Assembly (NCBI GenBank): GCA_001464575.1
Contig: LNFE01000131.1
Coordinates: 1-64,000, forward strand
Direction: 5' to 3'
From: Acidobacteria bacterium Ga0077553
GTDB lineage: Bacteria > Acidobacteriota > Terriglobia > Bryobacterales > Bryobacteraceae
DNA: 64,000 nt
Numbering within the stretch: position 1 is the stretch's first letter; each line of letters opens with the position of its first letter. Shown here one piece after another: positions 1 through 64,000 of the stretch. The notes below the pieces were generated by a model that was given only the letters and a program-made list of their open reading frames with translations, made no database searches and was not told the origin of the DNA. A program made the translations under genes and the position numbers.

Positions 1-1016
1 GCAACCTCCCACGTTTCCACCACTTCCTCGCCTCGCACCCCGTAAATTCTCTCTTCCATATTGATGGTCACACACACGTGATTCATCAACACCCTCGCCC
101 GATCCCCCACCTTAAACTGCGCTCCGTTCAGCTTCACATAGCCGTGCTCTTCGTTCATCTTGATGAAGGAGGCTTCCGGACTGCCCAGAATCTCTCCGAA
201 ACCGCCTGCCGCAGTCTGATCGCTCGTAAAGGTCTTGGAACCACCGTCGATGATCATCTGGCCATCTACGCTTGTAGAAACTACCGTGCATAGGATGGTG
301 GCCGCGCAATCTTCGTACCCGCAGGCGCCACTGGCGATCGTGTTGCGGTCATTGAAAATGTAGGTGCCCGGCCGCATCTCGTTCATACCTTTAACCAGAT
401 GAGAGTGCCACATCGTGGGCGTGGAGCCCCCGCTGACGAGTTCAAACTCGATGCCGGCGGCCGCAGCCTCGCGAAGCACTTCCTGGACTAATTCTGACAC
501 TCGTAGTAGTCCATCTGTCTCGCCCGACTTGAGGTGGCCCGGATAGAACGCCAGGCCGCGGACATTCTTCCCGATCCGCTTCGCCAGCGGCACGACCTCT
601 TCTGGGCGAACGCCAACCCGGCCCAGCCCGGCGTCCATCTCGATCATTAATTCTACTCCAGTAGAAATAAGCGGTTCGGCTACCTCATAGCTATCCACGG
701 AGACGGTCAGGCGCGTCTTCTTGGCCACTTCCGCCACCCGCGGCCACTTCTTCGGTCCGTAAAGCGGGTAAGCAATCAGGAGATCCTCGACGCCGGAAGC
801 GAGCATTACCTCGGCCTCGCTGACCTTGGCGACGGTTAATCCAGCGGCGCCGAGCTCTAGCTGCCGACGGCCGAGGGCGGGGATCTTGTGGGTCTTCGTG
901 TGCGGGCGCAGCCGAATGCCGTGCGCGGCAGCATATTCCGACATTCGTAGGAGATTGCGCTCCATGACGTCTAAATCGATCACGAGAGCGGGGGTATCGA
1001 GTTCCGAGATGTGCAT
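1..1016 (-). CDS. D-threonine aldolase / D-serine dehydratase-like PLP enzyme (partial, 3' end off the window)
   Basis: The reverse strand is open from an ATG at 1016 to the left edge (338 codons seen, no stop). The N-terminus reads MHISELDTPALVIDLDVMERN, the usual opening of the alanine-racemase-N / DSD1 fold-type III family. HTKTHK at residues 39-44 carries the PLP-lysine region. EMDAGLGRVGV and the phosphate-binding SGGSTPTMW follow. Near residue 311, NHVC supplies the His and Cys that bind the metal in D-threonine aldolase and D-serine dehydratase. The expected reaction is retro-aldol cleavage of D-threonine or dehydration of D-serine in the cytoplasm; which one cannot be told from sequence. 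The ATG overlaps the stop of the upstream gene by one base (TGATG), so the two are probably translated together. Confidence 0.88.
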   Translation of the reverse strand, partial: MHISELDTPALVIDLDVMERNLLRMSEYAAAHGIRLRPHTKTHKIPALGRRQLELGAAGLTVAKVSEAEVMLASGVEDLLIAYPLYGPKKWPRVAEVAKKTRLTVSVDSYEVAEPLISTGVELMIEMDAGLGRVGVRPEEVVPLAKRIGKNVRGLAFYPGHLKSGETDGLLRVSELVQEVLREAAAAGIEFELVSGGSTPTMWHSHLVKGMNEMRPGTYIFNDRNTIASGACGYEDCAATILCTVVSTSVDGQMIIDGGSKTFTSDQTAAGGFGEILGSPEASFIKMNEEHGYVKLNGAQFKVGDRARVLMNHVCVTINMEERIYGVRGEEVVETWEV

Positions 1017-1675
1017 CAGTTCTTAAATCGTACCGCGAACTTGCCTGCCGGCCCACGGTAGAACAGTTCCAAATCCTTTGCTTTCTGTTTTCCGTCGAAG
1101 CCAAAGTAAAGCAGACCACTCACCGGCTTCAGGCTTTTGCCTTCGGGAAGCACTTTTTCTTTCAGTACCTGGAGCACCGGGTCCTCCTTCGTATCGGTCA
1201 TCCCTTTGCTTTCGACTGAAGAGCCGGTATTGGAGCCGCCGCCTCCCACCATGCCGCCGTTGCCCATCGGCACCCCGCCACCCATACCGGGAATGCCGCC
1301 GATGCGCGGTCCGGTGGGGTTGTTGCCGACGTAGGTTCCGCCGCCGCCTTGGCCTTGGCCGAGCACCAGGGCGCCCCGGCCGGCCAGTTGCGCCGGGTGA
1401 AAGGGGGGCGACCGCTGCGCGTCCCGGGTTGAGAACAGTTGGAACTGCTCGCGTTGGATGTCGAGCGGCTCTTCGCCCAGCGGCGTCACCGTTAGCTCGA
1501 CGACGATAATCGCGCCATCGAAGTCGTTGCCGAGCAGCCGTTTGATGTCGGCCCGGTCGGGGTAGACGGTGGCCTTAATCTGAATCCGGTCATCTTCATA
1601 TACGCCCGCCGGGAACTTCCGTTCCGCCGCGAACAAACCCAAACTCAACGCGAATGCCAGAATGCTCAGCCGCAT
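1016..1675 (-). CDS. secreted glycine-rich protein of unknown function
   Basis: A 219-residue protein with a clear signal peptide (MRLSILAFALSLGLFAAE). Residues about 20-90 look like a small beta-rich domain, followed by a low-complexity Gly/Asn/Pro segment (about 105-150) and a C-terminal beta-rich part ending in FAVRFKN. I do not recognise a family; it resembles the many exported acidobacterial proteins of unknown role. A perfect TATAAT lies six bases before the ATG, with no Shine-Dalgarno sequence, suggesting a leaderless transcript. The ATG shares its CATG with the start of the divergent gene at 1674. It overlaps the downstream aldolase-like gene by one base. Confidence 0.75.
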   Translation of the reverse strand: MRLSILAFALSLGLFAAERKFPAGVYEDDRIQIKATVYPDRADIKRLLGNDFDGAIIVVELTVTPLGEEPLDIQREQFQLFSTRDAQRSPPFHPAQLAGRGALVLGQGQGGGGTYVGNNPTGPRIGGIPGMGGGVPMGNGGMVGGGGSNTGSSVESKGMTDTKEDPVLQVLKEKVLPEGKSLKPVSGLLYFGFDGKQKAKDLELFYRGPAGKFAVRFKN

Positions 1676-2015
1676 GCCGCAATTATACGCTCAAACCCCC
1701 ACCGAATCCGTCGAGAAGCTCAGTGTGAACGCCTTTTTACAGAACGCCGAATCGATCCTGCGGACCGCGCAGAGCAGCGTGGAGGGAACGAATTGGACGA
1801 TCCTGACGGGGGGCCCTGGCGGGATCCGCATGATTGCCGATTCGGACTGGCCGCTCGATTCGCTGCAGGCGCACACGGGGGCCGCTGCCGCTTACCGCGT
1901 GCACCGGCGGGGCGGGGAAGTGATGGTGGAGGGTCGTTCGGCGCATCAGTCGCTGGCGGTCCGGGCGACTCCCCCGGCGCAAGTGGCGCGTTTTCTTCTG
2001 TGTGGCAAGGTTTAA
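1674..2015 (+). CDS. small protein of unknown function
   Basis: About 113 residues starting MPQLYAQTPTESVEK. An in-frame ATG at 1662 would add four residues but would overlap the divergent gene by 14 bases; the ATG at 1674 overlaps it by two bases, sharing one CATG. The protein is soluble, without signal peptide or membrane segment, and ends RATPPAQVARFLLCGKV. I recognise no domain. Coding is supported by sensible composition and by a stop 30 bases before the next gene on the same strand. An AATGCT sits seven bases before the ATG as a weak -10 candidate. Function unknown. Confidence 0.55.
   Translation: MPQLYAQTPTESVEKLSVNAFLQNAESILRTAQSSVEGTNWTILTGGPGGIRMIADSDWPLDSLQAHTGAAAAYRVHRRGGEVMVEGRSAHQSLAVRATPPAQVARFLLCGKV
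1682..1687 (-). promoter_or_regulatory. -10 box TATAAT, six bases before the ATG at 1675
   Basis: The reverse strand reads TATAAT, then TGCGGC, then ATG. This consensus -10 hexamer would start transcription at or within a base of the start codon. No -35 consensus is evident at 17-18 bp. It is the best single example of the window-wide leaderless pattern and lies inside the divergent gene's first codons. Confidence 0.65.
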
Positions 2016-2045
2016 CCTACCTCTCCTCGGTTAGGCGATAGAATA

Positions 2046-3416
2046 ATGTCCATGATGCAGCGCATGGGTTTAGCTCTCGCCGGAGTCCTTGTGGCCACTT
2101 CCGGGCTTTGGGCGCAGTTGGCGACAGGTCCGACGGTTCGGTTCAACACGTCATTGGGTGATATTGATGTCCTCCTGTTGCCGGGCTCCGCGCCGGCCAC
2201 CGTACAGAACTTCTTGAATTACGTTCGGCGGGGGACCTACAACAACTCGATTTTCCACCGTTCCGTTCCCGGGTTCATTATTCAGGGCGGTGGGTTTACC
2301 TATTCCGGCGGCACTTTCCGGGCGCTCGCGCAGGATCCTCCGGTAGTGAATGAGTTCCGGACGTCGAATTCGCGCGGCACGATTGCGATGGCGAAGCTGG
2401 GCAACAACCCGAACAGCGCCACGAACCAATGGTTCTTTAATCTCGCCAACAACGCCGCCAATCTGGACACTCAAAATCAAGGGTTCACCGTTTTCGGACG
2501 GGTCTCCAATGGGCTGGCAAACATGGACCGCATCGCCGCAACCCCGGTATTTCGTTTGAACTCGAACGAACTCACCGATATTCCGCTGCTGAACTACCGC
2601 TCGGGCCAGACTGTCAACGAGTCCAACATTGTCTTTGTCCGGTCCATCACGATCCTCGACGAGACGCCACTTCCCGAAATCGCAGCGGGTGGCGTGATCT
2701 CGGCGGGCAATTTCGGCGGCATGCCCTTCGCCGCTCCCGGTTCCTACATCGAGATCTACGGCACCAACCTGGCGGGCGAGGTTAGCCGCGGCTGGAACAC
2801 GTCGGACTTTGTCGCCGGCAACGCGCCCACGACCCTCGAGAGCGTCCGGGTGACGGCGAACGGTTTGCCCGCTTTCGTAAACTACGTCAGCAAGAACCAG
2901 ATCAACGTGCAGCTGCCGCTTGGTCTCCCGACGGGCGGCGAAGTGGGCATCGTCGTGATTAATCGCAACGAACAGAGCGCGGCCTTCGCGCTGCCCCTGC
3001 GGGCCCTCGCCCCCGGCCTGTTGGCCCCCGCCAGTTTCAAGGTGGGCGACAAGCAGTTCGTTGCTTGCGTCCGCTCCGCCGAGGGCACCTTCGTCACCAC
3101 CGACGCTCCCGCCCGGCCGAACGAACTGCTCACCTTCTACGGCATAGGCTTTGGGCCAGTGAGCCCCGCCACGGTGCCGTACGCGGGCCGGATCGTCGAA
3201 GCAATCGCCAACATTACCGCTCCGGTTGAATTCGAGTTCGGCGCCGACAAGGGCGAAGTGCTCTACGCCGGCCTCGCCTCTGGGCTGGTCGGGGTCTATC
3301 AGTTCAACGTCCGCGTCCCGGCCGGCACCCCAACCGGTGACGTAACCCTCAAGGTGAATGTCAACGGCGAGGCCATCGGCCAGCAACTATTCGTTCCCGT
3401 CCGCGCGGGCAACTAG
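2046..3416 (+). CDS. secreted cyclophilin-type peptidyl-prolyl isomerase with Solibacter-type C-terminal domain
   Basis: 456 residues. After a signal peptide (ending near SGLWAQ) comes a cyclophilin domain (about 28-205) with the family core FHRSVPGFIIQGGGF and NPNSATNQWFF, predicting cis-trans prolyl isomerisation outside the cytoplasm. Residues about 215-456 form the beta-rich domain typical of Solibacter/Bryobacter exported proteins (TIGR03437), with a YIEIYGTNLAG opening, LLTFYGIGFGPV and GVYQFNVRVPAG. A TAGAAT at 2039-2044 lies seven bases before an in-frame ATG at 2052, so translation may begin at Met3 rather than 2046. The fusion suggests a chaperone-like role on the cell surface or in the periplasm, which is inference. 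Confidence 0.88.
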   Translation: MSMMQRMGLALAGVLVATSGLWAQLATGPTVRFNTSLGDIDVLLLPGSAPATVQNFLNYVRRGTYNNSIFHRSVPGFIIQGGGFTYSGGTFRALAQDPPVVNEFRTSNSRGTIAMAKLGNNPNSATNQWFFNLANNAANLDTQNQGFTVFGRVSNGLANMDRIAATPVFRLNSNELTDIPLLNYRSGQTVNESNIVFVRSITILDETPLPEIAAGGVISAGNFGGMPFAAPGSYIEIYGTNLAGEVSRGWNTSDFVAGNAPTTLESVRVTANGLPAFVNYVSKNQINVQLPLGLPTGGEVGIVVINRNEQSAAFALPLRALAPGLLAPASFKVGDKQFVACVRSAEGTFVTTDAPARPNELLTFYGIGFGPVSPATVPYAGRIVEAIANITAPVEFEFGADKGEVLYAGLASGLVGVYQFNVRVPAGTPTGDVTLKVNVNGEAIGQQLFVPVRAGN

Positions 3417-3417
3417 T

Positions 3418-4836
3418 CTAGGGTTGTTTCGGCGGAGCCGGCGCTGGCGCCGGCTCCGGGTCGGTGACTTTCCGCCAACCGCCCTTCCGGGGCTCGGGCG
3501 CCGGAGCGGGGGGCGGAGTCGCGTCGGTTGTTTCCGCCGCCGGTGCCGGAGCCCGGTTATCCTTGGCGTCGGCTTTGCGCCAGCCACCGGACGAAGCCGG
3601 GGCCGGAGCCGTGGCCGGTGCGGCGGGTTCCGTCGCGCCCACCTGCGGATTCGGTCCTCGTCCCCCGCCCGTTCCGTCGCCCACCGGGCGGCGCCGCAAC
3701 GCTGGCCGGTCGCCGGACGTCGCCGCCGGGCTCTCCGGCTTGGCTTCCGAGATCACGGTGATGTTCGGGTCGCTATCGTTCGACATCGGCGCGAGATACG
3801 TTTGCCGGTAGCGCAATTCGGCGTTCGGGTAGCGGATGGCTCCGTTGCCCGCCAGTGCGATGTTAATTCGCCGCTGCTGGCCTTGGCGCGCTCCCGCGGG
3901 CAGGTTGAAGTACAGCGCATACCGCTGCCGCAGCCGCGCCACGGTCGTGTCGAGGGCCGAGGCGCTATCCACCGGCATGCTGTCTCCCCCCGACGCTTCG
4001 GAGATCTCAGCGGTCCCGGCGGATTTCAACCGTCCCAAACTCACGCCGCCGCCGCCACCGCCTCCGCCCGGGTATCCACCCCCGGGATAGCCACCGCCCC
4101 CCAGAATAATCGTGCCCAAGCCTCCCCAACCGCCGCCGCCCCGCCGGCGTCCGTTCGGCGGATAGCCGCCCCCACCGCCGGGAAACCCGCCCCGATTACC
4201 CATCGCGTCCGGCGCCAGCAGCGCGCTCATCACCGAATCGGCGTCAATCAACGCCTGCCCCACCCGCTCATCGTCCCGGTCGAACTCGGTCTGGTCGTCC
4301 GTCAAAATGATGATGCCGCGCCGGGCGTCTTTCCGCGCGTTGCGCTTCATGTACTCGGCCGCGTCCAGCATGCCGCGGGTTATGTCGGTGCCGCCGTTGA
4401 ACCGCTCGCGGTCCAGCACGTTATCGAACTCCCGGTAAACCCGGTCGCCGATAACGGTAAATGGCAGACGGGTACGGGTCTGCCGGTCGAACACCATAAT
4501 GGCGATGCGATCCTCCTGCCCCAGGACGTCGAGCGCCGACTGCGCGGCCCGGGCGATGCGTTCCACATGGGGCCGCATGCTGCCGCTCACGTCCAGAAGG
4601 AAGAGGATATCGATCGGCATCTTCTCGCTGGCGAAGTTCAGAATCGGCAACTCCTTGCCGTTCTCCCGCAAAACGAAATCTTCCTTTTGCAGGTTGGTCA
4701 CCGGCCGCGAGGTCCGGTCGAGCACCTGCACGTCGACGCGGACGAGCGAAACGTCACTCCGGAAAACCGGGGTGTCGTCGGCTTGGCCGAAGAGAGCACT
4801 GGAAACCAAGGCTGCGAACAAGAGGGGCCGATACAT
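3418..4836 (-). CDS. secreted VWFA-domain protein of the acidobacterial type, with Gly-rich insertion and Pro/Ala tail
   Basis: 472 residues from the ATG at 4836, chosen because AGGAG lies seven bases upstream and a signal peptide (MYRPLLFAALVSSALFGQ) begins there; the frame is open 30 codons further, into the next gene's region. The acidobacterial VWFA-related family (TIGR03436) is shown by FRSDVSLVRVDVQVLD, LQKEDFVLRENG and the MIDAS-type IDILFLLDVSGSM. A run of about 60 residues dominated by Gly, with Pro and Tyr (nucleotides about 4033-4206), interrupts the VWA fold. The C-terminus is a Pro/Ala/Glu-rich tail with two GGWRK repeats. Likely an exported metal-dependent adhesion or assembly protein; its partner is unknown. 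Confidence 0.85.
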   Translation of the reverse strand: MYRPLLFAALVSSALFGQADDTPVFRSDVSLVRVDVQVLDRTSRPVTNLQKEDFVLRENGKELPILNFASEKMPIDILFLLDVSGSMRPHVERIARAAQSALDVLGQEDRIAIMVFDRQTRTRLPFTVIGDRVYREFDNVLDRERFNGGTDITRGMLDAAEYMKRNARKDARRGIIILTDDQTEFDRDDERVGQALIDADSVMSALLAPDAMGNRGGFPGGGGGYPPNGRRRGGGGWGGLGTIILGGGGYPGGGYPGGGGGGGGVSLGRLKSAGTAEISEASGGDSMPVDSASALDTTVARLRQRYALYFNLPAGARQGQQRRINIALAGNGAIRYPNAELRYRQTYLAPMSNDSDPNITVISEAKPESPAATSGDRPALRRRPVGDGTGGGRGPNPQVGATEPAAPATAPAPASSGGWRKADAKDNRAPAPAAETTDATPPPAPAPEPRKGGWRKVTDPEPAPAPAPPKQP

Positions 4837-4889
4837 AATGCACTCCTGGATGGGAGACGTAAATTTTACCCCCGGCGTTCCTAAACTTT

Positions 4890-5789
4890 CTAGAGGGCGC
4901 GTTGCTCTGCGGTTCGCGGCTTCCATTGATAGGCCGCCCGCGAATTCCGCGCGAAATACTTGGTCATCGCCTCCCGCCCTTTCGGGCCGAAGTAAGCATG
5001 CACGAGTTCGAAGCCCTGGGCGTATGGCGCCCAGTTGTCGCTGTTCGGCCAGTCGCTGCCGAACAGGATCCGGTCCGGACCGAATAGGCCGGTCAACTGG
5101 TCGAGCCGCGCTTTGTAGAACGCCGGGTCCGTCACCACCTTACCGTCGACCCGGCGCAGAACCTCTGAGATTTTGATGAAGACGTTGGGCCGTTGCGCAA
5201 GCTTGGCCAGGTCGGCCGGCGGTTCAATCTGCGGCAGGTGATCCACTACCAGCCGCAGCTTCGGCACCGCGTCGGTCACCCGCACCAAGTCCGCTACCAG
5301 TTGCGGCGTCGGATTGGCGCTGTCCATGGTCAGCCCGGCGTCGGCGATCCGCTTGATATCGGCGATGACATTAGGCTTGCCGATGGCGCCGTGAAAATCG
5401 CGGTCCCACAGGTTGCCGTAGCGGAGGCCGAGGAATAGCGGGTCCTTCCGAAAGCGGTCCAGATGCTTGGCGAAGTCGGGTTGGCCGGGTTCCAGGTTCC
5501 CGATCATGCCGACCATAATGGGTTCGTTTCGTATTGTGTCGAGCACCCATTGGTTGTCTTCCACCCACGGGCTGCACTCGACCATCACGGCGCCGACGAC
5601 GTTATGGGGTGCAACGAGCTTCTTATAGCGGTCCGGCAACGCTGGCTGGTAGAGCGTCTTGTTGTCCGGCTTGGGCCAGGGGATGCCCTGCGGCCGCCGC
5701 GGGTCGAACAGATGGATGTGGGTATCGATGACCGGTTGCGGGCCCGAGCCCGGGGGGAACGCGGCGGCGAGGAAGGTTCGTCTGAGCAT
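4890..5789 (-). CDS. amidohydrolase family 2 (L-fuconolactonase-like) metal-dependent hydrolase
   Basis: 299 residues. The HxH metal motif appears in VIDTHIHLFDP (about residues 20-30), a core His in LRLVVDHLPQI, and the catalytic Asp in RILFGSDWPNSD (about 245-257), giving the TIM-barrel amidohydrolase-2 order. The first 18 residues (MLRRTFLAAAFPPG) resemble a short export signal. Such proteins hydrolyse sugar lactones or decarboxylate aromatic acids. The neighbouring DapA-like gene, 14 bases upstream on the same strand, suggests sugar-acid or hydroxy-acid breakdown in a two-gene unit. The exact substrate cannot be read from sequence. Confidence 0.85.
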   Translation of the reverse strand: MLRRTFLAAAFPPGSGPQPVIDTHIHLFDPRRPQGIPWPKPDNKTLYQPALPDRYKKLVAPHNVVGAVMVECSPWVEDNQWVLDTIRNEPIMVGMIGNLEPGQPDFAKHLDRFRKDPLFLGLRYGNLWDRDFHGAIGKPNVIADIKRIADAGLTMDSANPTPQLVADLVRVTDAVPKLRLVVDHLPQIEPPADLAKLAQRPNVFIKISEVLRRVDGKVVTDPAFYKARLDQLTGLFGPDRILFGSDWPNSDNWAPYAQGFELVHAYFGPKGREAMTKYFARNSRAAYQWKPRTAEQRAL

Positions 5790-5803
5790 GGGGTAAGCGC
5801 TCC

Positions 5804-6727
5804 CTAGAATTGCAGCGGCTCCACCGCACCGGCCAGAGCAGCCGACTGTTCCACGGTGAGTTCGGTGATGAAGGGCGGAATGGCGCCCGCGTCGGCGATG
5901 CCGGCCACGGTCGTCGCGGCGTGGAGCACGCGGGCCGGGCCCAGCGCGTCGCGGATATCTTCAAGCGGGATGAACCGTTCGCGGATCGCCGCGGCGGCTG
6001 CCCATTCGCCCTGCTGGCACAGTTCGAACATCTGCTGCGTCCAGGCCGAACCGATACAGCCGCTGCCCGTCGTATACCCCGGCAGACCGAACTGCTGCAG
6101 GTGGACGATGGCCGGACGCTCGCCGATGCCGCTGACGACGATCGACTTGTCGACCCGCTCGAGCAGCGCCGTCAGGTAAGCGTCCACGCTCGGATCCTGC
6201 CGCACCACGGCGTACTTGATGCCGACGCACAGGCCCTTGTCCACCATGCGCGCCACGGCGTCGAGTCCGGCCAGTTTGTCGGCGCCGAAGTTGTTCTCCT
6301 CTTTCAAGTAGAGGATCAGCGGGAGGCCGCAGGCGTTGGCGAAGTCGGTGAGTCCGGCTTCGAGGCCCTTGGCATCGCGCGGATCGCCGCAGGGGAGGTG
6401 CATCACGGTGGGGAATTTGTGGCGGCGCAGCAGCGGCGCCTGGTCGATCAGGCGGCCGAAGCTGGGACCGGCGGAAGGGATAGCCCACAGGGCGTCATCG
6501 AACGACGAGAGCCAGTCGAGCAGCGCCTCGAACTCGCCCAGGGTGATGTGATAAAGAAACGCGTTGCCGCCGTAGAGCAGGCGGGTCACTCCTCCCTTGT
6601 GGATATGGGTGGCGATTTTGGCGCTGGCCTCCCAGTTGATGGAGCGCGCGGCGTCGCGGTGGCGCGCCAGCGGAGGAACCGAGAACACGCCCTGCCAGTC
6701 AGCTTTCTGAATCGTCGAAGTCTTCAT
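5804..6727 (-). CDS. DapA-like (dihydrodipicolinate synthase / N-acetylneuraminate lyase family) aldolase
   Basis: 307 residues of a class I aldolase barrel. The Schiff-base lysine is in CVGIKYAVV (about residue 165) and the family tyrosine in LPLILYLKEEN (about 139). The sequence diverges from true DapA, so a keto-acid or sugar-acid aldolase/dehydratase is more likely than lysine synthesis. It is followed after 14 bases by the amidohydrolase gene, probably one transcript. A TAGTGT lies nine bases before the ATG as a possible -10. The start at 6727 gives a normal N-terminus (MKTSTIQKADWQGVFSVPP). Confidence 0.82.
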   Translation of the reverse strand: MKTSTIQKADWQGVFSVPPLARHRDAARSINWEASAKIATHIHKGGVTRLLYGGNAFLYHITLGEFEALLDWLSSFDDALWAIPSAGPSFGRLIDQAPLLRRHKFPTVMHLPCGDPRDAKGLEAGLTDFANACGLPLILYLKEENNFGADKLAGLDAVARMVDKGLCVGIKYAVVRQDPSVDAYLTALLERVDKSIVVSGIGERPAIVHLQQFGLPGYTTGSGCIGSAWTQQMFELCQQGEWAAAAAIRERFIPLEDIRDALGPARVLHAATTVAGIADAGAIPPFITELTVEQSAALAGAVEPLQF

Positions 6728-6764
6728 ATCGTCGTTACACTATCATCTTAGAAGTTAGAAGTTT

Positions 6765-7349
6765 GTGCCGGATGAGGACTCCATTACCGAACTGCTGCGC
6801 CGCTGGTCGGCGGGCAACCCGCACGCACTCGAAGAGCTGATTCCGCTGGTCCATCGTGAGCTGCACCAGTTGGCCGATCAATACCTGCGGCAGGAGGTCC
6901 ACGAGGCCACCGCGCCCACGTCGCTCGTGCAGGATCTGTATCTCCGCTTGCTGCAGGCCAAGCGCATCGACTGGGAGAACCGGCATCATTTCTTCGGGAT
7001 TGCGGCGCGGATCCTTCGTCAACTCCTGGTGGCGCGGGCCCGGACGCGTCTCGCGCAGAAGCGGGGCGGCGGTCTGAGCATCACGGAATTGGCGGCCGGC
7101 GTCGATGCCGGTTCTCCGGCGGCCGTCGACACCGCGGATGTGCTGGCCCTCGATGCGGCGTTGAACAAACTCGATGGACTGGATAGCCAGAAGGCGCGAA
7201 TTGTGGAGTTGCGCTACTTCGGCGGGCTCAGCATTGAAGAGACGGCGGATGCAGTGGGCATCTCGATAGCGACCGTGAAACGGGAATGGGCCTTCTCGAA
7301 ACTCTGGTTGCGCCGGGAACTGGTTGGTGTCGATGGAGGTGCGTCCTGA
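6765..7349 (+). CDS. ECF-type RNA polymerase sigma factor of the acidobacterial family (TIGR02999-like)
   Basis: 194 residues from a GTG at 6765. Region 2 is ITELLRRWSAGNPHALEELIPLVHRELHQLA; TSLVQDLYLRLL and the HHFFGIAARILRQLLV stretch are hallmarks of this family. Region 4 contains VELRYFGGLSIEETADAVG with a helix-turn-helix followed by TVKREW. No anti-sigma factor lies nearby. Instead a Ser/Thr kinase gene follows directly, the normal arrangement in Acidobacteria, suggesting phosphorylation-linked control of the sigma factor or of a shared response. The two genes overlap or abut, so they are likely cotranscribed. Confidence 0.9.
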   Translation: MPDEDSITELLRRWSAGNPHALEELIPLVHRELHQLADQYLRQEVHEATAPTSLVQDLYLRLLQAKRIDWENRHHFFGIAARILRQLLVARARTRLAQKRGGGLSITELAAGVDAGSPAAVDTADVLALDAALNKLDGLDSQKARIVELRYFGGLSIEETADAVGISIATVKREWAFSKLWLRRELVGVDGGAS

Positions 7350-9708
7350 CCGCCGAGCGGTTTCGCCAACTCGATTCGATTGTGGGCACGGCGCTCGAGA
7401 CGGCGCCGGAGAGCCGGGCTGAGTTTGTTGCCACCCGCTGCGGCGACGATGCCGAATTGCGCCGCGAGGTGGAAGCGCTGCTGGCGCAGACCACGGATGC
7501 GGAGTTTCTTGAACGGCCACTGCTGGCTGAACCCGGCCCGGGCGCCAAACTGGGCCCCTACCGGCTCGATGCGGTGATTGGGCGCGGCGGCATGGGCGTC
7601 GTCTACCAGGCCGATCGCGTCGATGGACAGTATCGCAAACAGGTGGCGATTAAGGTTTTGACGCCCGCGTTTGCCACGGCCGCCGCGCTGACGCGCTTTG
7701 AGCAGGAGCGGCAGATTCTCGCCCAGCTCGACCATCCGCACATCGTCCGCCTGCTCGATTCCGGGCTCAGCGCTTCCGGTGCGCACTACGTCGTGATGGA
7801 ACTGGTTGCGGGCGCCGTACCCTGTACGGCCCGCCGGCTTTCCGAAGCCGCCGCGCTCAATTGCTTTGCGAAGGTCTGTTCGGCCGTCCAGTATGCGCAC
7901 CAGAATTTGGTGATTCACCGCGATCTGAAGCCTTCGAACATCCTGCTGAATCCGGACGACGAACCCAAGCTCGTCGATTTTGGCATCGCGAAACTGCTCG
8001 ACCAGCCGGGAACTATGCGAGCCCCGAACAGGTGCTGGCCCGCCCCATCACGACGGCCTCGGACGTCTACTCGCTGGCGCTGGTGCTGCACGAACTGCTG
8101 ACGGGCCGCCCGGTCCGCCAGTGGGCCGGGCTGTCGCTCCCGGATCTGCTGGCCGCCATTCAAGCGCCGCCGGTTCTCGACCGGTCCCTTCCTCGGGATC
8201 TGTGCGCCATCCTCGACCAAGCGCTCTCCTTTGACCCGGCGTACCGCTACCCCACCGCCGCCGCGTTCGCCGAGGATCTGCAGCGCTACCGGGCGGGCCT
8301 GCCGGTGGCCGCCCGCGGACCGGGCCCTTGGTATGTCGCGGGCAAGTGGATGGTGCGCCATCGATGGAGCCTGCTGGTGGCGGCCTCGATTCTGGTCTAC
8401 TCCGGCTTCGGGCTGGAGGCGGTCCTGCGCTCTTCGCGGATGGCCGATGAGCAAAGGCAGATCGCCGAGCGGCAAAGGGAACTGGCCGTGTCGGCCCAGC
8501 AAACGGCGGAGGCATCCGCCGCCGAGGCCCGGACGGCGGAAGCGGCTGCGAACCAGCAGAAGCGGTTGGCCGAAGACCGATTCAACGACGTCCGGAGCCT
8601 GGCGCGGTCCGTGCTGTTTGAGTTTGAGCCGGCCGCGGCGCAACTACCCGGCAATACGCCCGTCCGCAAGTTGATGATCGAAAAGAGCGCCGTGTATCTG
8701 GACCGGCTGGAACGGTCGATTCCAGATTCGGATCTCGCCCTGCACGCGGAACTCGCGGCGGCCTACCTGCGGCTCGCCTCCGTGCAGGGCATTCCTAGTA
8801 CCTCAAATCTGGGGGACCCCGAGGGTGCCCTTGCCAGCATCGAAAAGGGGATCCGCTCGCGGCGTTTGGTGTTCGAGCGAAAGCCGGATGATGCTGGTGC
8901 CCGGGGTCTGCTCGCAGATGCAATGATTACGCGGGCGATGCAACTGAGTACGCTGCAACGAACCCCACAGGCACAGCGAGAACTTCGCGCCGCTACCCGG
9001 GTGCTGGGCACGCCGAATGACGAAATCGGCTTAAATACCCTCTCCCGCCTCCACTTTGCGCGGAAGGACTTCGCGAAGTTTCTCGCGGTCGCCGAGCGAC
9101 TCCATCGGCAGTTCCCGGCTAAGGACGCCTACTCTCGCAATGTCGCTTTGGGCCACAAGTACCTCTCTAGCCAGCAATCAGCAGCCTCCGAGCGGCTAGG
9201 GCACGCGCGCCAAGCCGAAGCGATCGACGCCGCGCGCCTGGCCGCGCAACCCGAGAATGCAGACCGGAAACTCGATCTCTCCTTCGACCTTTCCATGCTG
9301 GCGACTTTGTCGGCCGAAAGCGGCGACTGGCGCTCGGCCAAAGATTACTTCGCACGTACGGTGGCGATCCGGCGGGAACTGGCCGCCGCCGATCCGAAGA
9401 ATGTGCGCTATCAGGAGCGTCTGGCCGCGGTCCTGCTCTATCAAGGATTTGCGCACCTGTATCTCGACGATCCCAGGGGGGCTGACCTGCTATTTGGCCA
9501 AGCGCGTACCGCACTGCAGGCGATCACCGATCAGATCTCGCCGCCTGTCGCCCACGACTTAAACGCCCTGCTGGCCATGGGGAACGCACTCGCGATCGGC
9601 TCCTGCACCGCTTTGGAGGAGGCGGTGCCCGTAGCCTCTTCACGGGTCCTGCGGGACTTGTACGGCAAGCTCTGGACGCGTCGCTTGGCCGCCTGCCGGA
9701 CTCCCTAA
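7346..9708 (+). pseudogene. Ser/Thr protein kinase with TPR-like extracytoplasmic part, frame broken in the activation loop
   Basis: The first frame encodes the N-lobe and catalytic loop: GRGGMGVVYQA, VAIKVL, VIHRDLKPSNILL and DFGIAKLLDQPG. At about 8005-8011 the reading frame changes, and GNYASPEQVLARPITTASD continues in the next frame with the C-lobe, one membrane segment (RHRWSLLVAASILVYSGF), a coiled coil and TPR-like helices to 9708. Only a few residues separate DFG from SPE, whereas kinases need roughly 20-25, so a deletion of 3n+1 bases is the simplest reading. If the break is real the kinase is dead. The start is uncertain: ATG 7286 overlaps the sigma gene; CTG 7346 sits six bases after GGAGG and overlaps its TGA. 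Confidence 0.85.
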
Positions 9709-9751
9709 TTTTTTCTGAGCCGATCTTCCTCCGGTTTGCTCAGGAAGGGAC

Positions 9752-12556
9752 ATGCGACTTTTCCTGGCATTCTGGACCTTCGCCGCGGCCCTGCTTCCGG
9801 CTGCTCCGCCCGCGTATCAGACGGGCTTCTACTTTGAGCCTAATCTGGGTCAGGCTTCCGCGCCGGTGCGATACCTGGCTGCGGGCGGCGGCCTCTCCAT
9901 CCTCGTCGAAGATCGCACGATCACGACCTCGCTCTCCGGACGCAGTCTCGTCCGGATGACGATGGAGGGCGCGCTGAAGCCCACCACGATTCACGGCGTG
10001 GATCCGCTGCCCGGCACGACGAATTACCTCGACCGGCGGCCTGCCGTGACGGCGGTTCCGCACTTCGCCGGGGTGCGCTTGAACCGGGTCTACCCCGGCA
10101 TCGATATGGTCTACCGGGCCGACAGCGCTCAGTTTGAATATGACTTTCACGTCGCCCCCGGGGCCGAGGCCTCCGCCATCCGCCTGCGCTTTTCCACCGC
10201 GCCGCTACTGACCGAGTCTGGTGATCTCGTTTTCGAGACGGCGGCTGGCCAACTTCGGCAGCACCAGCCGATGGCCTTTCAGACCATCGACGGCCGTAGA
10301 GTCGACGTGCCCGTGCGGTTTGCCGTGACGGGCCAGGAGGTCTCCTTCGCACTGGCTGACTATGACCGCTCGTTGCCGCTATTGATCGACCCGCCGATTA
10401 CATACTTGACTTATCTCGGCAATCCCAGCAATACCAACTCCTTCGGTCTCCGGACGGACGGCTCCGGGGCCCTTTATGTGTTCAGCCCGAGCACGATTGC
10501 AGTGCAAACCAATGCCATCGGCTCCAACGCTGGCACGACCGTGACGAAGTTCAACGCTTCCGGGCAGTTGGTGTATTCCACCCGCACGGATGTCATCGCC
10601 AGTGACGGCGCTTGGGCCGTCGACGCGCAGGGATTCGTCTACCTGGCCAATGAAAGTACTCTCCTCAAGCTGAATCAAGCCGGCACGGCGCAGAGTTACC
10701 GGACCACCATTCCGTTCACCCGGTTGCAGGTGGAAGGCCTGGCGGTGGATGCCTCCTCGAATGTCTACCTCACCGGCCGCTTTGCTGCCTTGCCGACCAC
10801 CTATACGGCTACCGCTGGGGCGTTCCGCACTACAGGCAATGGATTTCTGATGAAGTATGACGCTACCGGGGCGAACACGGTCTACCGCACGTTCCTGCCG
10901 TCTGTATCGCGGGCTCCGGGACTGGCCGTGGACAGCACGGGAGCTACCTACTTCGCGGTCATCAATCCGTCGACGACTTGGGGCGCTACGGCCAATCTGG
11001 GGGGCGGCAGCGGCAACTTCCTCGGTTTCGCCAAGCTCAATCCGGCCGGTTCGGCCCTCGCTTACGTCTTCGACTTCAGCGCGCCGAATTTTACGGCGAC
11101 CAATCTGGCCATCGACTCCGCTGGAAACCTCTTCTTCTCGGGACCCATCGGATTCAATACTCTGCCGGTCACCAATGCCTTGCAGAGCACGGTGGGTGGC
11201 GGGCTTTCCGATACCGGTCTTGTCAAGGTGAACGCGGCGGGCAATGCGATTCTGTTTGCGACGTATTTCGGTGGCAACGGCCAGGAGGGCTCGACGATCA
11301 GTGGCGGTTTGGCGGTTGACGCCCAAGGGAACGCCTGGATCGGAGGATTGACCACTTCCACCAACCTGCCCCTGGTTGGCGCGACGCAGAATAGCCGTCT
11401 GGGCAACGCCGACGGGTTCCTCGCGCAGATCAAAGGGGACGGGTCGCAACTGCTCTTTTCCACCTACGCCGGCTCCAGCGCGGCCGAAATCAACTCCGGC
11501 TCCCACTCCGTTGCCGCGGACAACGGGGCGGGCTACCTGGCGATGGGAACGCCCTCGGGTACCCTTGCCAGCGTCAACGCGATTCAGCCGCTGTACGGGA
11601 CAGGTTCCTCGAATCTGGTGGTTGGCAAGTGGGGCACCACCGTACCGGCCGGGAACCAAGCCCCCACGGTCACCTCGATTAACCCGGCCTCCGGCACGGG
11701 TCTCACTACCACCCGCACCTTCGTCTTCACGGATCCGAACGGCGCCAATGATCTCGGGGTGGTGAACGTCCTGATCAATACGGCCCTCGACGGCCGCAAC
11801 GCGTGCTACATCGGCTACGACAGCGTCAACAATCTGCTCGTGCTCCTGAACGATCCCGGCGACGACGCCTCCGTCCTCGTGCTCCCGTCGGCCGCGACGG
11901 TCAGCAACTCCCAATGCTCCATTGCCGGCTCCGGCATCACCGCCGTGAAGTCCGGCAACACGCTGACGCTCACCATCGGCTTCACCTTTACGAGCGCCTT
12001 CAGCGGCGGCCGCGTCGTCTACGCCGCGGCGCGCGATGGCAACGGCGGCAACTCCGGATGGAGCGCGGTGGGTTCGCACTTTACGAGCGTGCTGACCTCG
12101 AACCCGCTCCCGATCGGCGCCACGCCCGTCTCGGGCACCGCCACCGCGGGCACGACTTACCCCATCACCCTGCAGTACCGCGATGCCACCTCCTCGCTGA
12201 ATCTGCAGCCGGTGCAACTGCTCATCAACTCCGCCGTCGACGGGGTCAACGCCTGCTACTTCGGCTTCGACCACGCGGGGAACTTCCTGTACATCATCGG
12301 CGACAGTGGCGACCTGCAAACAACCCCGGTGCGGCTCAACGGCGCGGCCAACGGCGCGGTATCGATTGAAAACAGTCAGTGCCGCCTCATTGCCGCGGGC
12401 TCCACGTTTACAGACGTGGGCAACACCCTCACGATGACGCTGCAGTTGCAGTTCAAGGCGGGATTCGCCGGCCGCCGCCTGATCTTCGGCGGCGCGCAGA
12501 CGGCCACCCCGGCCAACTCCGGTTGGCACCTGATGGGCAGCCTGACAGTGCAGTAA
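9752..12556 (+). CDS. large secreted SBBP/beta-propeller protein with duplicated C-terminal domain
   Basis: 934 residues with a signal peptide (MRLFLAFWTFAAALLPAAPP). The first 200 residues match the Solibacter-type N-terminal domain that precedes SBBP repeats (FEPNLGQASAPVRYLAAGGG, VYPGIDMVYRADSAQFEYDF). Residues about 210-630 are beta-propeller repeats such as GNAWIGGLTTSTNLPLVGAT. The last 300 residues hold two copies of a domain with paired cysteines and the signature NSQC ... GNTLT ... NSGW. AAGGGA lies shortly before the ATG. Expected location is outside the cell; binding to polysaccharide or protein is plausible but unproven. Confidence 0.85.
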   Translation: MRLFLAFWTFAAALLPAAPPAYQTGFYFEPNLGQASAPVRYLAAGGGLSILVEDRTITTSLSGRSLVRMTMEGALKPTTIHGVDPLPGTTNYLDRRPAVTAVPHFAGVRLNRVYPGIDMVYRADSAQFEYDFHVAPGAEASAIRLRFSTAPLLTESGDLVFETAAGQLRQHQPMAFQTIDGRRVDVPVRFAVTGQEVSFALADYDRSLPLLIDPPITYLTYLGNPSNTNSFGLRTDGSGALYVFSPSTIAVQTNAIGSNAGTTVTKFNASGQLVYSTRTDVIASDGAWAVDAQGFVYLANESTLLKLNQAGTAQSYRTTIPFTRLQVEGLAVDASSNVYLTGRFAALPTTYTATAGAFRTTGNGFLMKYDATGANTVYRTFLPSVSRAPGLAVDSTGATYFAVINPSTTWGATANLGGGSGNFLGFAKLNPAGSALAYVFDFSAPNFTATNLAIDSAGNLFFSGPIGFNTLPVTNALQSTVGGGLSDTGLVKVNAAGNAILFATYFGGNGQEGSTISGGLAVDAQGNAWIGGLTTSTNLPLVGATQNSRLGNADGFLAQIKGDGSQLLFSTYAGSSAAEINSGSHSVAADNGAGYLAMGTPSGTLASVNAIQPLYGTGSSNLVVGKWGTTVPAGNQAPTVTSINPASGTGLTTTRTFVFTDPNGANDLGVVNVLINTALDGRNACYIGYDSVNNLLVLLNDPGDDASVLVLPSAATVSNSQCSIAGSGITAVKSGNTLTLTIGFTFTSAFSGGRVVYAAARDGNGGNSGWSAVGSHFTSVLTSNPLPIGATPVSGTATAGTTYPITLQYRDATSSLNLQPVQLLINSAVDGVNACYFGFDHAGNFLYIIGDSGDLQTTPVRLNGAANGAVSIENSQCRLIAAGSTFTDVGNTLTMTLQLQFKAGFAGRRLIFGGAQTATPANSGWHLMGSLTVQ

Positions 12557-12579
12557 CTCCGTCTAAACTGGGGAGACCG

Positions 12580-13098
12580 GTGCCCTCGCTGCGTCTCCTC
12601 TCCTTTCTCGTCTATCTGCTCTCGTGGGCCGGGGTAGCGGTGGGTGCTCTCTGGAGCGCCCTTCCCTCCCGCCACACTGCCCCGGCTCATCACCATTTGC
12701 CTGGCACGCTGCTGCAGTTGGCGGGGGTGCTGGTGATTACGATGTTCCTGCCCGAGGGCGCCTTGCGGCCTACACCCTGGGAACTTGCATTGGCTCTGGG
12801 CTTGGCTCCGGCCGGCGCCGGGCTCTACCTGGCGACCGTGGCCGCCGGACGCCGAGGCGGCCTGGTTACCACCGGCCCGTTTGCCCTGGTTCGTCACCCC
12901 ATGTATTTGGCCTTCTTCCTGCTGCTGGCCGCCACGGCCGCGCTCGCCGCCGCGGGCTGGCGGACCATTCCTGCATTGGCGGTATACCTGGCCGGCTCCG
13001 AACTCCGCCTGGCCCACGAGGAGGCGGCGCTGGCGGGTACGGCCTATTCGGCCTATCGCGCCCGCACCCGCTGGCGATATCTTCCCGGCCTTCGCTAG
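12580..13098 (+). CDS. isoprenylcysteine carboxyl methyltransferase / PEMT-like integral membrane protein
   Basis: 172 residues from a GTG at 12580; the open frame extends upstream into the previous gene, but the coding signature begins here. Four or five membrane segments are visible. The family fingerprint is TTGPFALVRHPMYLAFFLL, followed by LAHEEAALAGTAYSAYRART and RYLPGL. Bacterial members methylate an unknown lipid or prenyl substrate using S-adenosylmethionine; the RHPMY and late EE motifs form the cofactor site. A TAAACT lies 10 bases upstream. The substrate cannot be assigned. Confidence 0.82.
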   Translation: MPSLRLLSFLVYLLSWAGVAVGALWSALPSRHTAPAHHHLPGTLLQLAGVLVITMFLPEGALRPTPWELALALGLAPAGAGLYLATVAAGRRGGLVTTGPFALVRHPMYLAFFLLLAATAALAAAGWRTIPALAVYLAGSELRLAHEEAALAGTAYSAYRARTRWRYLPGLR

Positions 13099-13127
13099 CC
13101 GTTTGATACACTCATCCCTGACACCCA

Positions 13128-13718
13128 ATGCTTCTCCCGAAGGAACTGATCGAGTACCTCTCCCGCCAACTGATCAAGCGCATCAATCCGTTTTTCGTCG
13201 AAGTTGCCGATCCCGCCAAAGCGGCGCCGGTCGTCAGCGACCTGATCATCGAAGAGCTGTCCGCCGAGGACAAGCTCAACGACGAGGTCCGCGGCATTCT
13301 TGAGCAGTATGCCAACTACATGCGCGAGAACCAGATCAGTTACTCGGACATGTTTCGCAAGATCAAGAATCAGCTGATCGCCGAACGAAAGGTGATCCGC
13401 GCCTCGGGCCGGGACACTGGCGACGCCATGAAGCTTTCGCGGGACAAGATCACTGATATCTCGCACAAGCTGATCTCCGCGTTTCGGAAGTCGCGCGAGT
13501 TCCGCCTGAAAAAGCCGGAGAACGACATCCGCCTCGAACTGGTGAAAGGCTTCACCGAACTGCTGGTGGCCGAGGATAAGATCGACAAGGCCGCCCGCGA
13601 GAAGGTCCGCAAACAGAAGCGGGAGATTCTCGAAGGCAGCGAGGAGTTCGACCTGCTGCAGCGCCGTTACTATGCCGAAGAGTTGAAAAAGATCGGCATC
13701 GATCTCTCCCGTCCGTAG
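13128..13718 (+). CDS. DUF507 family protein, two DUF507-like units in tandem
   Basis: 196 residues, roughly twice the usual DUF507 length of about 90. The N-terminal unit (1-95) runs from LPKELIEYLSRQLIKRINPF to MFRKIKNQLIAERK. The C-terminal unit (about 100-196) runs from LSRDKITDISHKLISAFRKS to the typical EGSEEFDLLQRRYYAEELKKIG ending (split here only for quotation). Both are helical and highly charged, and no catalytic residue is known for the family. A TACACT lies 15 bases before the ATG. A cytoplasmic protein of unknown role, conserved in Acidobacteria and some Deltaproteobacteria. Confidence 0.85.
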   Translation: MLLPKELIEYLSRQLIKRINPFFVEVADPAKAAPVVSDLIIEELSAEDKLNDEVRGILEQYANYMRENQISYSDMFRKIKNQLIAERKVIRASGRDTGDAMKLSRDKITDISHKLISAFRKSREFRLKKPENDIRLELVKGFTELLVAEDKIDKAAREKVRKQKREILEGSEEFDLLQRRYYAEELKKIGIDLSRP

Positions 13719-13744
13719 CCGCGTCCTGATATGCTCGGCGGAGT

Positions 13745-14578
13745 ATGTCCCGCCTCTTTGCTCTCTCCGCCGCCGGCCTGGCCGGCCTCCTCGCCTGGAG
13801 CCAACTGCCTCCGCCGGAGCCGCTCAAGCTGATCCCCGTCACCGAAGGGGTCCATGTTCTCGAAGGGGCCGGTGGCAATGTCGCCGTGGTGACCACCAGT
13901 GAGGGGACGATCCTGATCGACGACAAGTTCGCCCCCAACGTCCCGCAGATCTACGAAGCGGCCAAGAAGCTGAGCGACAAGCCCATCCGCTACCTGCTCA
14001 ACACCCATCACCACGGCGACCATACCGGTGGAAACGCCGGGCTGGCGGCGAAGGAGCCTATGGAGATTCTGGCCCATACGAACGCGCGGGCGAACATGAT
14101 TAAGGGCGCCATGCCAGGTGTTCCTCGCATTGGCTACCGGGACTCGATCACGGTCGGCCTGGGCGGCGTGGAACTGCAGGCGATTCACCTCGGCCGCGCC
14201 CACACCAATGGGGACGCCGTGATCTTTTTCCCGCAGAAGCTGCTGATCCACACGGGCGACCTCTTCGCCGCGCCTGGCCCGTTCATCGACTACGCCAACG
14301 GTGGTTCGGGCGTTGAGTGGGTGGCCACTCTTGACAAGGTCCTGGCGCTGGATTTCGACAAGGTTATTCCCGGTCACGGCCCGGTTTCCACCAAGGCTGA
14401 CTTGAAGGCCTACCGCGACAAGATTGACGCCATGGTGCGGAAGATGACGGAACTCAAGCGGAAGGGATTGTCGAAAGAGGACGCTGTAAAAGCATTCGAC
14501 CCGGCATCCCTGGGATGGGAGCCGGGTCGAATGTTCAACCGGACGCTGCCGCCTCTCTATGACGAGGTGGCGCGGTAA
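13745..14578 (+). CDS. exported metallo-beta-lactamase-fold hydrolase
   Basis: 277 residues with an N-terminal signal (MSRLFALSAAGLAGLLAWSQ). The zinc motif HHHGDHTGGN lies near residue 93. Further ligands are the His in HLGRAHTNGDAVIF, the Asp in LIHTGDLFAAPG, and VIPGHGPVS near the C-terminus, completing the MBL ligand set. Similar exported proteins are annotated as MBL-fold hydrolases or quinoprotein-relay-like proteins; the substrate is unknown. A TATGCT ends nine bases before the ATG. The gene ends four bases before the convergent PEGA protein gene. Confidence 0.87.
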   Translation: MSRLFALSAAGLAGLLAWSQLPPPEPLKLIPVTEGVHVLEGAGGNVAVVTTSEGTILIDDKFAPNVPQIYEAAKKLSDKPIRYLLNTHHHGDHTGGNAGLAAKEPMEILAHTNARANMIKGAMPGVPRIGYRDSITVGLGGVELQAIHLGRAHTNGDAVIFFPQKLLIHTGDLFAAPGPFIDYANGGSGVEWVATLDKVLALDFDKVIPGHGPVSTKADLKAYRDKIDAMVRKMTELKRKGLSKEDAVKAFDPASLGWEPGRMFNRTLPPLYDEVAR

Positions 14579-14581
14579 CGT

Positions 14582-15145
14582 CTACTGCTCTTTCTTGGTG
14601 CCGTAGTCGACGCGGTTCACTTTGTTGGCTTCGATGGTGACGCTCTTCTTGACCGTGCCATAAATCTGGCTTTCCACCATCAGTTCGTAGGTGCCGGCCG
14701 GAATCAACAACCCACCGCCACCGTTGTTCAATTCGTCCACGTGGCCCATGAAGCGGCCATTCAGGTAGAAGGGACCCGTGTCGCCTTGCGCTACCGACCA
14801 AAACGATTCCGGTTCGCCGCCGCGCAGCCGGAGCCGGCCGAACGGACCCTGGGGCACGTCCCGCTTCTTCAGCTTGGCGCGCATCTTCGAAGTCTTGCCC
14901 GCGGTCACATCCACCTTGGCGGTGAAGTCCTCGTAGCGGGGATCCTTCAACGTCACTTCATGGGAACCCGCTTCCACCGGCCACTTCTCCGGCACGGAGA
15001 AACGACCCGCCGGACCGACGTACTTCCCGTCAACAAACAGACCAGCGCCGTTCGGCGAGGCACGCACACGCAAATAACCCGTTTCAGCGGCCAATGGCAG
15101 CGCGAGAAGAGCGATTACAGCAAGCGGAGAAAACCAATGTTTCAT
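14582..15145 (-). CDS. exported PEGA-domain protein
   Basis: 187 residues from the ATG at 15145 (MKHWFSPLAVIALLALPLAAE, a signal peptide). An in-frame ATG at 15151 is possible, but starts further upstream would run into the tRNA gene. TACTCT lies seven bases before 15145. The PEGA fold is suggested by YLRVRASPNGAGLFVDGKYV and AGSHEVTLKDPRYEDF. A second unit (about 115-180) repeats the theme with YLNGRFMGHVDEL and IPAGTYELMVE. PEGA proteins are surface or periplasmic carbohydrate- or protein-binding modules. It probably stands alone on the transcript, with the tRNA 38 bases upstream on the same strand. Confidence 0.78.
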   Translation of the reverse strand: MKHWFSPLAVIALLALPLAAETGYLRVRASPNGAGLFVDGKYVGPAGRFSVPEKWPVEAGSHEVTLKDPRYEDFTAKVDVTAGKTSKMRAKLKKRDVPQGPFGRLRLRGGEPESFWSVAQGDTGPFYLNGRFMGHVDELNNGGGGLLIPAGTYELMVESQIYGTVKKSVTIEANKVNRVDYGTKKEQ

Positions 15146-15182
15146 ATTCATTAGAGTACCGGAGTCCCTTGAGAGTTTCTGT

Positions 15183-15269
15183 TGGTGCGCATGAGAGGAC
15201 TTGAACCTCCACACCCTTGCGAGTACCGGAACCTAAATCCGGGGCGTCTGCCAATTCCGCCACATGCGC
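15183..15269 (-). tRNA. tRNA-Leu (anticodon UAG)
   Basis: On the reverse strand a complete class II tRNA can be folded. The acceptor stem GCGCATG pairs with CATGCGC, followed by discriminator A and an encoded CCA. The D-arm is TGGCGGAATTGGCAGAC, the anticodon stem CCGGA/TCCGG encloses TTTAGGT with anticodon TAG, a long variable arm follows, and the T-arm contains GGTTCAAGTCC. Anticodon UAG reads CUN leucine codons. The gene is 87 nt with CCA and starts 15 bases after the stop of the upstream gene on the same strand, so it may be processed from a longer transcript. Confidence 0.96.
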
Positions 15270-15284
15270 CCAAGCCACGTTGCA

Positions 15285-16157
15285 CTATGAGTTTACCACC
15301 ACCAGCCGCCGGTGCGAAGCCGAAACCGTCGAACGGCGCCGGATGTCCAGCAAGCGGGGAGTTATCTGGCCACATGCGCAGCGAGACTCCACCAGCCGGG
15401 CACTCAAGTTGGTCGCGAGCCGGAACAGGGGAGCCCGGGAATTGCGAAGGAAACTTACCTCCAATTCTCCGTCCGGGCCCACGGCGAAGATGGCATTGGC
15501 CAGGTTCACATGCATTCCGTCGTGCGCTTCGCACTCCTGCGCCAATAACTCGCCCGCGAAGCCGCGAAACTGCTCGAAGATCGGCACCTGAAAGATCCGC
15601 CAGAAGTAGTCCCGGTCTTCCTCGCTCAGCGAGCCGCGCACCACATCCGTAAAAACTACCAGCGATTGGCTCAAAGGGCGCCAAGCGATCTCGCCCTCTT
15701 CGATGCTCTGCGCCAACGCCCGGATCGTGTCGCCCGGCGCCGCCAGGCTCTGTGGCGCGAACTGCGCCAACTTTTCACTCCGGTAGGTGGAAAAGCTGCG
15801 GACTCGCCAACTTCCGCGAATCTCCTGCCCCAGCACCGCCGTGCGCGGGGCCTTGCCGACGGGGTACTCCAGTTCCTGACGCGGATGCGCCGGCGCTGCC
15901 GGAACCTCGAACCGCTCAGGGTGCCGTAAATAGTCGAGCAATTCCACCTGCGGCAGCTCGTCGAGCGACTTCGCCTCGCCCCGTTCCTGATAGAACCGGG
16001 TCCGCCGCTGGGCGTAGGCCAACATACGCGCAAATTGCAGTTGCTGTTCGGCCGCCGGGTCGGCAGCACGCCCCGGACGCCAGAGAAGATGCAGGATCAC
16101 GCCAGAGAGTGGCCTATTGGTGCTAGTGCTCTCCCCAGATTGCCCCGTAATGCACAC
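15285..16157 (-). CDS. phenylacetate-CoA-ligase-like (PaaK-related) short protein
   Basis: Up to 290 residues from a GTG at 16157; a GTG at 16100 (MILHLLWRPG in that reading) may be the truer start, because family N-termini resemble LLWRPG. The segment ARMLAYAQRRTRFYQERG resembles the helix opening adenylate-forming PaaK-like proteins. VPIFEQFRGFAGELLAQECE with AHDGMHVNLANAIF resembles the same family's core and metal-site region. At under 300 residues it is shorter than a full ligase (about 430) and I see no intact AMP-binding loop, so it is more likely a non-catalytic or specialised relative. It lies 15 bases upstream of tRNA-Leu. Confidence 0.6.
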   Translation of the reverse strand: MCITGQSGESTSTNRPLSGVILHLLWRPGRAADPAAEQQLQFARMLAYAQRRTRFYQERGEAKSLDELPQVELLDYLRHPERFEVPAAPAHPRQELEYPVGKAPRTAVLGQEIRGSWRVRSFSTYRSEKLAQFAPQSLAAPGDTIRALAQSIEEGEIAWRPLSQSLVVFTDVVRGSLSEEDRDYFWRIFQVPIFEQFRGFAGELLAQECEAHDGMHVNLANAIFAVGPDGELEVSFLRNSRAPLFRLATNLSARLVESRCACGQITPRLLDIRRRSTVSASHRRLVVVNS

Positions 16158-16163
16158 TACAAT
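16158..16163 (+). promoter_or_regulatory. -10 box TACAAT, six bases before ATG 16170
   Basis: TACAAT is followed by AAGGAG and then ATG. The purine-rich spacer is too close to the ATG for a normal Shine-Dalgarno role, whereas the -10 spacing fits transcription starting at the ATG. Read on the other strand the same bases give ATTGTA, close to the divergent gene's upstream start. Confidence 0.5.
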
Positions 16164-16169
16164 AAGGAG

Positions 16170-16676
16170 ATGACTCGCCTCTTCCCCCTGATCCTGGCCG
16201 CCGCAGCCTTACTTCCGGCCCAGAACATTGGCGTCGGCATCAAAGGCGGCATACCGCTTAAAGATTCCTACAAGTTCTCCACCCTCGGCGCCACTACCCT
16301 CCGCGATGGCGATTTCGTGGTTGGTCCCATGTTCGAGCTCCGTCTTCCCGCCGGACTCGGCATTGAACTCAACGCGCTCTACCGCCGTGGCGCGGGCATC
16401 AACTCGTGGGAGTTCCCCCTCCTGGCGAAGTACCGCTTCCCGGGCATCCTCATCCGCCCCACCATCGGCGGCGGCTACATGTTCCAGCGCCTGAACGACA
16501 TCCCGGGGCTCGACAACCGCAATGGCATCGTCGCCAGCGGCGGTGTGGAATTCAAGCTGCCGAAAGTCCGCATCACCCCGGAGCTTCGCTACACCCGATT
16601 CAATGAACAGCGCCCCAGTTCCGGCATCCTGACGGGAACCAATCAAGTGGATGCGTTAGTCGGCTTTAGCTTCTAG
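16170..16676 (+). CDS. outer-membrane beta-barrel protein (porin-like OMP family)
   Basis: 168 residues from ATG 16170, where a signal peptide (MTRLFPLILAAAALLPAQ) begins; the open frame extends upstream without coding character. The mature protein is made of alternating beta strands: IGVGIKGGIP, DFVVGPMFELRLPAGLGIEL, FPLLAKYRFP, PTIGGGYMFQ and a last strand DALVGFSF ending in Phe, the usual outer-membrane-insertion signal. This matches small 8-strand OMP_b-brl proteins. Function unknown; probably structural in the outer membrane. nadD begins four bases after its stop. Confidence 0.8.
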   Translation: MTRLFPLILAAAALLPAQNIGVGIKGGIPLKDSYKFSTLGATTLRDGDFVVGPMFELRLPAGLGIELNALYRRGAGINSWEFPLLAKYRFPGILIRPTIGGGYMFQRLNDIPGLDNRNGIVASGGVEFKLPKVRITPELRYTRFNEQRPSSGILTGTNQVDALVGFSF

Positions 16677-16679
16677 TCC

Positions 16680-17234
16680 ATGCGCACAGCCATCTTCGGC
16701 GGTACCTTTGATCCGATTCACTCCGCCCATCTTGTGGTCGCCGCCGAAGCCGCGTGCCAGTTTCATCTGGACCAGATCCTGTTCATCCCCAATGCCGTGC
16801 CGCCGCACAAGCCCGGCCGCACCCCCTACGCCCAACGCCTGCGCATGGTCCAGCTCGCCTGCGCCGGCTACCCGCAGTTCGCCGTCTCGGACATTGAACA
16901 GGCAAACGAAAAAAGCTACTCCATCCTGACGCTCGAACGGCTAATTCCCACCGGCGGCGAATGGTTTTTCCTCATCGGCGCCGATGCCTTCGCCGAGATT
17001 GCGACGTGGCATCGCTGGACGGAGGTCGTCGCCCTGGTCACCTTCATCGTCGTCTCCCGCCCCGGGAGCACGTACGCCATTCCGGCAGGCGCCCGTGTGC
17101 TGCCGCTTGAAACCGTGGAGCTCGACGTCTCTTCGACGCGGATCCGTTCCGACCTCGCCCGCGGAGAGATGCCCGATGAGCTTCCCTCCGCGGTGGCCGA
17201 TTACATCCGCGCCGAACGGCTCTACGGGTTCTAG
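16680..17234 (+). CDS. nadD: nicotinate-nucleotide adenylyltransferase
   Basis: 184 residues, normal for NadD. The nucleotidyltransferase motif is GGTFDPIHSAHL at residues 8-19, the substrate segment is FIPNAVPPHK, and ISSTRIR-type SSTRIRSDLARG lies near residue 145. It adenylates nicotinate mononucleotide with ATP to give deamido-NAD in NAD synthesis, in the cytoplasm. A TAGCTT lies seven bases before the ATG, overlapping the end of the preceding gene, so it may have its own start or be read through. It ends one base before the convergent RidA-like gene. Confidence 0.95.
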   Translation: MRTAIFGGTFDPIHSAHLVVAAEAACQFHLDQILFIPNAVPPHKPGRTPYAQRLRMVQLACAGYPQFAVSDIEQANEKSYSILTLERLIPTGGEWFFLIGADAFAEIATWHRWTEVVALVTFIVVSRPGSTYAIPAGARVLPLETVELDVSSTRIRSDLARGEMPDELPSAVADYIRAERLYGF

Positions 17235-17690
17235 CTAGATATACGCGATCACGTCGATTTCGACGAGCGAGTTGCCGGGAATGCCGCCGTAGGCCGCAAT
17301 CGTCGTCCGCACCGGGGGCTCTCCGCCGAAGCGGCCCTGGAACATCTCGTTCATCCCCTTGTAATCGTTCAAGTCGTGCAGGTAAACATTGCACTTCAAA
17401 ACCTTGTCCATGGAGGACCCGGCGTTGACGAGTTCCTTCTCCACTTCGTCCAGCACATGCTTGGTGTGCGCCTTGATGTCGCCTTCAAAATGGGCGCCCT
17501 TGCCGGCGATAAACAGCAGATTTCCATAGGAAACCGCGCCATTGAACAACGGCGTCTTCTCCGGCTTTTTGCCCTTGTAGTGAACCTTCTTCTCCGGTTT
17601 GGCCGGGGTCTGGGCCTGGGCCGCCGCTGCTCCGGCCAGTCCGGCCGCCGCGGCAATCAAGTTGCGTCGAGAGTTGGTGGGTTTATCCAT
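17235..17690 (-). CDS. RidA/YjgF-family protein with twin-arginine-type export signal
   Basis: 151 residues. The N-terminus NSRRNLIAAAAGLAGAAAAQ has an RR pair and a hydrophobic stretch, as in Tat signals, which is unusual for the normally cytoplasmic RidA family. The RidA core follows: NGAVSYGNLLFIAGKG, CNVYLHDLNDYKGMNEMF, and PPVRTTIAAYGGIPGNSLVEIDV with the imine-binding Arg. The catalytic family hydrolyses reactive enamines/imines. An exported member may act on periplasmic products or only bind them. It is divergent from the DUF362 gene, with very little space between the starts. Confidence 0.87.
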   Translation of the reverse strand: MDKPTNSRRNLIAAAAGLAGAAAAQAQTPAKPEKKVHYKGKKPEKTPLFNGAVSYGNLLFIAGKGAHFEGDIKAHTKHVLDEVEKELVNAGSSMDKVLKCNVYLHDLNDYKGMNEMFQGRFGGEPPVRTTIAAYGGIPGNSLVEIDVIAYI

Positions 17691-17698
17691 TCTGGGTC

Positions 17699-17705
17699 TA
17701 TTATG
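17699..17705. promoter_or_regulatory. shared AT-rich -10 element between divergent ridA-like and DUF362 genes
   Basis: TATTATG reads as TATTAT on the plus strand and as CATAAT on the minus strand. It is the only AT-rich hexamer in the 29 bases between ATG 17690 (minus) and ATG 17720 (plus). It could serve as the -10 in both directions. No Shine-Dalgarno sequence fits the minus start. Confidence 0.4.
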
Positions 17706-17719
17706 CTACGTTGCAATGT

Positions 17720-18850
17720 ATGCGACGCCGTAGCTTTCTGACGATTCCCCCCCTCGCCGCCACTGCCGCCGTCGCGGCGACCAACGCCGATCTGCCGAAG
17801 TACCGCGTCCAGTCCGCCTACAAACCGTGGGCCAATCCCGGCATGCCGGGCGCCTTCCGCGGCCGCGTTGCCTCTGTCCACGCGCCGAAGTCCATCGACG
17901 TTCCCACCGAGACCGTCGACGTGCCCACCGTGCAGGAGATGATGAGCCGTGGCATGTTGTCGCTGACCGGCGAAAAGGACCTCCGCAGCGCCTGGCGCCG
18001 TTTCGTTGAACCCAATGATGTCGTTGGCCTGAAGGTGAACTGCTCCGGTGCGCCGGGCATCTGCTCCCATCCCGTCATCGTTGCCGAAACCGTCCGGCAG
18101 TTGATCGCCACGGGCGTTAAGCCCACCAACATCTGGATCTACGAACGGTTCAAGGATCAGATGGATTCCGTGGCCTACGACAAGTACGTGCCCGCGGGAG
18201 TGAACATTCTCGCCGCCTCGGCTCTGCGCGATGCCCTGAACGGCTACGATCCGAAAACCTATGTCGAGGTGGATTTCTTCGGTGAGGAGGACACCCGGTC
18301 GAACGTCATCCGCCAGGTGTCGGAGAACTTCACGAAGCTCATCAACATCCCGAATATGAAGGACCACGGCGCCTCCGGGGTCACCGGCTGCCTCAAGAAC
18401 ATCGCCTACGGCAACTTCCACAACGTCGCCCGTTCGCACCGCTTCGAGAAGACCAACACTTTCTCGTTCATCGGCGCCCTGGCCATGGTGGAACCCGTCC
18501 GCTCCCGCACCGTCCTCCATCTGATGGACGGATTGAAGGGCGTTTGGCACGGCGGCCCGTTCTCGCCCACGAAGGACTACCGCTTTTATCCCGCGAAAAT
18601 GATGTTCGGCACCGACCCGGTGGCCATGGATCGCATCCTGCTCGACATCATCGAGGAGCAGCGCAAGCTGAAAGGCGCGGTCAGCGTCTGGAACCGTTCG
18701 CCTGAACACCTCATCAAAACCGGTGAACGCAAATCCGGGCCCAACTGGAACCGCTTCATCCGCGAACCCGGACACATCGAGTACGCCGCCACGCTCGGCC
18801 TGGGCGAATACGACAAGAAGAAAATCGACTTCCGCGCTACCACTCTCTAA
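17720..18850 (+). CDS. DUF362 domain protein with Tat-type signal
   Basis: About 376 residues from ATG 17720; an in-frame TTG at 17711 is less likely. The signal is MRRRSFLTIPPLAATAAVAA. The DUF362 domain is shown by DVVGLKVNCSGAPGICSHP, LINIPNMKDHGASGVTGCLKN and HLMDGLKGVW with GTDPVAMDRILLDII near the end. DUF362 proteins occur fused to iron-sulfur ferredoxins or as exported proteins; no CxxC ferredoxin cluster is present here. The biochemical role is unknown. The next gene starts directly after its stop codon and is probably cotranslated. Confidence 0.87.
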   Translation: MRRRSFLTIPPLAATAAVAATNADLPKYRVQSAYKPWANPGMPGAFRGRVASVHAPKSIDVPTETVDVPTVQEMMSRGMLSLTGEKDLRSAWRRFVEPNDVVGLKVNCSGAPGICSHPVIVAETVRQLIATGVKPTNIWIYERFKDQMDSVAYDKYVPAGVNILAASALRDALNGYDPKTYVEVDFFGEEDTRSNVIRQVSENFTKLINIPNMKDHGASGVTGCLKNIAYGNFHNVARSHRFEKTNTFSFIGALAMVEPVRSRTVLHLMDGLKGVWHGGPFSPTKDYRFYPAKMMFGTDPVAMDRILLDIIEEQRKLKGAVSVWNRSPEHLIKTGERKSGPNWNRFIREPGHIEYAATLGLGEYDKKKIDFRATTL

Positions 18851-19723
18851 ATGCTCGCACTCGTTCTCATCAGTCTCTTTACCGACGCGCCACCCTCCGC
18901 CGCGTCTCAACTCAAGCCGCTCGGCATCGAATGTGTCTATGTGGCTCCGGATGCGGTCGCCGCCTGGACCGCCGCCGGCGCCTGCGCCAAGCCGCTGCCG
19001 GCCGTCACCAAGCTGCCGGCTCCGGGCGTTCAGTACCGCATGAACGTCGCCTCGGCGTCCAACGCGCCCTGGGTGAACTCCAACGGTTGGCAATATGTCC
19101 GAGGCCTCAAGAGCACCGCTTTCGTCGATGCGCCCAATCCGGTGCTCGCTGCCGCCGAGGCCCACGCGTATGGCGGGGACGCCATCCTTAAAGTCGCCCC
19201 CAAGGACTGGCCAAAGTATGCCGAAGCGGTAAAGCTGATCGCCGGCCTGCCGCCTTCCCGGTTACCGCTCTTGGCCAACATCGGCTTTGTCGATGATGGC
19301 TCCGCCGCCGCCGGTGAAAATCTCAACCTGCTGGTCCGCCGGAATCTGCTCTTTAAAGTGGTTTCGACGCCAGACTCGTCGCTCGCCCTTAATGTAAAAC
19401 CAGAGTCCGGCGACCCGTCCAAGTATGCCTACGACGTTCGCCAGAAACTCGGCGACGATCGCCGGCTGCTCCGGATCTACGGATCGGACGTGGTGATTGC
19501 CCGCCTCCAAGGCGACTCCTCCGGACGGCGGGTTACCTTGCTGAACTATGGTAACCGGAGCGTGGAAGGCCTGCGCGTCCGGCTGCTCGGCCGTTTTCCG
19601 AAGGTCCAACTCACCTCCTCGGCCGGGCCGATCGAAGCCCGCGACATCCAGGTGACCGCCGAATCGACTGAATTCTCCCTCCCCGTTGTGCCCACTTACA
19701 CCGTGATCGACCTAAAACCATAA
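18851..19723 (+). CDS. exported protein of unknown function, partner of the DUF362 gene
   Basis: 290 residues beginning at the base after the DUF362 stop. It starts with a hydrophobic stretch (MLALVLISLFTDAPPSAAS) followed by a mixed alpha/beta sequence. Residues about 210-290 look like an immunoglobulin-like beta domain (VTLLNYGNRSVEGLRVRLLG, VVPTYTVIDLKP). I recognise no family; the tail resembles the beta-sandwich of glycoside-hydrolase-associated proteins. The tight spacing argues for work on the same process as the DUF362 protein. No gene follows on the same transcript within 80 bases. Confidence 0.7.
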   Translation: MLALVLISLFTDAPPSAASQLKPLGIECVYVAPDAVAAWTAAGACAKPLPAVTKLPAPGVQYRMNVASASNAPWVNSNGWQYVRGLKSTAFVDAPNPVLAAAEAHAYGGDAILKVAPKDWPKYAEAVKLIAGLPPSRLPLLANIGFVDDGSAAAGENLNLLVRRNLLFKVVSTPDSSLALNVKPESGDPSKYAYDVRQKLGDDRRLLRIYGSDVVIARLQGDSSGRRVTLLNYGNRSVEGLRVRLLGRFPKVQLTSSAGPIEARDIQVTAESTEFSLPVVPTYTVIDLKP

Positions 19724-19804
19724 GATTCACGAAATGTTTTAGGTGTGTTCATAGATCTGTAACCGCCGGTGTTCCAACCTCAGAAGTTGGATTCCCCGGC
19801 TACA

Positions 19805-21289
19805 ATGAAGCGAAGGAGCGGTTCGCCGTTGACGGGGAAAATCTTTTTTAAATTGATCGGGGCGGTTCTTTGCCTGCTGGTGGTGGCACTAGTGGCGGTG
19901 GACTTCTTTGCGTCGAAGGTCGCCGAGTCCACTTATCTCGAAACGCTCGAGCGCGAGTTGATGGACAAGGGGAAGATGCTGGCCATCGCCGTGCCTTCCG
20001 ACCCGGTTCAGTTCGAACGTTATGCCGAGGCGGCCCGGGGTCGGCTGACGCTGATCGCCCGCGATGGCCGCGTGTTGGCCGATTCGGAAGTTTCGGCGGA
20101 CAAGATGGAGAATCACGCCAACCGCAGCGAAGTGCAGAGCGCGCTCGCCGGTCAGGCGGGGTCCATCCGCCGCAAGAGCCCCACGCTGGGCGTTCCGTTC
20201 CTTTATGTCGCCGTGCCGGTGAAGGACGGTGCCCTGCGCCTCGCCGTGCCGCTATCGGAGATCCAGAGTCAGGTGGACGCGATTCGCCGGCGGATGCTCG
20301 CCTCAACCGCTATCGCCTTCCTGCCCGCTATCCTCCTGGCTGCTTTGTTCGCCCGCTGGGTTTCCCGACGGCTCGGCCTCATCATTGAGTACTCAGCCGA
20401 ACTCGCCAAGGGCAACTTCCAGGCGCGCTTGGCCTCTCCGGGCACCGATGAACTCGGCTTGCTCGAGCGGAAGTTGAATGAGACCGGCGAAACGCTCGAA
20501 GGGATGTTTCAGGAACTCGAACGGGAACACGCCGAGCTCGAAAAGCTGGAACGGGTCCGGAAAGACTTCGTCATCAACGTCTCTCATGAGTTGCGGACGC
20601 CGCTCGCGTCCATCCAGGGCTACACCGAAACACTTCTCGACGGCGCGATCCACGACCCTGAGCACAACGTCCGGTTCCTCGGCATCATCCGGCAGAACGC
20701 GGAACGGCTCGCTAACCTTACGGCCGACCTGCTGACCCTCTCCCGCGTCGAACTCAAACAACAGAAATTCCAGTTCGCGTCCTACCACGTCGATCACCTG
20801 GTGCAGAACACCGTGGATTCCATGCTTCCGCTCGCCCGGAAGAAGAACATCACGATTCAGTTCGCCGCGAGCGCCTCGCAGCCGGAGGCGTTCTGCGATT
20901 CCGAAGCCGTGAATCAGATTCTCACCAATCTGGTCGACAACGCCCTGAAGTACACGCCGGAGAACGGCATCATCCTGGTTGGGGTGCGCGAATTGAGCCC
21001 GCAGCCGTTCGTCGAGATCTTCGTGAAGGATTCCGGCATTGGCATCCCCCGCGAGGACCTGCCGCGCCTGTTTGAACGCTTCTACCGCGTCGACAAGGCC
21101 CGTTCGCGTGAACTCGGGGGCACCGGATTGGGCTTAGCCATCGTGAAACACCTCGTCCGGGCGCAAGGCGGAGAGGTGCGCGTGACAAGCGAAGTCGGCC
21201 ACGGTTCCGAATTCGCCTTTACCCTGCCGCACGACGACCTCGGCATGAGCGAGCAAAGCGATATTCGCTCACAGTTAATGGTTTCGTAA
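19805..21289 (+). CDS. phoR: PhoR-type membrane sensor histidine kinase
   Basis: 494 residues from ATG 19805; a GTG at 19769 is also in frame. Order: membrane helix (about 15-35), periplasmic sensor (36-155), second helix (about 160-180), HAMP linker, HisKA with INVSHELRTPLASIQGYTE (phosphorylated His near 261), then HATPase with NLVDNALKYTPEN, DSGIGIPREDLPRLFERFYR and GGTGLGLAIVKHLV. It autophosphorylates and passes phosphate to the regulator gene 38 bases downstream. The architecture is that of PhoR-like phosphate kinases, although no pst or phoU genes lie nearby, so the signal is inferred. Confidence 0.88.
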   Translation: MKRRSGSPLTGKIFFKLIGAVLCLLVVALVAVDFFASKVAESTYLETLERELMDKGKMLAIAVPSDPVQFERYAEAARGRLTLIARDGRVLADSEVSADKMENHANRSEVQSALAGQAGSIRRKSPTLGVPFLYVAVPVKDGALRLAVPLSEIQSQVDAIRRRMLASTAIAFLPAILLAALFARWVSRRLGLIIEYSAELAKGNFQARLASPGTDELGLLERKLNETGETLEGMFQELEREHAELEKLERVRKDFVINVSHELRTPLASIQGYTETLLDGAIHDPEHNVRFLGIIRQNAERLANLTADLLTLSRVELKQQKFQFASYHVDHLVQNTVDSMLPLARKKNITIQFAASASQPEAFCDSEAVNQILTNLVDNALKYTPENGIILVGVRELSPQPFVEIFVKDSGIGIPREDLPRLFERFYRVDKARSRELGGTGLGLAIVKHLVRAQGGEVRVTSEVGHGSEFAFTLPHDDLGMSEQSDIRSQLMVS

Positions 21290-21327
21290 TCGGATTGAAA
21301 CAGTAGTCGCAGTAGCTTGGAAGAGTC

Positions 21328-22059
21328 ATGAAAAAGATTGTGCTCATCGAAGACGATGCGGATTTATTTGCGCTGTTGAAATACAACCTCGAAAAAGAAG
21401 GATACTTTTTCGCGGGTTCCCAGACCGGAAAAGGCGCTCTTGACCTCTGTAAGCGGGAACGGCCTGATCTCGTAATCCTCGATATCATGTTGCCCGATTC
21501 GGACGGCTTGGAGATCTGCAAAGCCATCCGCAGCCATCCGGAATTGGCCAATATCCCGGTGATCTTCCTCACGGCCCGCGCCACCGAGACGGACCGGATT
21601 GTCGGCCTCGAACTCGGCGCCAATGACTACATCGTCAAGCCCTTTTTTGTCCGGGAGCTCATTGCTCGCATCAAGATCCAGTTCCGCGGCCAAGCCCAGC
21701 CCGCCCGCTCGCTGAAGGCCGGCGGCCTGGAACTCGACCGCAATGCCTGCCGCGTCTATCTCGGTGGCGAGGAACTCACGCTGACGGCGACCGAGTTCCG
21801 CCTGCTCGAATTCCTCATGTCTCGCCCTGGCGTCGTCTTCAGCCGCGAGCAGCTTCTGAACGCCGTGTGGGGACATGACCGCGCCGTTACCGATCGCACG
21901 GTCGACGTTTATGTCCTTCGCCTACGGCAGAAGGTCGAGAAGGACCCCACCAATCCGCTCTACATCCGCAGCGTCCGTGGCTTCGGCTACAGCTTCAATG
22001 AGAACGGCGGCCTCGCTGCCCCCGAAACAGCCGCGGAAGGCGCCAGCACGGCGCGCTAA
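21328..22059 (+). CDS. phoB: PhoB-type winged-helix response regulator
   Basis: 243 residues. The receiver domain (1-120) has the acidic pair EDD at 8-10, phospho-acceptor Asp52 in VILDIMLPDSDG, a Thr in VIFLTARATE and the invariant Lys in YIVKPFFVREL. The OmpR/PhoB winged helix (about 135-230) includes LTATEFRLLEFLMSRPGVVFS (quoted in part) and VDVYVLRLRQKVEKD with VRGFGYSF. It is the partner of the kinase gene just upstream; kinase first, regulator second is the reverse of the Escherichia coli order. A TAGCTT and a GGAAGAG precede the ATG. Confidence 0.9.
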   Translation: MKKIVLIEDDADLFALLKYNLEKEGYFFAGSQTGKGALDLCKRERPDLVILDIMLPDSDGLEICKAIRSHPELANIPVIFLTARATETDRIVGLELGANDYIVKPFFVRELIARIKIQFRGQAQPARSLKAGGLELDRNACRVYLGGEELTLTATEFRLLEFLMSRPGVVFSREQLLNAVWGHDRAVTDRTVDVYVLRLRQKVEKDPTNPLYIRSVRGFGYSFNENGGLAAPETAAEGASTAR

Positions 22060-22063
22060 GCGT

Positions 22064-22447
22064 TTACCACACCGCCGGTGGATAGCTCTCCCTTATCAAT
22101 TCATCGGCGGTGATCAAAGGCGAGTTTTGGTTGGCCTTCGCTTGGGCGACGATGAGCCGGTCAAACGGATCTTGCGTCCAGCCGATCGTGGCGCCCATGC
22201 CGGCCACGGCCGGGAAGGGAATCTCGCACAGCGTGATCCCAAACGTGGTGCTGAGGTTCGCGAAAACCTCGGCGGCGCCATAGCGGACGCGGCCTCGGCG
22301 GTGGAGAGAGTCGAATTCGAGGAAGCACATCGGCGAGAGCCGAAGTGCGCTTCGCTCAATCTCCTGCCGGGCGGCCTGGGTCAGCTTTTGCACCAGTCCA
22401 TCGTGGAGCCAGAGCGCCACATGGGTATCCAGATAGGCGACACTCAA
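22064..22447 (-). CDS. PIN-domain toxin (VapC-like ribonuclease)
   Basis: About 127 residues beginning at a TTG (22447) that overlaps the antitoxin TGA as TTGA. The frame is open to an ATG at 22483, but that would overlap the antitoxin by 40 bases. The PIN fold is shown by YLDTHVALWL with the first acidic residue, a Glu in MCFLEFDSL, and DPFDRLIVAQAKANQNSPLI with TADELIRE, completing the acidic Mg site. VapC toxins cleave tRNA or rRNA. It is the second gene of an apparent toxin-antitoxin operon on the minus strand. Confidence 0.83.
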   Translation of the reverse strand: MSVAYLDTHVALWLHDGLVQKLTQAARQEIERSALRLSPMCFLEFDSLHRRGRVRYGAAEVFANLSTTFGITLCEIPFPAVAGMGATIGWTQDPFDRLIVAQAKANQNSPLITADELIRESYPPAVW

Positions 22448-22671
22448 ACGCGATCGCTCTCTTTCCAATGCGATTCGTCCCATTCGGAGCGGATGAGGCT
22501 GTCCGCGTCGCCCACGATAGCGTCCCGCGACACCGCCAGGCTAAGTTTGCTGTTGCCAGCCGGAGGGGAAATCTCCAATTGCCGTCCCTTGTATTCGATC
22601 AGCAGGACCTGCCCTTGCAGGGCATGGTCCAAGTTTTGAAAGAGGTTCTTCCGTAGCTCTGTCGCCGTCAT
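22444..22671 (-). CDS. Phd/VapB-type antitoxin
   Basis: 75 residues from the ATG at 22671. MTATELRKNLFQNLDHALQG resembles the N-terminal dimerisation and DNA-binding element of Phd/YefM-type antitoxins, and VLLIEYKGRQLEISP continues the small beta sheet. The charged C-terminal tail (SEWDESHWKESDRV) is the expected toxin-binding part. Its stop overlaps the toxin start. Upstream lie three copies of GTACGCT and a TTGACA, consistent with autoregulation. Confidence 0.75.
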   Translation of the reverse strand: MTATELRKNLFQNLDHALQGQVLLIEYKGRQLEISPPAGNSKLSLAVSRDAIVGDADSLIRSEWDESHWKESDRV

Positions 22672-22680
22672 GATTGAGCC

Positions 22681-22722
22681 GTACGCTGATCGATGTACGC
22701 TTGTCAAACGATGACGTACGCT
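22681..22722. promoter_or_regulatory. operator-like triple GTACGCT repeats upstream of the antitoxin gene
   Basis: GTACGCT occurs at 22681-22687, 22695-22701 and 22716-22722, spaced 14 and 21 bases apart. On the minus strand a consensus TTGACA (22707-22702) lies between the second and third copies, so a bound antitoxin would cover the -35 region. This fits autorepression by the toxin-antitoxin complex, which is inferred. Confidence 0.5.
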
Positions 22723-23015
22723 CAGGCTTGATAGCTGGACTTCAGGATCAGCGAGACCAGGTTCCACGCAATGAGGGCCGCGAACCCGACATTGATCTTC
22801 GACAGTAGTCGTAATTTCCCCGTCTGCCAGCAGTAAATACCCAGCCCCACCGCCAATAGCTTCACGAGCAGCAGCCCCAAAAGAGGCGACGGCGCGGCGA
22901 GAATCGCCCAACGCACCAGCGGGTTACCCTCTTCCACCCCGTTCAGCAGAAACGCCACAGTCGTCAGGAAGTCGAGCATCTGCAGGTAAGAGTATTGATA
23001 GATGAGCTGAATCAA
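22722..23015 (-). CDS. DUF5658-type small membrane protein
   Basis: 97 residues from a TTG at 23015, which has AGAGGA seven bases upstream. Three hydrophobic helices are visible: LDFLTTVAFLLN, LLGLLLVKLLAVGLGIYCW and VGFAALIAWNLVSLIL. The early YLQMLDFLTT followed by EGNPLVRW matches the small DUF5658 family of three-helix membrane proteins. Function unknown. It lies upstream of the antitoxin on the same strand, separated by the operator-like repeats, so it is probably a separate unit. Confidence 0.7.
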   Translation of the reverse strand: MIQLIYQYSYLQMLDFLTTVAFLLNGVEEGNPLVRWAILAAPSPLLGLLLVKLLAVGLGIYCWQTGKLRLLSKINVGFAALIAWNLVSLILKSSYQA

Positions 23016-23219
23016 GCGGGATTCCTCTGCTCAAAGACTATCCTGGCCGTCTACCCACGACAACGTTACTGGATGGCTAGAACTTACCCCCAGGTACCTC
23101 TCATAAAGCAGTACTAAACCTCTGGTACAGGCCAATCCGAAAATTTTTCTCTCTTGTTATCAATCGGTTGCAAACTCCATGAATCCACCCGACGGTGAGC
23201 AACGCAGTACGGTGGAGCC

Positions 23220-23570
23220 ATGAAACAATCTTTTTCCTGCCAAATCGCCATCGCCCAGACCCGCCTCGAACGGGCGCAGCGCCTGGAAACCACCCTGTTC
23301 CAAAGGTTCGCCGCCAACCCGGAGTGCCCCTCCCTCGGCGCTGCCTTTGAACGCGCGCAGCGCCACGTCGAATCGGCCGAACGCTCCTACTATCGGGCCC
23401 TGCGGGAGATCGGTTCGCCCAACCCGCCAGCCCCGTCCCTAGCCTTGCTGGACCCGAGCGCTTACCCGCATCCGCAAACCATGCTTCGGCCGGAGCGTGA
23501 GGAGCCCCAACGGCTCCACCTGGTTCCCCGGCAAAAGATCCAGCCGGTACCGCTGCGCCAGGTTGGCTAG
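23220..23570 (+). CDS. small helical protein of unknown function, 3' end antisense to the P450 gene
   Basis: 116 residues. The first 70 (MKQSFSCQIAIAQTRLERAQ... RSYYRALREIGS) are charged and helical and look genuinely coded. TACGGT lies six bases before the ATG, and GGAG is within the spacer. The last 44 residues overlap the 3' end of the convergent P450 gene by 132 bases and are Pro/Arg-rich, as expected of an antisense frame, so the original stop may have been lost or the tail may be neutral. No family recognised. Confidence 0.45.
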   Translation: MKQSFSCQIAIAQTRLERAQRLETTLFQRFAANPECPSLGAAFERAQRHVESAERSYYRALREIGSPNPPAPSLALLDPSAYPHPQTMLRPEREEPQRLHLVPRQKIQPVPLRQVG

Positions 23571-24745
23571 GCAGAGCACCCCCTCCATCCAGGCGTACCG
23601 CTCACCGATACAAAGCCTGCCGCCACCCCCGAATGGCAGATAGGCGAACTTCGGCGCGGTGGAGTTTAGCCAACGATCCGGCAAAAAGCGGTCGGGCTCT
23701 GGGAAAAACTCTTCCCGCCGGTGGAGCACCGCCATGCAGACGAGCAGGATGGAGCCTTGGGGAGCCGTGAAATCACTACAGGTGTAGGTTTCGAGCGCCC
23801 GCCGCCCGAGAATCCAAACCGGGGGTACATCCGCATGGACTCTTGAAACACCCGCTGGCAGAACGGCAGATTGGGATAATCCTCGGGCCCAGGCAGACGC
23901 CCGCCGAGCACCTGGTCGAGTTCCGCCTCCATCTGTTCCCTCGCCGCGGGGTTTTCGGCCAGCAGGTACAGCGTCCAGGCTAGAGCATTAGCGGCCGTCT
24001 CATGGCCGGCGACGAAGATCGTCATCACCTCGTCCCGGATCTGCAGCCGGTCCATTCTTTCCCCGGTTTCGGCGTCCCGGACACTCAGCAGCATCCCCAG
24101 CAGATCGTCGTGTTCCTTGCCGCTGGCGATCCGGTCGTCGATCACGCCGTAGACGATCTCGTCGAGCTTGCGGAGGGCGGCCCGGTAGCGCAGGCTGGCG
24201 GGCAGCGGCAGTCCGAGCAGCAGCGGTCCCCACGGCATGACGAGCTGGTTGAGCATCTTCAGCACGACTTCGAGTTCATGCGCAATCGTCGTGGCCTTCT
24301 CGCCGGCCTCGGTGGTGAACAGGCTGCGAGCCACGATTTCGAGCGTTAGTTGGCTCATCGCCTCGGTCGCCTCGATCTCCTGGCCATCCTGCCAATCGGC
24401 CATCAAGGCCTGGGTACAGCGCGTCATCATCCGGCCGTACTCGGCGATCCGTTCGCGCTGAAACGCAGGCTGCATCAGCCGTCGCTGCCGCAGGTGAAAC
24501 GGGTCTTCGCTCGTCAGCAGCCCTTCGCCAAACAGGCCCTTGGTGCGCTCGATGCGAGGGAATTTTTCAAACGCCGCGCCCTGCGTGATCAGCAAATCCC
24601 GAATCAGCTCAGGATCGTTCAGCAGGTAAAAATGCCGGTTGCCCAGCTTCAGATGAGCTCGCGGACCCTGCGAGTCGGCGAGGTGCGCGAAGTAGCGCAG
24701 TGGGTTCTGGATCATCTCCCAGGGGGAGATTTTGGCGCGGCTCAA
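23439..24745 (-). pseudogene. cytochrome P450, interrupted by a one-base frameshift
   Basis: The first frame, from a TTG at 24745, covers helices A-K: HLRQRRLMQPAFQ (C helix), FVAGHETAANALAW (I helix oxygen-binding AGHET) and ESMRMYP (ExxR). At a run of five C (minus strand, 23821-23825) the frame is lost. One more C would restore PPVWILGRRALETYTCSDF and the rest through FFPEPDRFLPDRW to the heme loop FAYLPFGGGGRLCIGERYAW with the Cys ligand, ending at 23439. All P450 landmarks are otherwise present. A homopolymer sequencing error is as likely as a true null allele. The substrate is unknown. Confidence 0.9.
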
Positions 24746-24770
24746 TGCTCTTGATGATAGGATTTATGCT

Positions 24771-25391
24771 GTGAAACGCGCAACTCTGCTTCTCCTTGCC
24801 TGTACCTCTCTGTTCGCCCAGGTCGATAAGGCGGAAAAAAAAGAAGGCTTCAAGCCGGTCCTGAACAAGTCCCTGAAGGGTTGGAAAGGCGACTCCCGCC
24901 TGTGGAAGATTGAAAAGGGCGTTTTGATCGGCTCCACCGACGGAGTCAAGATCAGTAAGAACACCTTCTTAATCTCCGAACGGGAATACGGCGACTTCGT
25001 TTTGCGCGCTGAGTTTAAGCTGCGCAATCATAACTCCGGCATCCAGTTCCGCAGCACCGAGATGCCCGAGTATGTCGTGCAGGGTTTGCAGGCCGACATC
25101 GCCTACGACAATTGGACCGGCTCCATCTACGACGAGAAGGGCAAGCGCGGCGTGATCGTCAACGGCTGGAAGGGGAAGGGCGAGAAGTTCTACAAGAAGG
25201 ACGAGTGGAACCAGATCGAGCTATCCGCCATCGGCGAGAACATCGTCATCAAGATCAACGGCCAGGTGACCAGCGAGCTGAAGGACAGCTCCAAACTCGC
25301 TGGCGTGCTGGCGATTCAACTCCACCAGGGACCGGATATGAAAGTCGAGTTCCGGAACCTTCGCCTGAAAGAAGTGAAGCCTACCAAGTAA
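24771..25391 (+). CDS. exported DUF1080 (3-keto-disaccharide hydrolase-like) protein
   Basis: 206 residues from a GTG at 24771, where the signal peptide (VKRATLLLLACTSLFAQ) begins; upstream codons have no coding character. The DUF1080 concanavalin-like fold is shown by LNKSLKGWKGDSRLWKIEKG, EYGDFVLRAEFKLRNHNSGI (two quotes), WNQIELSAIGENIVIKING and a terminal VEFRNLRLKEV. The family includes beta-glucan or 3-keto-glycoside hydrolases secreted by Acidobacteria and Planctomycetes. TAGGAT lies seven bases before the GTG. The start is 25 bases from the start of the divergent P450 gene. Confidence 0.87.
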   Translation: MKRATLLLLACTSLFAQVDKAEKKEGFKPVLNKSLKGWKGDSRLWKIEKGVLIGSTDGVKISKNTFLISEREYGDFVLRAEFKLRNHNSGIQFRSTEMPEYVVQGLQADIAYDNWTGSIYDEKGKRGVIVNGWKGKGEKFYKKDEWNQIELSAIGENIVIKINGQVTSELKDSSKLAGVLAIQLHQGPDMKVEFRNLRLKEVKPTK

Positions 25392-26070
25392 CCGGCTGAC
25401 CGGGTTCGAGCACCCACACGGTGGCCTCAACCAGCGCTTGCAACTGCGCGGGCGTTCCGGTTAATGCCGGAAACGTCCCGTAGTGCGCTGGAATGATGAT
25501 CTTGGGCTGCAAGAGCCGGGAAGCCACGGCCGCTCCCCGCGGGCTCATCGTATAGACGTCCCCGATCGGCAGCACGACCAGTTCCGGCGCGTGGAGTTCG
25601 CGGATGAGCGCCATATCTCCGAACACGTCGGTGTCGCCGGCGAAGTACGCCGCCCGCCCGTCGTCGAACCGGATCACGTAGCCGCCGGGATTGCCGCCGT
25701 AAACGTTGTGGCCGTCCGGCTGCTCAATCGCACTCGAGTGCACGGCGGGCGTCATGGTCACGGCCACGCCGCCCACGAGAATCGTCCCCCCGAAGTTAAT
25801 CGGAATCGTGTTCTGGACGCCCTGAGCGGCGAGCCAATTGCAGATCTCGTAGTTGGCCACCACGCGGGGCGCGAACCGTTCGGCCAGTCCTTGGACTCCG
25901 CCCAGATGATCGCCGTGACCATGGGTGACGAGAATCGTGTCGACGCGGGAAAACTCATAGCCCGCCGGAAAGCTCGGGTTGCCCGCGATAAACGGGTCAA
26001 CCACGATCACTTCTCCCGAAGCGAGCGTCAACGAAAAGGTGGAGTGGCCAAGCCAGGTAATTTGCGGCAT
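25381..26070 (-). CDS. UPF0173-type metal-dependent hydrolase (beta-lactamase superfamily)
   Basis: 229 residues. ITWLGHSTFSLTL opens the UPF0173 fold; the metal motif THGHGDHLGG lies near residue 50, followed by a His in MTPAVHSSAI, an Asp in AAYFAGDTDVFGDM and IIIPAHYGTFPALTGTP near the end. It is a cytoplasmic metal hydrolase of unknown substrate (often called YtkL-like). The ATG at 26070 shares a base with the end of the GH3 gene upstream, so translation is probably coupled. Confidence 0.87.
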   Translation of the reverse strand: MPQITWLGHSTFSLTLASGEVIVVDPFIAGNPSFPAGYEFSRVDTILVTHGHGDHLGGVQGLAERFAPRVVANYEICNWLAAQGVQNTIPINFGGTILVGGVAVTMTPAVHSSAIEQPDGHNVYGGNPGGYVIRFDDGRAAYFAGDTDVFGDMALIRELHAPELVVLPIGDVYTMSPRGAAVASRLLQPKIIIPAHYGTFPALTGTPAQLQALVEATVWVLEPGQPVTW

Positions 26071-27773
26071 TACTCCACAGTTACCACTTTTTTGCCCGTC
26101 ATCGGCGCATCGCCGAACAGAGCCCGCACCGCCGCCGTTTCGCTGGTGGGAGCGGGGCTGTAGGTGGTGAGGTAGGTCGTCACTTCGGGAAACGCGCGGA
26201 TCATGTACGGGTTGCCCAGTCCGATCAGGATGATCGGCTTGCCAGACTTCACGAGATCGTTCACCAGCTCCGGATAGGTTCCCGGCAGAGGCGCGTTCCG
26301 TTCGCCGTAACCACCGATCTGGGCGTAGGCTCCGAGGACGATCGTCTCGCAGCCCTCGGGCGGCGCGATCGACGGAGTCTGCGGATCGACCAGCACAACG
26401 GGGATTTTCGGCGCACGGACGGCCATTTCGTCCAGGAATGCCTGTCCGTTGGCGTTGCCCTTCCGCTCGGCGAGCAGCAGCACGCAGGCCTTGGCGTCCT
26501 TGGCCAGGGGGAGCAACCCGGCTCTGTTGCGCACGAGCGTCACCGCTTTGCCTGCGATCTCGAGCGCCTTCTCCGCCGCCCCAGGGGCATCGAGCGCGTC
26601 GGGGAGAACCTCAGCCCGAACGTACCGGCTCTTATCGAGACCCAACTTCGCTTTCGCCGCCAACACCTTCTTTACGCTCGCGTCCACCCGGGCCTGCGTC
26701 AGCCGCCCGCTGCGAATCGCGGCCATCACCCCATTGATAGCCGCCGCCGGATCGGCCGGGATCAGCAGCACATCCACCCCCGCCTCAATCGCTCGCACCG
26801 CGGCCTCGCCCGGCGAGTACTTCGCCGCCAGGCCTGCCATGTCCATCGCGTCGGTGGAGACGATACCCTGAAACCCCAGTTCACCCCGCAACAGGCCCGT
26901 GATGACCGGCTTAGAAATCGTCGAGGGGTCGCCGGTGGGGTCGACGGCAGGCAGGGCGATATGCGCGGTCATTACACTATCCACTCCGGCCGCGATCCCG
27001 GCCCGGAAGGGCACGAGTTCGACACGGTCGAGCCGGATCCGGTCCACCTCCAGCTTGGGCATGCCGGCGTGCGAATCGACGGCGGTATCGCCGTGGCCCG
27101 GAAAATGCTTAAGAGTTACTAAGACAGGATTCGTGGGGTCACTTTTGGCGCCTTCAATATAGGCCTTGACGTGCTGGGCGACTAACTCGGGATCTTCGCC
27201 ATAAGAGCGAATATTAATAATTGGGTTTTCTGGGTTGTTATTGACGTCCGCATCCGGGGCGTACACCCAGTGGACGCCCAGCGCCCGCGCCTCCCGGGCG
27301 GTGGCTAGTCCTAGGTACCGGGAGTAGTCGGTGTTGCCGGTGGCGGCAAACGCCATCGCGTGCGGATACTTGATGGCGCCGGCGACCCGCATGGAGGCGC
27401 CCCGCTCGAAGTCGCCGCCAATCAGCAGGGGTACTTTGGCCAGTTTCTGCATCCGGTTCAGGAAGGTCACCATCTCGAAGGGCTCGGTATTGATGGCGCC
27501 CGTGCGGCCCACGCGGTTGTTGACGATGATCCCGCCGACGCCGTCCGTCTGCACCGACTTCACGAAGGCTCGATAGGCCCGCGAACGCGTCGGCGGCAGG
27601 CTGCCGATGCTCTTGATGATTACGAGCTGCGCCACGCGCTGGCGGGGCGTTAGAGCCCTCATCCAATGTTGAATCGGGCGTTCAGCCGGGCCGGCGGCTA
27701 CGGGCTTTTTGGGGGGCGGCGCGGCCAGCAGAGTGGCGGCGGAAAGCAAAAGGGCAAGGCGCCAGAGAGGCAT
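26070..27773 (-). CDS. glycoside hydrolase family 3 (NagZ-like beta-N-acetylhexosaminidase) with C-terminal GH3 domain
   Basis: About 567 residues from ATG 27773, which begins a signal peptide (MPLWRLALLLSAATLLAAPP); an ATG at 27782 adds three residues. TAGCAT ends seven bases before 27773. The NagZ signature KHFPGHGDTAVDSHAGMPKL lies near residue 230, and the catalytic Asp in VSTDAMDMAGL near 315. The second GH3 domain (about 380-567) ends EVTTYLTTYSPAP. Such enzymes remove N-acetylglucosamine from peptidoglycan or chitin fragments; export implies a periplasmic or extracellular role. It overlaps the downstream hydrolase gene by one base. Confidence 0.88.
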   Translation of the reverse strand: MPLWRLALLLSAATLLAAPPPKKPVAAGPAERPIQHWMRALTPRQRVAQLVIIKSIGSLPPTRSRAYRAFVKSVQTDGVGGIIVNNRVGRTGAINTEPFEMVTFLNRMQKLAKVPLLIGGDFERGASMRVAGAIKYPHAMAFAATGNTDYSRYLGLATAREARALGVHWVYAPDADVNNNPENPIINIRSYGEDPELVAQHVKAYIEGAKSDPTNPVLVTLKHFPGHGDTAVDSHAGMPKLEVDRIRLDRVELVPFRAGIAAGVDSVMTAHIALPAVDPTGDPSTISKPVITGLLRGELGFQGIVSTDAMDMAGLAAKYSPGEAAVRAIEAGVDVLLIPADPAAAINGVMAAIRSGRLTQARVDASVKKVLAAKAKLGLDKSRYVRAEVLPDALDAPGAAEKALEIAGKAVTLVRNRAGLLPLAKDAKACVLLLAERKGNANGQAFLDEMAVRAPKIPVVLVDPQTPSIAPPEGCETIVLGAYAQIGGYGERNAPLPGTYPELVNDLVKSGKPIILIGLGNPYMIRAFPEVTTYLTTYSPAPTSETAAVRALFGDAPMTGKKVVTVE

Positions 27774-27786
27774 CTTGCCCATGCTA

Positions 27787-28242
27787 TCAAGACCCGGCGG
27801 ATTTCTTCAGTTTCAGCGCACTTTTTGCTTGGGCGGGCTGCTTTGCCGCGGTGCGCTTACTGAGCCGGTTCACGGCGCGGACGAGTTGCAAAACCTCGTT
27901 AGCGCTCTTCATGATCACCGCGTCAGCGCCACTGTTCTCTTCCGTAATGCCCATGGCATCGACGAAGCCAGAAATCAGGACGATGCGCGTCTGCGGTGCG
28001 ACTTCCCGGATTGCTCGAATCAATTCGACGCCGTTTTTGCCGGGCATCTTGTAGTCCGTAACCACCAACGGGAACGGACTCTGTTGGAATAATTCTAAGG
28101 CTCTTTCAGCATTGGTCGCAGTGGTGATCTCATATCCCAGTTCGGTCAGAACCATCTTTCGTGCCGCCAAACCGGAGGGGTTGTCGTCGACCAGTAACAA
28201 ACGAGTTGTCACCGGAAGCGTTCTTTCAGCTTTCAACTTCAT
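27787..28242 (-). CDS. single-domain response regulator (CheY-like)
   Basis: 151 residues with a receiver only. LLLVDDNPSGLAARKMV has the acidic pair, VVTDYKMPGKNG the phospho-acceptor Asp (about 62), VLISGFVDAMG the Ser/Thr position, and VIMKSANEVLQLVRAV the Lys. The C-terminal 30 residues are Ala/Lys-rich and disordered. There is no output domain, so it acts by protein contact; the cognate kinase is not adjacent. No good Shine-Dalgarno precedes the ATG; a GTG at residue 11 is an alternative start. Confidence 0.85.
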   Translation of the reverse strand: MKLKAERTLPVTTRLLLVDDNPSGLAARKMVLTELGYEITTATNAERALELFQQSPFPLVVTDYKMPGKNGVELIRAIREVAPQTRIVLISGFVDAMGITEENSGADAVIMKSANEVLQLVRAVNRLSKRTAAKQPAQAKSALKLKKSAGS

Positions 28243-28338
28243 TGAAGGGGACTAAGGACCATGCGAAGGTAACAGACGCGTAAACGGAGTGTCAACGCAC
28301 TTCTATCGGCATCAAAACGCGCCAGATGTTTTGCTTGA

Positions 28339-29475
28339 CTATTCGACTTCTTTCGGGGCGTTGTAGCCGGGCTTGGCGATGATGGTGTACTTCATCGGCT
28401 TGCCCTTTTCATCGACGATACGCAGCGGTTCGTTGGTGGCCGGGTTGACGAGTTGCACGCGAATTTTGCGGAACTTGCCATCCTTGGCCTGGTTCGTCGG
28501 CGTGTACGTAATCGCGTACTGGCTGCGCAGCGCCTCGTGGATCTGGCGGTAAATATTGGGGAATTCGCCAAAGAACCGGGGGAAGTAGGCCTGGCCGCCG
28601 GTCTCGCGGGCGAACGTCCGCATCTGGTTGTCGGCCTGCAGGAAGTCGAGCCGCTGGATCGAGCCCATGAACCCGCGCGAGTCCATCCACTCGCGGAGCG
28701 CCTGCATAATGCCGATGGCGTAAATCGGCACGCCGCTCTGCTGCAGGGACTTGCGGGTCTTGTCGAAGGTGAGCTTTGAGAACGTGTCGATACCGCTCGC
28801 AATGACGACGATGGCCTTGCGGCCTTCGATTTCGGACATGCGGTCGGCGGTATCGGTGAGCGCGTCGTAAAGGTTGCTTTCGCTGTAGGCGGCAATGCGC
28901 AAGCGCTGCATCGCCTCATAGGCCTTCCGCTTGTCGGTCGAGAAATCGCTGAGGATCTCACTGCGGAGATCGTAGGCGACCACGGCGACGTAGTCTTCCG
29001 GCTTCAATGTCTCTAAGAAGCCGTAGGAGGCCTGCAAAGTTTCATACCAACCTGAACTCCAATACTGTTGGTACAAATTCGAGAACTCGATGACGAGGCA
29101 GACGGTCATCGGCGCTTCGCCCATGGTGAAGCCGCCGATGTTCTGGGGCACTTCGTCTTCGAGAATCCGGAAGTTGCCGCGCGGAATGCCCGGAATAAAC
29201 CGGCCGTTCTTGTCGAGCACCGCCACGTCCACGCTCACCGTTGCCACGTCACTCTTAAAGGTCGGCAGGCCCTCGGGCAACTGGTCGCCTTCCTTCTTCT
29301 TGAATTTCGACTCGACCTTCTCCGGCTCCGGTTCCGGCGCGGGAGCGCCATCGCCCGTCTTCTTCCGCGGCTTCGCTTTCGTCTCCGACCCGATTGGTCC
29401 TGGCCCCTGCTGGCTCCACACCACAGAGAAGGACAACGTAAACACGAACGCGAGCAGGAAAAGCCGATTGCGCAT
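28339..29475 (-). CDS. secreted VWFA-domain protein of the acidobacterial type
   Basis: 378 residues from ATG 29475, where the signal peptide MRNRLFLLAFVFTLSFSVVW starts; TAAAGT lies seven bases upstream. Residues 25-80 are a disordered Lys/Pro/Glu-rich linker. The TIGR03436-type VWFA domain follows: FKSDVATVSVDVAVLDKNGR, MTVCLVIEFSN, EDYVAVVAYDLRSE and AIVVIASGIDTFS. The canonical DxSxS is replaced by EFSNLY, so metal binding may be altered. It is 16 bases downstream of the rhomboid gene on the same strand and may be cotranscribed. Confidence 0.85.
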   Translation of the reverse strand: MRNRLFLLAFVFTLSFSVVWSQQGPGPIGSETKAKPRKKTGDGAPAPEPEPEKVESKFKKKEGDQLPEGLPTFKSDVATVSVDVAVLDKNGRFIPGIPRGNFRILEDEVPQNIGGFTMGEAPMTVCLVIEFSNLYQQYWSSGWYETLQASYGFLETLKPEDYVAVVAYDLRSEILSDFSTDKRKAYEAMQRLRIAAYSESNLYDALTDTADRMSEIEGRKAIVVIASGIDTFSKLTFDKTRKSLQQSGVPIYAIGIMQALREWMDSRGFMGSIQRLDFLQADNQMRTFARETGGQAYFPRFFGEFPNIYRQIHEALRSQYAITYTPTNQAKDGKFRKIRVQLVNPATNEPLRIVDEKGKPMKYTIIAKPGYNAPKEVE

Positions 29476-29491
29476 GATGGTCACTTTACTC

Positions 29492-30256
29492 CTATTGAAC
29501 GTCGAATGGGTCGCGGCCACTCTTCTGCTTCATGTACACCTGGAACTTCTTTCGCGCCCGGCGCAGCTTCCACTCTTTCAACTGCTGACGAAACGAAGCC
29601 ATTGGATCCCAGGCCGCGCCTGGTTTGCCGCCCATCTTCTGCAGCATCCCTGTCCTGATGAGAAGCCATCCCGTCAATAGACCGCCGAGATGGGCCACAT
29701 AGCTCACCCGCGAGCCGTCCATCGCAATCGCCCCCAGCACACTGATCGCGCCGAAGACCATGACGAAATACTTGGCCGGAATCGACCCGAAAAACAGAAT
29801 ATTCGGGAAGAGGATTCCATAAGCGACCATCAGGCCGAAGATGGCGCCGCTGCATCCGATGGTGGGTTGTTCGATGGCGCCGAGCGGAACGCTCGCCAAG
29901 CATACGACGACCCCGGCGCCGATGCCGGAGAACAGGTAATACTTTAAAAACCGTGGCGTTCCCCAGGTACTCTCGAGCATCGGCCCAAGAAAAAACAGCG
30001 AGGCCATATTGAAGAGAATGTGCTGAAAGCCATTCACGTCATGCAGGAACTGGTAGCTGACCAATTGCCAGATCATCCCCTGAAACACATCTTGCGGAAT
30101 CAGCTTCAACGGCTGAAACTGCAAACCCGCAAACGCCTTGGCCAGTAGCGTGAACACAAAAATGGCGGTGTTGCTAATCAGCAACCACTTCACGCCCGGG
30201 GTGACGAACCCCGAAGACGACGGACCCGACGAAAAGGAGCGGAACGGGGAGCCCAT
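29492..30256 (-). CDS. rhomboid-family intramembrane serine protease
   Basis: 254 residues. Six membrane helices are visible. The catalytic serine is in IGCSGAIFGLMVAYGIL (GxSG near residue 135) and the catalytic histidine in SYVAHLGGLLTGWLLI near 190. The conserved loop HDVNGFQHILFNMASLFFLG precedes them. Rhomboids cleave membrane segments of single-pass proteins. The C-terminal tail (about 210-254) is basic and cytoplasmic. A TATTCT lies 10 bases before the ATG. The VWFA gene follows; a protease-substrate link is possible but not shown. Confidence 0.9.
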   Translation of the reverse strand: MGSPFRSFSSGPSSSGFVTPGVKWLLISNTAIFVFTLLAKAFAGLQFQPLKLIPQDVFQGMIWQLVSYQFLHDVNGFQHILFNMASLFFLGPMLESTWGTPRFLKYYLFSGIGAGVVVCLASVPLGAIEQPTIGCSGAIFGLMVAYGILFPNILFFGSIPAKYFVMVFGAISVLGAIAMDGSRVSYVAHLGGLLTGWLLIRTGMLQKMGGKPGAAWDPMASFRQQLKEWKLRRARKKFQVYMKQKSGRDPFDVQ

Positions 30257-30332
30257 GGACCTCTTCAGAATAGCAGCACTCGAACAATGTTAAGGATGCA
30301 TCACGGGCCCACTTGGTTCCCGATTCGGCCGC

Positions 30333-30611
30333 TTATTCCGCCGACGGCGTACCGTACCGATTGAGCAGTACAGCCCCCGCCTGCAGCAGGAGCCCAGCCC
30401 CAATCCAGACTTGCCAGTGCGAGAGCGGCCCTTCAGAAAAAGCGAACTGTTTCGCCCAGTTCATGTCGGCGGCCAGCCGCCAGAACCCAAGAGCGAACGC
30501 CATCAGCGAGAATGGGGTCAACAACGCGGCCGTGGCCAGCGCCAGCCGCTGGTTCCGGGTGCCTTCCCGCTTCACTCTGGGCCCGGGGGCCAATCGAATC
30601 GTAACCTTCAT
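30333..30611 (-). CDS. small membrane protein of unknown function
   Basis: 92 residues with a basic N-terminus (PGPRVKREGTRNQRLAL), one helix about 24-47 (ATAALLTPFSLMAFALGFW) and a second about 67-85 (WQVWIGAGLLLQAGAVLLN). TATGCT lies 14 bases before the ATG. No family recognised. It is divergent from the oxidoreductase gene at 30657, and the rhomboid gene follows on the same strand 76 bases later. Confidence 0.6.
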   Translation of the reverse strand: MKVTIRLAPGPRVKREGTRNQRLALATAALLTPFSLMAFALGFWRLAADMNWAKQFAFSEGPLSHWQVWIGAGLLLQAGAVLLNRYGTPSAE

Positions 30612-30644
30612 CGCAAACTGCTAACAGCATAGCCCACTGTAAGA

Positions 30645-30650
30645 TACAGT
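30645..30650 (+). promoter_or_regulatory. -10 box TACAGT, six bases before ATG 30657
   Basis: TACAGT is followed by GAGGAT and ATG. GAGG could act as a Shine-Dalgarno but is too close (2 nt) to the ATG for optimal use. The spacing matches the other leaderless-type starts in the window. Confidence 0.45.
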
Positions 30651-30656
30651 GAGGAT

Positions 30657-31799
30657 ATGAAAAAAGTGACCACCGCAATCATCGGCACCGGTTTTATGGG
30701 CCGTGTTCACATTGAAGGCGTGCGCCGCCTGGGAAATGTCGAAGTTGTTGCCGTCGCCGGCTCCTCGGATGCTTCGGCCAAGAAGTTTGCCGAGTCGATG
30801 GGCGTCGAGCGCTCGACGGGCGACTACAAGACGTTGCTGGCCGATCCCTCGATCGACGCCGTCCACGTTTTGACGCCCAACGCCCTGCACTATCCGATGT
30901 CGATGGCCGCCCTTGAAGCCGGCAAGGCGGTCCTTTGCGAAAAGCCGCTGACGGTGACGTCGAAAGAAGCCAAAGCCATGGTGGCCTTGGCGGCAAAGAA
31001 GAACCTGCCGAACGCGGTCTGCCATAACCTGCGCTACTACCCGGTGGTCCAACACATCCGCCGGATTATTGAATCGGGCGAGCTTGGCGAGATTCTACAC
31101 GTACAGGGAACCTATTCCCAGGACTGGCTGCTCTATGAGACCGATTACAACTGGCGGATTGAGAGCGAACGCAACGGCGAACTCCGCGCCATGGGCGACA
31201 TTGGCTCGCACTGGATGGACATGATCCAGCACCTCACCGGCCTGCCCATCACCGGCGTCTGCGCGGATCTCGCCACCTTCCACAAGACCCGGAAGAAGCC
31301 GAAGGTCGCCATCCAGACCTTCGCGGGCAAAAAGCTGAAGCCGAAGGACTACGACGACGTCGAAATCACGACGGACGACTGGGGCGCCGTGATGTTGCAC
31401 CTCGGTGACCGTGCCCGCGGCGCCTTCACTGTCAGCCAGGTGGCCGCCGGCTGCAAGAACAAGTTCGCCTTTGAGATCTTCGGCACCAAGGCTGGGGTGT
31501 CGTGGAACCAGGAGGAGCCGGACCGCCTCTGGATCGGCCACCGGAACACCCCGAATCAGCTGATCGTCAAGGATGGCTCGCTGCTGCACCCGAAGGCGGC
31601 CGAATACGCCGAACTCCCCGGCGGTCACAGCGAAGGCTATGACGATTCGCACAAGGCCCTCTACAAGCGCTTCTATCGGAAGGTGGCGGACGCGTCGGCG
31701 CCGGTGGACTACCCGACGTTCGAAGACGGCCTGCGCGGCATGATTCTGCTTGAGAAGGTGGCGGAATCGGCCAAGAAGCAGAAGTGGGTGAAGGTCTAG
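30657..31799 (+). CDS. Gfo/Idh/MocA-family NAD(P)-dependent oxidoreductase
   Basis: 380 residues. The Rossmann fold starts at residue 5 (TTAIIGTGFMGRVHIEGVRR), followed by VHVLTPNALHYPMSMAALEA and the catalytic-core EKPLTVTSKEAKAMV (Lys of EKP). The C-terminal substrate domain includes MGDIGSHWMDMIQHLTG, typical for sugar or inositol dehydrogenases. It oxidises or reduces an unknown sugar-like substrate. The next gene begins 10 bases after its stop, forming a unit with the cytochrome/DUF1501 pair. It is unrelated in sequence detail to the second family member at 47151. Confidence 0.92.
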   Translation: MKKVTTAIIGTGFMGRVHIEGVRRLGNVEVVAVAGSSDASAKKFAESMGVERSTGDYKTLLADPSIDAVHVLTPNALHYPMSMAALEAGKAVLCEKPLTVTSKEAKAMVALAAKKNLPNAVCHNLRYYPVVQHIRRIIESGELGEILHVQGTYSQDWLLYETDYNWRIESERNGELRAMGDIGSHWMDMIQHLTGLPITGVCADLATFHKTRKKPKVAIQTFAGKKLKPKDYDDVEITTDDWGAVMLHLGDRARGAFTVSQVAAGCKNKFAFEIFGTKAGVSWNQEEPDRLWIGHRNTPNQLIVKDGSLLHPKAAEYAELPGGHSEGYDDSHKALYKRFYRKVADASAPVDYPTFEDGLRGMILLEKVAESAKKQKWVKV

Positions 31800-31809
31800 G
31801 CGGAAACAA

Positions 31810-33888
31810 ATGCGGTGGATTCTGTTTTTCGTGGCGAGCTCCTTGGGAGCCGTGGATTTCGCGACCGACGTGCATCCGATTTTGGCTACTCGCTGTTTGG
31901 GATGCCATAGCGGAGCGAACCCGCAGGGCGGGTTTTCGTTGGCGACGCGGGAGGGCGCTCTCAAAAGCAAGGGCGAGATTGTCGCCCGGGTGAAGGGCGA
32001 GGCCGGATTGCCGATGCCGCCGACGGGCAAGGGCCTGGACGAAAAACAGATTGCCATCCTCGAAGCGTGGGTGAAGGCGGACCTGCCGTGGACGGACGTG
32101 TCGCACAAAGCGCCGTCGGCCTGGCGGGCTCCGCTTGAGCCTCGCGTAGTGGTGTTGCCGCAAAACTACGAAACGAACCCAATCGATAAGATCCTTTATA
32201 ATCAAGGATTTAAGGGTAAAGTGGTGCCGGACGCGGTGTTCGTCCGCCGGGCCTATCTGGACCTGTGGGGCATCACCCCCACCCCGGAGCAGCTCCGCGG
32301 TTTCGACGGCAACCGGGCCAAGCTGGTCGATCAGCTGCTGGCTGACCGCAAGATGGTGACCGGCCACTGGATCAGCTTCTGGAACGATCTGTTGCGGGAC
32401 GATCTTCGCGCTTACCACGGCGGGGAAAAGTCGATCCGGCCGTGGTTAATCAAGGCGCTGAACGCGAATATGCCCTATGACCAGATGGTGCGCGAACTGG
32501 TGAACCCGGTGGGTCCCGATTCGCCGGAGGGCTTTCTGCTCGGCATCAACTGGCGCGGCGACGTGAACGCGAGCCAACGGCCCATGATTCAGGCGGCGCA
32601 AAACACGGCGCAGGTGTTCCTGGGCGTGAACCTGAAGTGCGCCAGTTGCCACGACTCGTTTATCAACCAGTACAAATTGAAGCAGGCCTACGGCATGGCC
32701 GCGCTGTTTAGTGAAGAGCGGGAGCTCGATCTCTACCGCTGCGATGTGAAGACCGGCGAGAAGGTGGGTCCGCAGTTCCTATTCCCCTCCGTGGGGCCGC
32801 CGGTGGGCGAGAACCGCCGGGCCGATGCCGCGGCGCTATTTACCAGTCCGAAGAATGGCCGCCTGGCGCGGACGTTCGTGAACCGGATCTGGGCCAAGCT
32901 TTTCGGACGCGGGATCGTGGAACCGGTCGACGACATGGACGCCGAGCCGTTCAACGCCGACCTGCTCGATTGGCTCGCCGTCGATTTCGCCCGCGACTAT
33001 GATATCCACCGCCTCGTGAAGCTGATCATGACCAGCCGCGCCTGGCAGCAGCCGGCCGAGCCGAGCCTGACGACCAAGTTCCACGGCCCCGTGCCGCGGC
33101 GGCTGACTGCGGAGCAGATTGTGGACACCCTGTCGGCGATCACCGGCGAATGGCGCGTGGTGCAGACCGACACCTCCGCTCGCTTCGCCCGCGAGTGGGA
33201 GCTGCGCAGCACGGCACTGACGCGCGCCCTGGGGCGGCCGATGCGCGACCAGGTGATCACGACGCGGAACTCGGAAAGCTCAACGCTGCAGGCGCTCGAA
33301 CTTGTGAACGGCGTCACGATTCATCAGCAGTTGCGGCGCGGCGCCCAGCGCCTGGTGGGCATGTTGCCGACGCCGCCGCCGAGCCTGTGGGATAGCTCCG
33401 GCCTGCGCAGGGAAGGGAAGCGGCCGTTCGCAATTACTGTACAGGGGCCGGAGCTCCATTTCCTGGTGGATGACATTGGCAGCTTCGATCCGGACCGGAC
33501 CGTAATCCGCTGGCTGGATTTACAGCTGGACGGGAAACCGGTGGCGGTCGAAGGCCGTCTGGGGAAGGTAGTGAAGCTGACCATTCCCCCCGGCGAACAC
33601 CGGCTGACCGGCGCGCTGGAGCTCGACCCCTCCGGCAAGCAGAGCGACATTAACAGCGCCGTGCGGGGCTACATCTTCCCCTCGGCCCCGGACCGGAATC
33701 TGCTCGCGCGGATTACCGACGCGCCGCCTGTTCCGCTGAGGAAACCTACCAAGCTGGTGGACGACCTCTTCCTGCAGACGTTGGGCCGGGCCCCGGTTCC
33801 CGCCGAGCGGGCGCTAGCGCAGAAGGCCGAAGTGGAAGACCTGCTGTGGATTTTGATCAACCATCCGGAGTTTCAGTATGTCGATTGA
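31810..33888 (+). CDS. exported c-type cytochrome with DUF1549/DUF1553 domains (PSCyt1-type)
   Basis: 692 residues with an export signal (MRWILFFVASSLGA). The cytochrome motif CLGCH is at residues 29-33 inside the PSCyt1 domain (HPILATRCLGCHSG). A second CASCH near residue 278 sits in the DUF1549 part. DUF1553 is shown by FVNRIWAKLFGRGIVEPVDD and RLTAEQIVDTLSAITGEW. Such proteins, abundant in Planctomycetes and Solibacter relatives, are thought to couple heme-based electron transfer to polysaccharide or sugar processing. It is shorter than many planctomycete versions. It overlaps the following DUF1501 gene by 11 bases. Confidence 0.87.
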   Translation: MRWILFFVASSLGAVDFATDVHPILATRCLGCHSGANPQGGFSLATREGALKSKGEIVARVKGEAGLPMPPTGKGLDEKQIAILEAWVKADLPWTDVSHKAPSAWRAPLEPRVVVLPQNYETNPIDKILYNQGFKGKVVPDAVFVRRAYLDLWGITPTPEQLRGFDGNRAKLVDQLLADRKMVTGHWISFWNDLLRDDLRAYHGGEKSIRPWLIKALNANMPYDQMVRELVNPVGPDSPEGFLLGINWRGDVNASQRPMIQAAQNTAQVFLGVNLKCASCHDSFINQYKLKQAYGMAALFSEERELDLYRCDVKTGEKVGPQFLFPSVGPPVGENRRADAAALFTSPKNGRLARTFVNRIWAKLFGRGIVEPVDDMDAEPFNADLLDWLAVDFARDYDIHRLVKLIMTSRAWQQPAEPSLTTKFHGPVPRRLTAEQIVDTLSAITGEWRVVQTDTSARFAREWELRSTALTRALGRPMRDQVITTRNSESSTLQALELVNGVTIHQQLRRGAQRLVGMLPTPPPSLWDSSGLRREGKRPFAITVQGPELHFLVDDIGSFDPDRTVIRWLDLQLDGKPVAVEGRLGKVVKLTIPPGEHRLTGALELDPSGKQSDINSAVRGYIFPSAPDRNLLARITDAPPVPLRKPTKLVDDLFLQTLGRAPVPAERALAQKAEVEDLLWILINHPEFQYVD

Positions 33889-35278
33889 TCGCCGTTTTTT
33901 CCTGCGCCACGGCGTGGCCGCCACGCTGGCCGCGCTGCACGGCAATAGCCCCCGGCTGCTTTCGGCGCCGCGTTCGGGGAAAGCCGATAGCATGATCCTG
34001 CTCTGGATGGCCGGGGGCATGGCGCAGACCGAGACGTTCGACCCGAAGCGTTACACTCCCTATGAATCCGGGCTGCCGAGCGACCGGGTGCTTTCCACCT
34101 TCAAGCCGATCCCGACGGCCATTGACGGGGTGCAGATCTCGGAGGGCCTCGAGAAGATCGCGAGCGTCATGGACCGCGGGACGCTGATCCGGTCCCACCG
34201 GGTGGGCGATTTGGGCTTCATTCTCCACTCGCGCCACCAGTACCACTGGCACACCGGCTACGCGCCGCCGCAGAGCGTGGCGTGCCCGCACTTTGGCGCG
34301 TTTGTGGCGCGGACGTTGGGCAAGAAGAACCCGGACATTCCGGCGTTTCTCTCGATTGGGCAGAACCTCGAGATTGGCGGCGAGTCCGACGCCGTGAAGG
34401 CGTTCCACACGGCGGGTTTCCTGGGCGCGGAGTACGGCCCATTTCATATAGTCGACCCCCGCGATGCGGTGGCGGTGACGCGGCCGAACGAGCTGATTGG
34501 CCAGAGCCGGTTTTCGAGCCGGCGGGAGCTGCACCGGAAGCTGTTGGCGGCGTCGCCGATTCAGCAGGGCAGCGACGCGCAGAAAGAGAGCTTCTTGAAC
34601 TCACTCGACAACGCGCACCGGCTGCTGACCTCGCCGGCGGCGAAGGCGTTCGACCTGTCGCTCGAGCCCGAGAAGGTTTACAACACGTACAACACCTCGC
34701 GGTTCGGCCTGGGCTGTTTGCTGGCGCGGCGGTTGGTGGAGGCTGGCGCCCGGTTCATCGAGGTGACCACCGAGTACATCCCGTTCCGCTTCTGGGATAC
34801 GCATGAGAACGGTCACACGCGGGTGCGCGGCATGAAGCAGACGATTGACGCGCCGATTGCGCAGTTGATTCTCGATCTCGAACAGCGCGGGCTGCTCGAT
34901 ACGACGCTGGTGGTGGTGGCGACGGAGTTTGGCCGCGACATGATGACCGAAGGCAAGCCGGGGCTCGAAGTGAAGAACCAGGTGACGGTGCCGGAGGTGA
35001 TGACGGATTTGAAGCACTACGGCATGCACCGCCACTTTACGGACGCGGTGAGCGTGCTTGCGTTTGGCGGCGGAATCAAGAAGGGCTCCGTCTACGGGGA
35101 GACCGCGCCCGAGCGCCCGTGCAAGACGATTAAGGACCCGATCGGCATCGAAGACCTGCACGCGACCCTTTATTCGGCCCTCGGCATCGCTCCGGACACA
35201 AAATACGAAATCGAACAGCGTCCCTTCTACGTCACTAAAGACGGCAAGGGAAAAGTTCACAACCGTCTCTTTACTTGA
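33878..35278 (+). CDS. DUF1501 protein with Tat-type signal
   Basis: 466 residues. The N-terminus SIDRRFFLRHGVAATLAALH has RR followed by a hydrophobic stretch. The sulfatase-like DUF1501 fold is shown by SMILLWMAGGMAQTETFDP, HSRHQYHWHTGYAPP, ARLLARRLVEAGARFIEVT-type GCLLARRLVEAGARFIEVTT and VVVATEFGRDMMTEGKPG. DUF1501 proteins are the constant partner of DUF1549/1553 cytochromes and may act on sulfated sugars; enzymatic activity has not been clearly established. The stop lies in the first of two tandem 13-base repeats. Confidence 0.88.
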   Translation: MSIDRRFFLRHGVAATLAALHGNSPRLLSAPRSGKADSMILLWMAGGMAQTETFDPKRYTPYESGLPSDRVLSTFKPIPTAIDGVQISEGLEKIASVMDRGTLIRSHRVGDLGFILHSRHQYHWHTGYAPPQSVACPHFGAFVARTLGKKNPDIPAFLSIGQNLEIGGESDAVKAFHTAGFLGAEYGPFHIVDPRDAVAVTRPNELIGQSRFSSRRELHRKLLAASPIQQGSDAQKESFLNSLDNAHRLLTSPAAKAFDLSLEPEKVYNTYNTSRFGLGCLLARRLVEAGARFIEVTTEYIPFRFWDTHENGHTRVRGMKQTIDAPIAQLILDLEQRGLLDTTLVVVATEFGRDMMTEGKPGLEVKNQVTVPEVMTDLKHYGMHRHFTDAVSVLAFGGGIKKGSVYGETAPERPCKTIKDPIGIEDLHATLYSALGIAPDTKYEIEQRPFYVTKDGKGKVHNRLFT

Positions 35279-35293
35279 ACTCTTTACTTGAAC
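35268..35293 (+). repeat. perfect 13-bp tandem duplication over the DUF1501 stop codon
   Basis: TCTTTACTTGAAC occurs at 35268-35280 and again at 35281-35293. The first copy contains the TGA stop (35276-35278). This looks like a recent slippage duplication with no coding effect. Confidence 0.85.
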
Positions 35294-35312
35294 ACCCCGG
35301 CTTAAACACTCA

Positions 35313-35891
35313 ATGTCATCTATTGCTACTCAACTCGGCGATGCCGGCCAGACCAGCCTCGTCGGCGGACAACGCGTCTCCAAGGGCGCGCTGCGCGTCG
35401 AATCCTACGGAACGGTCGACGAGCTGAACGCTGCGCTGGGCTTTGCCCGGTCGATCTGCGCCGACGAGGTGATCGCCGCGGCGACGCTGGCCATTCAGCA
35501 GGAGCTTTTTCAGGTGGGAGCGGCGTTGGCCACCCCGCCGGATGCCCGCAAGGGGGATCCGCCGGTAACGCAGCCGATGGTGGACGCGCTAACGGCGCAG
35601 GTCCATGCTCTTGAGGCCATGCCGGGCTTGCTGAGCGATTGGTCGGTCCCGGGTGGCGACCCGGCCGGGGCTTCCTACGACCTGGCGCGGACGATTTGCC
35701 GCCGGGCCGAGCGCCATGTGGTACGGCTGGGCGAGGAGGAGGAGTTGGCGCCTCACGTGTTGGCGTATTTGAATCGGCTAAGCGATCTGCTTTGGCTGTT
35801 TGGACGGAAACTGGAGATCGAAGCGAAGGCGCAATCGGCCCTTCGCGAGCTAAATGCAAAGCCAGGGCCGCGGTGGTCGCGCGCCTGGTAA
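35313..35891 (+). CDS. PduO-type ATP:cob(I)alamin adenosyltransferase
   Basis: 192 residues, the normal length. TSLVGGQRVSKGALRVESYG and GTVDELNAALGFARSI form the N-terminal ATP site. WSVPGGDPAGASYDLARTIC followed by RRAERHVVRL, and YLNRLSDLLWLFGRKLE, complete the PduO five-helix family motif. The enzyme transfers the adenosyl group of ATP to cobalamin to make coenzyme B12. No other cobalamin gene lies close by. It follows the DUF1501 gene by 34 bases and may be read through from it. Confidence 0.93.
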   Translation: MSSIATQLGDAGQTSLVGGQRVSKGALRVESYGTVDELNAALGFARSICADEVIAAATLAIQQELFQVGAALATPPDARKGDPPVTQPMVDALTAQVHALEAMPGLLSDWSVPGGDPAGASYDLARTICRRAERHVVRLGEEEELAPHVLAYLNRLSDLLWLFGRKLEIEAKAQSALRELNAKPGPRWSRAW

Positions 35892-35946
35892 ACGTGAAAT
35901 AACACCTGCGCGAGGTGTAACCCAAAAATAACCTATTTGCTGCCTC

Positions 35947-35975
35947 TTGCAATCCTTTTGAGGTCTGTGTACACT
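35947..35975 (+). promoter_or_regulatory. promoter of the aromatic attenuator / DAHP synthase gene
   Basis: TTGCAA (35947-35952) and TACACT (35970-35975) are separated by 17 bp, the ideal spacing. Transcription would begin around 35982-35983, one or two bases before the leader-peptide ATG at 35984. This is the best -35/-10 pair seen in the window. Confidence 0.6.
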
Positions 35976-35983
35976 AGGTTCAG

Positions 35984-36067
35984 ATGTCAGCCCCGGGCGC
36001 CAACTTTCCCACGTTTCGATTTTGGTGGTATTACCAGATCGAGCGAGTGGCGTTGGCCCAGCGGTAG
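35984..36067 (+). CDS. aromatic-rich leader peptide of an attenuator
   Basis: A 27-codon ORF (ATG 35984, TAG 36065-36067) in a different frame from the downstream gene. Codons 8-17 read [10 protein letters not shown], so seven of ten are aromatic: three Phe, two Trp, two Tyr. Such density is the hallmark of leader peptides that sense charged tRNA through ribosome stalling. An in-frame stop at 35975 makes 35984 the only start. There is no Shine-Dalgarno, and the predicted transcription start is 1-2 nt upstream, so it is probably translated as a leaderless mRNA. It is followed by a terminator and DAHP synthase. Confidence 0.85.
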
Positions 36068-36104
36068 GACAAAAAAGTTCTTAACCCTAAACCCAACCCA
36101 CTCG
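36044..36104 (+). promoter_or_regulatory. antiterminator of the aromatic attenuator
   Basis: Bases 36044-36050 (CGAGTGG) pair with 36098-36104, and 36052-36056 (GTTGG) with 36093-36097, with C36051 bulged: 12 pairs in all. This uses the whole 5' arm of the terminator, so the two structures exclude each other. The 5' strand lies at the end of the leader ORF, just downstream of the aromatic codons (36005-36034). A ribosome stalled on those codons leaves it free; a ribosome at the stop codon covers it. A competing 1:2 pairing (35999-36004 with 36052-36057, and 36009-36012 with 36047-36050) can sequester it when the leader is untranslated. Confidence 0.75.
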
Positions 36105-36119
36105 GAAGAGTGGGTTTTT
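36095..36119 (+). terminator. intrinsic terminator (attenuator) before DAHP synthase
   Basis: CCCACTC (36097-36103), a GGAA tetraloop and GAGTGGG (36108-36114) make a perfect 7-bp stem, extendable by AA/TT to nine, followed by TTTTT at 36115-36119. It lies 28 bases after the leader stop codon and 42 bases before the DAHP synthase ATG. Confidence 0.88.
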
Positions 36120-36161
36120 CGCGTTTTGGGGAGATCCGTTCTTTCGAGGCAGAAGAAAACC

Positions 36162-37211
36162 ATGATCATTTCTATGAAAATCCACAGCACCAAGGAAGAT
36201 ATCGAAGCCGTATGCGACCGCATCCGCCACTTTGGTTACAAAATCCATGCCATCGAAGGAGAGGAGCGCTGCGTAATCGGAGTCGTCGGTGTCGGTGACG
36301 TCACCAACTGCCTGGAGTCGCTCGAGGCGATGCCCCAGGTGGAGAAGGCCGTCCGCATCTCCGCGCCCTACAAGTTTGTTTCGAAAGAGTATAAGTCCGC
36401 TCCAACGGTGATCACGGTGCGCACGCACGCCGGGCCGATCGAGATTGGCGGCGATGACTTCGTAATGATGGCGGGGCCCTGCTCGGTAGAGAACGAAAAG
36501 CAGATTATGGAGTCCGCCTACGCCGTAGCGGAGGCCGGGGCGCAGATTCTGCGCGGTGGCGCGTTCAAACCGCGCACCTCGCCTTACGACTTCCAGGGCA
36601 TGGAAGGCGATGGCTTGAAGCTGCTGGCCAAGGCGCGCGAGGCAACCGGCCTGGCCATCATCACCGAAGTGATGGCCGAAAAGGACGTGGACCTGGTGGC
36701 CGAGTACGCCGACATTCTGCAGATTGGTGCGCGGAACATGCAGAACTTTGCGCTGCTGAAGCGGCTGGGTTCCTGCGGCCGTCCGATCATGCTGAAGCGC
36801 GGACTGAGCGCGCAGATCAAAGAGCTGCTGATGTCGGCCGAGTACATTGTGGCGCATGGCAACCCGAACATCATGCTGTGCGAACGCGGCATCCGTACCT
36901 TCGAAACCGCCACGCGCAACACCTGCGACATTACGGCCGTTTCGGTGCTGGACGAGTTGACCCATTTGCCGGTGATCCTCGATCCTTCGCACGCGGTGGG
37001 CAAACGTAGTCTGGTTCCACCCCTCTGCCGCGCGGGCGTGGCGATTGGCGCCGATGGTCTCATCGTCGAAACCCACCCGTGCCCGGAAAAGGCTGTCAGC
37101 GACGGGGCCCAAAGCCTGACGCTGGACCAATTCCGCAAGATGATGAAGGAGTTGGCGCCTTACATCGCCCTCTGGAAGAACGCACGCGTGGGAGAGGCCG
37201 TCACTGTATAA
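36162..37211 (+). CDS. aroF: 3-deoxy-7-phosphoheptulonate (DAHP) synthase with N-terminal ferredoxin-like regulatory domain
   Basis: 349 residues from ATG 36162; the frame is open further upstream through the attenuator but is not coding there. Residues 1-75 ([20 protein letters not shown] and so on) form the ferredoxin-like regulatory domain of type I-beta enzymes. The barrel has [68 protein letters not shown] and [15 protein letters not shown]. It condenses phosphoenolpyruvate with erythrose-4-phosphate, the first shikimate step. Transcription is apparently controlled by the aromatic attenuator just upstream, and the N-terminal domain suggests additional allosteric feedback. Confidence 0.95.
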
Positions 37212-37228
37212 CGGTGTAAGCTTTATCC

Positions 37229-38146
37229 ATGCGTTTTCGCTGGCATAACTGGACAGCCGCCCTGCTGGTGGTGGTCGCTTGCGCGGCCATCGCCGGCGGG
37301 TTAATTTGGAACCGTTCGCGCAAGGTGCCCGGGCTGGCGGAGCGAATGAACCGGCTGCCGGCTGGAACGAGTGCGATCTATATTGACCTGGAGAGTCTGC
37401 GCTCCAACGGGTTGCTCGCTTTGGTTTCCGGCCAGAATGTGACGGAAGACGAAGACTACCGGGCTTTCGTCGCTTCGACGGGCTTTGACTATCGCGCCGA
37501 TCTCGATTCCGCGCTCGTCGGATTTGCCAACTCCGAAGTGTTTATCGTGGCCACGGGCCGTTTTGACTGGAAGGCCATTCAGGAGCATACCAAGCGGGCA
37601 AGCGGCGTTTGCCGCAATGGCGTATGCCGCATGCCGGCGACGACACCCAAACGGTTCGTCTCTTTCGTCCCGCTGCACAATTCGATGATTGGAATGGCGG
37701 TTTCGGCAGACGATTGGGCAGTTACGAAACTGCAGGACAAGATTCCCAACCCGCTCTCGCCGCCCGATGCACCCATGTGGGCAGGAGCCTCCGGGGAATC
37801 GCTGCGTGGGAACGAGTCCTTACCGGCGGGCACGCGACTTTTCGTCAAGGCGTTGGGCGATGCCAAGGTGGCGACGCTGGGACTTCATACGGCGGGTGAG
37901 GGCGCGGAACTGCGTCTGCGCGCCGAGTGCGCTACGGACGGGGCCGCGACGGGCTTAGAAAGCCAACTGCGCGGCGTGACCGAGGTCTTTCGCAAGTATC
38001 TCGAAAATGTCCAGCAGAAGCCGAATCCTTCCGACCTGAGTGGGATTCTGACGAGCGGAACCTTCGCCCGGGAGGGCACCGTGGTGACGGGCCGTTGGGC
38101 GGTCAACCGTGGGTTCCTTGAAAAGCTGCTAAGTGGCCAACTGTAG
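37229..38146 (+). CDS. membrane-anchored protein of unknown function
   Basis: 305 residues with one N-terminal membrane helix (WTAALLVVVACAAIAGGLIW, about 8-27) and the rest probably outside the cytoplasm. The body reads like two related alpha/beta halves (IYIDLESLRSNGLLALVSGQ; ALVGFANSEVFIVATGRFDW) with a CRNGVC pair near residue 128 that could form a disulfide. I do not recognise the family. TAAGCT lies six bases before the ATG. The sugar-kinase gene starts directly after its stop (TAGATG), suggesting coupled translation. Confidence 0.7.
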   Translation: MRFRWHNWTAALLVVVACAAIAGGLIWNRSRKVPGLAERMNRLPAGTSAIYIDLESLRSNGLLALVSGQNVTEDEDYRAFVASTGFDYRADLDSALVGFANSEVFIVATGRFDWKAIQEHTKRASGVCRNGVCRMPATTPKRFVSFVPLHNSMIGMAVSADDWAVTKLQDKIPNPLSPPDAPMWAGASGESLRGNESLPAGTRLFVKALGDAKVATLGLHTAGEGAELRLRAECATDGAATGLESQLRGVTEVFRKYLENVQQKPNPSDLSGILTSGTFAREGTVVTGRWAVNRGFLEKLLSGQL

Positions 38147-39016
38147 ATGCGGGTCATCGTTCTGGGCAGCTTGGTTTGGGACACGCTGGCCGGACCGGTG
38201 GAAGGGTTGGAGTGGGACACGACGCGTTGGGTGGAGGGGATGACCGCTGGATTGGGCGGTAATGGCGGAACCACGGCTTTTGCCTTCGGCAAGTTCACCC
38301 GCGGGACCCCGCACAGCGTGGCGCTGCTGAGTGTCCGGGGGGACGATGCGGCCGGGCAATGGCTCGAGCAACGGCTGCGGGAGGTGGACGTCGACTGCCG
38401 GTTCCTGCAGACCTTGCGGGGTGCCACCGCGGCGACCGTCGGGGTGTTCCATCCGGACGGCCGGCGGCAACTTTTTCACCATCCCGGCGTGAACGCCGAT
38501 GCGGCATTCTCGCTGCCACCCGGATTCGATCACCTGCACCTGGCAAATCCGTTCGCGCTGCCTATCGTGCGGCGCCATGCGGCCGCGCTGCTGCGCGAGG
38601 CCAAGGAGCGGGGCATGGCGACGTCGATGGACTTGGGATGGGACCGGCTGGGGGAGTGGGGGCAGGTCGTATATCCGTGCCTGCCGTTCACCGACGTGCT
38701 GTTGGCCAACGCCGCGGAGGCGGCGCGGGTGCCGGGCCCGTACGTGTGTCCGGTGATTGTGAAACGAGGGGCCGCAGGGTGCACGGTGGACGGGAGCGAA
38801 ATGCCGGGACTCCCCGTGGCGGTAGTGGATTCAACCGGAGCCGGAGACTGCTTCTGCGGCGGATTTTTGGCCGCCCGCGCCCGGGGGGAGAGTCTATGGG
38901 ATGCCGCCCGGTTTGCGAACGCCGCTGGGGCGTTGAGTGTGCGCCAGGCGGGAGCCACCGGAGCGCTTCTCGACTGGGAGGCTACGCAGGACTGGATGGC
39001 TCAGTTTAAGAAATAG
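38147..39016 (+). CDS. PfkB-family carbohydrate kinase
   Basis: 289 residues. The family C-terminal signature VDSTGAGDCFCGGFLAARA (about residues 224-242) holds the catalytic Asp of GAGD. GGNGGTTAFAFGKFT in the N-terminal half matches the first PfkB signature. It phosphorylates a sugar or sugar acid using ATP; the substrate cannot be assigned. Its start abuts the preceding stop, and its 3' end overlaps the convergent mqnC gene by 16 bases. Confidence 0.87.
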   Translation: MRVIVLGSLVWDTLAGPVEGLEWDTTRWVEGMTAGLGGNGGTTAFAFGKFTRGTPHSVALLSVRGDDAAGQWLEQRLREVDVDCRFLQTLRGATAATVGVFHPDGRRQLFHHPGVNADAAFSLPPGFDHLHLANPFALPIVRRHAAALLREAKERGMATSMDLGWDRLGEWGQVVYPCLPFTDVLLANAAEAARVPGPYVCPVIVKRGAAGCTVDGSEMPGLPVAVVDSTGAGDCFCGGFLAARARGESLWDAARFANAAGALSVRQAGATGALLDWEATQDWMAQFKK

Positions 39017-40041
39017 GTCCGGTAGAGGGTATCGCGCTGCTTGGGGACGAAGCCGGCATCGCGGATGATGCGGCGGAGATCCTCCTCGGAGGCGTGGAAG
39101 TTGGCCCCAGCCTGGGAGACGACGTTCTCCTCGAGCATAATGCTGCCGACATCGTTGCCGCCGAAGCGGAGGCCGAGTTGGCAGACCTTCAAGCCTTGGG
39201 TGACCCAGGAGGTTTGAATGTTGGTGATGTTGTCGAGGAAGAGGCGGCACACGGCGAGCGTCCGGAGGAACTCGACGCTGGTGGCTTCCTCCTTCACGAA
39301 GCGGCCCAGGGAGGTGTTGTCGCGCTGAAAGCTCCAGGGGATGAACGCCGTGAAGCCGCCGGTCTCGTCCTGCAACTGGCGGAGCACGTTGAGGTGGTGA
39401 ACCCGATGCGCGAGGGTCTCGCCGCAGCCCCACATCATGGTGGCGGTGGTGCGGACGCCGAGTTGGTGAGCGGTGCGATGGACGCTGAGCCACTCCTCGG
39501 TATTGCACTTCAGGCGGGCGATGCGGTGGCGGACCTCGTCATGGAGGATCTCGGCTCCGGCGCCGGGGATGGAGTCCATACCGGCGTCGCGGAGGCGGGC
39601 GATGGTGTCGTGGAGGCTGAGGCCGCTGATTTGGGCGATGTTAAGGATTTCCGGGGCGGAGAGGACGTGCAGGTGAATCTTGAAGCGCTGCTTGATGGCG
39701 CCAAACAGGTCTTCGTACCACTCGACGGGGAGATCCGGGTGAAGACCGCCCTGCATCAGGACGCCAGTGCCGCCGACATCGAGCGTCTCTTGGATTTTCG
39801 AGAAGATCACTTCCTGGGGATGGACGTAGGCCTCGTCGTGTCCCTTGGCGCGATAGAAGGCGCAGAAGCTGCAGTATTCGGTGCAGACGTTGGTGTAGTT
39901 GATGTTGCGGTCGATAATGTAAGAGGCGATGTTGTGCGGATGGTGGCGTCGGCGGGCGGCGTCGGCGGCCATGCCGAGGCCGATGAGGTCGGTGTCAGCG
40001 AAGAGAGAAAGGGCTTCGTCGGTGGAGATTCGGGTGCTCAT
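39001..40041 (-). CDS. mqnC: cyclic dehypoxanthinyl futalosine synthase (radical SAM), menaquinone futalosine pathway
   Basis: 346 residues. The radical-SAM cluster motif is CTEYCSFCAF (CxxxCxxC, about residues 53-60). VLMQGGLHPDLPVEWYEDLF, SIPGAGAEILHDEVR and TTATMMWGCGETLAHRVHHL are typical of MqnC rather than the CofH or MqnE branches. It cyclises dehypoxanthine futalosine during menaquinone synthesis. Its ATG overlaps the TGA of mqnA by four bases, so the two pathway genes are coupled. Confidence 0.92.
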   Translation of the reverse strand: MSTRISTDEALSLFADTDLIGLGMAADAARRRHHPHNIASYIIDRNINYTNVCTEYCSFCAFYRAKGHDEAYVHPQEVIFSKIQETLDVGGTGVLMQGGLHPDLPVEWYEDLFGAIKQRFKIHLHVLSAPEILNIAQISGLSLHDTIARLRDAGMDSIPGAGAEILHDEVRHRIARLKCNTEEWLSVHRTAHQLGVRTTATMMWGCGETLAHRVHHLNVLRQLQDETGGFTAFIPWSFQRDNTSLGRFVKEEATSVEFLRTLAVCRLFLDNITNIQTSWVTQGLKVCQLGLRFGGNDVGSIMLEENVVSQAGANFHASEEDLRRIIRDAGFVPKQRDTLYRTYFLN

Positions 40042-40782
40042 AGGGAGAGGGCGGGCTCCAAAGTGGCGGCCAGGCTGAGATAGGTTTCGAGACCTTGCAG
40101 TTCGCGCGGTCCAATGGTGAAACGGATGTGAGTCGTGAGGTACTCGCGAACGAGGTTGCGGGGCAGACCGCGGCGGTCGGCTTGATGGTCGATGATCTCG
40201 GGGAGCCTTTCTTCGCCGTAGTGCCAGGAGCCGTCAAAAAGAGTGGAGGCGTCCGGCGGGAGGTTGGGCCCGGCCCAGCGTGCGAAGACCATGGGCAGAC
40301 CGGTGAGATCCTTCCAGGCGGCGCCGAGATCGAGGTATTCGTAGGGGTGGCGTTCCGGTTGAACCCGGAGCGCGGCGTCGCCGATAAGCAGGGCGGCATC
40401 GGCTTCGGCCAGCATGGGGGCGAGTTGGGGTCGCATAACGACCAGTTCGGGTTCCACTCCGAAGCGCTCACGGAGGAGAACGCGGGTGAGCGACGCGCCG
40501 GATGTCTTTCCATCCGGTTTTGGTGAACAGCAGAATGCTACGGACGGCGCCATCACAGGCGATACCGGTTCCGGGAACGGCGGGGAGGTTTTGGCGGGCC
40601 GCTTCGATAACGGGGATCAGGCCGATGTCGGCGGTGCCGTCCCGCAAGCGGTCTGCGCATTCCGAGGGGAGACAAAAAGTGAGATCGGCCAGTCCTTTTT
40701 GGGGGCCTTGGAGCATGCCCCAGACCAAAGGAACAGTGTTCAGATAACTGACTGCGGCGACGCGGGGCTTGTGCACTTCCAT
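40038..40782 (-). pseudogene. mqnA: chorismate dehydratase, broken by a small deletion with frameshift
   Basis: The 5' frame (from ATG 40782) gives RVAAVSYLNTVPLVWGML, LPSECADRLRDGTADIGLIP and GIACDGAVRSILLFTKTGWK, the MqnA N-half. At about 40490-40500 (GCGTCG on the minus strand) the frame shifts and continues ASLTRVLLRERFGVEPELVV, LLIGDAALR and YLDLGAAWKDLTGLPMVFA to TGA at 40038. Roughly eight to ten residues of the usual S/T-rich loop before TRVLL are missing at the junction, so a short deletion (not a multiple of three) fits. MqnA turns chorismate into 3-enolpyruvyl-benzoate, the first futalosine-pathway step. Loss is unlikely if the pathway is used. Confidence 0.88.
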
Positions 40783-41007
40783 CGTTCTAGATAACTAGAT
40801 GATAGCGAAGCGGGGCTTCGGTGCACTGTGTAAAAGAAATCCACAGAGAAAACCGCTCCATTTCTTTCACTCCATCTGAAGTGTTATCCTCAAACTGCCG
40901 ATATGCGATTACGGGAGCGAGCCGATGCCGCGCCGTACAATCGTCCCGCAAGGTGAAGTTCTGCTGGTCCAATCCTGGCACTTTCCGCACGCCGTTCCGA
41001 GAATCCT

Positions 41008-44000
41008 ATGAAATCTTTGCATCCTTTTAGTCTGGCCCTGGTGGGTATGATCGCCCATGTTGGGCTTCCCCTGCAGGCGCAAATCCCGGTCGAGTTGAGC
41101 CCGATTCCCGCGCGGACATACGGACATGCCCGCCAAACGTTGAACACGAGTGAGGCGAATCTGGTAGAAGGCCGGGAGTTGAACTCTCCCGTTGGCGTGG
41201 CTGTGGATGCGACCGGCAGCCAGCCGATCACTTATGTTGCCGACACCGGAAACAACCGTGTGCTGTTTTGGCGTAACGCCAAGGCCAGCGATGGGCAACT
41301 GGCCGACGGGGTGGTAGGCCAACGCGACCTGGTGACCACGTTTCCGGGCGGACCGGGCACTTCGATCTCGATCGGTTTTCGTTCTCCGACGGGTTTGGCG
41401 GTGGATCGCAGCGGCAACTTGTATGTGGCTGATACCGGAAACAATCGCATTCTTCGCTTCGCCCGTCCTGCTCAGCAAACGGGTGATTTGATTCAGCCGA
41501 ATCTCGTTATTGGGCAGTCTAACTTCACTTCCAACGTTCCGAATCAAAATGAGTTGAGTGCCTCGGCGAAAACCTTGGCTTTTGTACGGGACGGCAGCAG
41601 CTACCGCGTGGCGATGTTGTTCGATCCGCAGGGCAACTTGTGGGTGACCGATCCTGGCAACCACCGGGTGTTGCGGTTCCCGGCGTCGGTTCTTGGGGAC
41701 GGTGCTTCCAACAACCCGGAGGCCGATCTGGTGATTGGACAGGCCGACTTCGCCTCACGAAATTCCTTTGATGTGAACCTCTTGGGACCGCTCAATAAGA
41801 ACGGTTTGCTGTTCCCGGGCTCACTGGCGCTGGACGCCGGAGGCCGCTTGTTTGTGGGAGACCAAGTGGGACGCATTTTGGTTTATGTCGGACCGTTCCG
41901 CAATGGATTGGTGGCGACGCGGGTGGTGGGTGTTGTCGTCAACGTGCAAGGCCAGCCTCCTCGTCCTCCGGTCAATGAATACTCGCTCGAGGTTCCCGAG
42001 GGGTTGTTCGTCGTGAATAACTCTTTGTTCGCAGTGGATACGACCGCGAATCGGATTTTGCGCTACGACCCTTACGAATCGTGGCCTGAAGAGACTTTAT
42101 TGCTGCCGTCGCCCCCGGCGCGGGCGGTGTTCGGCCAGTCGGATCTATTGAGTTTCCGGGCGAATCGAGGAGGGCGATCGGCCACGGCCACCTCTTTCTT
42201 CCGGCCGACCGTGGCGGCCGTGGCGGGTTCCGATGTCTACCTCTGCGACACCGCCAACAACCGGCTGTTGGTGATTCCGGTCAGCAACAACAACCTGCTG
42301 GCGGCATCGCGGGTGCAGGGCCAATTGGCGATGACCTACAACTCCCGGAACTTGATTGAAGGAAGGGAGATGTTCACGGTGACCGGTCAATTCGAGCTCC
42401 CCAACGGCGGTGGCCGAGCGGTTCTGAGCGGGGGCGTTACGATTGACCGCACCAGCAACCCTCCGCGACTCTACGTTGCGGATTCCGGCAACAACCGGAT
42501 TCTTGGCTTTGCTAACGCGCTGACGGTAAAGCCCGGCGATCTGGCGGACATCATCATCGGGCAGGCGGATCGATTTTCCGCAGTTGTCAATTCACCCATC
42601 AACGATCCGGATATTCAGAACGATACTGGCTTGTTCAATCCGACGGGGATTATTACCGACGCTCAGGGGAATCTTTGGGTGGCGGACACCGGGAATGGCC
42701 GGGTTTTGCGCTTCCCTCGTCCGTTTGACCGGCCGCGCGACCAGCAGCAACGGGCTACGCTGGTGATCGGTCAGAGTGGTTTCAATATCAAGCTGACCGA
42801 CCCGACGCGGACCAACATGCGGTCGCCCTACGGGATCGCCTTGACCCTCGACGGCGACTTGCTCGTGTCGGACTCCACTTTGAACCGGCTGCTTTTCTTC
42901 CGCCGTCCGGCCGGCGGCGACTTCTCGATTGGGCAAGCGGCAGACACCGTTTTCGGTCAGAGGGACTTCATCTCGCAGAGCACCCCCGAAGGCGACAATC
43001 GGTTCAATGTGCCTGGCCACCTTGCCATGGACACGGATGACCGTGTTTATGTTTGCGATATGGGCAAGAGCCGGATCGTGATTTTCGACCGGGTGCCCTC
43101 AGCGTCGAACGACCCGGCGCCGGTTCTGGTTTTGCGATCCACTTTGAGTGCGAATGATGGTCTGCGGAATCCGCAGGGAATCACGGTGAGTGAGCGAACC
43201 GGCGAGATCTGGGTCGCCGACGGGCAGAACAACCGGTTGATTCGCTATCCCCGGTTCGATCTTTTGATCTTCAACCCGCTCGCGAATTTCCGCCTGGATG
43301 CCCCGTTACCGGTGGCCCTGGCTCTGGATCCGTTCGACAACCTGATCGTCGCCGATGGGACCAATCGCTTGGCATTTCACTATGCCCGGTTGGTGGCAAT
43401 CAGCGCGGCGCACTATTTGGACCGCGATCTTTCGCCCGGTTTGGTCGCGACGATGGCTCCGCTGGGAATTCGCTTCACCGAACAGACGCTGACGTTCTCG
43501 ACGGTCCCGGTGCCCAAGGAGCTGGATGACGTTGAGGTGCTCGTGAATGGCGTGGCGGCGCCCTTGTACTATCTGTCGCCCACCATCATCAACTTCTACG
43601 TCCCGATGAGCACACCCACTTCGGGCACGATCGACGTTCTCGTCCAGAAGAAGTCGACCGGGCAGATCCTGGCCAGCTCCACGTTGCCGGCTGCCGTGGC
43701 CACCCCCGGCTTCTTTACGACCACCCAAAATGGTCGCGGGCAGATTGCTGCGTTGAACGAAGACAATACGATCAACTCCGCCGCGAATCCCGTGGGCCGT
43801 GGCCGGGTGATTCAGTTGTACGCAACCGGGCAGGGCTTTTTGCCCGACGCTCCCCCGGACGGCGTTCCGGCGCCTTCGGATCGTTTGATATCGACCCCGT
43901 CCCGGCCTCGGGTGATCATCAATACCGCTGACGCCGAAGTACAGTTTTCGGGCTTGGCCCCCGGCTTTGTCGGAGTCTGGCAGCTTAACGTCAGGGTCCC

Positions 44001-44115
44001 GGAGTCAGTGCCGCCCGGCAACAGCATCGTTGTCGCTATTCTGCATCAGGGAATTCCGAGCAACTCCAACCGGGGTGGCGGAACTCCGATCCAGACCACA
44101 ATCGCAGTTCGCTAG
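41008..44115 (+). CDS. secreted NHL-repeat protein with Solibacter-type C-terminal domain
   Basis: 1035 residues with a signal peptide (about 1-25, ending LPLQAQ). About nine NHL repeats are recognisable from their endings: VADTGNNRVLFWR, VADTGNNRILRFA, VTDPGNHRVLRFP, CDTANNRLLVIP, VADSGNNRILGFA, VADTGNGRVLRFP, VSDSTLNRLLFFR, CDMGKSRIVIFD and VADGQNNRLIRYP. That gives one or two six-bladed propellers. Residues about 800-1035 are the TIGR03437-like beta domain (VINFYVPMSTPTSG, IQLYATGQGFLPD, VGVWQLNVRVPES). Probably a surface protein; the ligand is unknown. Confidence 0.88.
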   Translation: MKSLHPFSLALVGMIAHVGLPLQAQIPVELSPIPARTYGHARQTLNTSEANLVEGRELNSPVGVAVDATGSQPITYVADTGNNRVLFWRNAKASDGQLADGVVGQRDLVTTFPGGPGTSISIGFRSPTGLAVDRSGNLYVADTGNNRILRFARPAQQTGDLIQPNLVIGQSNFTSNVPNQNELSASAKTLAFVRDGSSYRVAMLFDPQGNLWVTDPGNHRVLRFPASVLGDGASNNPEADLVIGQADFASRNSFDVNLLGPLNKNGLLFPGSLALDAGGRLFVGDQVGRILVYVGPFRNGLVATRVVGVVVNVQGQPPRPPVNEYSLEVPEGLFVVNNSLFAVDTTANRILRYDPYESWPEETLLLPSPPARAVFGQSDLLSFRANRGGRSATATSFFRPTVAAVAGSDVYLCDTANNRLLVIPVSNNNLLAASRVQGQLAMTYNSRNLIEGREMFTVTGQFELPNGGGRAVLSGGVTIDRTSNPPRLYVADSGNNRILGFANALTVKPGDLADIIIGQADRFSAVVNSPINDPDIQNDTGLFNPTGIITDAQGNLWVADTGNGRVLRFPRPFDRPRDQQQRATLVIGQSGFNIKLTDPTRTNMRSPYGIALTLDGDLLVSDSTLNRLLFFRRPAGGDFSIGQAADTVFGQRDFISQSTPEGDNRFNVPGHLAMDTDDRVYVCDMGKSRIVIFDRVPSASNDPAPVLVLRSTLSANDGLRNPQGITVSERTGEIWVADGQNNRLIRYPRFDLLIFNPLANFRLDAPLPVALALDPFDNLIVADGTNRLAFHYARLVAISAAHYLDRDLSPGLVATMAPLGIRFTEQTLTFSTVPVPKELDDVEVLVNGVAAPLYYLSPTIINFYVPMSTPTSGTIDVLVQKKSTGQILASSTLPAAVATPGFFTTTQNGRGQIAALNEDNTINSAANPVGRGRVIQLYATGQGFLPDAPPDGVPAPSDRLISTPSRPRVIINTADAEVQFSGLAPGFVGVWQLNVRVPESVPPGNSIVVAILHQGIPSNSNRGGGTPIQTTIAVR

Positions 44116-44163
44116 TTTATATCGGCCGGTGGGAGCCGGCCGTTATACACTAATTGGACGTCT

Positions 44164-45246
44164 ATGAAATACGGTCTTTCTATTCGTCCGGACGGCGCTC
44201 TGGACTTCGTCGCACTTGGCGCCCTGATTCATCGGCTTGACCCTGGTGTCATCCCTTTCCGGAAAGCCACGGAATGCCACATCCACGTGAGTGGAGGCGA
44301 GTTCAACGTCGCCGCGAACCTCGCTGATTGTTTTGGACTCCACACGGGTGTGGTGTCCGCGATGGTCGACTATCCCATCGGGGAGCTGATCGCCGAGCGC
44401 GTGAAGGCGATGGGCGTCAAGGCTTTCTATAAACGCTTCAAGCATGACGGGGTACACGGCCCCAATATGGCCACGGTCTATAGCGATCGCGGTCAAGGGA
44501 TGCGGGCTCCGGTGGTGTTCTACAACCGGTCCAACGAAGCGGCCGCGCAGTTGAAGCCGGGTGATTTTGACTGGGAAGCGATCTTTGCCGGTGGGGTCCG
44601 CTGGTTTCACACCGGCGGGATCTTCGCGGCCCTGTCGACGTCGACTCCGGAGTTGATCATCGAAGGGATGGAGGCGGCCAAGAAAGCGGGCGCCATCGTC
44701 TCACTTGACCTGAACTACCGAGCCAAGCTATGGAACATCCTTGGCGGGCACGCGCGCGCCCTCGAAGTGATCGGTCGCATCGTGAAGAACGTCGATGTCT
44801 TGATCGGCAACGAGGAAGACTTGCAGTTGGGTCTTGGCATCCCTGGACCGGAGGTCGCGGCCTCCTCGAAGCTCGATCCCTCCACCTTCTTTGGCATGAT
44901 TGACCGCGTCCGCGAGCTGCATCCGCAGATCAAAGTGGTCGCGACCACTCTGCGCGAGGTGCATTCGACCAACCGCCACAGCTGGGGAGCGGTGGCCTGG
45001 ATTGATGGCCAAACCCACGTTTCTCCCACCTGCGAACTCGACGTGGTTGATCGCGTGGGCGGGGGCGACGGGTTCGCCGCCGGTTTGATTTACGGCATGC
45101 TGTCGGGTGAAGAGCCGGAGGAGTGCGTCCGTCTCGGGTGGGCGCATGGCGCTCTGCTCACCACCTTCCCTGGCGATACGACCATGGCCACCGTGGATCA
45201 GGTGCGTGCGCTCGCCAAGGGTGGATCGGCCCGCATCCAGCGTTAG
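44164..45246 (+). CDS. PfkB-family kinase, 2-keto-3-deoxygluconate kinase-like
   Basis: 360 residues. ECHIHVSGGEFNVAANLADC (near residue 40) is the first PfkB signature, and VVDRVGGGDGFAAGLIYGML (about 295) the second with catalytic Asp. VSLDLNYRAKLW and EEDLQLGLG match the KDG-kinase branch. It would phosphorylate 2-keto-3-deoxygluconate. A TACACT lies 12 bases before the ATG. The convergent enolase-superfamily dehydratase gene overlaps its 3' end by four bases, and a dehydratase feeding KDG to this kinase would make biochemical sense, though this is inference. Confidence 0.78.
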   Translation: MKYGLSIRPDGALDFVALGALIHRLDPGVIPFRKATECHIHVSGGEFNVAANLADCFGLHTGVVSAMVDYPIGELIAERVKAMGVKAFYKRFKHDGVHGPNMATVYSDRGQGMRAPVVFYNRSNEAAAQLKPGDFDWEAIFAGGVRWFHTGGIFAALSTSTPELIIEGMEAAKKAGAIVSLDLNYRAKLWNILGGHARALEVIGRIVKNVDVLIGNEEDLQLGLGIPGPEVAASSKLDPSTFFGMIDRVRELHPQIKVVATTLREVHSTNRHSWGAVAWIDGQTHVSPTCELDVVDRVGGGDGFAAGLIYGMLSGEEPEECVRLGWAHGALLTTFPGDTTMATVDQVRALAKGGSARIQR

Positions 45247-46376
45247 AGCCGGTGCTTCCGGGCTAGCTGTTCGTTCCATGAGATCCCGAAGCCTGGGCGC
45301 TTCGGGATTTCTATTTGTCCACCCCGGATTTGCTCTGGGGGACTCAGCAGTTCCCCGCGCCATGCCACCTCGCCCCACTGCAACTCGAGGATCTCGCAGT
45401 TTCGCAGGCCGGCGGTGGCGTGCAGACTGGCCACCGTCGCCACCGGGCCGCTGGGATTGTGCGGCGCGACGCTGACGCCGTGCGCCTCCGCCATCGCCGC
45501 GATGTGCGTGAGCGATAACAATCCGCCGCAGTGCTTCACGTCGGGCATGATCACCGCTACGGCCTTTTGCTGGCAAAGCGGGAGAAATCCGCGGACGCCG
45601 AAGAGAAATTCACCGCCGGCCGGAGCTACGGGCTCCTCATACCACCGCAGGCGGTCTGGTTCCAGTTGCCGGGCGACGCGTACCGCCTCTTCGACCGTGA
45701 AGTTGCTGTGGACGTCCACCATTACGTCGACGGATGGCCCCACCGCCGCGCGGATGGCTTTGGTACAGGCTATCCCGTGGGCCGCCGTCACTTGGGGGTA
45801 GCCGTCCCATGGCGCTGCCTTCAACGCCCGGTAGCCTTCGGCGACGGCTTTTTGGGCCGACGCGGCAAAGCCGGCGGGCGTCCGCTCAGTGGTCGCCCGG
45901 TTGATATTGGCGTAGAGCGGGATGGAGTCGCGAAGGGTCCCGCCGAATAGGGTATGCACCGGGGTTCCCAACGCCTGACCAGCCAAGTCCCAGAGTGCCT
46001 GCTCCACGGCGCTAAACGCCGTCGCGGCGAGCAGCCCGCGGGCGCGCGCGAGGGGCTCGCCCACTTTCCGGTAGTGGGCAATGTCCAACACGGACCGTCC
46101 CTGCATCAACTCGACGAAGGTCGCCAAGGCCTGTTCCATCTCCCGGCCCTGGGCGGCGGTGGTGGAGGCAAACCCGAAGGCGTCGGAGGCTTCGCCAAGT
46201 CCGCTGATTCCGCCATCCGTTTGCAGCTGCACGATCAACCAGACCGTTCGGGGGGTTGCCCGCACGGGCCACAGGACGAAGCTGCGGACCTTCGGTGGGG
46301 CGAGACCCAGCAAGGTTCCGGTCCCCATCCATATCAGTGATCGTCTGGTTGGCAACATCGCTCTATTCTCTGTCAT
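45243..46376 (-). CDS. mandelate racemase / muconate lactonizing enzyme family (sugar-acid dehydratase-like) protein
   Basis: Up to 377 residues; an ATG at 46358 begins MLPTRRSLIWMGTGTLLGLA, which has a twin-arginine-like start. Enolase-superfamily residues are a KAAPWDG Lys segment, metal ligands Asp in DVMVDVHSNF, Glu in RWYEEPV and Asp in IMPDVKHCGG, and the catalytic His in SVAPHNPSGPV. The pattern suggests a sugar-acid dehydratase. Export would be unusual and is uncertain. It is convergent with the KDG-kinase-like gene. Confidence 0.83.
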   Translation of the reverse strand: MTENRAMLPTRRSLIWMGTGTLLGLAPPKVRSFVLWPVRATPRTVWLIVQLQTDGGISGLGEASDAFGFASTTAAQGREMEQALATFVELMQGRSVLDIAHYRKVGEPLARARGLLAATAFSAVEQALWDLAGQALGTPVHTLFGGTLRDSIPLYANINRATTERTPAGFAASAQKAVAEGYRALKAAPWDGYPQVTAAHGIACTKAIRAAVGPSVDVMVDVHSNFTVEEAVRVARQLEPDRLRWYEEPVAPAGGEFLFGVRGFLPLCQQKAVAVIMPDVKHCGGLLSLTHIAAMAEAHGVSVAPHNPSGPVATVASLHATAGLRNCEILELQWGEVAWRGELLSPPEQIRGGQIEIPKRPGFGISWNEQLARKHRL

Positions 46377-46413
46377 TTCCCCGGCGCTCCGAGAGTTCGA
46401 TTAAGCTGTCAGG

Positions 46414-46887
46414 ATGCTTCGTTTCCGCCGGTACCGGTCCTCGGACAAAGACGCCGTGCTCAGTGTCTTCCGCAGCAATGTGCCGGACTACTTTTCGCCG
46501 CAAGAGGAGCCTTGGGTAAAGCAGGTGCTGCGGGATGAAACCTGCCCGCTGTTTGTCATGATCGAAAAGGAGGAGATCATCGGGTTCGGGGGGTATGAAA
46601 TCGCCGAGTTCGCCAACGTGGCCTACCTCGTTTTCGGTATGGTCCACCGGGAGCATCACGGCCGTCAGTTAGGCCGGCGGCTGCTCGAATTTCGCCTCGC
46701 CAAGATCGCCGCCGCCCGCAACGCACCCCGCTATGTCGCTGTCGATACGACCCCGGTGATTGCGCCCTTCTTCGAGCGCTGCGGCTTTGAACGCATCGCC
46801 GAATGGCCGGAGGGCTACCGGCACGGCTTCGACCGGATCGACCTGCGGTACGACTTCGCCGCCCGTCCCTCTGAGCGGAACGGGTAG
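46414..46887 (+). CDS. GNAT-family N-acetyltransferase
   Basis: 157 residues with the GNAT fold: an N-terminal acceptor region (LRFRRYRSSDKDAVLSVFRS), the central strand FANVAYLVFGMVHREHHGRQ followed by LGRRLLEFRLAKIAA (acetyl-CoA-binding), and PFFERCGFERIAEWPEGY. It transfers acetyl from acetyl-CoA to an unknown amine. TAAGCT lies six bases before the ATG. It is divergent from the dehydratase gene, and three bases separate its stop from the convergent small gene at 46891. Confidence 0.82.
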   Translation: MLRFRRYRSSDKDAVLSVFRSNVPDYFSPQEEPWVKQVLRDETCPLFVMIEKEEIIGFGGYEIAEFANVAYLVFGMVHREHHGRQLGRRLLEFRLAKIAAARNAPRYVAVDTTPVIAPFFERCGFERIAEWPEGYRHGFDRIDLRYDFAARPSERNG

Positions 46888-46890
46888 CGT

Positions 46891-47166
46891 TTAGCGTTTC
46901 TTCCGTTTGGCTTGCAATCGCGCCAACGCTTCTTCCCCGGCCTGTTTGGCCGCCGGGGTTAAGGGCTCCGGCGACTCCGCATACTCCCGGGCCGCGCCGG
47001 CCAGCCAGAACGCATAGCCGCAAGCCACAATCACGCTGAACACCCCGAATTGAATGGCGCCAATCCGCAAAACGGTGAGCGAAAACCACGCCACGAGCCC
47101 GTAGCCGGGCAGTGCGCATAAAACAAGGATAAGAAGTTTTGTTTTAGGGGTCACAGGGCTATCCAA
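46891..47166 (-). CDS. small membrane protein of unknown function
   Basis: 91 residues with two helices (LLILVLCALPGYGLVAWFSL and FGVFSVIVACGYAFWLAGAA) and a basic C-terminus rich in Ala, Lys and Arg (EEALARLQAKRKKR). No family recognised. It begins 16 bases inside the 3' end of the upstream oxidoreductase gene on the same strand, so translation is probably coupled. Confidence 0.6.
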   Translation of the reverse strand: MDSPVTPKTKLLILVLCALPGYGLVAWFSLTVLRIGAIQFGVFSVIVACGYAFWLAGAAREYAESPEPLTPAAKQAGEEALARLQAKRKKR

Positions 47167-48116
47167 CCACCCTCCGATGCCGACCGGAAGATCCCTTCGA
47201 TCGCCCGCATATTGGCGACTGCGCCGGCCACCGGCACCGGAACCGGTGACCCGGCGAGAACCGCCTCGGAGAAGGCATCGAATTCGACGGTATACTGATC
47301 CACAATCGGCAACTCGTTTGCGACTCCATTCAAGAAGATTCGGCTGGGCCGGTCGGGTGGTGCATTAAATGGGATTTCCACCTCGATATGTCCCTCGGTC
47401 CCATAGAGATGCATTTTTTGATACGGGAACAGTTGGGTAGAACAGGTGAAACTCGCCTGCAATCCGCCGAAATCGAGCAGGGCGGACGTGAGGCGGTCGG
47501 TGCCGAAGACCGGATCGCGTTCGACCAGCCCCAGCACCCGCTCCGGTTCCCGTTCGCTAACGAAGCGCGAGGTGAAGATGGGGTAGCAGCCGATGTCCAT
47601 CAAGGCGCCGCCGCCGGTTTCCACCTGGTTTCGAATATTCCGCGGATCGAGATTCGTGTAGCTGAAGAAGCCTTGAATCGCGCGCAACTGGCCGATTTTT
47701 CCCTGTCTGACCCATTCCCGCACCTGCAACCACTGCGGATGGGTGGCCACCATGAACGCTTCGCCGATTTGCACCCCGCATTCCCGCTGTACGGTGGCCA
47801 ACTGTTCGGCCTCCGCGACGGTCAGTGCGATCGGCTTTTCGCAAAGCACATGCTTGCCGGCCCGCGCGGCGGCGGCTGCCCACTCCACATGCAAATGGTT
47901 TGGCAGTGGGATGTAGACGGCGTCAACGGCGGGGTCGGCCAGCACCCCGGCGTAGGTGTCGAAAACCTTGGGAATTCCTAATGTGAGCGCCTTGTCCACC
48001 TGGGCCGTTCCGATTGCGTCCAGGCGCGCTGTCCGGCAGTTTGCCAGAGCCGGTAGTACTTTGGTTAAAAAGAACTTAGAAGTGCTGAGGACCCCCCAGC
48101 GGAGTGTAGTTGCCAC
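47151..48116 (-). CDS. Gfo/Idh/MocA-family oxidoreductase (second, distinct member)
   Basis: 321 residues from a GTG at 48116 (MATTLRWGVLSTSKFFLTKV). The Rossmann start LRWGVLSTSKF lacks the classical GxGxxG but keeps the fold. AVYIPLPNHLHVEWAAAAAR and VLCEKPIALTVAEAEQLA give the NAD-proximal core, and GALMDIGCYPIFTSRFV is the conserved substrate-domain motif of this family. It is a dehydrogenase of unknown sugar-like substrate. The small membrane-protein gene follows and overlaps. Confidence 0.86.
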   Translation of the reverse strand: MATTLRWGVLSTSKFFLTKVLPALANCRTARLDAIGTAQVDKALTLGIPKVFDTYAGVLADPAVDAVYIPLPNHLHVEWAAAAARAGKHVLCEKPIALTVAEAEQLATVQRECGVQIGEAFMVATHPQWLQVREWVRQGKIGQLRAIQGFFSYTNLDPRNIRNQVETGGGALMDIGCYPIFTSRFVSEREPERVLGLVERDPVFGTDRLTSALLDFGGLQASFTCSTQLFPYQKMHLYGTEGHIEVEIPFNAPPDRPSRIFLNGVANELPIVDQYTVEFDAFSEAVLAGSPVPVPVAGAVANMRAIEGIFRSASEGGWIAL

Positions 48117-48162
48117 GTGAAAACTTTATCGCTTTTCGCTATTCCCACGCATCTTCTTCTAC

Positions 48163-49701
48163 ATGCGTAATCTAGTCATCGTTCTGGGCGATCAACTGAA
48201 CGACGACTCGGCCGCGTTTGACGGTTTTGATCGCAACAAAGACGCTGTCTGGATGGCCGAGGCGGCCGAGGAGTCGACCCACGTCTGGTCGCACAAGGCG
48301 CGCATCGCGCTTTTCCTTTCGGCCATGCGGCACTTCGAGCAGCGGTTGACCCAGAGAGGGCAGTGCGTCATTTACCGGCGGTTGGATGATTTCAACAACT
48401 CCCATTCCTTGCGAAAGGAGTTGATGAAGTCGTGCGAGCAGTTCCGGCCGGCCAAGCTGATTGTGGTGGAGCCGGGGGACTATCGGGTACGCGGGGAGCT
48501 GCTGCAGGCGGCCAAGAAGGCGGGCATCGAGCTCGAAATCCGTGTGGATCGCAGCTTCTTCTGTCCGGTGGAAGACTTCAAACGCTGGGCCCATGGTCGG
48601 AAGCAGCTACGCATGGAGTTTTTCTACCGGGAAATGCGCCGGAAGTTTAGCGTGCTGCTCGATGGGGAGGAGCCCGAGGGCGGCCGTTGGAATTACGACG
48701 TCGACAATCGGGGTTCGCTGCCGAAGGCGGGTCCCGGGAAGCTGCCAGCGCCGCTTCGTTTTGAGCGAGACCGTACCACGCAGTTCGTTCTCGATCTGGT
48801 CGATTTCCGTTTCAATCGCCACCCGGGCACCCTCGAGAACTTCGATTGGCCCGTCACGGCCGAGCAGGCCGAGGCCGCCCTGGCCGACTTCGTCGAGAAC
48901 CGGTTGCCCCACTTCGGCCAGTACCAGGATGCGATGTGGACCGATGAGCCGTGGCTGTATCATTCTCGTCTCTCCGCCGCGATGAACCTGAAGCTCCTCG
49001 ACCCCCGGAAGGTGGTCGCTGCCGCCGAACAGGCCTATCGCCAGGGCAAGGTCTCCCTGGCGCAGGCCGAGGGGTTCATCCGGCAGGTGATCGGCTGGCG
49101 CGAGTACGTCCGCGGGGTTTATTGGACCTTCATGCCGGAGTACGCCGACCGTAACGAAATGGGCGCGCGGGAGCCACTGCCGAAGTGGTTCTGGACCGGC
49201 AAGACCGAAATGAACTGCTTGAAGCAGACTTTGCGGCAGACCCTCGACTACGGCTACGCCCATCACATTCAGCGGTTAATGGTCACCGGCCTGTATTGCC
49301 TGCTCGCCGGGATTGATCCCAAGCAGGTGCACGAGTGGTACCTGGCGGTGTACGTCGACGCGGTCGAGTGGGTGGAACTGCCGAACACGATTGGGATGAG
49401 CCAGTATGCCGATGGCGGCGTGATGGCATCGAAGCCCTATGTCGCTTCCGGTAAATACATCGACAAGATGTCGAACTACTGCTCCGGCTGCAAGTTCGAC
49501 CCGGCGAAGCGGGAAGGGCCCGATGCGTGTCCCTTTACCACGATGTACTGGCAGTACCTGCAGCGCCACCGGGACAAACTCGCCAAGAACCCGCGCATGC
49601 TGCTGCAGATTAAGAACCTGAACCGAATGGAGCCTCCGCAGGAAGAAACCCTGCAATCGTCCCGGCCCACACAGTCTTCCCTGCAGGAGAGAGCCCAGTG
49701 A
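48163..49701 (+). CDS. FeS-type bacterial cryptochrome / (6-4) photolyase
   Basis: 512 residues. The N-terminal domain MRNLVIVLGDQLNDDSAAF begins the FeS-BCP family (PhrB-like). The FAD domain includes WREYVRGVYWTFMPEYADRN and HHIQRLMVTGLYCLLAG, then NTIGMSQYADGGVMASKPY. Four cysteines for a [4Fe-4S] cluster lie near residues 379, 440, 443 and 456 (TGLYC, then YCSGCKF and DACPF). The enzyme would repair (6-4) photoproducts using light. The stop overlaps the SDR gene by four bases (GTGA). Confidence 0.93.
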   Translation: MRNLVIVLGDQLNDDSAAFDGFDRNKDAVWMAEAAEESTHVWSHKARIALFLSAMRHFEQRLTQRGQCVIYRRLDDFNNSHSLRKELMKSCEQFRPAKLIVVEPGDYRVRGELLQAAKKAGIELEIRVDRSFFCPVEDFKRWAHGRKQLRMEFFYREMRRKFSVLLDGEEPEGGRWNYDVDNRGSLPKAGPGKLPAPLRFERDRTTQFVLDLVDFRFNRHPGTLENFDWPVTAEQAEAALADFVENRLPHFGQYQDAMWTDEPWLYHSRLSAAMNLKLLDPRKVVAAAEQAYRQGKVSLAQAEGFIRQVIGWREYVRGVYWTFMPEYADRNEMGAREPLPKWFWTGKTEMNCLKQTLRQTLDYGYAHHIQRLMVTGLYCLLAGIDPKQVHEWYLAVYVDAVEWVELPNTIGMSQYADGGVMASKPYVASGKYIDKMSNYCSGCKFDPAKREGPDACPFTTMYWQYLQRHRDKLAKNPRMLLQIKNLNRMEPPQEETLQSSRPTQSSLQERAQ

Positions 49702-50414
49702 CCTTTCTGATTTTCGGCGCGACCGGTGGAGTCGGTTCCGCGCTCTGCAAACTGTTGCAGTCGCAAGGCCACCGGGTTCTCGCCTCGGCGCGCGATCCGC
49801 AGAAACTCGCGATTCTGGCAAGCGAGCTCGGCACCCCTCCCCTGCTGGCTGACGCCACCGTGTCAGCGGAGGTGGCCGATGTGTTCGCGCAGGCGGGGCC
49901 CATCGACGGAGTCGCCAATTGCGTGGGCAGCCTGCTTTTGAAACCGGCGCACATCACGACCGACGACGAGTGGGCCGCCGTGATCCGGACCAACCTCGAT
50001 AGCGCGTTTTACGTTGTTCGCGGCGCCGTGAAAGCGATGATGAGCACGGGGGGTAGCGTCGTGCTCGTCTCCTCGGCCGCCGGCCGTATAGGGTTGCAGA
50101 ACCACGAGGCGATCGCCGCGGCCAAGGCCGGGATCATCGGCCTAACCCTTTCGGCGGCGGCGACCTACGCCCCGCGGAATATCCGCGTCAACTGCGTGGC
50201 CCCGGGTCTGACGGCGACGCCGCTGACGGCGCGCATCACGGGTAACGAAACAGCGGCGAAGGCCTCGATGGCGATGCACGCGCTCGGCCGTTTGGGTGCG
50301 GCCGCCGACGTCGCCAACATGATGGCCTTCCTGCTCCATCCCGCTAACGCGTGGATTACCGGCCAGACGTTCGGCGTCGACGGCGGCCTCGGCACGGTCC
50401 GCAGCAAATCGTAA
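49698..50414 (+). CDS. short-chain dehydrogenase/reductase
   Basis: 238 residues from a GTG at 49698. The NAD(P) site is FLIFGATGGVGSALCKLLQS, and the catalytic region has a VLVSSAAGRIGLQNHEAIAA stretch; the usual Tyr of YxxxK is replaced, since the segment reads HEAIAAAKAG, so activity may be altered. The ending TGQTFGVDGGLGT is the family C-terminal motif. It overlaps the photolyase gene by four bases, and a role near DNA repair or pigment handling is conceivable only by context. Confidence 0.85.
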   Translation: MTFLIFGATGGVGSALCKLLQSQGHRVLASARDPQKLAILASELGTPPLLADATVSAEVADVFAQAGPIDGVANCVGSLLLKPAHITTDDEWAAVIRTNLDSAFYVVRGAVKAMMSTGGSVVLVSSAAGRIGLQNHEAIAAAKAGIIGLTLSAAATYAPRNIRVNCVAPGLTATPLTARITGNETAAKASMAMHALGRLGAAADVANMMAFLLHPANAWITGQTFGVDGGLGTVRSKS

Positions 50415-50423
50415 CTATCTCCC

Positions 50424-51599
50424 ATGCGCATATTGCTATATAGCGGTAAGGGCGGCGTTGGTAAGACCTCCGTCGCCGCGGCCACCGGCCTGCATCTGGC
50501 TCGCCTCGGCTACAAGACTCTGGTGATGAGCGTCGACCCGGCGCATTCCCTGGCCGATTCGTTCGCGTTGAAAACCAGCCTGTTTGACGCGGCGACCGCC
50601 GACCCGTACTCGGTGCGGCCGAACCTGGACGTGCAAGAGGTGAACATTCAGCTTGAGATCAAACGCCACTGGCGGGAGATCTCTTCCTATGTCACCAGCG
50701 TTCTTCGCACCTCGGGTCTGTCGGATGTCGAGGCCGAGGAGATGGCCATTCTGCCGGGGATGGAAGAGCTGTCGGCGATGATGTACGTCAATCAGTACCG
50801 CCGCGGCAAAACATACGACGTCATCGTGCTTGACTGCGCCCCCACGGCCGAAAGCCTGCGCTTCATCTCCATGCCAACCACGCTCGAGTGGTACATGAAG
50901 CACATCTTCACCGTCGAGCGGAATGTGCTGAAGGCCATCCGTCCTATCGCCAACAAGCTCTCCCCCGTCGAACTGCCGAACGATTCCTACTTCGCCAACG
51001 TGCTCGAACTGTTCGGCAAGATTGAAGGCATCGATACGCTGCTCGAAGACCCGCAGGCCACCTCGGTCCGCTTGGTCACCAACGCCGAGCGGATGGTGAT
51101 GCGCGAGACGCAACGGGCTTTCGTCTACTTCTCGCTGCACGGCTTGACTGTGGACAACATCATCGTCAATCGCGTTCTACCGCCGGAAGCCGACGGGTTC
51201 TTCCGCGGCTGGCGGGAGGCGCAAACGGAAGTGATCCGCGAAATGACCGGCTACTTCGATCCCGTGCCGATGCGGCAGGCCCCGCTCTTTAATGAAGAAG
51301 TGATGGGGATTGAGCGCCTGGACCGGTTGGCTGAAGTGCTCTATAGCACTGGGGAAGATCCCGCCCTGGTCACCCGCGAAGAGCGTCCGTACACCTTCAG
51401 CAAGAACGAGGTCCGGCTCTTGTTGCCTTTCGCCGTCAAGGGTGAAGTTGGCCTGTTCAAGAAGGGCGACGAGCTCGTCGTCGAAATCGGCACTCTACGC
51501 CGTCACGTCGGTTTACCCACGTCCATGGCCGCCCTCGAACCAGCTCGCGCCCGCCTCGAAGATCGTACACTCGTGGTGGAGATGCGACCACTTGCCTGA
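50424..51599 (+). CDS. ArsA/GET3-family ATPase with C-terminal Hsp20-like domain
   Basis: 391 residues. The deviant Walker A is YSGKGGVGKTSVAAATG (about 5-21). VMSVDPAHSLADSF is the switch I/DPA motif and VIVLDCAPTAESLRFISMP the switch II DxAPT. Residues about 310-391 (YTFSKNEVRLLLPFAVKGEV and onwards) form the alpha-crystallin-like domain common in bacterial ArsA proteins outside arsenic operons. No arsenic gene is near. The role may be membrane-protein targeting or a photosystem-like chaperone function, unproven. A TTG start of the next gene overlaps its 3' end. Confidence 0.87.
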   Translation: MRILLYSGKGGVGKTSVAAATGLHLARLGYKTLVMSVDPAHSLADSFALKTSLFDAATADPYSVRPNLDVQEVNIQLEIKRHWREISSYVTSVLRTSGLSDVEAEEMAILPGMEELSAMMYVNQYRRGKTYDVIVLDCAPTAESLRFISMPTTLEWYMKHIFTVERNVLKAIRPIANKLSPVELPNDSYFANVLELFGKIEGIDTLLEDPQATSVRLVTNAERMVMRETQRAFVYFSLHGLTVDNIIVNRVLPPEADGFFRGWREAQTEVIREMTGYFDPVPMRQAPLFNEEVMGIERLDRLAEVLYSTGEDPALVTREERPYTFSKNEVRLLLPFAVKGEVGLFKKGDELVVEIGTLRRHVGLPTSMAALEPARARLEDRTLVVEMRPLA

Positions 51600-52779
51600 C
51601 CGCCTAGCCTTTGTCCACGGAACCCTGATCACCGACGCTGGTCCGATTGCAGATAGCCTGCTGCTGACCGAGGGCGAAAGCATCACCTACGCCGGTCCGT
51701 GGTCAGAGATTCCGCCGGGATCAACGATCGTTGACGCCACCGGCCTCCTGGTTTCGCCAGGCTTTATCGATATCCATATTCACGGCGGCGACGGCAGCGA
51801 CTTCATGGACGCTACGCCGGAAGATGTCGACCGGGTCTTCGCGTTCCATGCCCGGCATGGGGTCACCGCGCTATGCCCCACCACCGCCACGGCCAAGCGC
51901 GAAGAGATCCTCGCTTGCCTTGACGCGATCAACTCCTACCGCGGGCGCGGCGACCGCTTCGGCCGCGCGCTCGGAGCCCACATTGAAGGGCCGTATCTGT
52001 GCCAGTCCAAACGCGGCTGCCATCTCCCGGAGCACGTCCGGAATCCCATTGAAGCCGAATGGCGCGAACTGCTCGAGCGCGGGCCAATCGCTACGATGAC
52101 CCTGGCGCCGGAGTTGCCCGGGGCGCGGCCGCTGATCGAAGCGTTGCGCCGGCAGGGCGCGATCCCATCGGTGGGCCATAGTGAAGCGCTGTATCACGAG
52201 ATTGTCGAGGCCCTCGATTGGGGCGCTTCGCACGCGACGCACCTTTACTGCGCGATGACGGACGCGATGAACAACCGGTGGCGTGGCACGCCGAATCCGC
52301 GGTCGGCGGGCATTGTGGAAGCGGTTTATCTCGAAGAGCGGCTGTCGAGCGAGCTTATTACCGACGGCAAGCACCTGTCGAAAGAGATGATGGTCCTGGC
52401 CCTGCGGAACAAGGGGTATGAGAAGTTGGCGATCATCTCGGACGCCATGCGTGGCGCGGGGATGCCGGATGGGGAATATACGTTTGGTCCGCGGCACGGC
52501 ATGGTGGCGGTGGTGAAGGATCGGGAGGCGCGCATCCCGGACGGCACGGCGCTGGCTTCGAGCGTTTACGCGATGGACGAGATGGTGCGCGTTTTCCGCG
52601 ATGCCACCGGCCTTCCGCTGTGGCAGGCCATTCGCATGGCTTCGCTGACCCCGGCCGAGATCCTGGGAGTTGATGACGAAATCGGCAGCCTCCGCCCCGG
52701 CAAGGCCGCTGACATTATCCTGCTCGACGACGCCTGCAACGTCCACGGAACCTGGATCGCGGGCCAAAAGGTACACTAA
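51592..52779 (+). CDS. nagA: N-acetylglucosamine-6-phosphate deacetylase
   Basis: 395 residues from a TTG at 51592 (LPDRLAFVHGTLIT), overlapping the ArsA-like gene; no ATG is available and the frame is not coding upstream. NagA motifs in order: PGFIDIHIHGGDGSDFMD (HxH), GAHIEGPYL, SVGHSEALY, SHATHLYCAM and the catalytic ISDAMRGAG. The last 40 residues (LTPAEILGVDDEIGSLRPGK) are typical. The enzyme removes acetate from GlcNAc-6-P, cytoplasmic. With the GH3 enzyme elsewhere in the window this suggests amino-sugar recycling, by inference. Confidence 0.9.
   Translation: MPDRLAFVHGTLITDAGPIADSLLLTEGESITYAGPWSEIPPGSTIVDATGLLVSPGFIDIHIHGGDGSDFMDATPEDVDRVFAFHARHGVTALCPTTATAKREEILACLDAINSYRGRGDRFGRALGAHIEGPYLCQSKRGCHLPEHVRNPIEAEWRELLERGPIATMTLAPELPGARPLIEALRRQGAIPSVGHSEALYHEIVEALDWGASHATHLYCAMTDAMNNRWRGTPNPRSAGIVEAVYLEERLSSELITDGKHLSKEMMVLALRNKGYEKLAIISDAMRGAGMPDGEYTFGPRHGMVAVVKDREARIPDGTALASSVYAMDEMVRVFRDATGLPLWQAIRMASLTPAEILGVDDEIGSLRPGKAADIILLDDACNVHGTWIAGQKVH
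52772..52777 (+). promoter_or_regulatory. -10 box TACACT, six bases before ATG 52784
   Basis: TACACT overlaps the last codons of nagA and is followed by AACGAT and ATG. There is no Shine-Dalgarno. The spacing matches other leaderless-type starts. Confidence 0.45.
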
Positions 52780-52783
52780 CGAT

Positions 52784-52957
52784 ATGACCGACGAAAAAGC
52801 CCAAAGCACCTCCTGCGGCTGCAGCGCCGAAGCCATCCAGAATCACTTCCGCACGGCCGGCGTTGAATTTCTAAAGGGCCTCCGGCTCCTGATCGATACC
52901 TCGATTCAGGAACTCGAGCCGAAGCCCAAGAGCGGCTCCAAGATCACCGTCGAATAA
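52784..52957 (+). CDS. small conserved-looking protein of unknown function
   Basis: 57 residues (MTDEKAQSTSCGCSAEAIQN at the start). CGC near residue 11 and a helical middle (FLKGLRLLIDTSIQELEP) are visible; the C-terminus is Lys/Ser-rich. TACACT lies six bases before the ATG. It lies between nagA and the IlvD-type gene on the same strand. The frame is also open upstream, but 52784 is the first sensible start. No function can be assigned. Confidence 0.55.
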   Translation: MTDEKAQSTSCGCSAEAIQNHFRTAGVEFLKGLRLLIDTSIQELEPKPKSGSKITVE

Positions 52958-52974
52958 GACACAATAAGAGCTTC

Positions 52975-54663
52975 ATGGATCCCACGAAGCTCCGCAGCTA
53001 CTCCTGGTTCAACGGCAAGGAGTACTACAATTTCTCCCGTCGCGCGAACATCCGCGCCCTCGGCATCTCGCGTCAAGCCTTCCACGGCAAGCCGGTGGTC
53101 GGCATCTGCAACTCGTTCAGCGAACTGAACAACTGCAACGCTCACCTGCGCCAGGTGGCCGATGCGGTGAAGCGGGGCGTGTGGGCCGCGGGGGGCTTCC
53201 CGCTGGAGTTTCCCGTGATCTCGCTCGGTGAGCAGTACATGAAGCCGACGACGATGCTCTTCCGCAACCTGATGGCGATGGACGTCGAAGAGTCCGTGCG
53301 CGCCAACCCAGTGGACGGCGTGGTGATGCTGTGCGGCTGCGATAAGACGACGCCGGCCATGTTGATGGGCGCGGCCTCGGCCGACGTGCCGGCGTTGATC
53401 TTCACGGGAGGCCCCACGCTCTCCGGCAACTACAAGGGCCGCATCATCGGGCAGGGCACCGACGGCCGCAAGATCTTCGACCTCTTCCGCACCGGCCAGG
53501 TTTCGCCCGAAGAGCTCGAGGAGATCGAAGGCTGCATGGTGCGCTCCTCCGGGCATTGCACCGTCATGGGCACCGCTTCAACGATGGCGATTATCGCCGA
53601 AGCTCTCGGGATGTCGCTGCCCGGTTCAGCGGCCATTCCCGCGCCGGATTCGCGCCGTCTGGCGCTGGCCGAGATGGCCGGCCGCCGCATGGTGGAAATG
53701 ATCGCCGAAGGGTTGAAGCCGTCGCGCATTTTGACGCGCGAGGCCTTTGAAAACGCCATCGCCGTCGACATGGCGATCGGCGGTTCCACCAACGCCGTCG
53801 TCCACCTGCTGGCCATCGCCGGCCGCACCCCGAACAAGCTCGTGCTCGACGACTTCGACGCGATTTCGCGCCGTACCCCATTCCTCGTGAACGTTCGCCC
53901 CTCAGGCGAGTTCATGATGGAGGACTTCTTCTACGCCGGGGGCGTGCCGGCCGTGATGCGCGAGCTGCTGCCGCAACTGCACGGCGACGCTCTGACGGTG
54001 AACGGCAAGACGATTGCCGAAAACGTTGCCGATGCGCCGAACCACAATCACGATGTCATCCGCTCGGCCGCCAGTCCGATCTTTGCCGAAGGGGGCACGG
54101 TGGTCCTGCGTGGCAACCTGTCGCCCAACGGCGCTGTTTTCAAGCAGACCGCGGCGAGCCCTCACCTCTGCAAACACACCGGGCCGGCCTTCGTCTTTGA
54201 GTCCTACCAGGAGATGCACGACTCCATCGACTCGATGGATCTGCCGATCGACGCCAACACGGTTTTGGTGATGAAAGGCGGCGGCCCCCATGGCGCCCCC
54301 GGCTTCCCGGAATGGGGCCATATCCCGATGCCGAAGGTGCTGCTCGAGCAGGGCGTTTCCGACTGCGTCCGTATCTCCGATGCCCGCATGTCCGGCACCA
54401 GTTTTGGCACGGTGGTGCTGCATGTCTCGCCGGAGTCCGGCATCGGCGGACCGCTGGCCATCGTGCAGACGGGTGACCTGATCACGCTCGATGTTGATGC
54501 GCGCCAGTTGCATCTGCACCTGACGGATGAGGAGATCGCCGAGCGGCTGAAGGACTGGAAACCGGCCCCGCCGCACTTCACCCGCGGCTACGGCAAACTG
54601 TTCCTCTCGCATGTCACGCAGGCCCATCTCGGCTGCGACTTTGACTTCCTGCACGCCGAATGA
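52975..54663 (+). CDS. IlvD/Edd-family dehydratase (dihydroxy-acid or sugar-acid dehydratase)
   Basis: 562 residues. The iron-sulfur ligands are Cys in [15 protein letters not shown] (one of the two), in [13 protein letters not shown] and in [15 protein letters not shown]. The catalytic-domain motifs [17 protein letters not shown] and [15 protein letters not shown] match the family. It dehydrates a dihydroxy acid; the N-terminus ([20 protein letters not shown]) and other details lean towards the pentonate/sugar-acid dehydratase branch rather than valine synthesis, but this is not certain. The stop overlaps the next start by four bases (ATGA). Confidence 0.87.
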
Positions 54664-56327
54664 GATTTCGCACGCCGGCCGTCTGGTTGATCCTGCTGTG
54701 GCTCCTTTGGGTGGTCAACAAAGGAGCCTACAAGGGCTACTTCGCGGGCGATGATCTGGACTCGTTCGCCTGGATGCGCTGGGCACCGGCGGAAACTTTT
54801 GTCACCGGCTTCCTCTCGCCGGCATTCTACGCGACCAACTTCCGGCCGGTGACGCATGCCCTGCTGGCGGGCTTGTACCAATGGGCCGGGCTCGAGTTCC
54901 GCTGGTACGTCTTGGTTACGCAAGTGCTGCATGTGCTGAACCTGGGGCTGTTGTGGGCGCTGCTGGGGCGGCTTGGCTTTGCCTGGGCGTCCCGCGTTTG
55001 CGGCCTCTGCCTGTTCGCGTTTCACGTCGCGTGTCTCGAAGCGTACTGGAAGCCGATGTTCGTTTACGACGTCCTTTGCGCGACGTTCTGCCTCGCCTCC
55101 TTGTGGGCGTGGGTAGCGGGGCGGCCTTGGTGGCAGCCGCTGCTCCTGTTCTGGTGCGCGTATAAATCGAAAGAGCTGGCCATCGGCCTGCCCGTGGTGC
55201 TGCTGGCCTATGAGCATTGGCTGGGGCAGCGGCGCTACCGCCAACTCGCGCCGTTCTTCGCCGTCTCGTTTCTGTTCGGCATACAAGCCGTGCTGGCGCA
55301 GGGGGGCAGGGAAGGGGACTATGGTCTGCGGTTGACCCCGGCTTCGTTCTGGCGAGCGGTGGACTTTTACGCTTCGAAGATTCTGTTGCTGCCGCACGCC
55401 GGCTTCGCCCTCTTGGCGATTCAGTTCTTCTGCCGCGATAAGCGGGTGAACTGGGGCTTAGCGTGCTTCGTGCTCTTTCTGGCGCCGATGTTCATCGTGC
55501 CGAACCGCACGCTGCCGGCGTATCTTTATCTGCCTCTCGCGGGCTTGGCGGTTTCGCTTGCTGCCGCCGCCGAACGCTTCTCCTGGCGCTGGGTCGCGCC
55601 GCCGCTCGCGGTCTGGCTGGTGGTCAACTATCTTCACTTGCGGCCCGTTCGTTCCGAGCTGCTCTTTGCCGCGGATGAGCATCGGGCGTACTTCACGGCC
55701 GTGCGCGACCTGGCGCGCGAACAGCCGGGCCTCCGTACGTTCCTCATCGACGGCTATCCGCCGAGCCTGCACTGGTGGGGCGTCACCGGGTCGCTGCGCC
55801 TGGCCTTTGCGACGAACGAACTGGTGGCGATTCCGGCCGAGGAACGGCCCGCCGGGGATGCGCCCCTCGCGCTCTTGTCCTGGGACCGTTCGACGCAGCG
55901 TCTGTACGCTTTGGCGCGAGTCTCTGGCCAGCCCGATGCATCCTGGATCGAGATGTCGCGCCTTGCTCCTCTTTGGCAACTCGAGTCCGGGTGGTACGGC
56001 CGGGATGGTGCCTTCCGCTGGACCTATCCCGTCGCCACGGCCCGCCTCCACCGGCCCGCGGACGCAGCCGCGTTCGAAATGAATCTGAACATCGGGCCGG
56101 ACTACATTCGCGAGATCGGCACGGTGACGCTCGAAACCCGATTGAATGGGGTGACGCTGGGCCGCCATACGTTTACGCGGCAAGGCTGGCAGACGGTCCG
56201 GTACCCGCTCGCTCCCGGCGCGGCGGGAACCGTGAAGGTGGAGTTCGTCGTCACCCCACCGTTCCGGCCCTCGAACGGCGATCCCCGCCGCCTCGGGATT
56301 CCGATGGGCGCCTTTGGCTTCCGCTAG
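54660..56327 (+). CDS. polytopic membrane protein of unknown function (glycosyltransferase-like topology)
   Basis: 555 residues with about ten membrane helices (for example VWLILLWLLWVVNKG, VLHVLNLGLLWALLGRLGFA, LPVVLLAYEHWLG and LACFVLFLAPMFIV) in the first 330 residues and a soluble C-terminal domain (about 340-555). The early FAGDDLDSF resembles the acidic loop of GT-C glycosyltransferases, but the rest does not identify a family. Start overlaps the dehydratase stop by four bases. It could transfer sugar to a lipid or protein, which is only inference from topology. Confidence 0.7.
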   Translation: MRFRTPAVWLILLWLLWVVNKGAYKGYFAGDDLDSFAWMRWAPAETFVTGFLSPAFYATNFRPVTHALLAGLYQWAGLEFRWYVLVTQVLHVLNLGLLWALLGRLGFAWASRVCGLCLFAFHVACLEAYWKPMFVYDVLCATFCLASLWAWVAGRPWWQPLLLFWCAYKSKELAIGLPVVLLAYEHWLGQRRYRQLAPFFAVSFLFGIQAVLAQGGREGDYGLRLTPASFWRAVDFYASKILLLPHAGFALLAIQFFCRDKRVNWGLACFVLFLAPMFIVPNRTLPAYLYLPLAGLAVSLAAAAERFSWRWVAPPLAVWLVVNYLHLRPVRSELLFAADEHRAYFTAVRDLAREQPGLRTFLIDGYPPSLHWWGVTGSLRLAFATNELVAIPAEERPAGDAPLALLSWDRSTQRLYALARVSGQPDASWIEMSRLAPLWQLESGWYGRDGAFRWTYPVATARLHRPADAAAFEMNLNIGPDYIREIGTVTLETRLNGVTLGRHTFTRQGWQTVRYPLAPGAAGTVKVEFVVTPPFRPSNGDPRRLGIPMGAFGFR

Positions 56328-56330
56328 CGA

Positions 56331-56336
56331 TAGACT
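56331..56336 (+). promoter_or_regulatory. -10 box TAGACT, six bases before ATG 56343
   Basis: In the 15-base gap between two genes TAGACT is followed by ATCGGT and ATG. There is no Shine-Dalgarno, and the preceding gene's stop lies four bases upstream. Confidence 0.4.
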
Positions 56337-56342
56337 ATCGGT

Positions 56343-56840
56343 ATGCATCGCCTTCTTTTGTCCGCTCTCTTCGTGCCTGTTCTGCTCCTCGCCGATGGCG
56401 CCTCCGGGCTCACCTGGAAAATGCCGGCCGCGTGGAAGGCCTTGCCGGAACGCCCCATGCGCGCGGCGACCTACACCGTACCTGGCACCCCAGAGGCAGG
56501 CGAGTGCGCTGTCTTCTACTTCGGCCCCGGCCAAGGCGGCGCCGTCGAACCGAACATCACCCGCTGGGAGGGGCAATTCCCCACCAAGAGCGGCCAGACC
56601 AAACGGACGACCGGCACCGTGGCCGGCTACAAAGTGACGTACCTCGATCTGTCCGGCACCTACGCCTGGTCCCCTTCGCCCATGTCCCCGGATAAGGTGA
56701 TGAAGCCGGGCTACCGCATGCTGGGCGCCATCGTCGAAGCTCCCCAAGGCAGCGTCTTTTTCAAGTTCACCGCTCCCGAAAAAGTCATTGCCACCCACGA
56801 AGCCGCTTTTAAACAAATGATCCAGGGGATTACCAAATGA
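56343..56840 (+). CDS. exported protein of unknown function
   Basis: 165 residues with a signal peptide (MHRLLLSALFVPVLLLADGA). The mature part is beta-rich (LTWKMPAAWKALPERPM; GTVAGYKVTYLDLSGTYAW; MLGAIVEAPQGSVFFKFTAP). A similar short exported family of unknown function is common in Acidobacteria. TAGACT lies six bases before the ATG. The PQQ-propeller gene overlaps its stop by four bases, so the two are probably made together. Confidence 0.72.
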   Translation: MHRLLLSALFVPVLLLADGASGLTWKMPAAWKALPERPMRAATYTVPGTPEAGECAVFYFGPGQGGAVEPNITRWEGQFPTKSGQTKRTTGTVAGYKVTYLDLSGTYAWSPSPMSPDKVMKPGYRMLGAIVEAPQGSVFFKFTAPEKVIATHEAAFKQMIQGITK

Positions 56841-58007
56841 CTTCACGCCGTCTGTTCCTTGCCGCCTCGTCCGCCGCTGTCGCCAGTGCCGCCGAATGGC
56901 CGCAATGGCGCGGGTTAGCCCGCGATGGGAAGTCCGCCGAATCGGGCCTGCTGAAGCAGTGGCCCGCCGCCGGGCCCAAGGTCGTTTGGACCGCGACCGG
57001 CTTGGGCGAGGGCTACTCGTCGTACTCGATCTCGGCGGGCAAACTCTATACGCAAGGGCAGCAGGGCCGTACGGAGTACGTGCTGGCGTACGACGCGGCG
57101 ACCGGCAAGAAGTTGTGGGCTACACCCGCGGGCGGCAGCTACAACGAGAGCCGCGGCAATGGTCCGCGCGGTACCCCGACGGTGGACGGCCAAATGCTTT
57201 ATGGCATGTCGGCGGATGGGACGCTGACGGTGATCAACAAGGCGGACGGCAAGAAGCAGTGGGAGATGAATGTCGTCGACAAGTTCGGCGGCCAGGTGAT
57301 CCATTGGGGCATGAGCGAGTCACCGCTGATTGACGGCAATAAAGTGATCGTGCAGCCCGGCGGCCGCGGCGCCTCCGTCGTAGCGCTCGATAAGACCAAC
57401 GGCAAGACTTTGTGGAAGTCCGGCAACGATACGGCTGGGTATGCTTCCGCCATCGCGTTCGATTTCGGAGGCATCCGCAACGTCGTGACCTTCACGGGGG
57501 AGGGGATCGTCGGTATGAACGCGGCGACCGGCGAGTTGCTGTGGCGCTATGACAAAGTAGCGAACCGTACGGCGAACATCGCCACGCCCCTTTATACAAA
57601 CGGCCATCTGTTTGTAAGCTCGGATTACGGAACCGGCTGTGCGCTGTTGAAGTTAAGCGGCGCTGGCGGGAAGGTGAAGGCCGAAGAGGTCTATTTCAAC
57701 CGGGATATGCGAAACCACTACTGCTCTAGCGTCTTGGTGGGCGAGCACGTGTATGGGTTCTCGTCGAACATTCTTACCTGCATGAAACTCATGACGGGAG
57801 AGGTGACCTGGCGCGACCGCAGCGTTGGGAAAGGCCAACTGATCTTTGCCGACGGCATGTTGTATCTGCAAGGGGAGGACCGCGTTCTGGCCTTGGCGGA
57901 AGATTGGCCGCGGCGAGTATCCGGTCTGGACGCTGCCCGTGCTTTCCGACGGCCGCTTGTTTATCCGCGATCAGGACAAGTTGACCTGTTTCGCCGTACG
58001 CAGCTAA
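56837..58007 (+). pseudogene. PQQ-type beta-propeller protein, frame broken near the 3' end
   Basis: From ATG 56837 a Tat-like or simple signal (MTSRRLFLAASSAAVASAAE) is followed by PQQ-like blades: AEWPQWRGLARDGKSAES, VLAYDAATGKKLWATPAG, VVALDKTNGKTLWKSG, IVGMNAATGELLWRYD and LYLQGEDRVLALAE. At about 57896-57906 the frame changes; the next frame continues IGRGEYPVWTLPVLSDGRLF and IRDQDKLTCFAVRS to TAA at 58005-58007, the normal ending of this family. Around 15-20 residues usually found at this point are missing, so a deletion (net +1/-2 frame) is likely. The stop overlaps the convergent truA gene by four bases. Confidence 0.82.
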
Positions 58008-58759
58008 TAGTCCACCCGCACGAGATACAGTCCGCGCCCGGGTACGGTGTTGCCGGCCCGGGCGCGTTGTGGTTTGGCGAGCAGGTCCAGCAGCCCTTCG
58101 GCAGAGAGATTGCCTCGGCCGACCTCAATGAGCGTCCCGACCAGATTCCGGACCATGTGCTTGAGGAATCCGCTGCCCTCCACCCGGTAGATCAGCTGGG
58201 GGCCCTCTTCGACCATTTCCGAGACCCAGATCCGCCGAACCTTCGAATGGCCCAGCGCATCCTTGGCATCGGCGGCAGAAAAGGAGGAGAAATCGTGCTC
58301 GCCCAGTAACAGCGGCGCCGCCGCGATCATCGCCGGCACGTCGAGCGGGTAGGGGTGCGTGTAGACGTAGCGGGCCAGATGGGGCGGGCAGATCAGCTCG
58401 CGCCAGATGCGGTACTCATACCGCTTGCCGCGCGCCGAGAATCGGGCGTGGAAATCGGCAGCCGCCTCCTCAGCGCCGACAATGCGGATGGCCGGAGGCA
58501 GTAGCCGGTTTACCGCGCGCTGCAGGTTTTCGGGGGGAATCGGGTTCGTAGTGCGAAACGAAGCCACTTGGCCGAGGGCATGGACCCCAGCGTCCGTCCG
58601 GCCGCTGCCGTGAATGGTGACCTTTTCTTTGGTAGCCAGATACAGCGCCCGTTCAATCTCGGCTTGGATGGTGACTTCGTCCGGCTGCACCTGCCAGCCG
58701 GCGTAGTCGGCCCCGTCGTAGGCGATGGTCAGCCGGAGGGTCCGGCTTTCAGGCGACAT
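58004..58759 (-). CDS. truA: tRNA pseudouridine synthase A
   Basis: 251 residues. The catalytic Asp lies in GSGRTDAGVHALGQVASF (about residues 50-67). LRLTIAYDGADYAGWQVQPD starts the fold, and RYEYRIWRELICPPHLARY and SGFLKHMVRNLVGTLIEVG are typical of TruA. It makes pseudouridine at tRNA positions 38-40. Its start overlaps the pyrE stop by 11 bases on the same strand, so translation is probably coupled. Confidence 0.95.
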   Translation of the reverse strand: MSPESRTLRLTIAYDGADYAGWQVQPDEVTIQAEIERALYLATKEKVTIHGSGRTDAGVHALGQVASFRTTNPIPPENLQRAVNRLLPPAIRIVGAEEAAADFHARFSARGKRYEYRIWRELICPPHLARYVYTHPYPLDVPAMIAAAPLLLGEHDFSSFSAADAKDALGHSKVRRIWVSEMVEEGPQLIYRVEGSGFLKHMVRNLVGTLIEVGRGNLSAEGLLDLLAKPQRARAGNTVPGRGLYLVRVDY

Positions 58760-59336
58760 TCCGCGAGCCGGGCTTAGTTACCGGCAGGCCCTGCTGGCAC
58801 AGCGGACAGTTCTCCGGGGACCACGCCGTCACCTGCAGGGTCGCCAGCGCAATCCGCTTTACCCCGAGATCCGCCTGGCCGCCGCTGCGGTCAATGATCG
58901 AGCCGGCGGCCAAAACCTTGGCGCCGCGATCTTCGAGAATTTCGATTACTTCGCGGGAGCTGCCGCCGGTGGTGATGACGTCTTCGACGACGACGGTGGT
59001 CTCGCCGGGTTCGATCTCAAAGCCGCGACGCAGCGTCATCTTGCCCGAAGCGTCTCGTTCGGTGAAAACGAACCGGGCGCCAACGGCGCGCGCGACTTCG
59101 TGGCCGATGATCAGTCCGCCCATGGCGGGGCTGACGACGGCGTCGATCTTCTGCCCGCCGGTGAGTTTGCCGAACTCGCGGCCGAGCGCTACCCCGAAGT
59201 CGAAGGCATGCGTCGGATGCTGCAGCACCTTGGCGCACTGCAGGTATTCCGGGCTGTGCAGCCCGCTTGTGAGACGGAAATGGCCCCGCAAATACGCGCC
59301 GGTCGCCTCAAAAATCGCCAGGACAGGATCAGACAT
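58749..59336 (-). CDS. pyrE: orotate phosphoribosyltransferase
   Basis: 195 residues. The PRPP-binding motif VVVEDVITTGGSSREVIEIL (about residues 110-130) is conserved, and GHFRLTSGLHSPEYLQ matches the OPRT N-terminus. VVSPAMGGLIIGHEVARAVG and ARFVFTERDASGKMTLRRGF are further family segments. It joins orotate to PRPP in pyrimidine synthesis. The C-terminus ends with Cys residues (ENCPLCQQGLPV) that resemble a zinc-binding extension seen in some OPRTases. TATCCT lies eight bases before the ATG. Confidence 0.95.
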   Translation of the reverse strand: MSDPVLAIFEATGAYLRGHFRLTSGLHSPEYLQCAKVLQHPTHAFDFGVALGREFGKLTGGQKIDAVVSPAMGGLIIGHEVARAVGARFVFTERDASGKMTLRRGFEIEPGETTVVVEDVITTGGSSREVIEILEDRGAKVLAAGSIIDRSGGQADLGVKRIALATLQVTAWSPENCPLCQQGLPVTKPGSRNVA

Positions 59337-59483
59337 TCCCGCTCAGGATAGCAGGAGTCAGGGCGAGATCCCAAGCGTCCCATTTTCGGACATAGAAGAT
59401 CGTTAAGTCTTGCGTTACCATATACATATTTCCTGGAACAACGGCCCCGTAGAGTTCGTCTTTTCCGATACCCCCTGACTCCC

Positions 59484-61418
59484 ATGATTTCAATACGACG
59501 TCCGATTAGCCTGATATGCGCCATGCTCATGGTCAGCCCCGCCGCCCTTCCCCAGGAGACCAAAAAGGGTAGCTCCTTCGGCAACTGGTGGCAAGGCCGC
59601 TTTACTGATCCCTACACTTGGCGGGATATCTCTCCCGTCAATCTCGGAAACTCGAATCGCCTGGAGCAGCTCCTCCGGGCCGGCAAACTCTATCTTTCGC
59701 TGCAGGACACGATCGCCCTGGCGCTCGAGAACAATCTGGATATTGAGCTACAGCGCTTCGGGCCCAAGATCTCGGAGGCTGACTTGAATCGGGCCATCTC
59801 GGGCGGTATTGCTCGGAATCAGGGGAACTTTATCAACACCGGCACCACGCAGGTCGGTGGCGACGGCGGCGGCGGTGGTGGCGGTTTGGCGGGCGGCGGC
59901 GGCATTGAAAGCACCTCCCAGGCGGTTACGGCGCAGGCGACCGGCACGAGCTTGAACGTGGCGAACTTCGACCCGGTGTTCACCTCCACCATTCAGCGCA
60001 GCAAGACCACCCAGCCGCAGACGACGCTGTTCAACACCGGTACCAGCTCGCTGATCTCCGTTCGTGACGTCTCTCAGTTTAGCGTCAGCAAGTCGTTTAT
60101 CTCGGGCACGAGTGTTTCGCTCGGCTTCAACAACTTCATCTCCGAACAGAACTCTGGACGTCTGGACTTCAACCCCGCCCGTAACGTCAACGCCAGCATC
60201 CAGGTGCAGCAGCGGTTGCTTCAGGGCTTCGGCTTTGCCGTCAACAACCGGAACATTCGCATTGGCAGGAACAACCTGAAGGTCTCCGAACTCGCCTTCA
60301 AGCAGCAGGTGATCTCTACCGTCGCTGGCATCATCGCTCGCTATTGGGATCTGGTCGCCGCCAACGAGGATGTGCTGGTCAAGCGGCAGGCGCTGTCGCT
60401 CAACCAGAAGCTCTACGACGACAACAAGAAGCAGGTGGAGATTGGCACGCTCGCTCCGATTGAAATTATCCGCGCCGAGGCCGAAGTGGCCCGCAGCCAA
60501 CAGGAGTTGACCATCTCGGAGACTAACCTGCTGCAACAGGAGACCATCATCAAGAACGCGCTGTCCCGCACGGGCGTGACAAGCGCTTCGCTCGCCGACG
60601 CGCGAATCATCGCCACCGACAAGATCCGGATTCCCGAAAACGAGCCCGTCGAACCGATTCAGGATCTGGTGACCAAGGCCATGGACATGCGGCCGGAAGT
60701 AGAGCAGTCCCGCATCAATATTGAGAGCGCGAAGATTGGCCTGGTTGGCACCAAGAACGCGCTGCGCCCCTCGATTGACGCCTTTGGACGCTTCCAGAAC
60801 AACGGTCTGTCCGGCGATCTGAACTCGCTGCCGGTACCCCCGGTGCCCGGTGCGACGAACACAGCTCCGATTGCCCGAAATCCCGCCTCCGTCGATGCCT
60901 TCTTCCTGGGCGGCTACGGTACGGCGGTCGGTCAGGTGTTCCGGCGCAACTTCCCTGACTATGCCGTCGGCGTGACGCTGAACGTCCCGCTGCGCAACCG
61001 CGCGGCGCAGTCGGACATGGTTCGCGAACAACTCTCTATCCGGCAGAGCGAGATCCGCTTCCAACAGCAGCTTAATCAGGTACGCGTGGATGTGCAGAAC
61101 GCGCTAATCGGTTTGCAGCAGGCGCGGGCCCGGTACCAGACTGCGGTGAAGAATCGCGTACTGCAGGAACAGACCCTCGACGCCGAACAGAAGAAGTACG
61201 GCCTCGGCGCGTCCACCATCTTTTTCGTCATTCAGGCGCAGCGGGACCTCACCTCGGCGCAGGCGAACGAAGTGGCGGCGCTGAGCGCCTACGCCCGTGC
61301 CCGCAACGATCTCGAACGCGCGACCGGCCAAACCTTGGTGGCGAACAGCATCGAGATGGACGAAGCACTGAAAGGGGTTGTCTCCCGGCCGCCCAGCACG
61401 GTCCCAGGCGTCCAATAG
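59484..61418 (+). CDS. TolC-family outer-membrane efflux protein with Gly-rich insertion
   Basis: 644 residues, longer than the usual 450-500. A signal peptide (ISLICAMLMVSPAALPQ) precedes DTIALALENNLDIELQRFGP, the OEP entry motif. A Gly-rich insertion lies near residues 125-150 (GGDGGGGGGGLAGGGG). Two outer-membrane/periplasmic repeats follow with long helices (KLYDDNKKQVEIGTLAPIEI; VQNALIGLQQARARYQTAVK; LDAEQKKYGLGASTIFFVIQ). It would form the outer-membrane channel of an efflux or type I secretion system, but no inner-membrane partner lies nearby. A hairpin follows the stop within five bases. Confidence 0.87.
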   Translation: MISIRRPISLICAMLMVSPAALPQETKKGSSFGNWWQGRFTDPYTWRDISPVNLGNSNRLEQLLRAGKLYLSLQDTIALALENNLDIELQRFGPKISEADLNRAISGGIARNQGNFINTGTTQVGGDGGGGGGGLAGGGGIESTSQAVTAQATGTSLNVANFDPVFTSTIQRSKTTQPQTTLFNTGTSSLISVRDVSQFSVSKSFISGTSVSLGFNNFISEQNSGRLDFNPARNVNASIQVQQRLLQGFGFAVNNRNIRIGRNNLKVSELAFKQQVISTVAGIIARYWDLVAANEDVLVKRQALSLNQKLYDDNKKQVEIGTLAPIEIIRAEAEVARSQQELTISETNLLQQETIIKNALSRTGVTSASLADARIIATDKIRIPENEPVEPIQDLVTKAMDMRPEVEQSRINIESAKIGLVGTKNALRPSIDAFGRFQNNGLSGDLNSLPVPPVPGATNTAPIARNPASVDAFFLGGYGTAVGQVFRRNFPDYAVGVTLNVPLRNRAAQSDMVREQLSIRQSEIRFQQQLNQVRVDVQNALIGLQQARARYQTAVKNRVLQEQTLDAEQKKYGLGASTIFFVIQAQRDLTSAQANEVAALSAYARARNDLERATGQTLVANSIEMDEALKGVVSRPPSTVPGVQ

Positions 61419-61422
61419 GGTC

Positions 61423-61455
61423 GTGTTCCTATTCGGGAATCCCGAAAAGGAACAC
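61423..61455 (+). terminator. long hairpin just after the TolC-like gene
   Basis: GTGTTCCT (61423-61430) pairs with AGGAACAC (61448-61455), and TTCGGG (61432-61437) with CCCGAA (61441-61446), with A31/A47 opposed: 14 pairs and a three-base loop. It is five bases after the stop. No T-run follows, so it is a terminator-like or mRNA-protecting hairpin rather than a classical intrinsic terminator. Confidence 0.5.
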
Positions 61456-61519
61456 ATGCCCAAAATTGCACGGTCTGGTTAGTACTCTGGGGAAAATATT
61501 CCTAGGTATATAGCCCTTA

Positions 61520-61550
61520 GAGGCGGGAAATACAGTGTATTTCCCGCCTC
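61520..61550. repeat. perfect 15-bp inverted repeat with single-base centre
   Basis: GAGGCGGGAAATACA at 61520-61534 and its exact complement at 61536-61550, with G61535 at the centre. A 31-base near-palindrome of this quality may be a DNA-binding site or a stable hairpin. No T-run follows on either strand. Confidence 0.75.
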
Positions 61551-61780
61551 ATCCGTTTGGCATCCTACGTGCTTTAGAGGGTGGTGTGATGAAACCGGGA
61601 AGGGCTCAAGTGGTGAGGGTTGATCCCCGCTACTTTCCCCAGTTGGACCTGCCAGTAAGCTGTATCCCCCTTTAATCCCTCCACGCCCCCCGCCCAACCA
61701 ATCCGCCTGAGCCTTCGGCCTGGAATCATCAACGGAATGTATGCGGTTCCGTGTTTGTACACTCCCGTAGTGAAACTTGA

Positions 61781-61822
61781 CAGCCCGCCTTCAGGAATTC
61801 CTGAAAGCGGGTTGTTTTTTTT
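61781..61822 (+). terminator. intrinsic terminator with T8 run
   Basis: CAGCCCGC and TTCAGG (from 61781) pair with CCTGAA and GCGGGTTG, around an AATT centre, followed by eight T at 61815-61822. It would end any transcript entering from the gap, 14 bases before a small ORF start. Confidence 0.8.
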
Positions 61823-61835
61823 CGATAAGCCGAAT

Positions 61836-62003
61836 ATGGATATCGTATCTTTTCAAATGGATTTGTTGCGTCTGGCGGCTGCGGTGGCGCAACAGGAGCA
61901 GTTTCCGGCTCGCACCCTTCCCGCTCTCGAGGAGGCAACGGAGCAATTGAAGCATCTGGAGACCGCCGATCCGTTGCCTGTTCCATCGGGCTCTGGGCAT
62001 TAA
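61836..62003 (+). CDS. small helical protein of unknown function
   Basis: 55 residues from ATG 61836 (MDIVSFQMDLLRLAAAVAQQ), helical and acidic, ending PVPSGSGH. The start lies 14 bases after a strong terminator, so expression would need a promoter within those bases or read-through. The frame is coding-like but short. It could be the remains of a longer gene. Low confidence. Confidence 0.35.
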   Translation: MDIVSFQMDLLRLAAAVAQQEQFPARTLPALEEATEQLKHLETADPLPVPSGSGH

Positions 62004-62009
62004 TCTCGT

Positions 62010-62015
62010 TATACT
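62010..62015 (+). promoter_or_regulatory. -10 box TATACT, six bases before GTG 62022
   Basis: TATACT is followed by GGAGGA and GTG. GGAGG is only one base from the GTG, too close to be a normal ribosome site. Transcription starting at the GTG is the simpler reading. Confidence 0.5.
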
Positions 62016-62021
62016 GGAGGA

Positions 62022-62411
62022 GTGCGTCGCCTCCTTTTTGCTCTTCTCTTCCTGACTTCGTGCGCCAAGGCGCCGCAAACCAAAGACGCGGTCAAACAAG
62101 CGATTGTCGACTACTTGGCCAAACGGGACGATATGATGGCCTCGTCGATGGAGGTGGAAGTCGTTAGCGTTGATTTCAAAGAGAAAGAGGCCGAAGCCGT
62201 CGCCAGCATTGGGCCAAAAGGGTCGCCGGGATCGGGAATCAAGATTTCCTATTCCCTCGAGGCGGAAGGGGTGAAGTGGGTGGTCAAGCGGAAGCCTGGC
62301 GCCCCGCCCACCGCCACAACGAACCCGCATGGGGCGCCCGCTCCGGCCGATGGCGGCGGTGGACTGCCAGCCGGGCATCCGCCAGTCCCCGCTAGCCCCG
62401 GAAAGCCGTGA
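62022..62411 (+). CDS. lipoprotein of unknown function
   Basis: 129 residues from a GTG at 62022. The lipobox is LLFLTSC (Cys14), giving a lipid-anchored protein. The middle (KDAVKQAIVDYLAKRDDMM; VEVVSVDFKEKEAEAVASIG) is alpha/beta. The C-terminal 40 residues are Pro/Gly/Ala-rich. No family recognised. Its stop overlaps the next start as GTGA, so the flavoprotein gene is probably cotranslated. Confidence 0.72.
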   Translation: MRRLLFALLFLTSCAKAPQTKDAVKQAIVDYLAKRDDMMASSMEVEVVSVDFKEKEAEAVASIGPKGSPGSGIKISYSLEAEGVKWVVKRKPGAPPTATTNPHGAPAPADGGGGLPAGHPPVPASPGKP

Positions 62412-63559
62412 CCCGCACTGTCGCCGTGCTGGGCGGTGGGCCGGCCGGATCGATGGCGGCTGAGCGCTTGGCCGGCGCGGGCCTGCGGACGATCCTGGTG
62501 GACGAAAAACTCGCCTGGGAAAAACCTTGCGGCGGTGGCGTCACTTGGAAGGCTTACCAGCAGTACCCGTTTCTCCATGAAGGTTCCAGCCGATCGGTTG
62601 TCTCCACTTGGTTGCACGCCGATCGCACGGAGCCTTTGCGGCTCGATCTCCAGCAACCGCTGCTGATCTTTTCCCGCCGGGAGCTGAATCAGTTGCTGCT
62701 CGACCGCGCCGCCCGGGCGGGGGCCGAACTCCTTTCCACCCGGGTGACCGGCATTGACCGTCCGTCGTCAATGTGGCGTATCGCGACCCGCTCCGGCCCG
62801 GCACTGACCGCCGATTTCCTAGTGGTCGCCACCGGCGCCCGGAATTCGCTCCGCGAGTTTGGCACGGCGTGGACGCCCGCGGATTCCATGATCGCCTTGG
62901 GTTACTACATCCCATCCGATCAGCCCCACATTGACCTCCGCTTTTTTGCCGGCCTCGAGGGCTACATCTGGATCTTTCCGCGCCACGGCCACCTCTCGGC
63001 GGGAATCTGCGGGAAGGGCGAATCCGCGGCGGCGTTGCGGCAGCGACTTGAACACTATTTGACCGGGCGCGGCATCCACTATAAAGACGCTCAGTTTTAC
63101 GCCCATATGCTGCCTTCCCTTGACCCCTCCTCCTGGTCCGGAAACCGCCTAGCCGGCCCCGGTTGGCTGGCCGTGGGCGATGCGGCGGGTTTGGTGGACC
63201 CGGTAACAGGCGAAGGCATCTATTACGCGATGCGGTCGGGAGACCTCGCCGGGCAACTGCTCGCCGAGGGCCGTCCCGAAGCGTACCCGGCCTCGGTTCG
63301 TTCCGAGTTTGCGGACGATCTGGCTTACGCCGCGACGCTCGCCCGCCGGGTCTACCTCGGCCGGTTCTGCGGCGGCGCCAACACAACCCGTATGCTTCAG
63401 TTTCTTCGCCGCAGCCCCCGCATTCACGCCGTGATGCAGGAGCTGTTCGCCGGCACCATCAGCTACCGGGAGCTGCGCACCCGGATTCGCGGAAACTTTA
63501 AATCGACCATGGCCGAGATCGCCGTCAACTCGTTTCTCCGGCGCATGGTCACCCCCTAA
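62408..63559 (+). CDS. geranylgeranyl-reductase-like FAD-dependent oxidoreductase
   Basis: 383 residues from a GTG at 62408. The FAD fingerprint VAVLGGGPAGSMAAERLAGA (about 4-23) and the second FAD motif GWLAVGDAAGLVDPVTGEGI (about 255-275) match the geranylgeranyl reductase/ChlP family. VDEKLAWEKPCGGGVTWKA is the typical substrate-side CGGG motif. It would reduce isoprenoid double bonds, perhaps on menaquinone or lipid side chains. It follows the lipoprotein gene by overlap and is six bases before hemL. Confidence 0.87.
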   Translation: MTRTVAVLGGGPAGSMAAERLAGAGLRTILVDEKLAWEKPCGGGVTWKAYQQYPFLHEGSSRSVVSTWLHADRTEPLRLDLQQPLLIFSRRELNQLLLDRAARAGAELLSTRVTGIDRPSSMWRIATRSGPALTADFLVVATGARNSLREFGTAWTPADSMIALGYYIPSDQPHIDLRFFAGLEGYIWIFPRHGHLSAGICGKGESAAALRQRLEHYLTGRGIHYKDAQFYAHMLPSLDPSSWSGNRLAGPGWLAVGDAAGLVDPVTGEGIYYAMRSGDLAGQLLAEGRPEAYPASVRSEFADDLAYAATLARRVYLGRFCGGANTTRMLQFLRRSPRIHAVMQELFAGTISYRELRTRIRGNFKSTMAEIAVNSFLRRMVTP

Positions 63560-63565
63560 AATCCT

Positions 63566-64000
63566 ATGTCTACCACCCGTTCTGAGGCCCTGCTCGCCCG
63601 CGGCCAACACCTGATTCCCGGCGGCGTCAACTCCCCCGTCCGTGCCTTTCGCAGCGTCGGCGGCACCCCCCGCTTCATCGCTCGCGCGCAGGGAGCGCGC
63701 ATGTTCGACGTCGATGGTAATGAGTTTATCGACTATATCGGCTCGTGGGGGCCCATGCTGATCGGCCATCGACACCCCGATATTCTGGCCGCTGTTGAGA
63801 AGGCGCTGACCATCGGCACCTCCTTCGGCGCGCCTACGGAACTGGAACTCGAACTGGCCGAGGAGATTATCGACGCCGTGCCCAGCATGGAGATGCTGCG
63901 CCTCGTCAGTTCCGGCACCGAGGCCACCATGTCGGCCCTGCGCGTTGCCCGCGGGTTCACTGGCCGCGACCTGACGATCAAGTTCGAAGGCTGCTACCAC
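63566..64000 (+). CDS. hemL: glutamate-1-semialdehyde 2,1-aminomutase (partial, 3' end off the window)
   Basis: 145 codons are visible from ATG 63566 to the right edge. [20 protein letters not shown] is the signature opening of GSA aminomutase, followed by [31 protein letters not shown] and [20 protein letters not shown] (PLP phosphate-binding). The catalytic Lys lies beyond the window. It makes 5-aminolevulinate for tetrapyrroles. A TAAAAT overlaps the previous stop three bases before the ATG. Confidence 0.95.

Follow-up and report, generated by a model that had tools for sequence, protein, structure and literature searches.

How is entry into a pathway with three end products controlled? 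Enteric bacteria have three separately regulated DAHP synthase isozymes. The stretch analysed here, the 64,000-nt window of contig LNFE01000131.1, raises the question for another phylum: the gap that separates a PduO-type adenosyltransferase gene (35313-35891) from aroF holds, directly 5' of the latter, an attenuator-like region (35984-36119). Among the named genomes returned, the one with the closest aroF is a Candidatus Sulfopaludibacter MAG (85% identity; Acidobacteriota, Terriglobia, Bryobacterales). Judging from sequence, we consider it very probable that aroF is controlled by a ribosome-mediated transcription attenuator that reads charged Phe-, Trp- and Tyr-tRNA.

Elements of the aroF leader

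The initial annotation had described a 27-codon ORF upstream of aroF with Phe, Phe, Phe, Trp, Trp, Tyr and Tyr in codons 8-17, and this ORF is indeed present (Table 1), packing seven aromatic residues into 10 codons. On both strands of the 64-kb window, there is no second ATG ORF of 9-45 codons with at least five aromatics in 11 residues. The GGAA-loop terminator with T5 said to precede the DAHP synthase gene was found as well, as a 9-bp stem-loop (36095-36116, -15.3 kcal/mol) with a T-run at 36115-36119, and the proposed 12-bp antiterminator between strands 2 and 3 is borne out with one bulge (-20.5 kcal/mol). The predicted fold also contains the protector: its two halves (35999-36004 and 36009-36012) pair with strand 2 around a hairpin within 36015-36043. 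The whole leader is predicted to fold into protector plus terminator; in a fold of 36045-36121, where strand 1 is absent as if held by a ribosome, the antiterminator is the most stable structure. The predicted fold of 35982-36122 reaches -52 kcal/mol (z -3.7), and none of 200 shuffles was as stable.

Table 1. Features of the aroF upstream region in the window
Feature	Position	Strand	Basis
Inverted repeat ACACC-TGCGCGA-GGTGT, possible operator	35902..35918	.	5' of leader promoter; same spacing in L004, L005, L006
-35 element TTGCAA	35947..35952	+	Sequence; family promoter pattern
-10 element TACACT	35970..35975	+	Ends 8 nt 5' of leader ATG; 8-10 nt in 75/91 leaders
Leader ORF, 27 codons	35984..36067	+	ORF translation; aromatic-rich counterpart in 97/123 family upstreams
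Strand 1 (protector), GCCAAC + CCAC, pairs with strand 2	35999..36012	+	Predicted fold; family 1:2 pairing
Sensing codons Phe8, Phe11, Phe13, Trp14, Trp15, Tyr16, Tyr17	36005..36034	+	Codon positions
Arg-Phe-Trp core hairpin, tip of 1:2 hairpin	36017..36041	+	CGATTTTGG (36017-36025) with CCAGATCG (36034-36041), predicted fold
Strand 2 (antiterminator 5' strand), CGAGTGGCGTTGG	36044..36056	+	12 bp with strand 3; family 2:3 pairing
Strand 3, terminator 5' arm, common to antiterminator	36093..36104	+	Pairing and family alignment
Intrinsic terminator 3:4, AACCCACTC-GGAA-GAGTGGGTT plus T-run	36095..36119	+	9 bp; family alignment
aroF, type I-beta DAHP synthase, 349 aa, regulated gene	36162..37211	+	TIGR01361 382.1 bits (cut-off 267.75); NF006421 474 bits (cut-off 335)

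Generic terminator and promoter scans returned no match at the attenuator region, which we attribute to the rules of these scans: the T-run lies partly in the stem, and the promoter (TTGCAA-17-TACACT) scores 8 out of 12 where 9 are required. In Rfam, the sole gathering-level match in the 64-kb window is a tRNA (15186-15269), with no T-box or leader family among the matches at that level. At relaxed thresholds, the best match within 35900-36200 is OmrA-B, at 20 bits where 40 are needed, and no credible family was found either there or in 20 upstream loci, chiefly leader-lacking ones.

Where would the transcript begin? With the -10 element ending so close to the leader ATG, it is probably leaderless or nearly so, the transcription start itself being what we infer here. 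Of 91 family leaders, 70 have a TTG-N16-19-TANNNT pattern that ends 7-11 nt 5' of their ATG; for random positions drawn from the same DNA, the figure is 46 of 17,672. The leader ATG lacks a Shine-Dalgarno match of at least 3 nt in 42/91 family members and has one of exactly 3 nt in 37/91; at the aroF ATG, such a match is missing in 1/91, and 73/91 have at least 4 nt. Predicted leaderless genes are listed for three of three Acidobacteria genomes, at 13.3% on average, in an earlier report (PMC3160421).

Further upstream lies an inverted repeat that is a possible operator. It stands 82 nt 5' of the leader ATG, as it also does in three close, same-genus relatives (L004, L005, L006), and a strict pattern finds it in 20 of 123 family upstreams. 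The upstream scan that covered this repeat and the L110 site described below took in 67 named loci, leaving out loci with little upstream DNA.

Conservation and covariation among relatives

The family set comprised 150 genomes. Their aroF upstreams were read in 126, the remaining 24 having no close orthologue or a fragment only, and the family counts rest on the 123 upstreams with at least 250 nt. An ATG mini-ORF with at least four aromatics in 11 codons precedes aroF in 97 of these 123 (20 rounds of dinucleotide shuffling: mean 7.0, maximum 12), and one with at least five in 85 (mean 1.2, maximum 3); the reverse strand of the same upstreams holds no such mini-ORF. A scripted search found a terminator in all but five of 96 family leaders, giving a set of 91; L149, which has a GTG start, stands outside this set.

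In other families of the class Terriglobia, 31 of the 39 aroF orthologues fetched carry an aromatic ORF with at least five aromatics (shuffle expectation 1.1), in a count that allowed ATG, GTG or TTG starts and for which not every orthologue found was fetched. By family, the leader is present in f2 1/1, f4 11/14, f5 9/11, f6 5/5, f7 4/5, f10 1/1 and f8 0/2; terminators in these families were seen by eye. The count leaves out 17 loci: L232 (f1) and 16 presumed paralogues with about 48-57% identity, of which two belong to f1. In families f3, f9 and f11, the aroF homologues read were at ~50% identity only (2, 7 and 1 loci); one of the ten (L256, f9) has a 4-aromatic ORF and the other nine have no aromatic ORF. 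That relatives keep the elements shows that the region does not owe its features to chance.

At the loosest threshold, 26 of the 123 family genomes have no leader. In some genomes without an attenuator, for example L148, L155 and L156, aroF appears by eye to have its own promoter, with a -10-like box immediately 5' of its ATG; these three and L190, L192 and L030 also carry an ACACC-N-GGTGG inverted repeat 86-101 nt 5' of aroF. The repeat or the aroF-proximal promoter may provide an alternative regulation in such attenuator-less genomes.

Do the three helices hold up across the family? The initial annotation had pointed to the upstream regions of related aroF orthologues; when aligned within the family, these conserve the aromatic codons and all three stems, with compensatory changes. 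Our alignment (A1) contains 80 of the 91 leader-plus-terminator genomes and omits L021, L022, L023, L029, L114, L115, L154, L201, L202, L203 and L204, in which the hairpin or strand 2 picked by the script was wrong or unusual. In the consensus, strand 2 (GAGTGGCGTTGG) lies 3' of the aromatic codons and the terminator reads CCAACCCACTC-loop-GAGTGGGTT. As expected for mutually exclusive structures, RNAalifold on the full alignment returned the terminator only, and the helices were therefore counted one by one. The 2:3 antiterminator is paired in 94.2% of cells (80 sequences), falling to 46-48% when the partner is slid by one column, and its covariation score of 0.172 compares with 0.122 in shuffled alignments (0/500 as high) and at most 0.083 in slid ones. 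For the 3:4 terminator, 98.8% of cells are paired and the score exceeds 500/500 shuffles. The 1:2 protector claimed in the initial annotation is kept in the family too, as the weakest of the three (84.0% of cells, 35-51% when slid; score likewise above 500/500 shuffles). Two-sided changes were seen at 6/11 pairs of 2:3 (reached by 19/500 shuffles and one slid version), 4/9 of 3:4 (50/500 shuffles) and 4/7 of 1:2 (111/500 shuffles and two slid versions); such counts are a weaker measure than the covariation score and, on their own, not decisive.

Swapping partners between genomes gave a concordant picture, albeit in tests that are inflated by the relatedness of the genomes. For 1:2, own partners beat swapped ones (0/2000 permutations). 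For 2:3, in 91 genomes, own strands reach -16.59 kcal/mol vs -14.56 (sd 0.20) when permuted (0/2000) and -9.41 for the shuffled region, and a genome's own strand 3 beats the mean of the others' in 77/91. Single genomes are nonetheless telling. Seventeen genomes have a divergent strand 3, and in nine of them (L026, L128, L139, L162, L164, L178, L187, L191, L209) the own strand 2 fits it better than it fits the common arm: where strand 3 has become CCCGCTC, strand 2 has become AGCGG (L139, L164, L187 and L026, the last with an unchanged 3' arm), and where strand 3 reads CCCACCC, strand 2 reads GGTGG (L162, L178, L209, L191). The fit is worse than to the common arm in L159 and L168 and neutral in L021; for the other five of the 17 (L022, L023, L029, L114, L115), the hairpin picked by the script was judged wrong. 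Computation thus establishes the parts and their conservation, how they pair and covary in the family, and the spacing described below.

What the leader probably reads

A ribosome's footprint extends ~12 nt beyond the A-site codon. In the window, the last Tyr codon starts at 36032 and strand 2 at 36044-36045, a gap of 12-13 nt. Across the family, the distance from the last aromatic codon to strand 2 is at least 12 nt in 84/89 leaders, 13-23 nt in 81/89 and shorter in five, with two of the 91 not located; the search started 3 nt past the aromatic cluster, so that very short distances were partly excluded. A ribosome stalled at the control codons would, with this spacing, leave strand 2 free. 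Relative to the start of strand 2, the position of the leader stop codon varies between 26 nt downstream and 17 nt upstream, with 1-2 nt upstream the commonest (38/89), and a terminating ribosome would therefore often cover strand 2; coverage of up to 12 nt beyond the stop codon is given in a published study (PMC4833913). Family conservation, pairing, covariation and spacing together lend support to the classical 1:2 / 2:3 / 3:4 attenuator that had been proposed for this DAHP synthase gene.

From these parts we infer leader translation, the start of transcription, termination and the response to each amino acid, in the following scheme. RNA polymerase would start at the leader AUG or a few nucleotides before it, and a ribosome would initiate on this leaderless or near-leaderless mRNA. 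With all three tRNAs charged, it would reach the stop codon and either cover strand 2 or let it refold on strand 1; in both cases the 3:4 terminator could form. If any one of the tRNAs were scarce, the ribosome would stall in codons 8-17 over strand 1 and the core hairpin, and strand 2, which begins 12-13 nt past the start of the last Tyr codon, would be free to pair with strand 3. The 2:3 helix would then block the terminator, and aroF would be transcribed.

But is it the codons that are read, or the peptide? In a TnaC-like alternative, a conserved [FY]-R-F-W motif would sense free aromatic amino acid from within the exit tunnel and arrest the ribosome; the codons would then matter as peptide rather than as tRNA demand. 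The motif is certainly frequent, with FRFW in 40/91 leaders and YRFW in 14/91. More broadly, 78/91 leaders have an Arg at the core position with Phe, Tyr or, in a single case, Leu after it, and in 71 of these 78 an aromatic codon lies 5' of the Arg. However, the 91 leaders contain 73 different ordered aromatic strings, and leaders of other families of the class are aromatic-rich but often lack FRFW (RFYFYRGW, YRWYRFTW, FRFSWSYWF). On the sequences compared, what is conserved is aromatic content, not its order or one peptide, and content kept without a fixed order favours tRNA charging over nascent-chain arrest. The Arg, moreover, is constrained at the level of its codon: it is CGA in 55/78 leaders, against 13/151 Arg codons elsewhere in the leaders and 3/163 in six window genes. 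The motif CGRTTYTGG is able to pair with the segment just 5' of strand 2. Under a strict pattern, a core CGA faces TCG in 21 leaders, CCG in 11 and nothing in 23, and a core CGG faces CCG in 15, nothing in 4 and TCG in none; in a swap test over 78 genomes, own core hairpins reach -9.86 vs -7.91 kcal/mol for swapped ones (0/2000). Codon-level constraint and core pairing mean that RNA pairing can account for the FRFW-type motif, and we regard peptide arrest as very unlikely. In our reading, the core hairpin forms the outermost part of the 1:2 protector and would be melted by a ribosome on the aromatic codons; the core CGA might also act as a slow codon.

Taking the leader as a reader of charged tRNA, does it weigh the three amino acids alike? 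A working attenuator might respond chiefly to Phe, with Trp and Tyr codons that are minor or serve the RNA structure. Phe is the most frequent of the three (18.7% of residues in the 91 family leaders, vs 9.9% Tyr and 6.9% Trp), sits in the core and occurs in 91/91, whereas Trp, Tyr or both are missing in 17/91; in addition, the aroR leader of Corynebacterium glutamicum is said in a review to respond to Phe and not to Tyr (PMC11802643). On the other side, all three aromatics are present in 74/91 family leaders and in 29 of the 31 leaders from other families of the class, and in the window no sensing codons lie closer to strand 2 than Trp-Trp-Tyr-Tyr. A bias towards Phe is a possibility to which we give rather less than even weight; the three-way code, in which all three amino acids regulate, is likely rather than proven, given the 17 incomplete leaders and the aroR precedent. 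A more radical alternative makes the mini-ORF incidental: a protein or ligand would bind the hairpin, in a TRAP-like or riboswitch manner, and the hairpin would serve to terminate transcription or to stabilise the RNA. The arm CCCACTC is indeed conserved in sequence beyond pairing, and L130, L134 and L179 keep, by eye, a terminator-like hairpin near a promoter-like box with the aromatic ORF absent. However, the need for strands 2, 3 and 4, and in part strand 1, to match one another would be enough to conserve the sequence, and strand 2 follows strand 3 in 9 of the 17 divergent cases. The ORF occurs far above chance, and in this region Rfam gave no match at gathering score and only weak ones below it. 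This last alternative we find scarcely credible.

Spread and relation to known attenuators

Run against the host genome, a covariance model built on the family leader (R1) gives a single strong match, this site (E 2.8e-23); at E <=10 it adds nothing except this site's terminator, read on the opposite strand (E 0.11), in a search that scored 150 of 1646 first-look candidates. With stricter filters, R1 matched in 16 of 247 genomes drawn from the phylum. R1 thus behaves as a family model, and the wider spread of the leader rests on the upstream readings of class orthologues. Among the matches inspected, L277, L278, L279 and L283, from outside the class, show an aromatic stretch and a terminator 5' of a gene that reads like aroF; their leader start codons are ambiguous, and in L283 the aromatic frame differs from the frame translated by the script. 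Trp-containing aromatic leader ORFs with a terminator occur in L280, L282 and L289, from other Acidobacteriota families, the first two preceding a gene that, judged from its translation, reads like trpE. The host genome's sole trpE-like match is below its cut-off and has no convincing leader there, the best candidate being a 4-aromatic ORF 244 nt 5' of the match and seemingly within the upstream gene; the host's pheA locus breaks off at its match. In L284 and L288, R1 matches in the terminator half only. Outside the phylum, L110 (2306-2389), a Ruminococcaceae MAG, has a Phe/Tyr-rich leader (MFKNIFAYAYYFYYYYFQNTKVRVVCA) 5' of aroF with, by eye, a hairpin and a T-rich tail; it is probably independent in origin.

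The R1 match in L281 (1501-1690, the same site as L295) is a cysteine leader before another gene. Cys-rich mini-ORFs of this type, such as ...RCCCCC... or ...ALCCCTEAPVCG, stand 5' of a peroxiredoxin-like gene in family f9 of the class (L281/L295, L296-L308, L311, L313-L315, L317, L318, L321, L322), mostly followed, by eye, by a CCCACCC/GGGTGGG-type hairpin. At least three Cys in eight residues occur in 22/30 f9 loci, a raw count without shuffle control. This looks like a candidate Cys-sensing attenuator on an antioxidant gene.

How do these leaders relate to known systems? The principle of attenuation is already known from E. coli trp and pheA, which likewise have a leader ORF, the 1:2, 2:3 and 3:4 strands, a terminator and a stall on the pathway's amino acid, but which read one amino acid each and have a normal ribosome binding site at the leader. 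Multivalent attenuators, in which one leader reads several amino acids of one pathway, are known in ilvL and thrL, which differ in belonging to the branched-chain and Thr/Ile pathways. For aroF itself, attenuators are known in Corynebacterium and predicted in Acholeplasma. The aroR leader of aroF in C. glutamicum was reportedly described by Neshat et al. in 2014. The review cited above, which also names E. coli trp and pheA as attenuation cases, presents aroR as a Phe-Tyr-Phe leader (PMC11802643), and a further source gives the C. glutamicum aroF leader without the name aroR (PMC4046766). Compared by function and code, from these descriptions, aroR resembles our leader as a short aromatic-codon peptide 5' of a DAHP synthase gene with ribosome stalling, but it has Phe-Tyr-Phe only, with no Trp mentioned in those passages, and belongs to another phylum. 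The uORFC-13-1 motif, as presented in its source (PMC8632094), likewise combines a uORF and a terminator 5' of aroF, in 24 sequences from Acholeplasma and environmental DNA with predicted attenuation; in contrast, it carries a ribosome binding site and one or more Phe codons, and no three-amino-acid code is described there. Leaderless attenuator ORFs, with transcripts from the leader ATG, are described for trpL of S. meliloti (Sinorhizobium) (PMC7298713) and for leaders of Streptomyces lividans (PMC8079986), which differ in reading single amino acids or serving other pathways, in other phyla.

In the open-licence literature searched, as far as the consulted parts of its texts go, there is no aroF attenuator from Acidobacteria, nor any that is reported to read the three aromatics together, which fits the initial annotation's knowing of no such combined-code leader there. 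Within that literature, neither the three-amino-acid code nor its distribution across Acidobacteriota appears to have been described. Newly described here are the probable leaderless ORF, the spacing from the last aromatic codon to strand 2 and the conserved Arg(CGA)-Phe-Trp core in the protector tip.

What does the leader mean for these bacteria? Its target, signal and structure are clear, and aromatic leaders recur on aroF across several families of the Terriglobia, a class of soil bacteria. The covariance model can be used for annotation within the family, and the likely leaderless start makes the leader a natural test of the coupling between such initiation and attenuation. On a broader reading, to which we give even weight for and against, a single leaderless attenuator would be an OR gate for the three aromatics at the committed step, an old Terriglobia regulator that uses tRNA charging for the task of the three enteric isozymes, and the related aroF and trpE leaders across Acidobacteriota would form one regulon. 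The leader thereby offers a testable answer to how entry into a pathway with three end products may be controlled.
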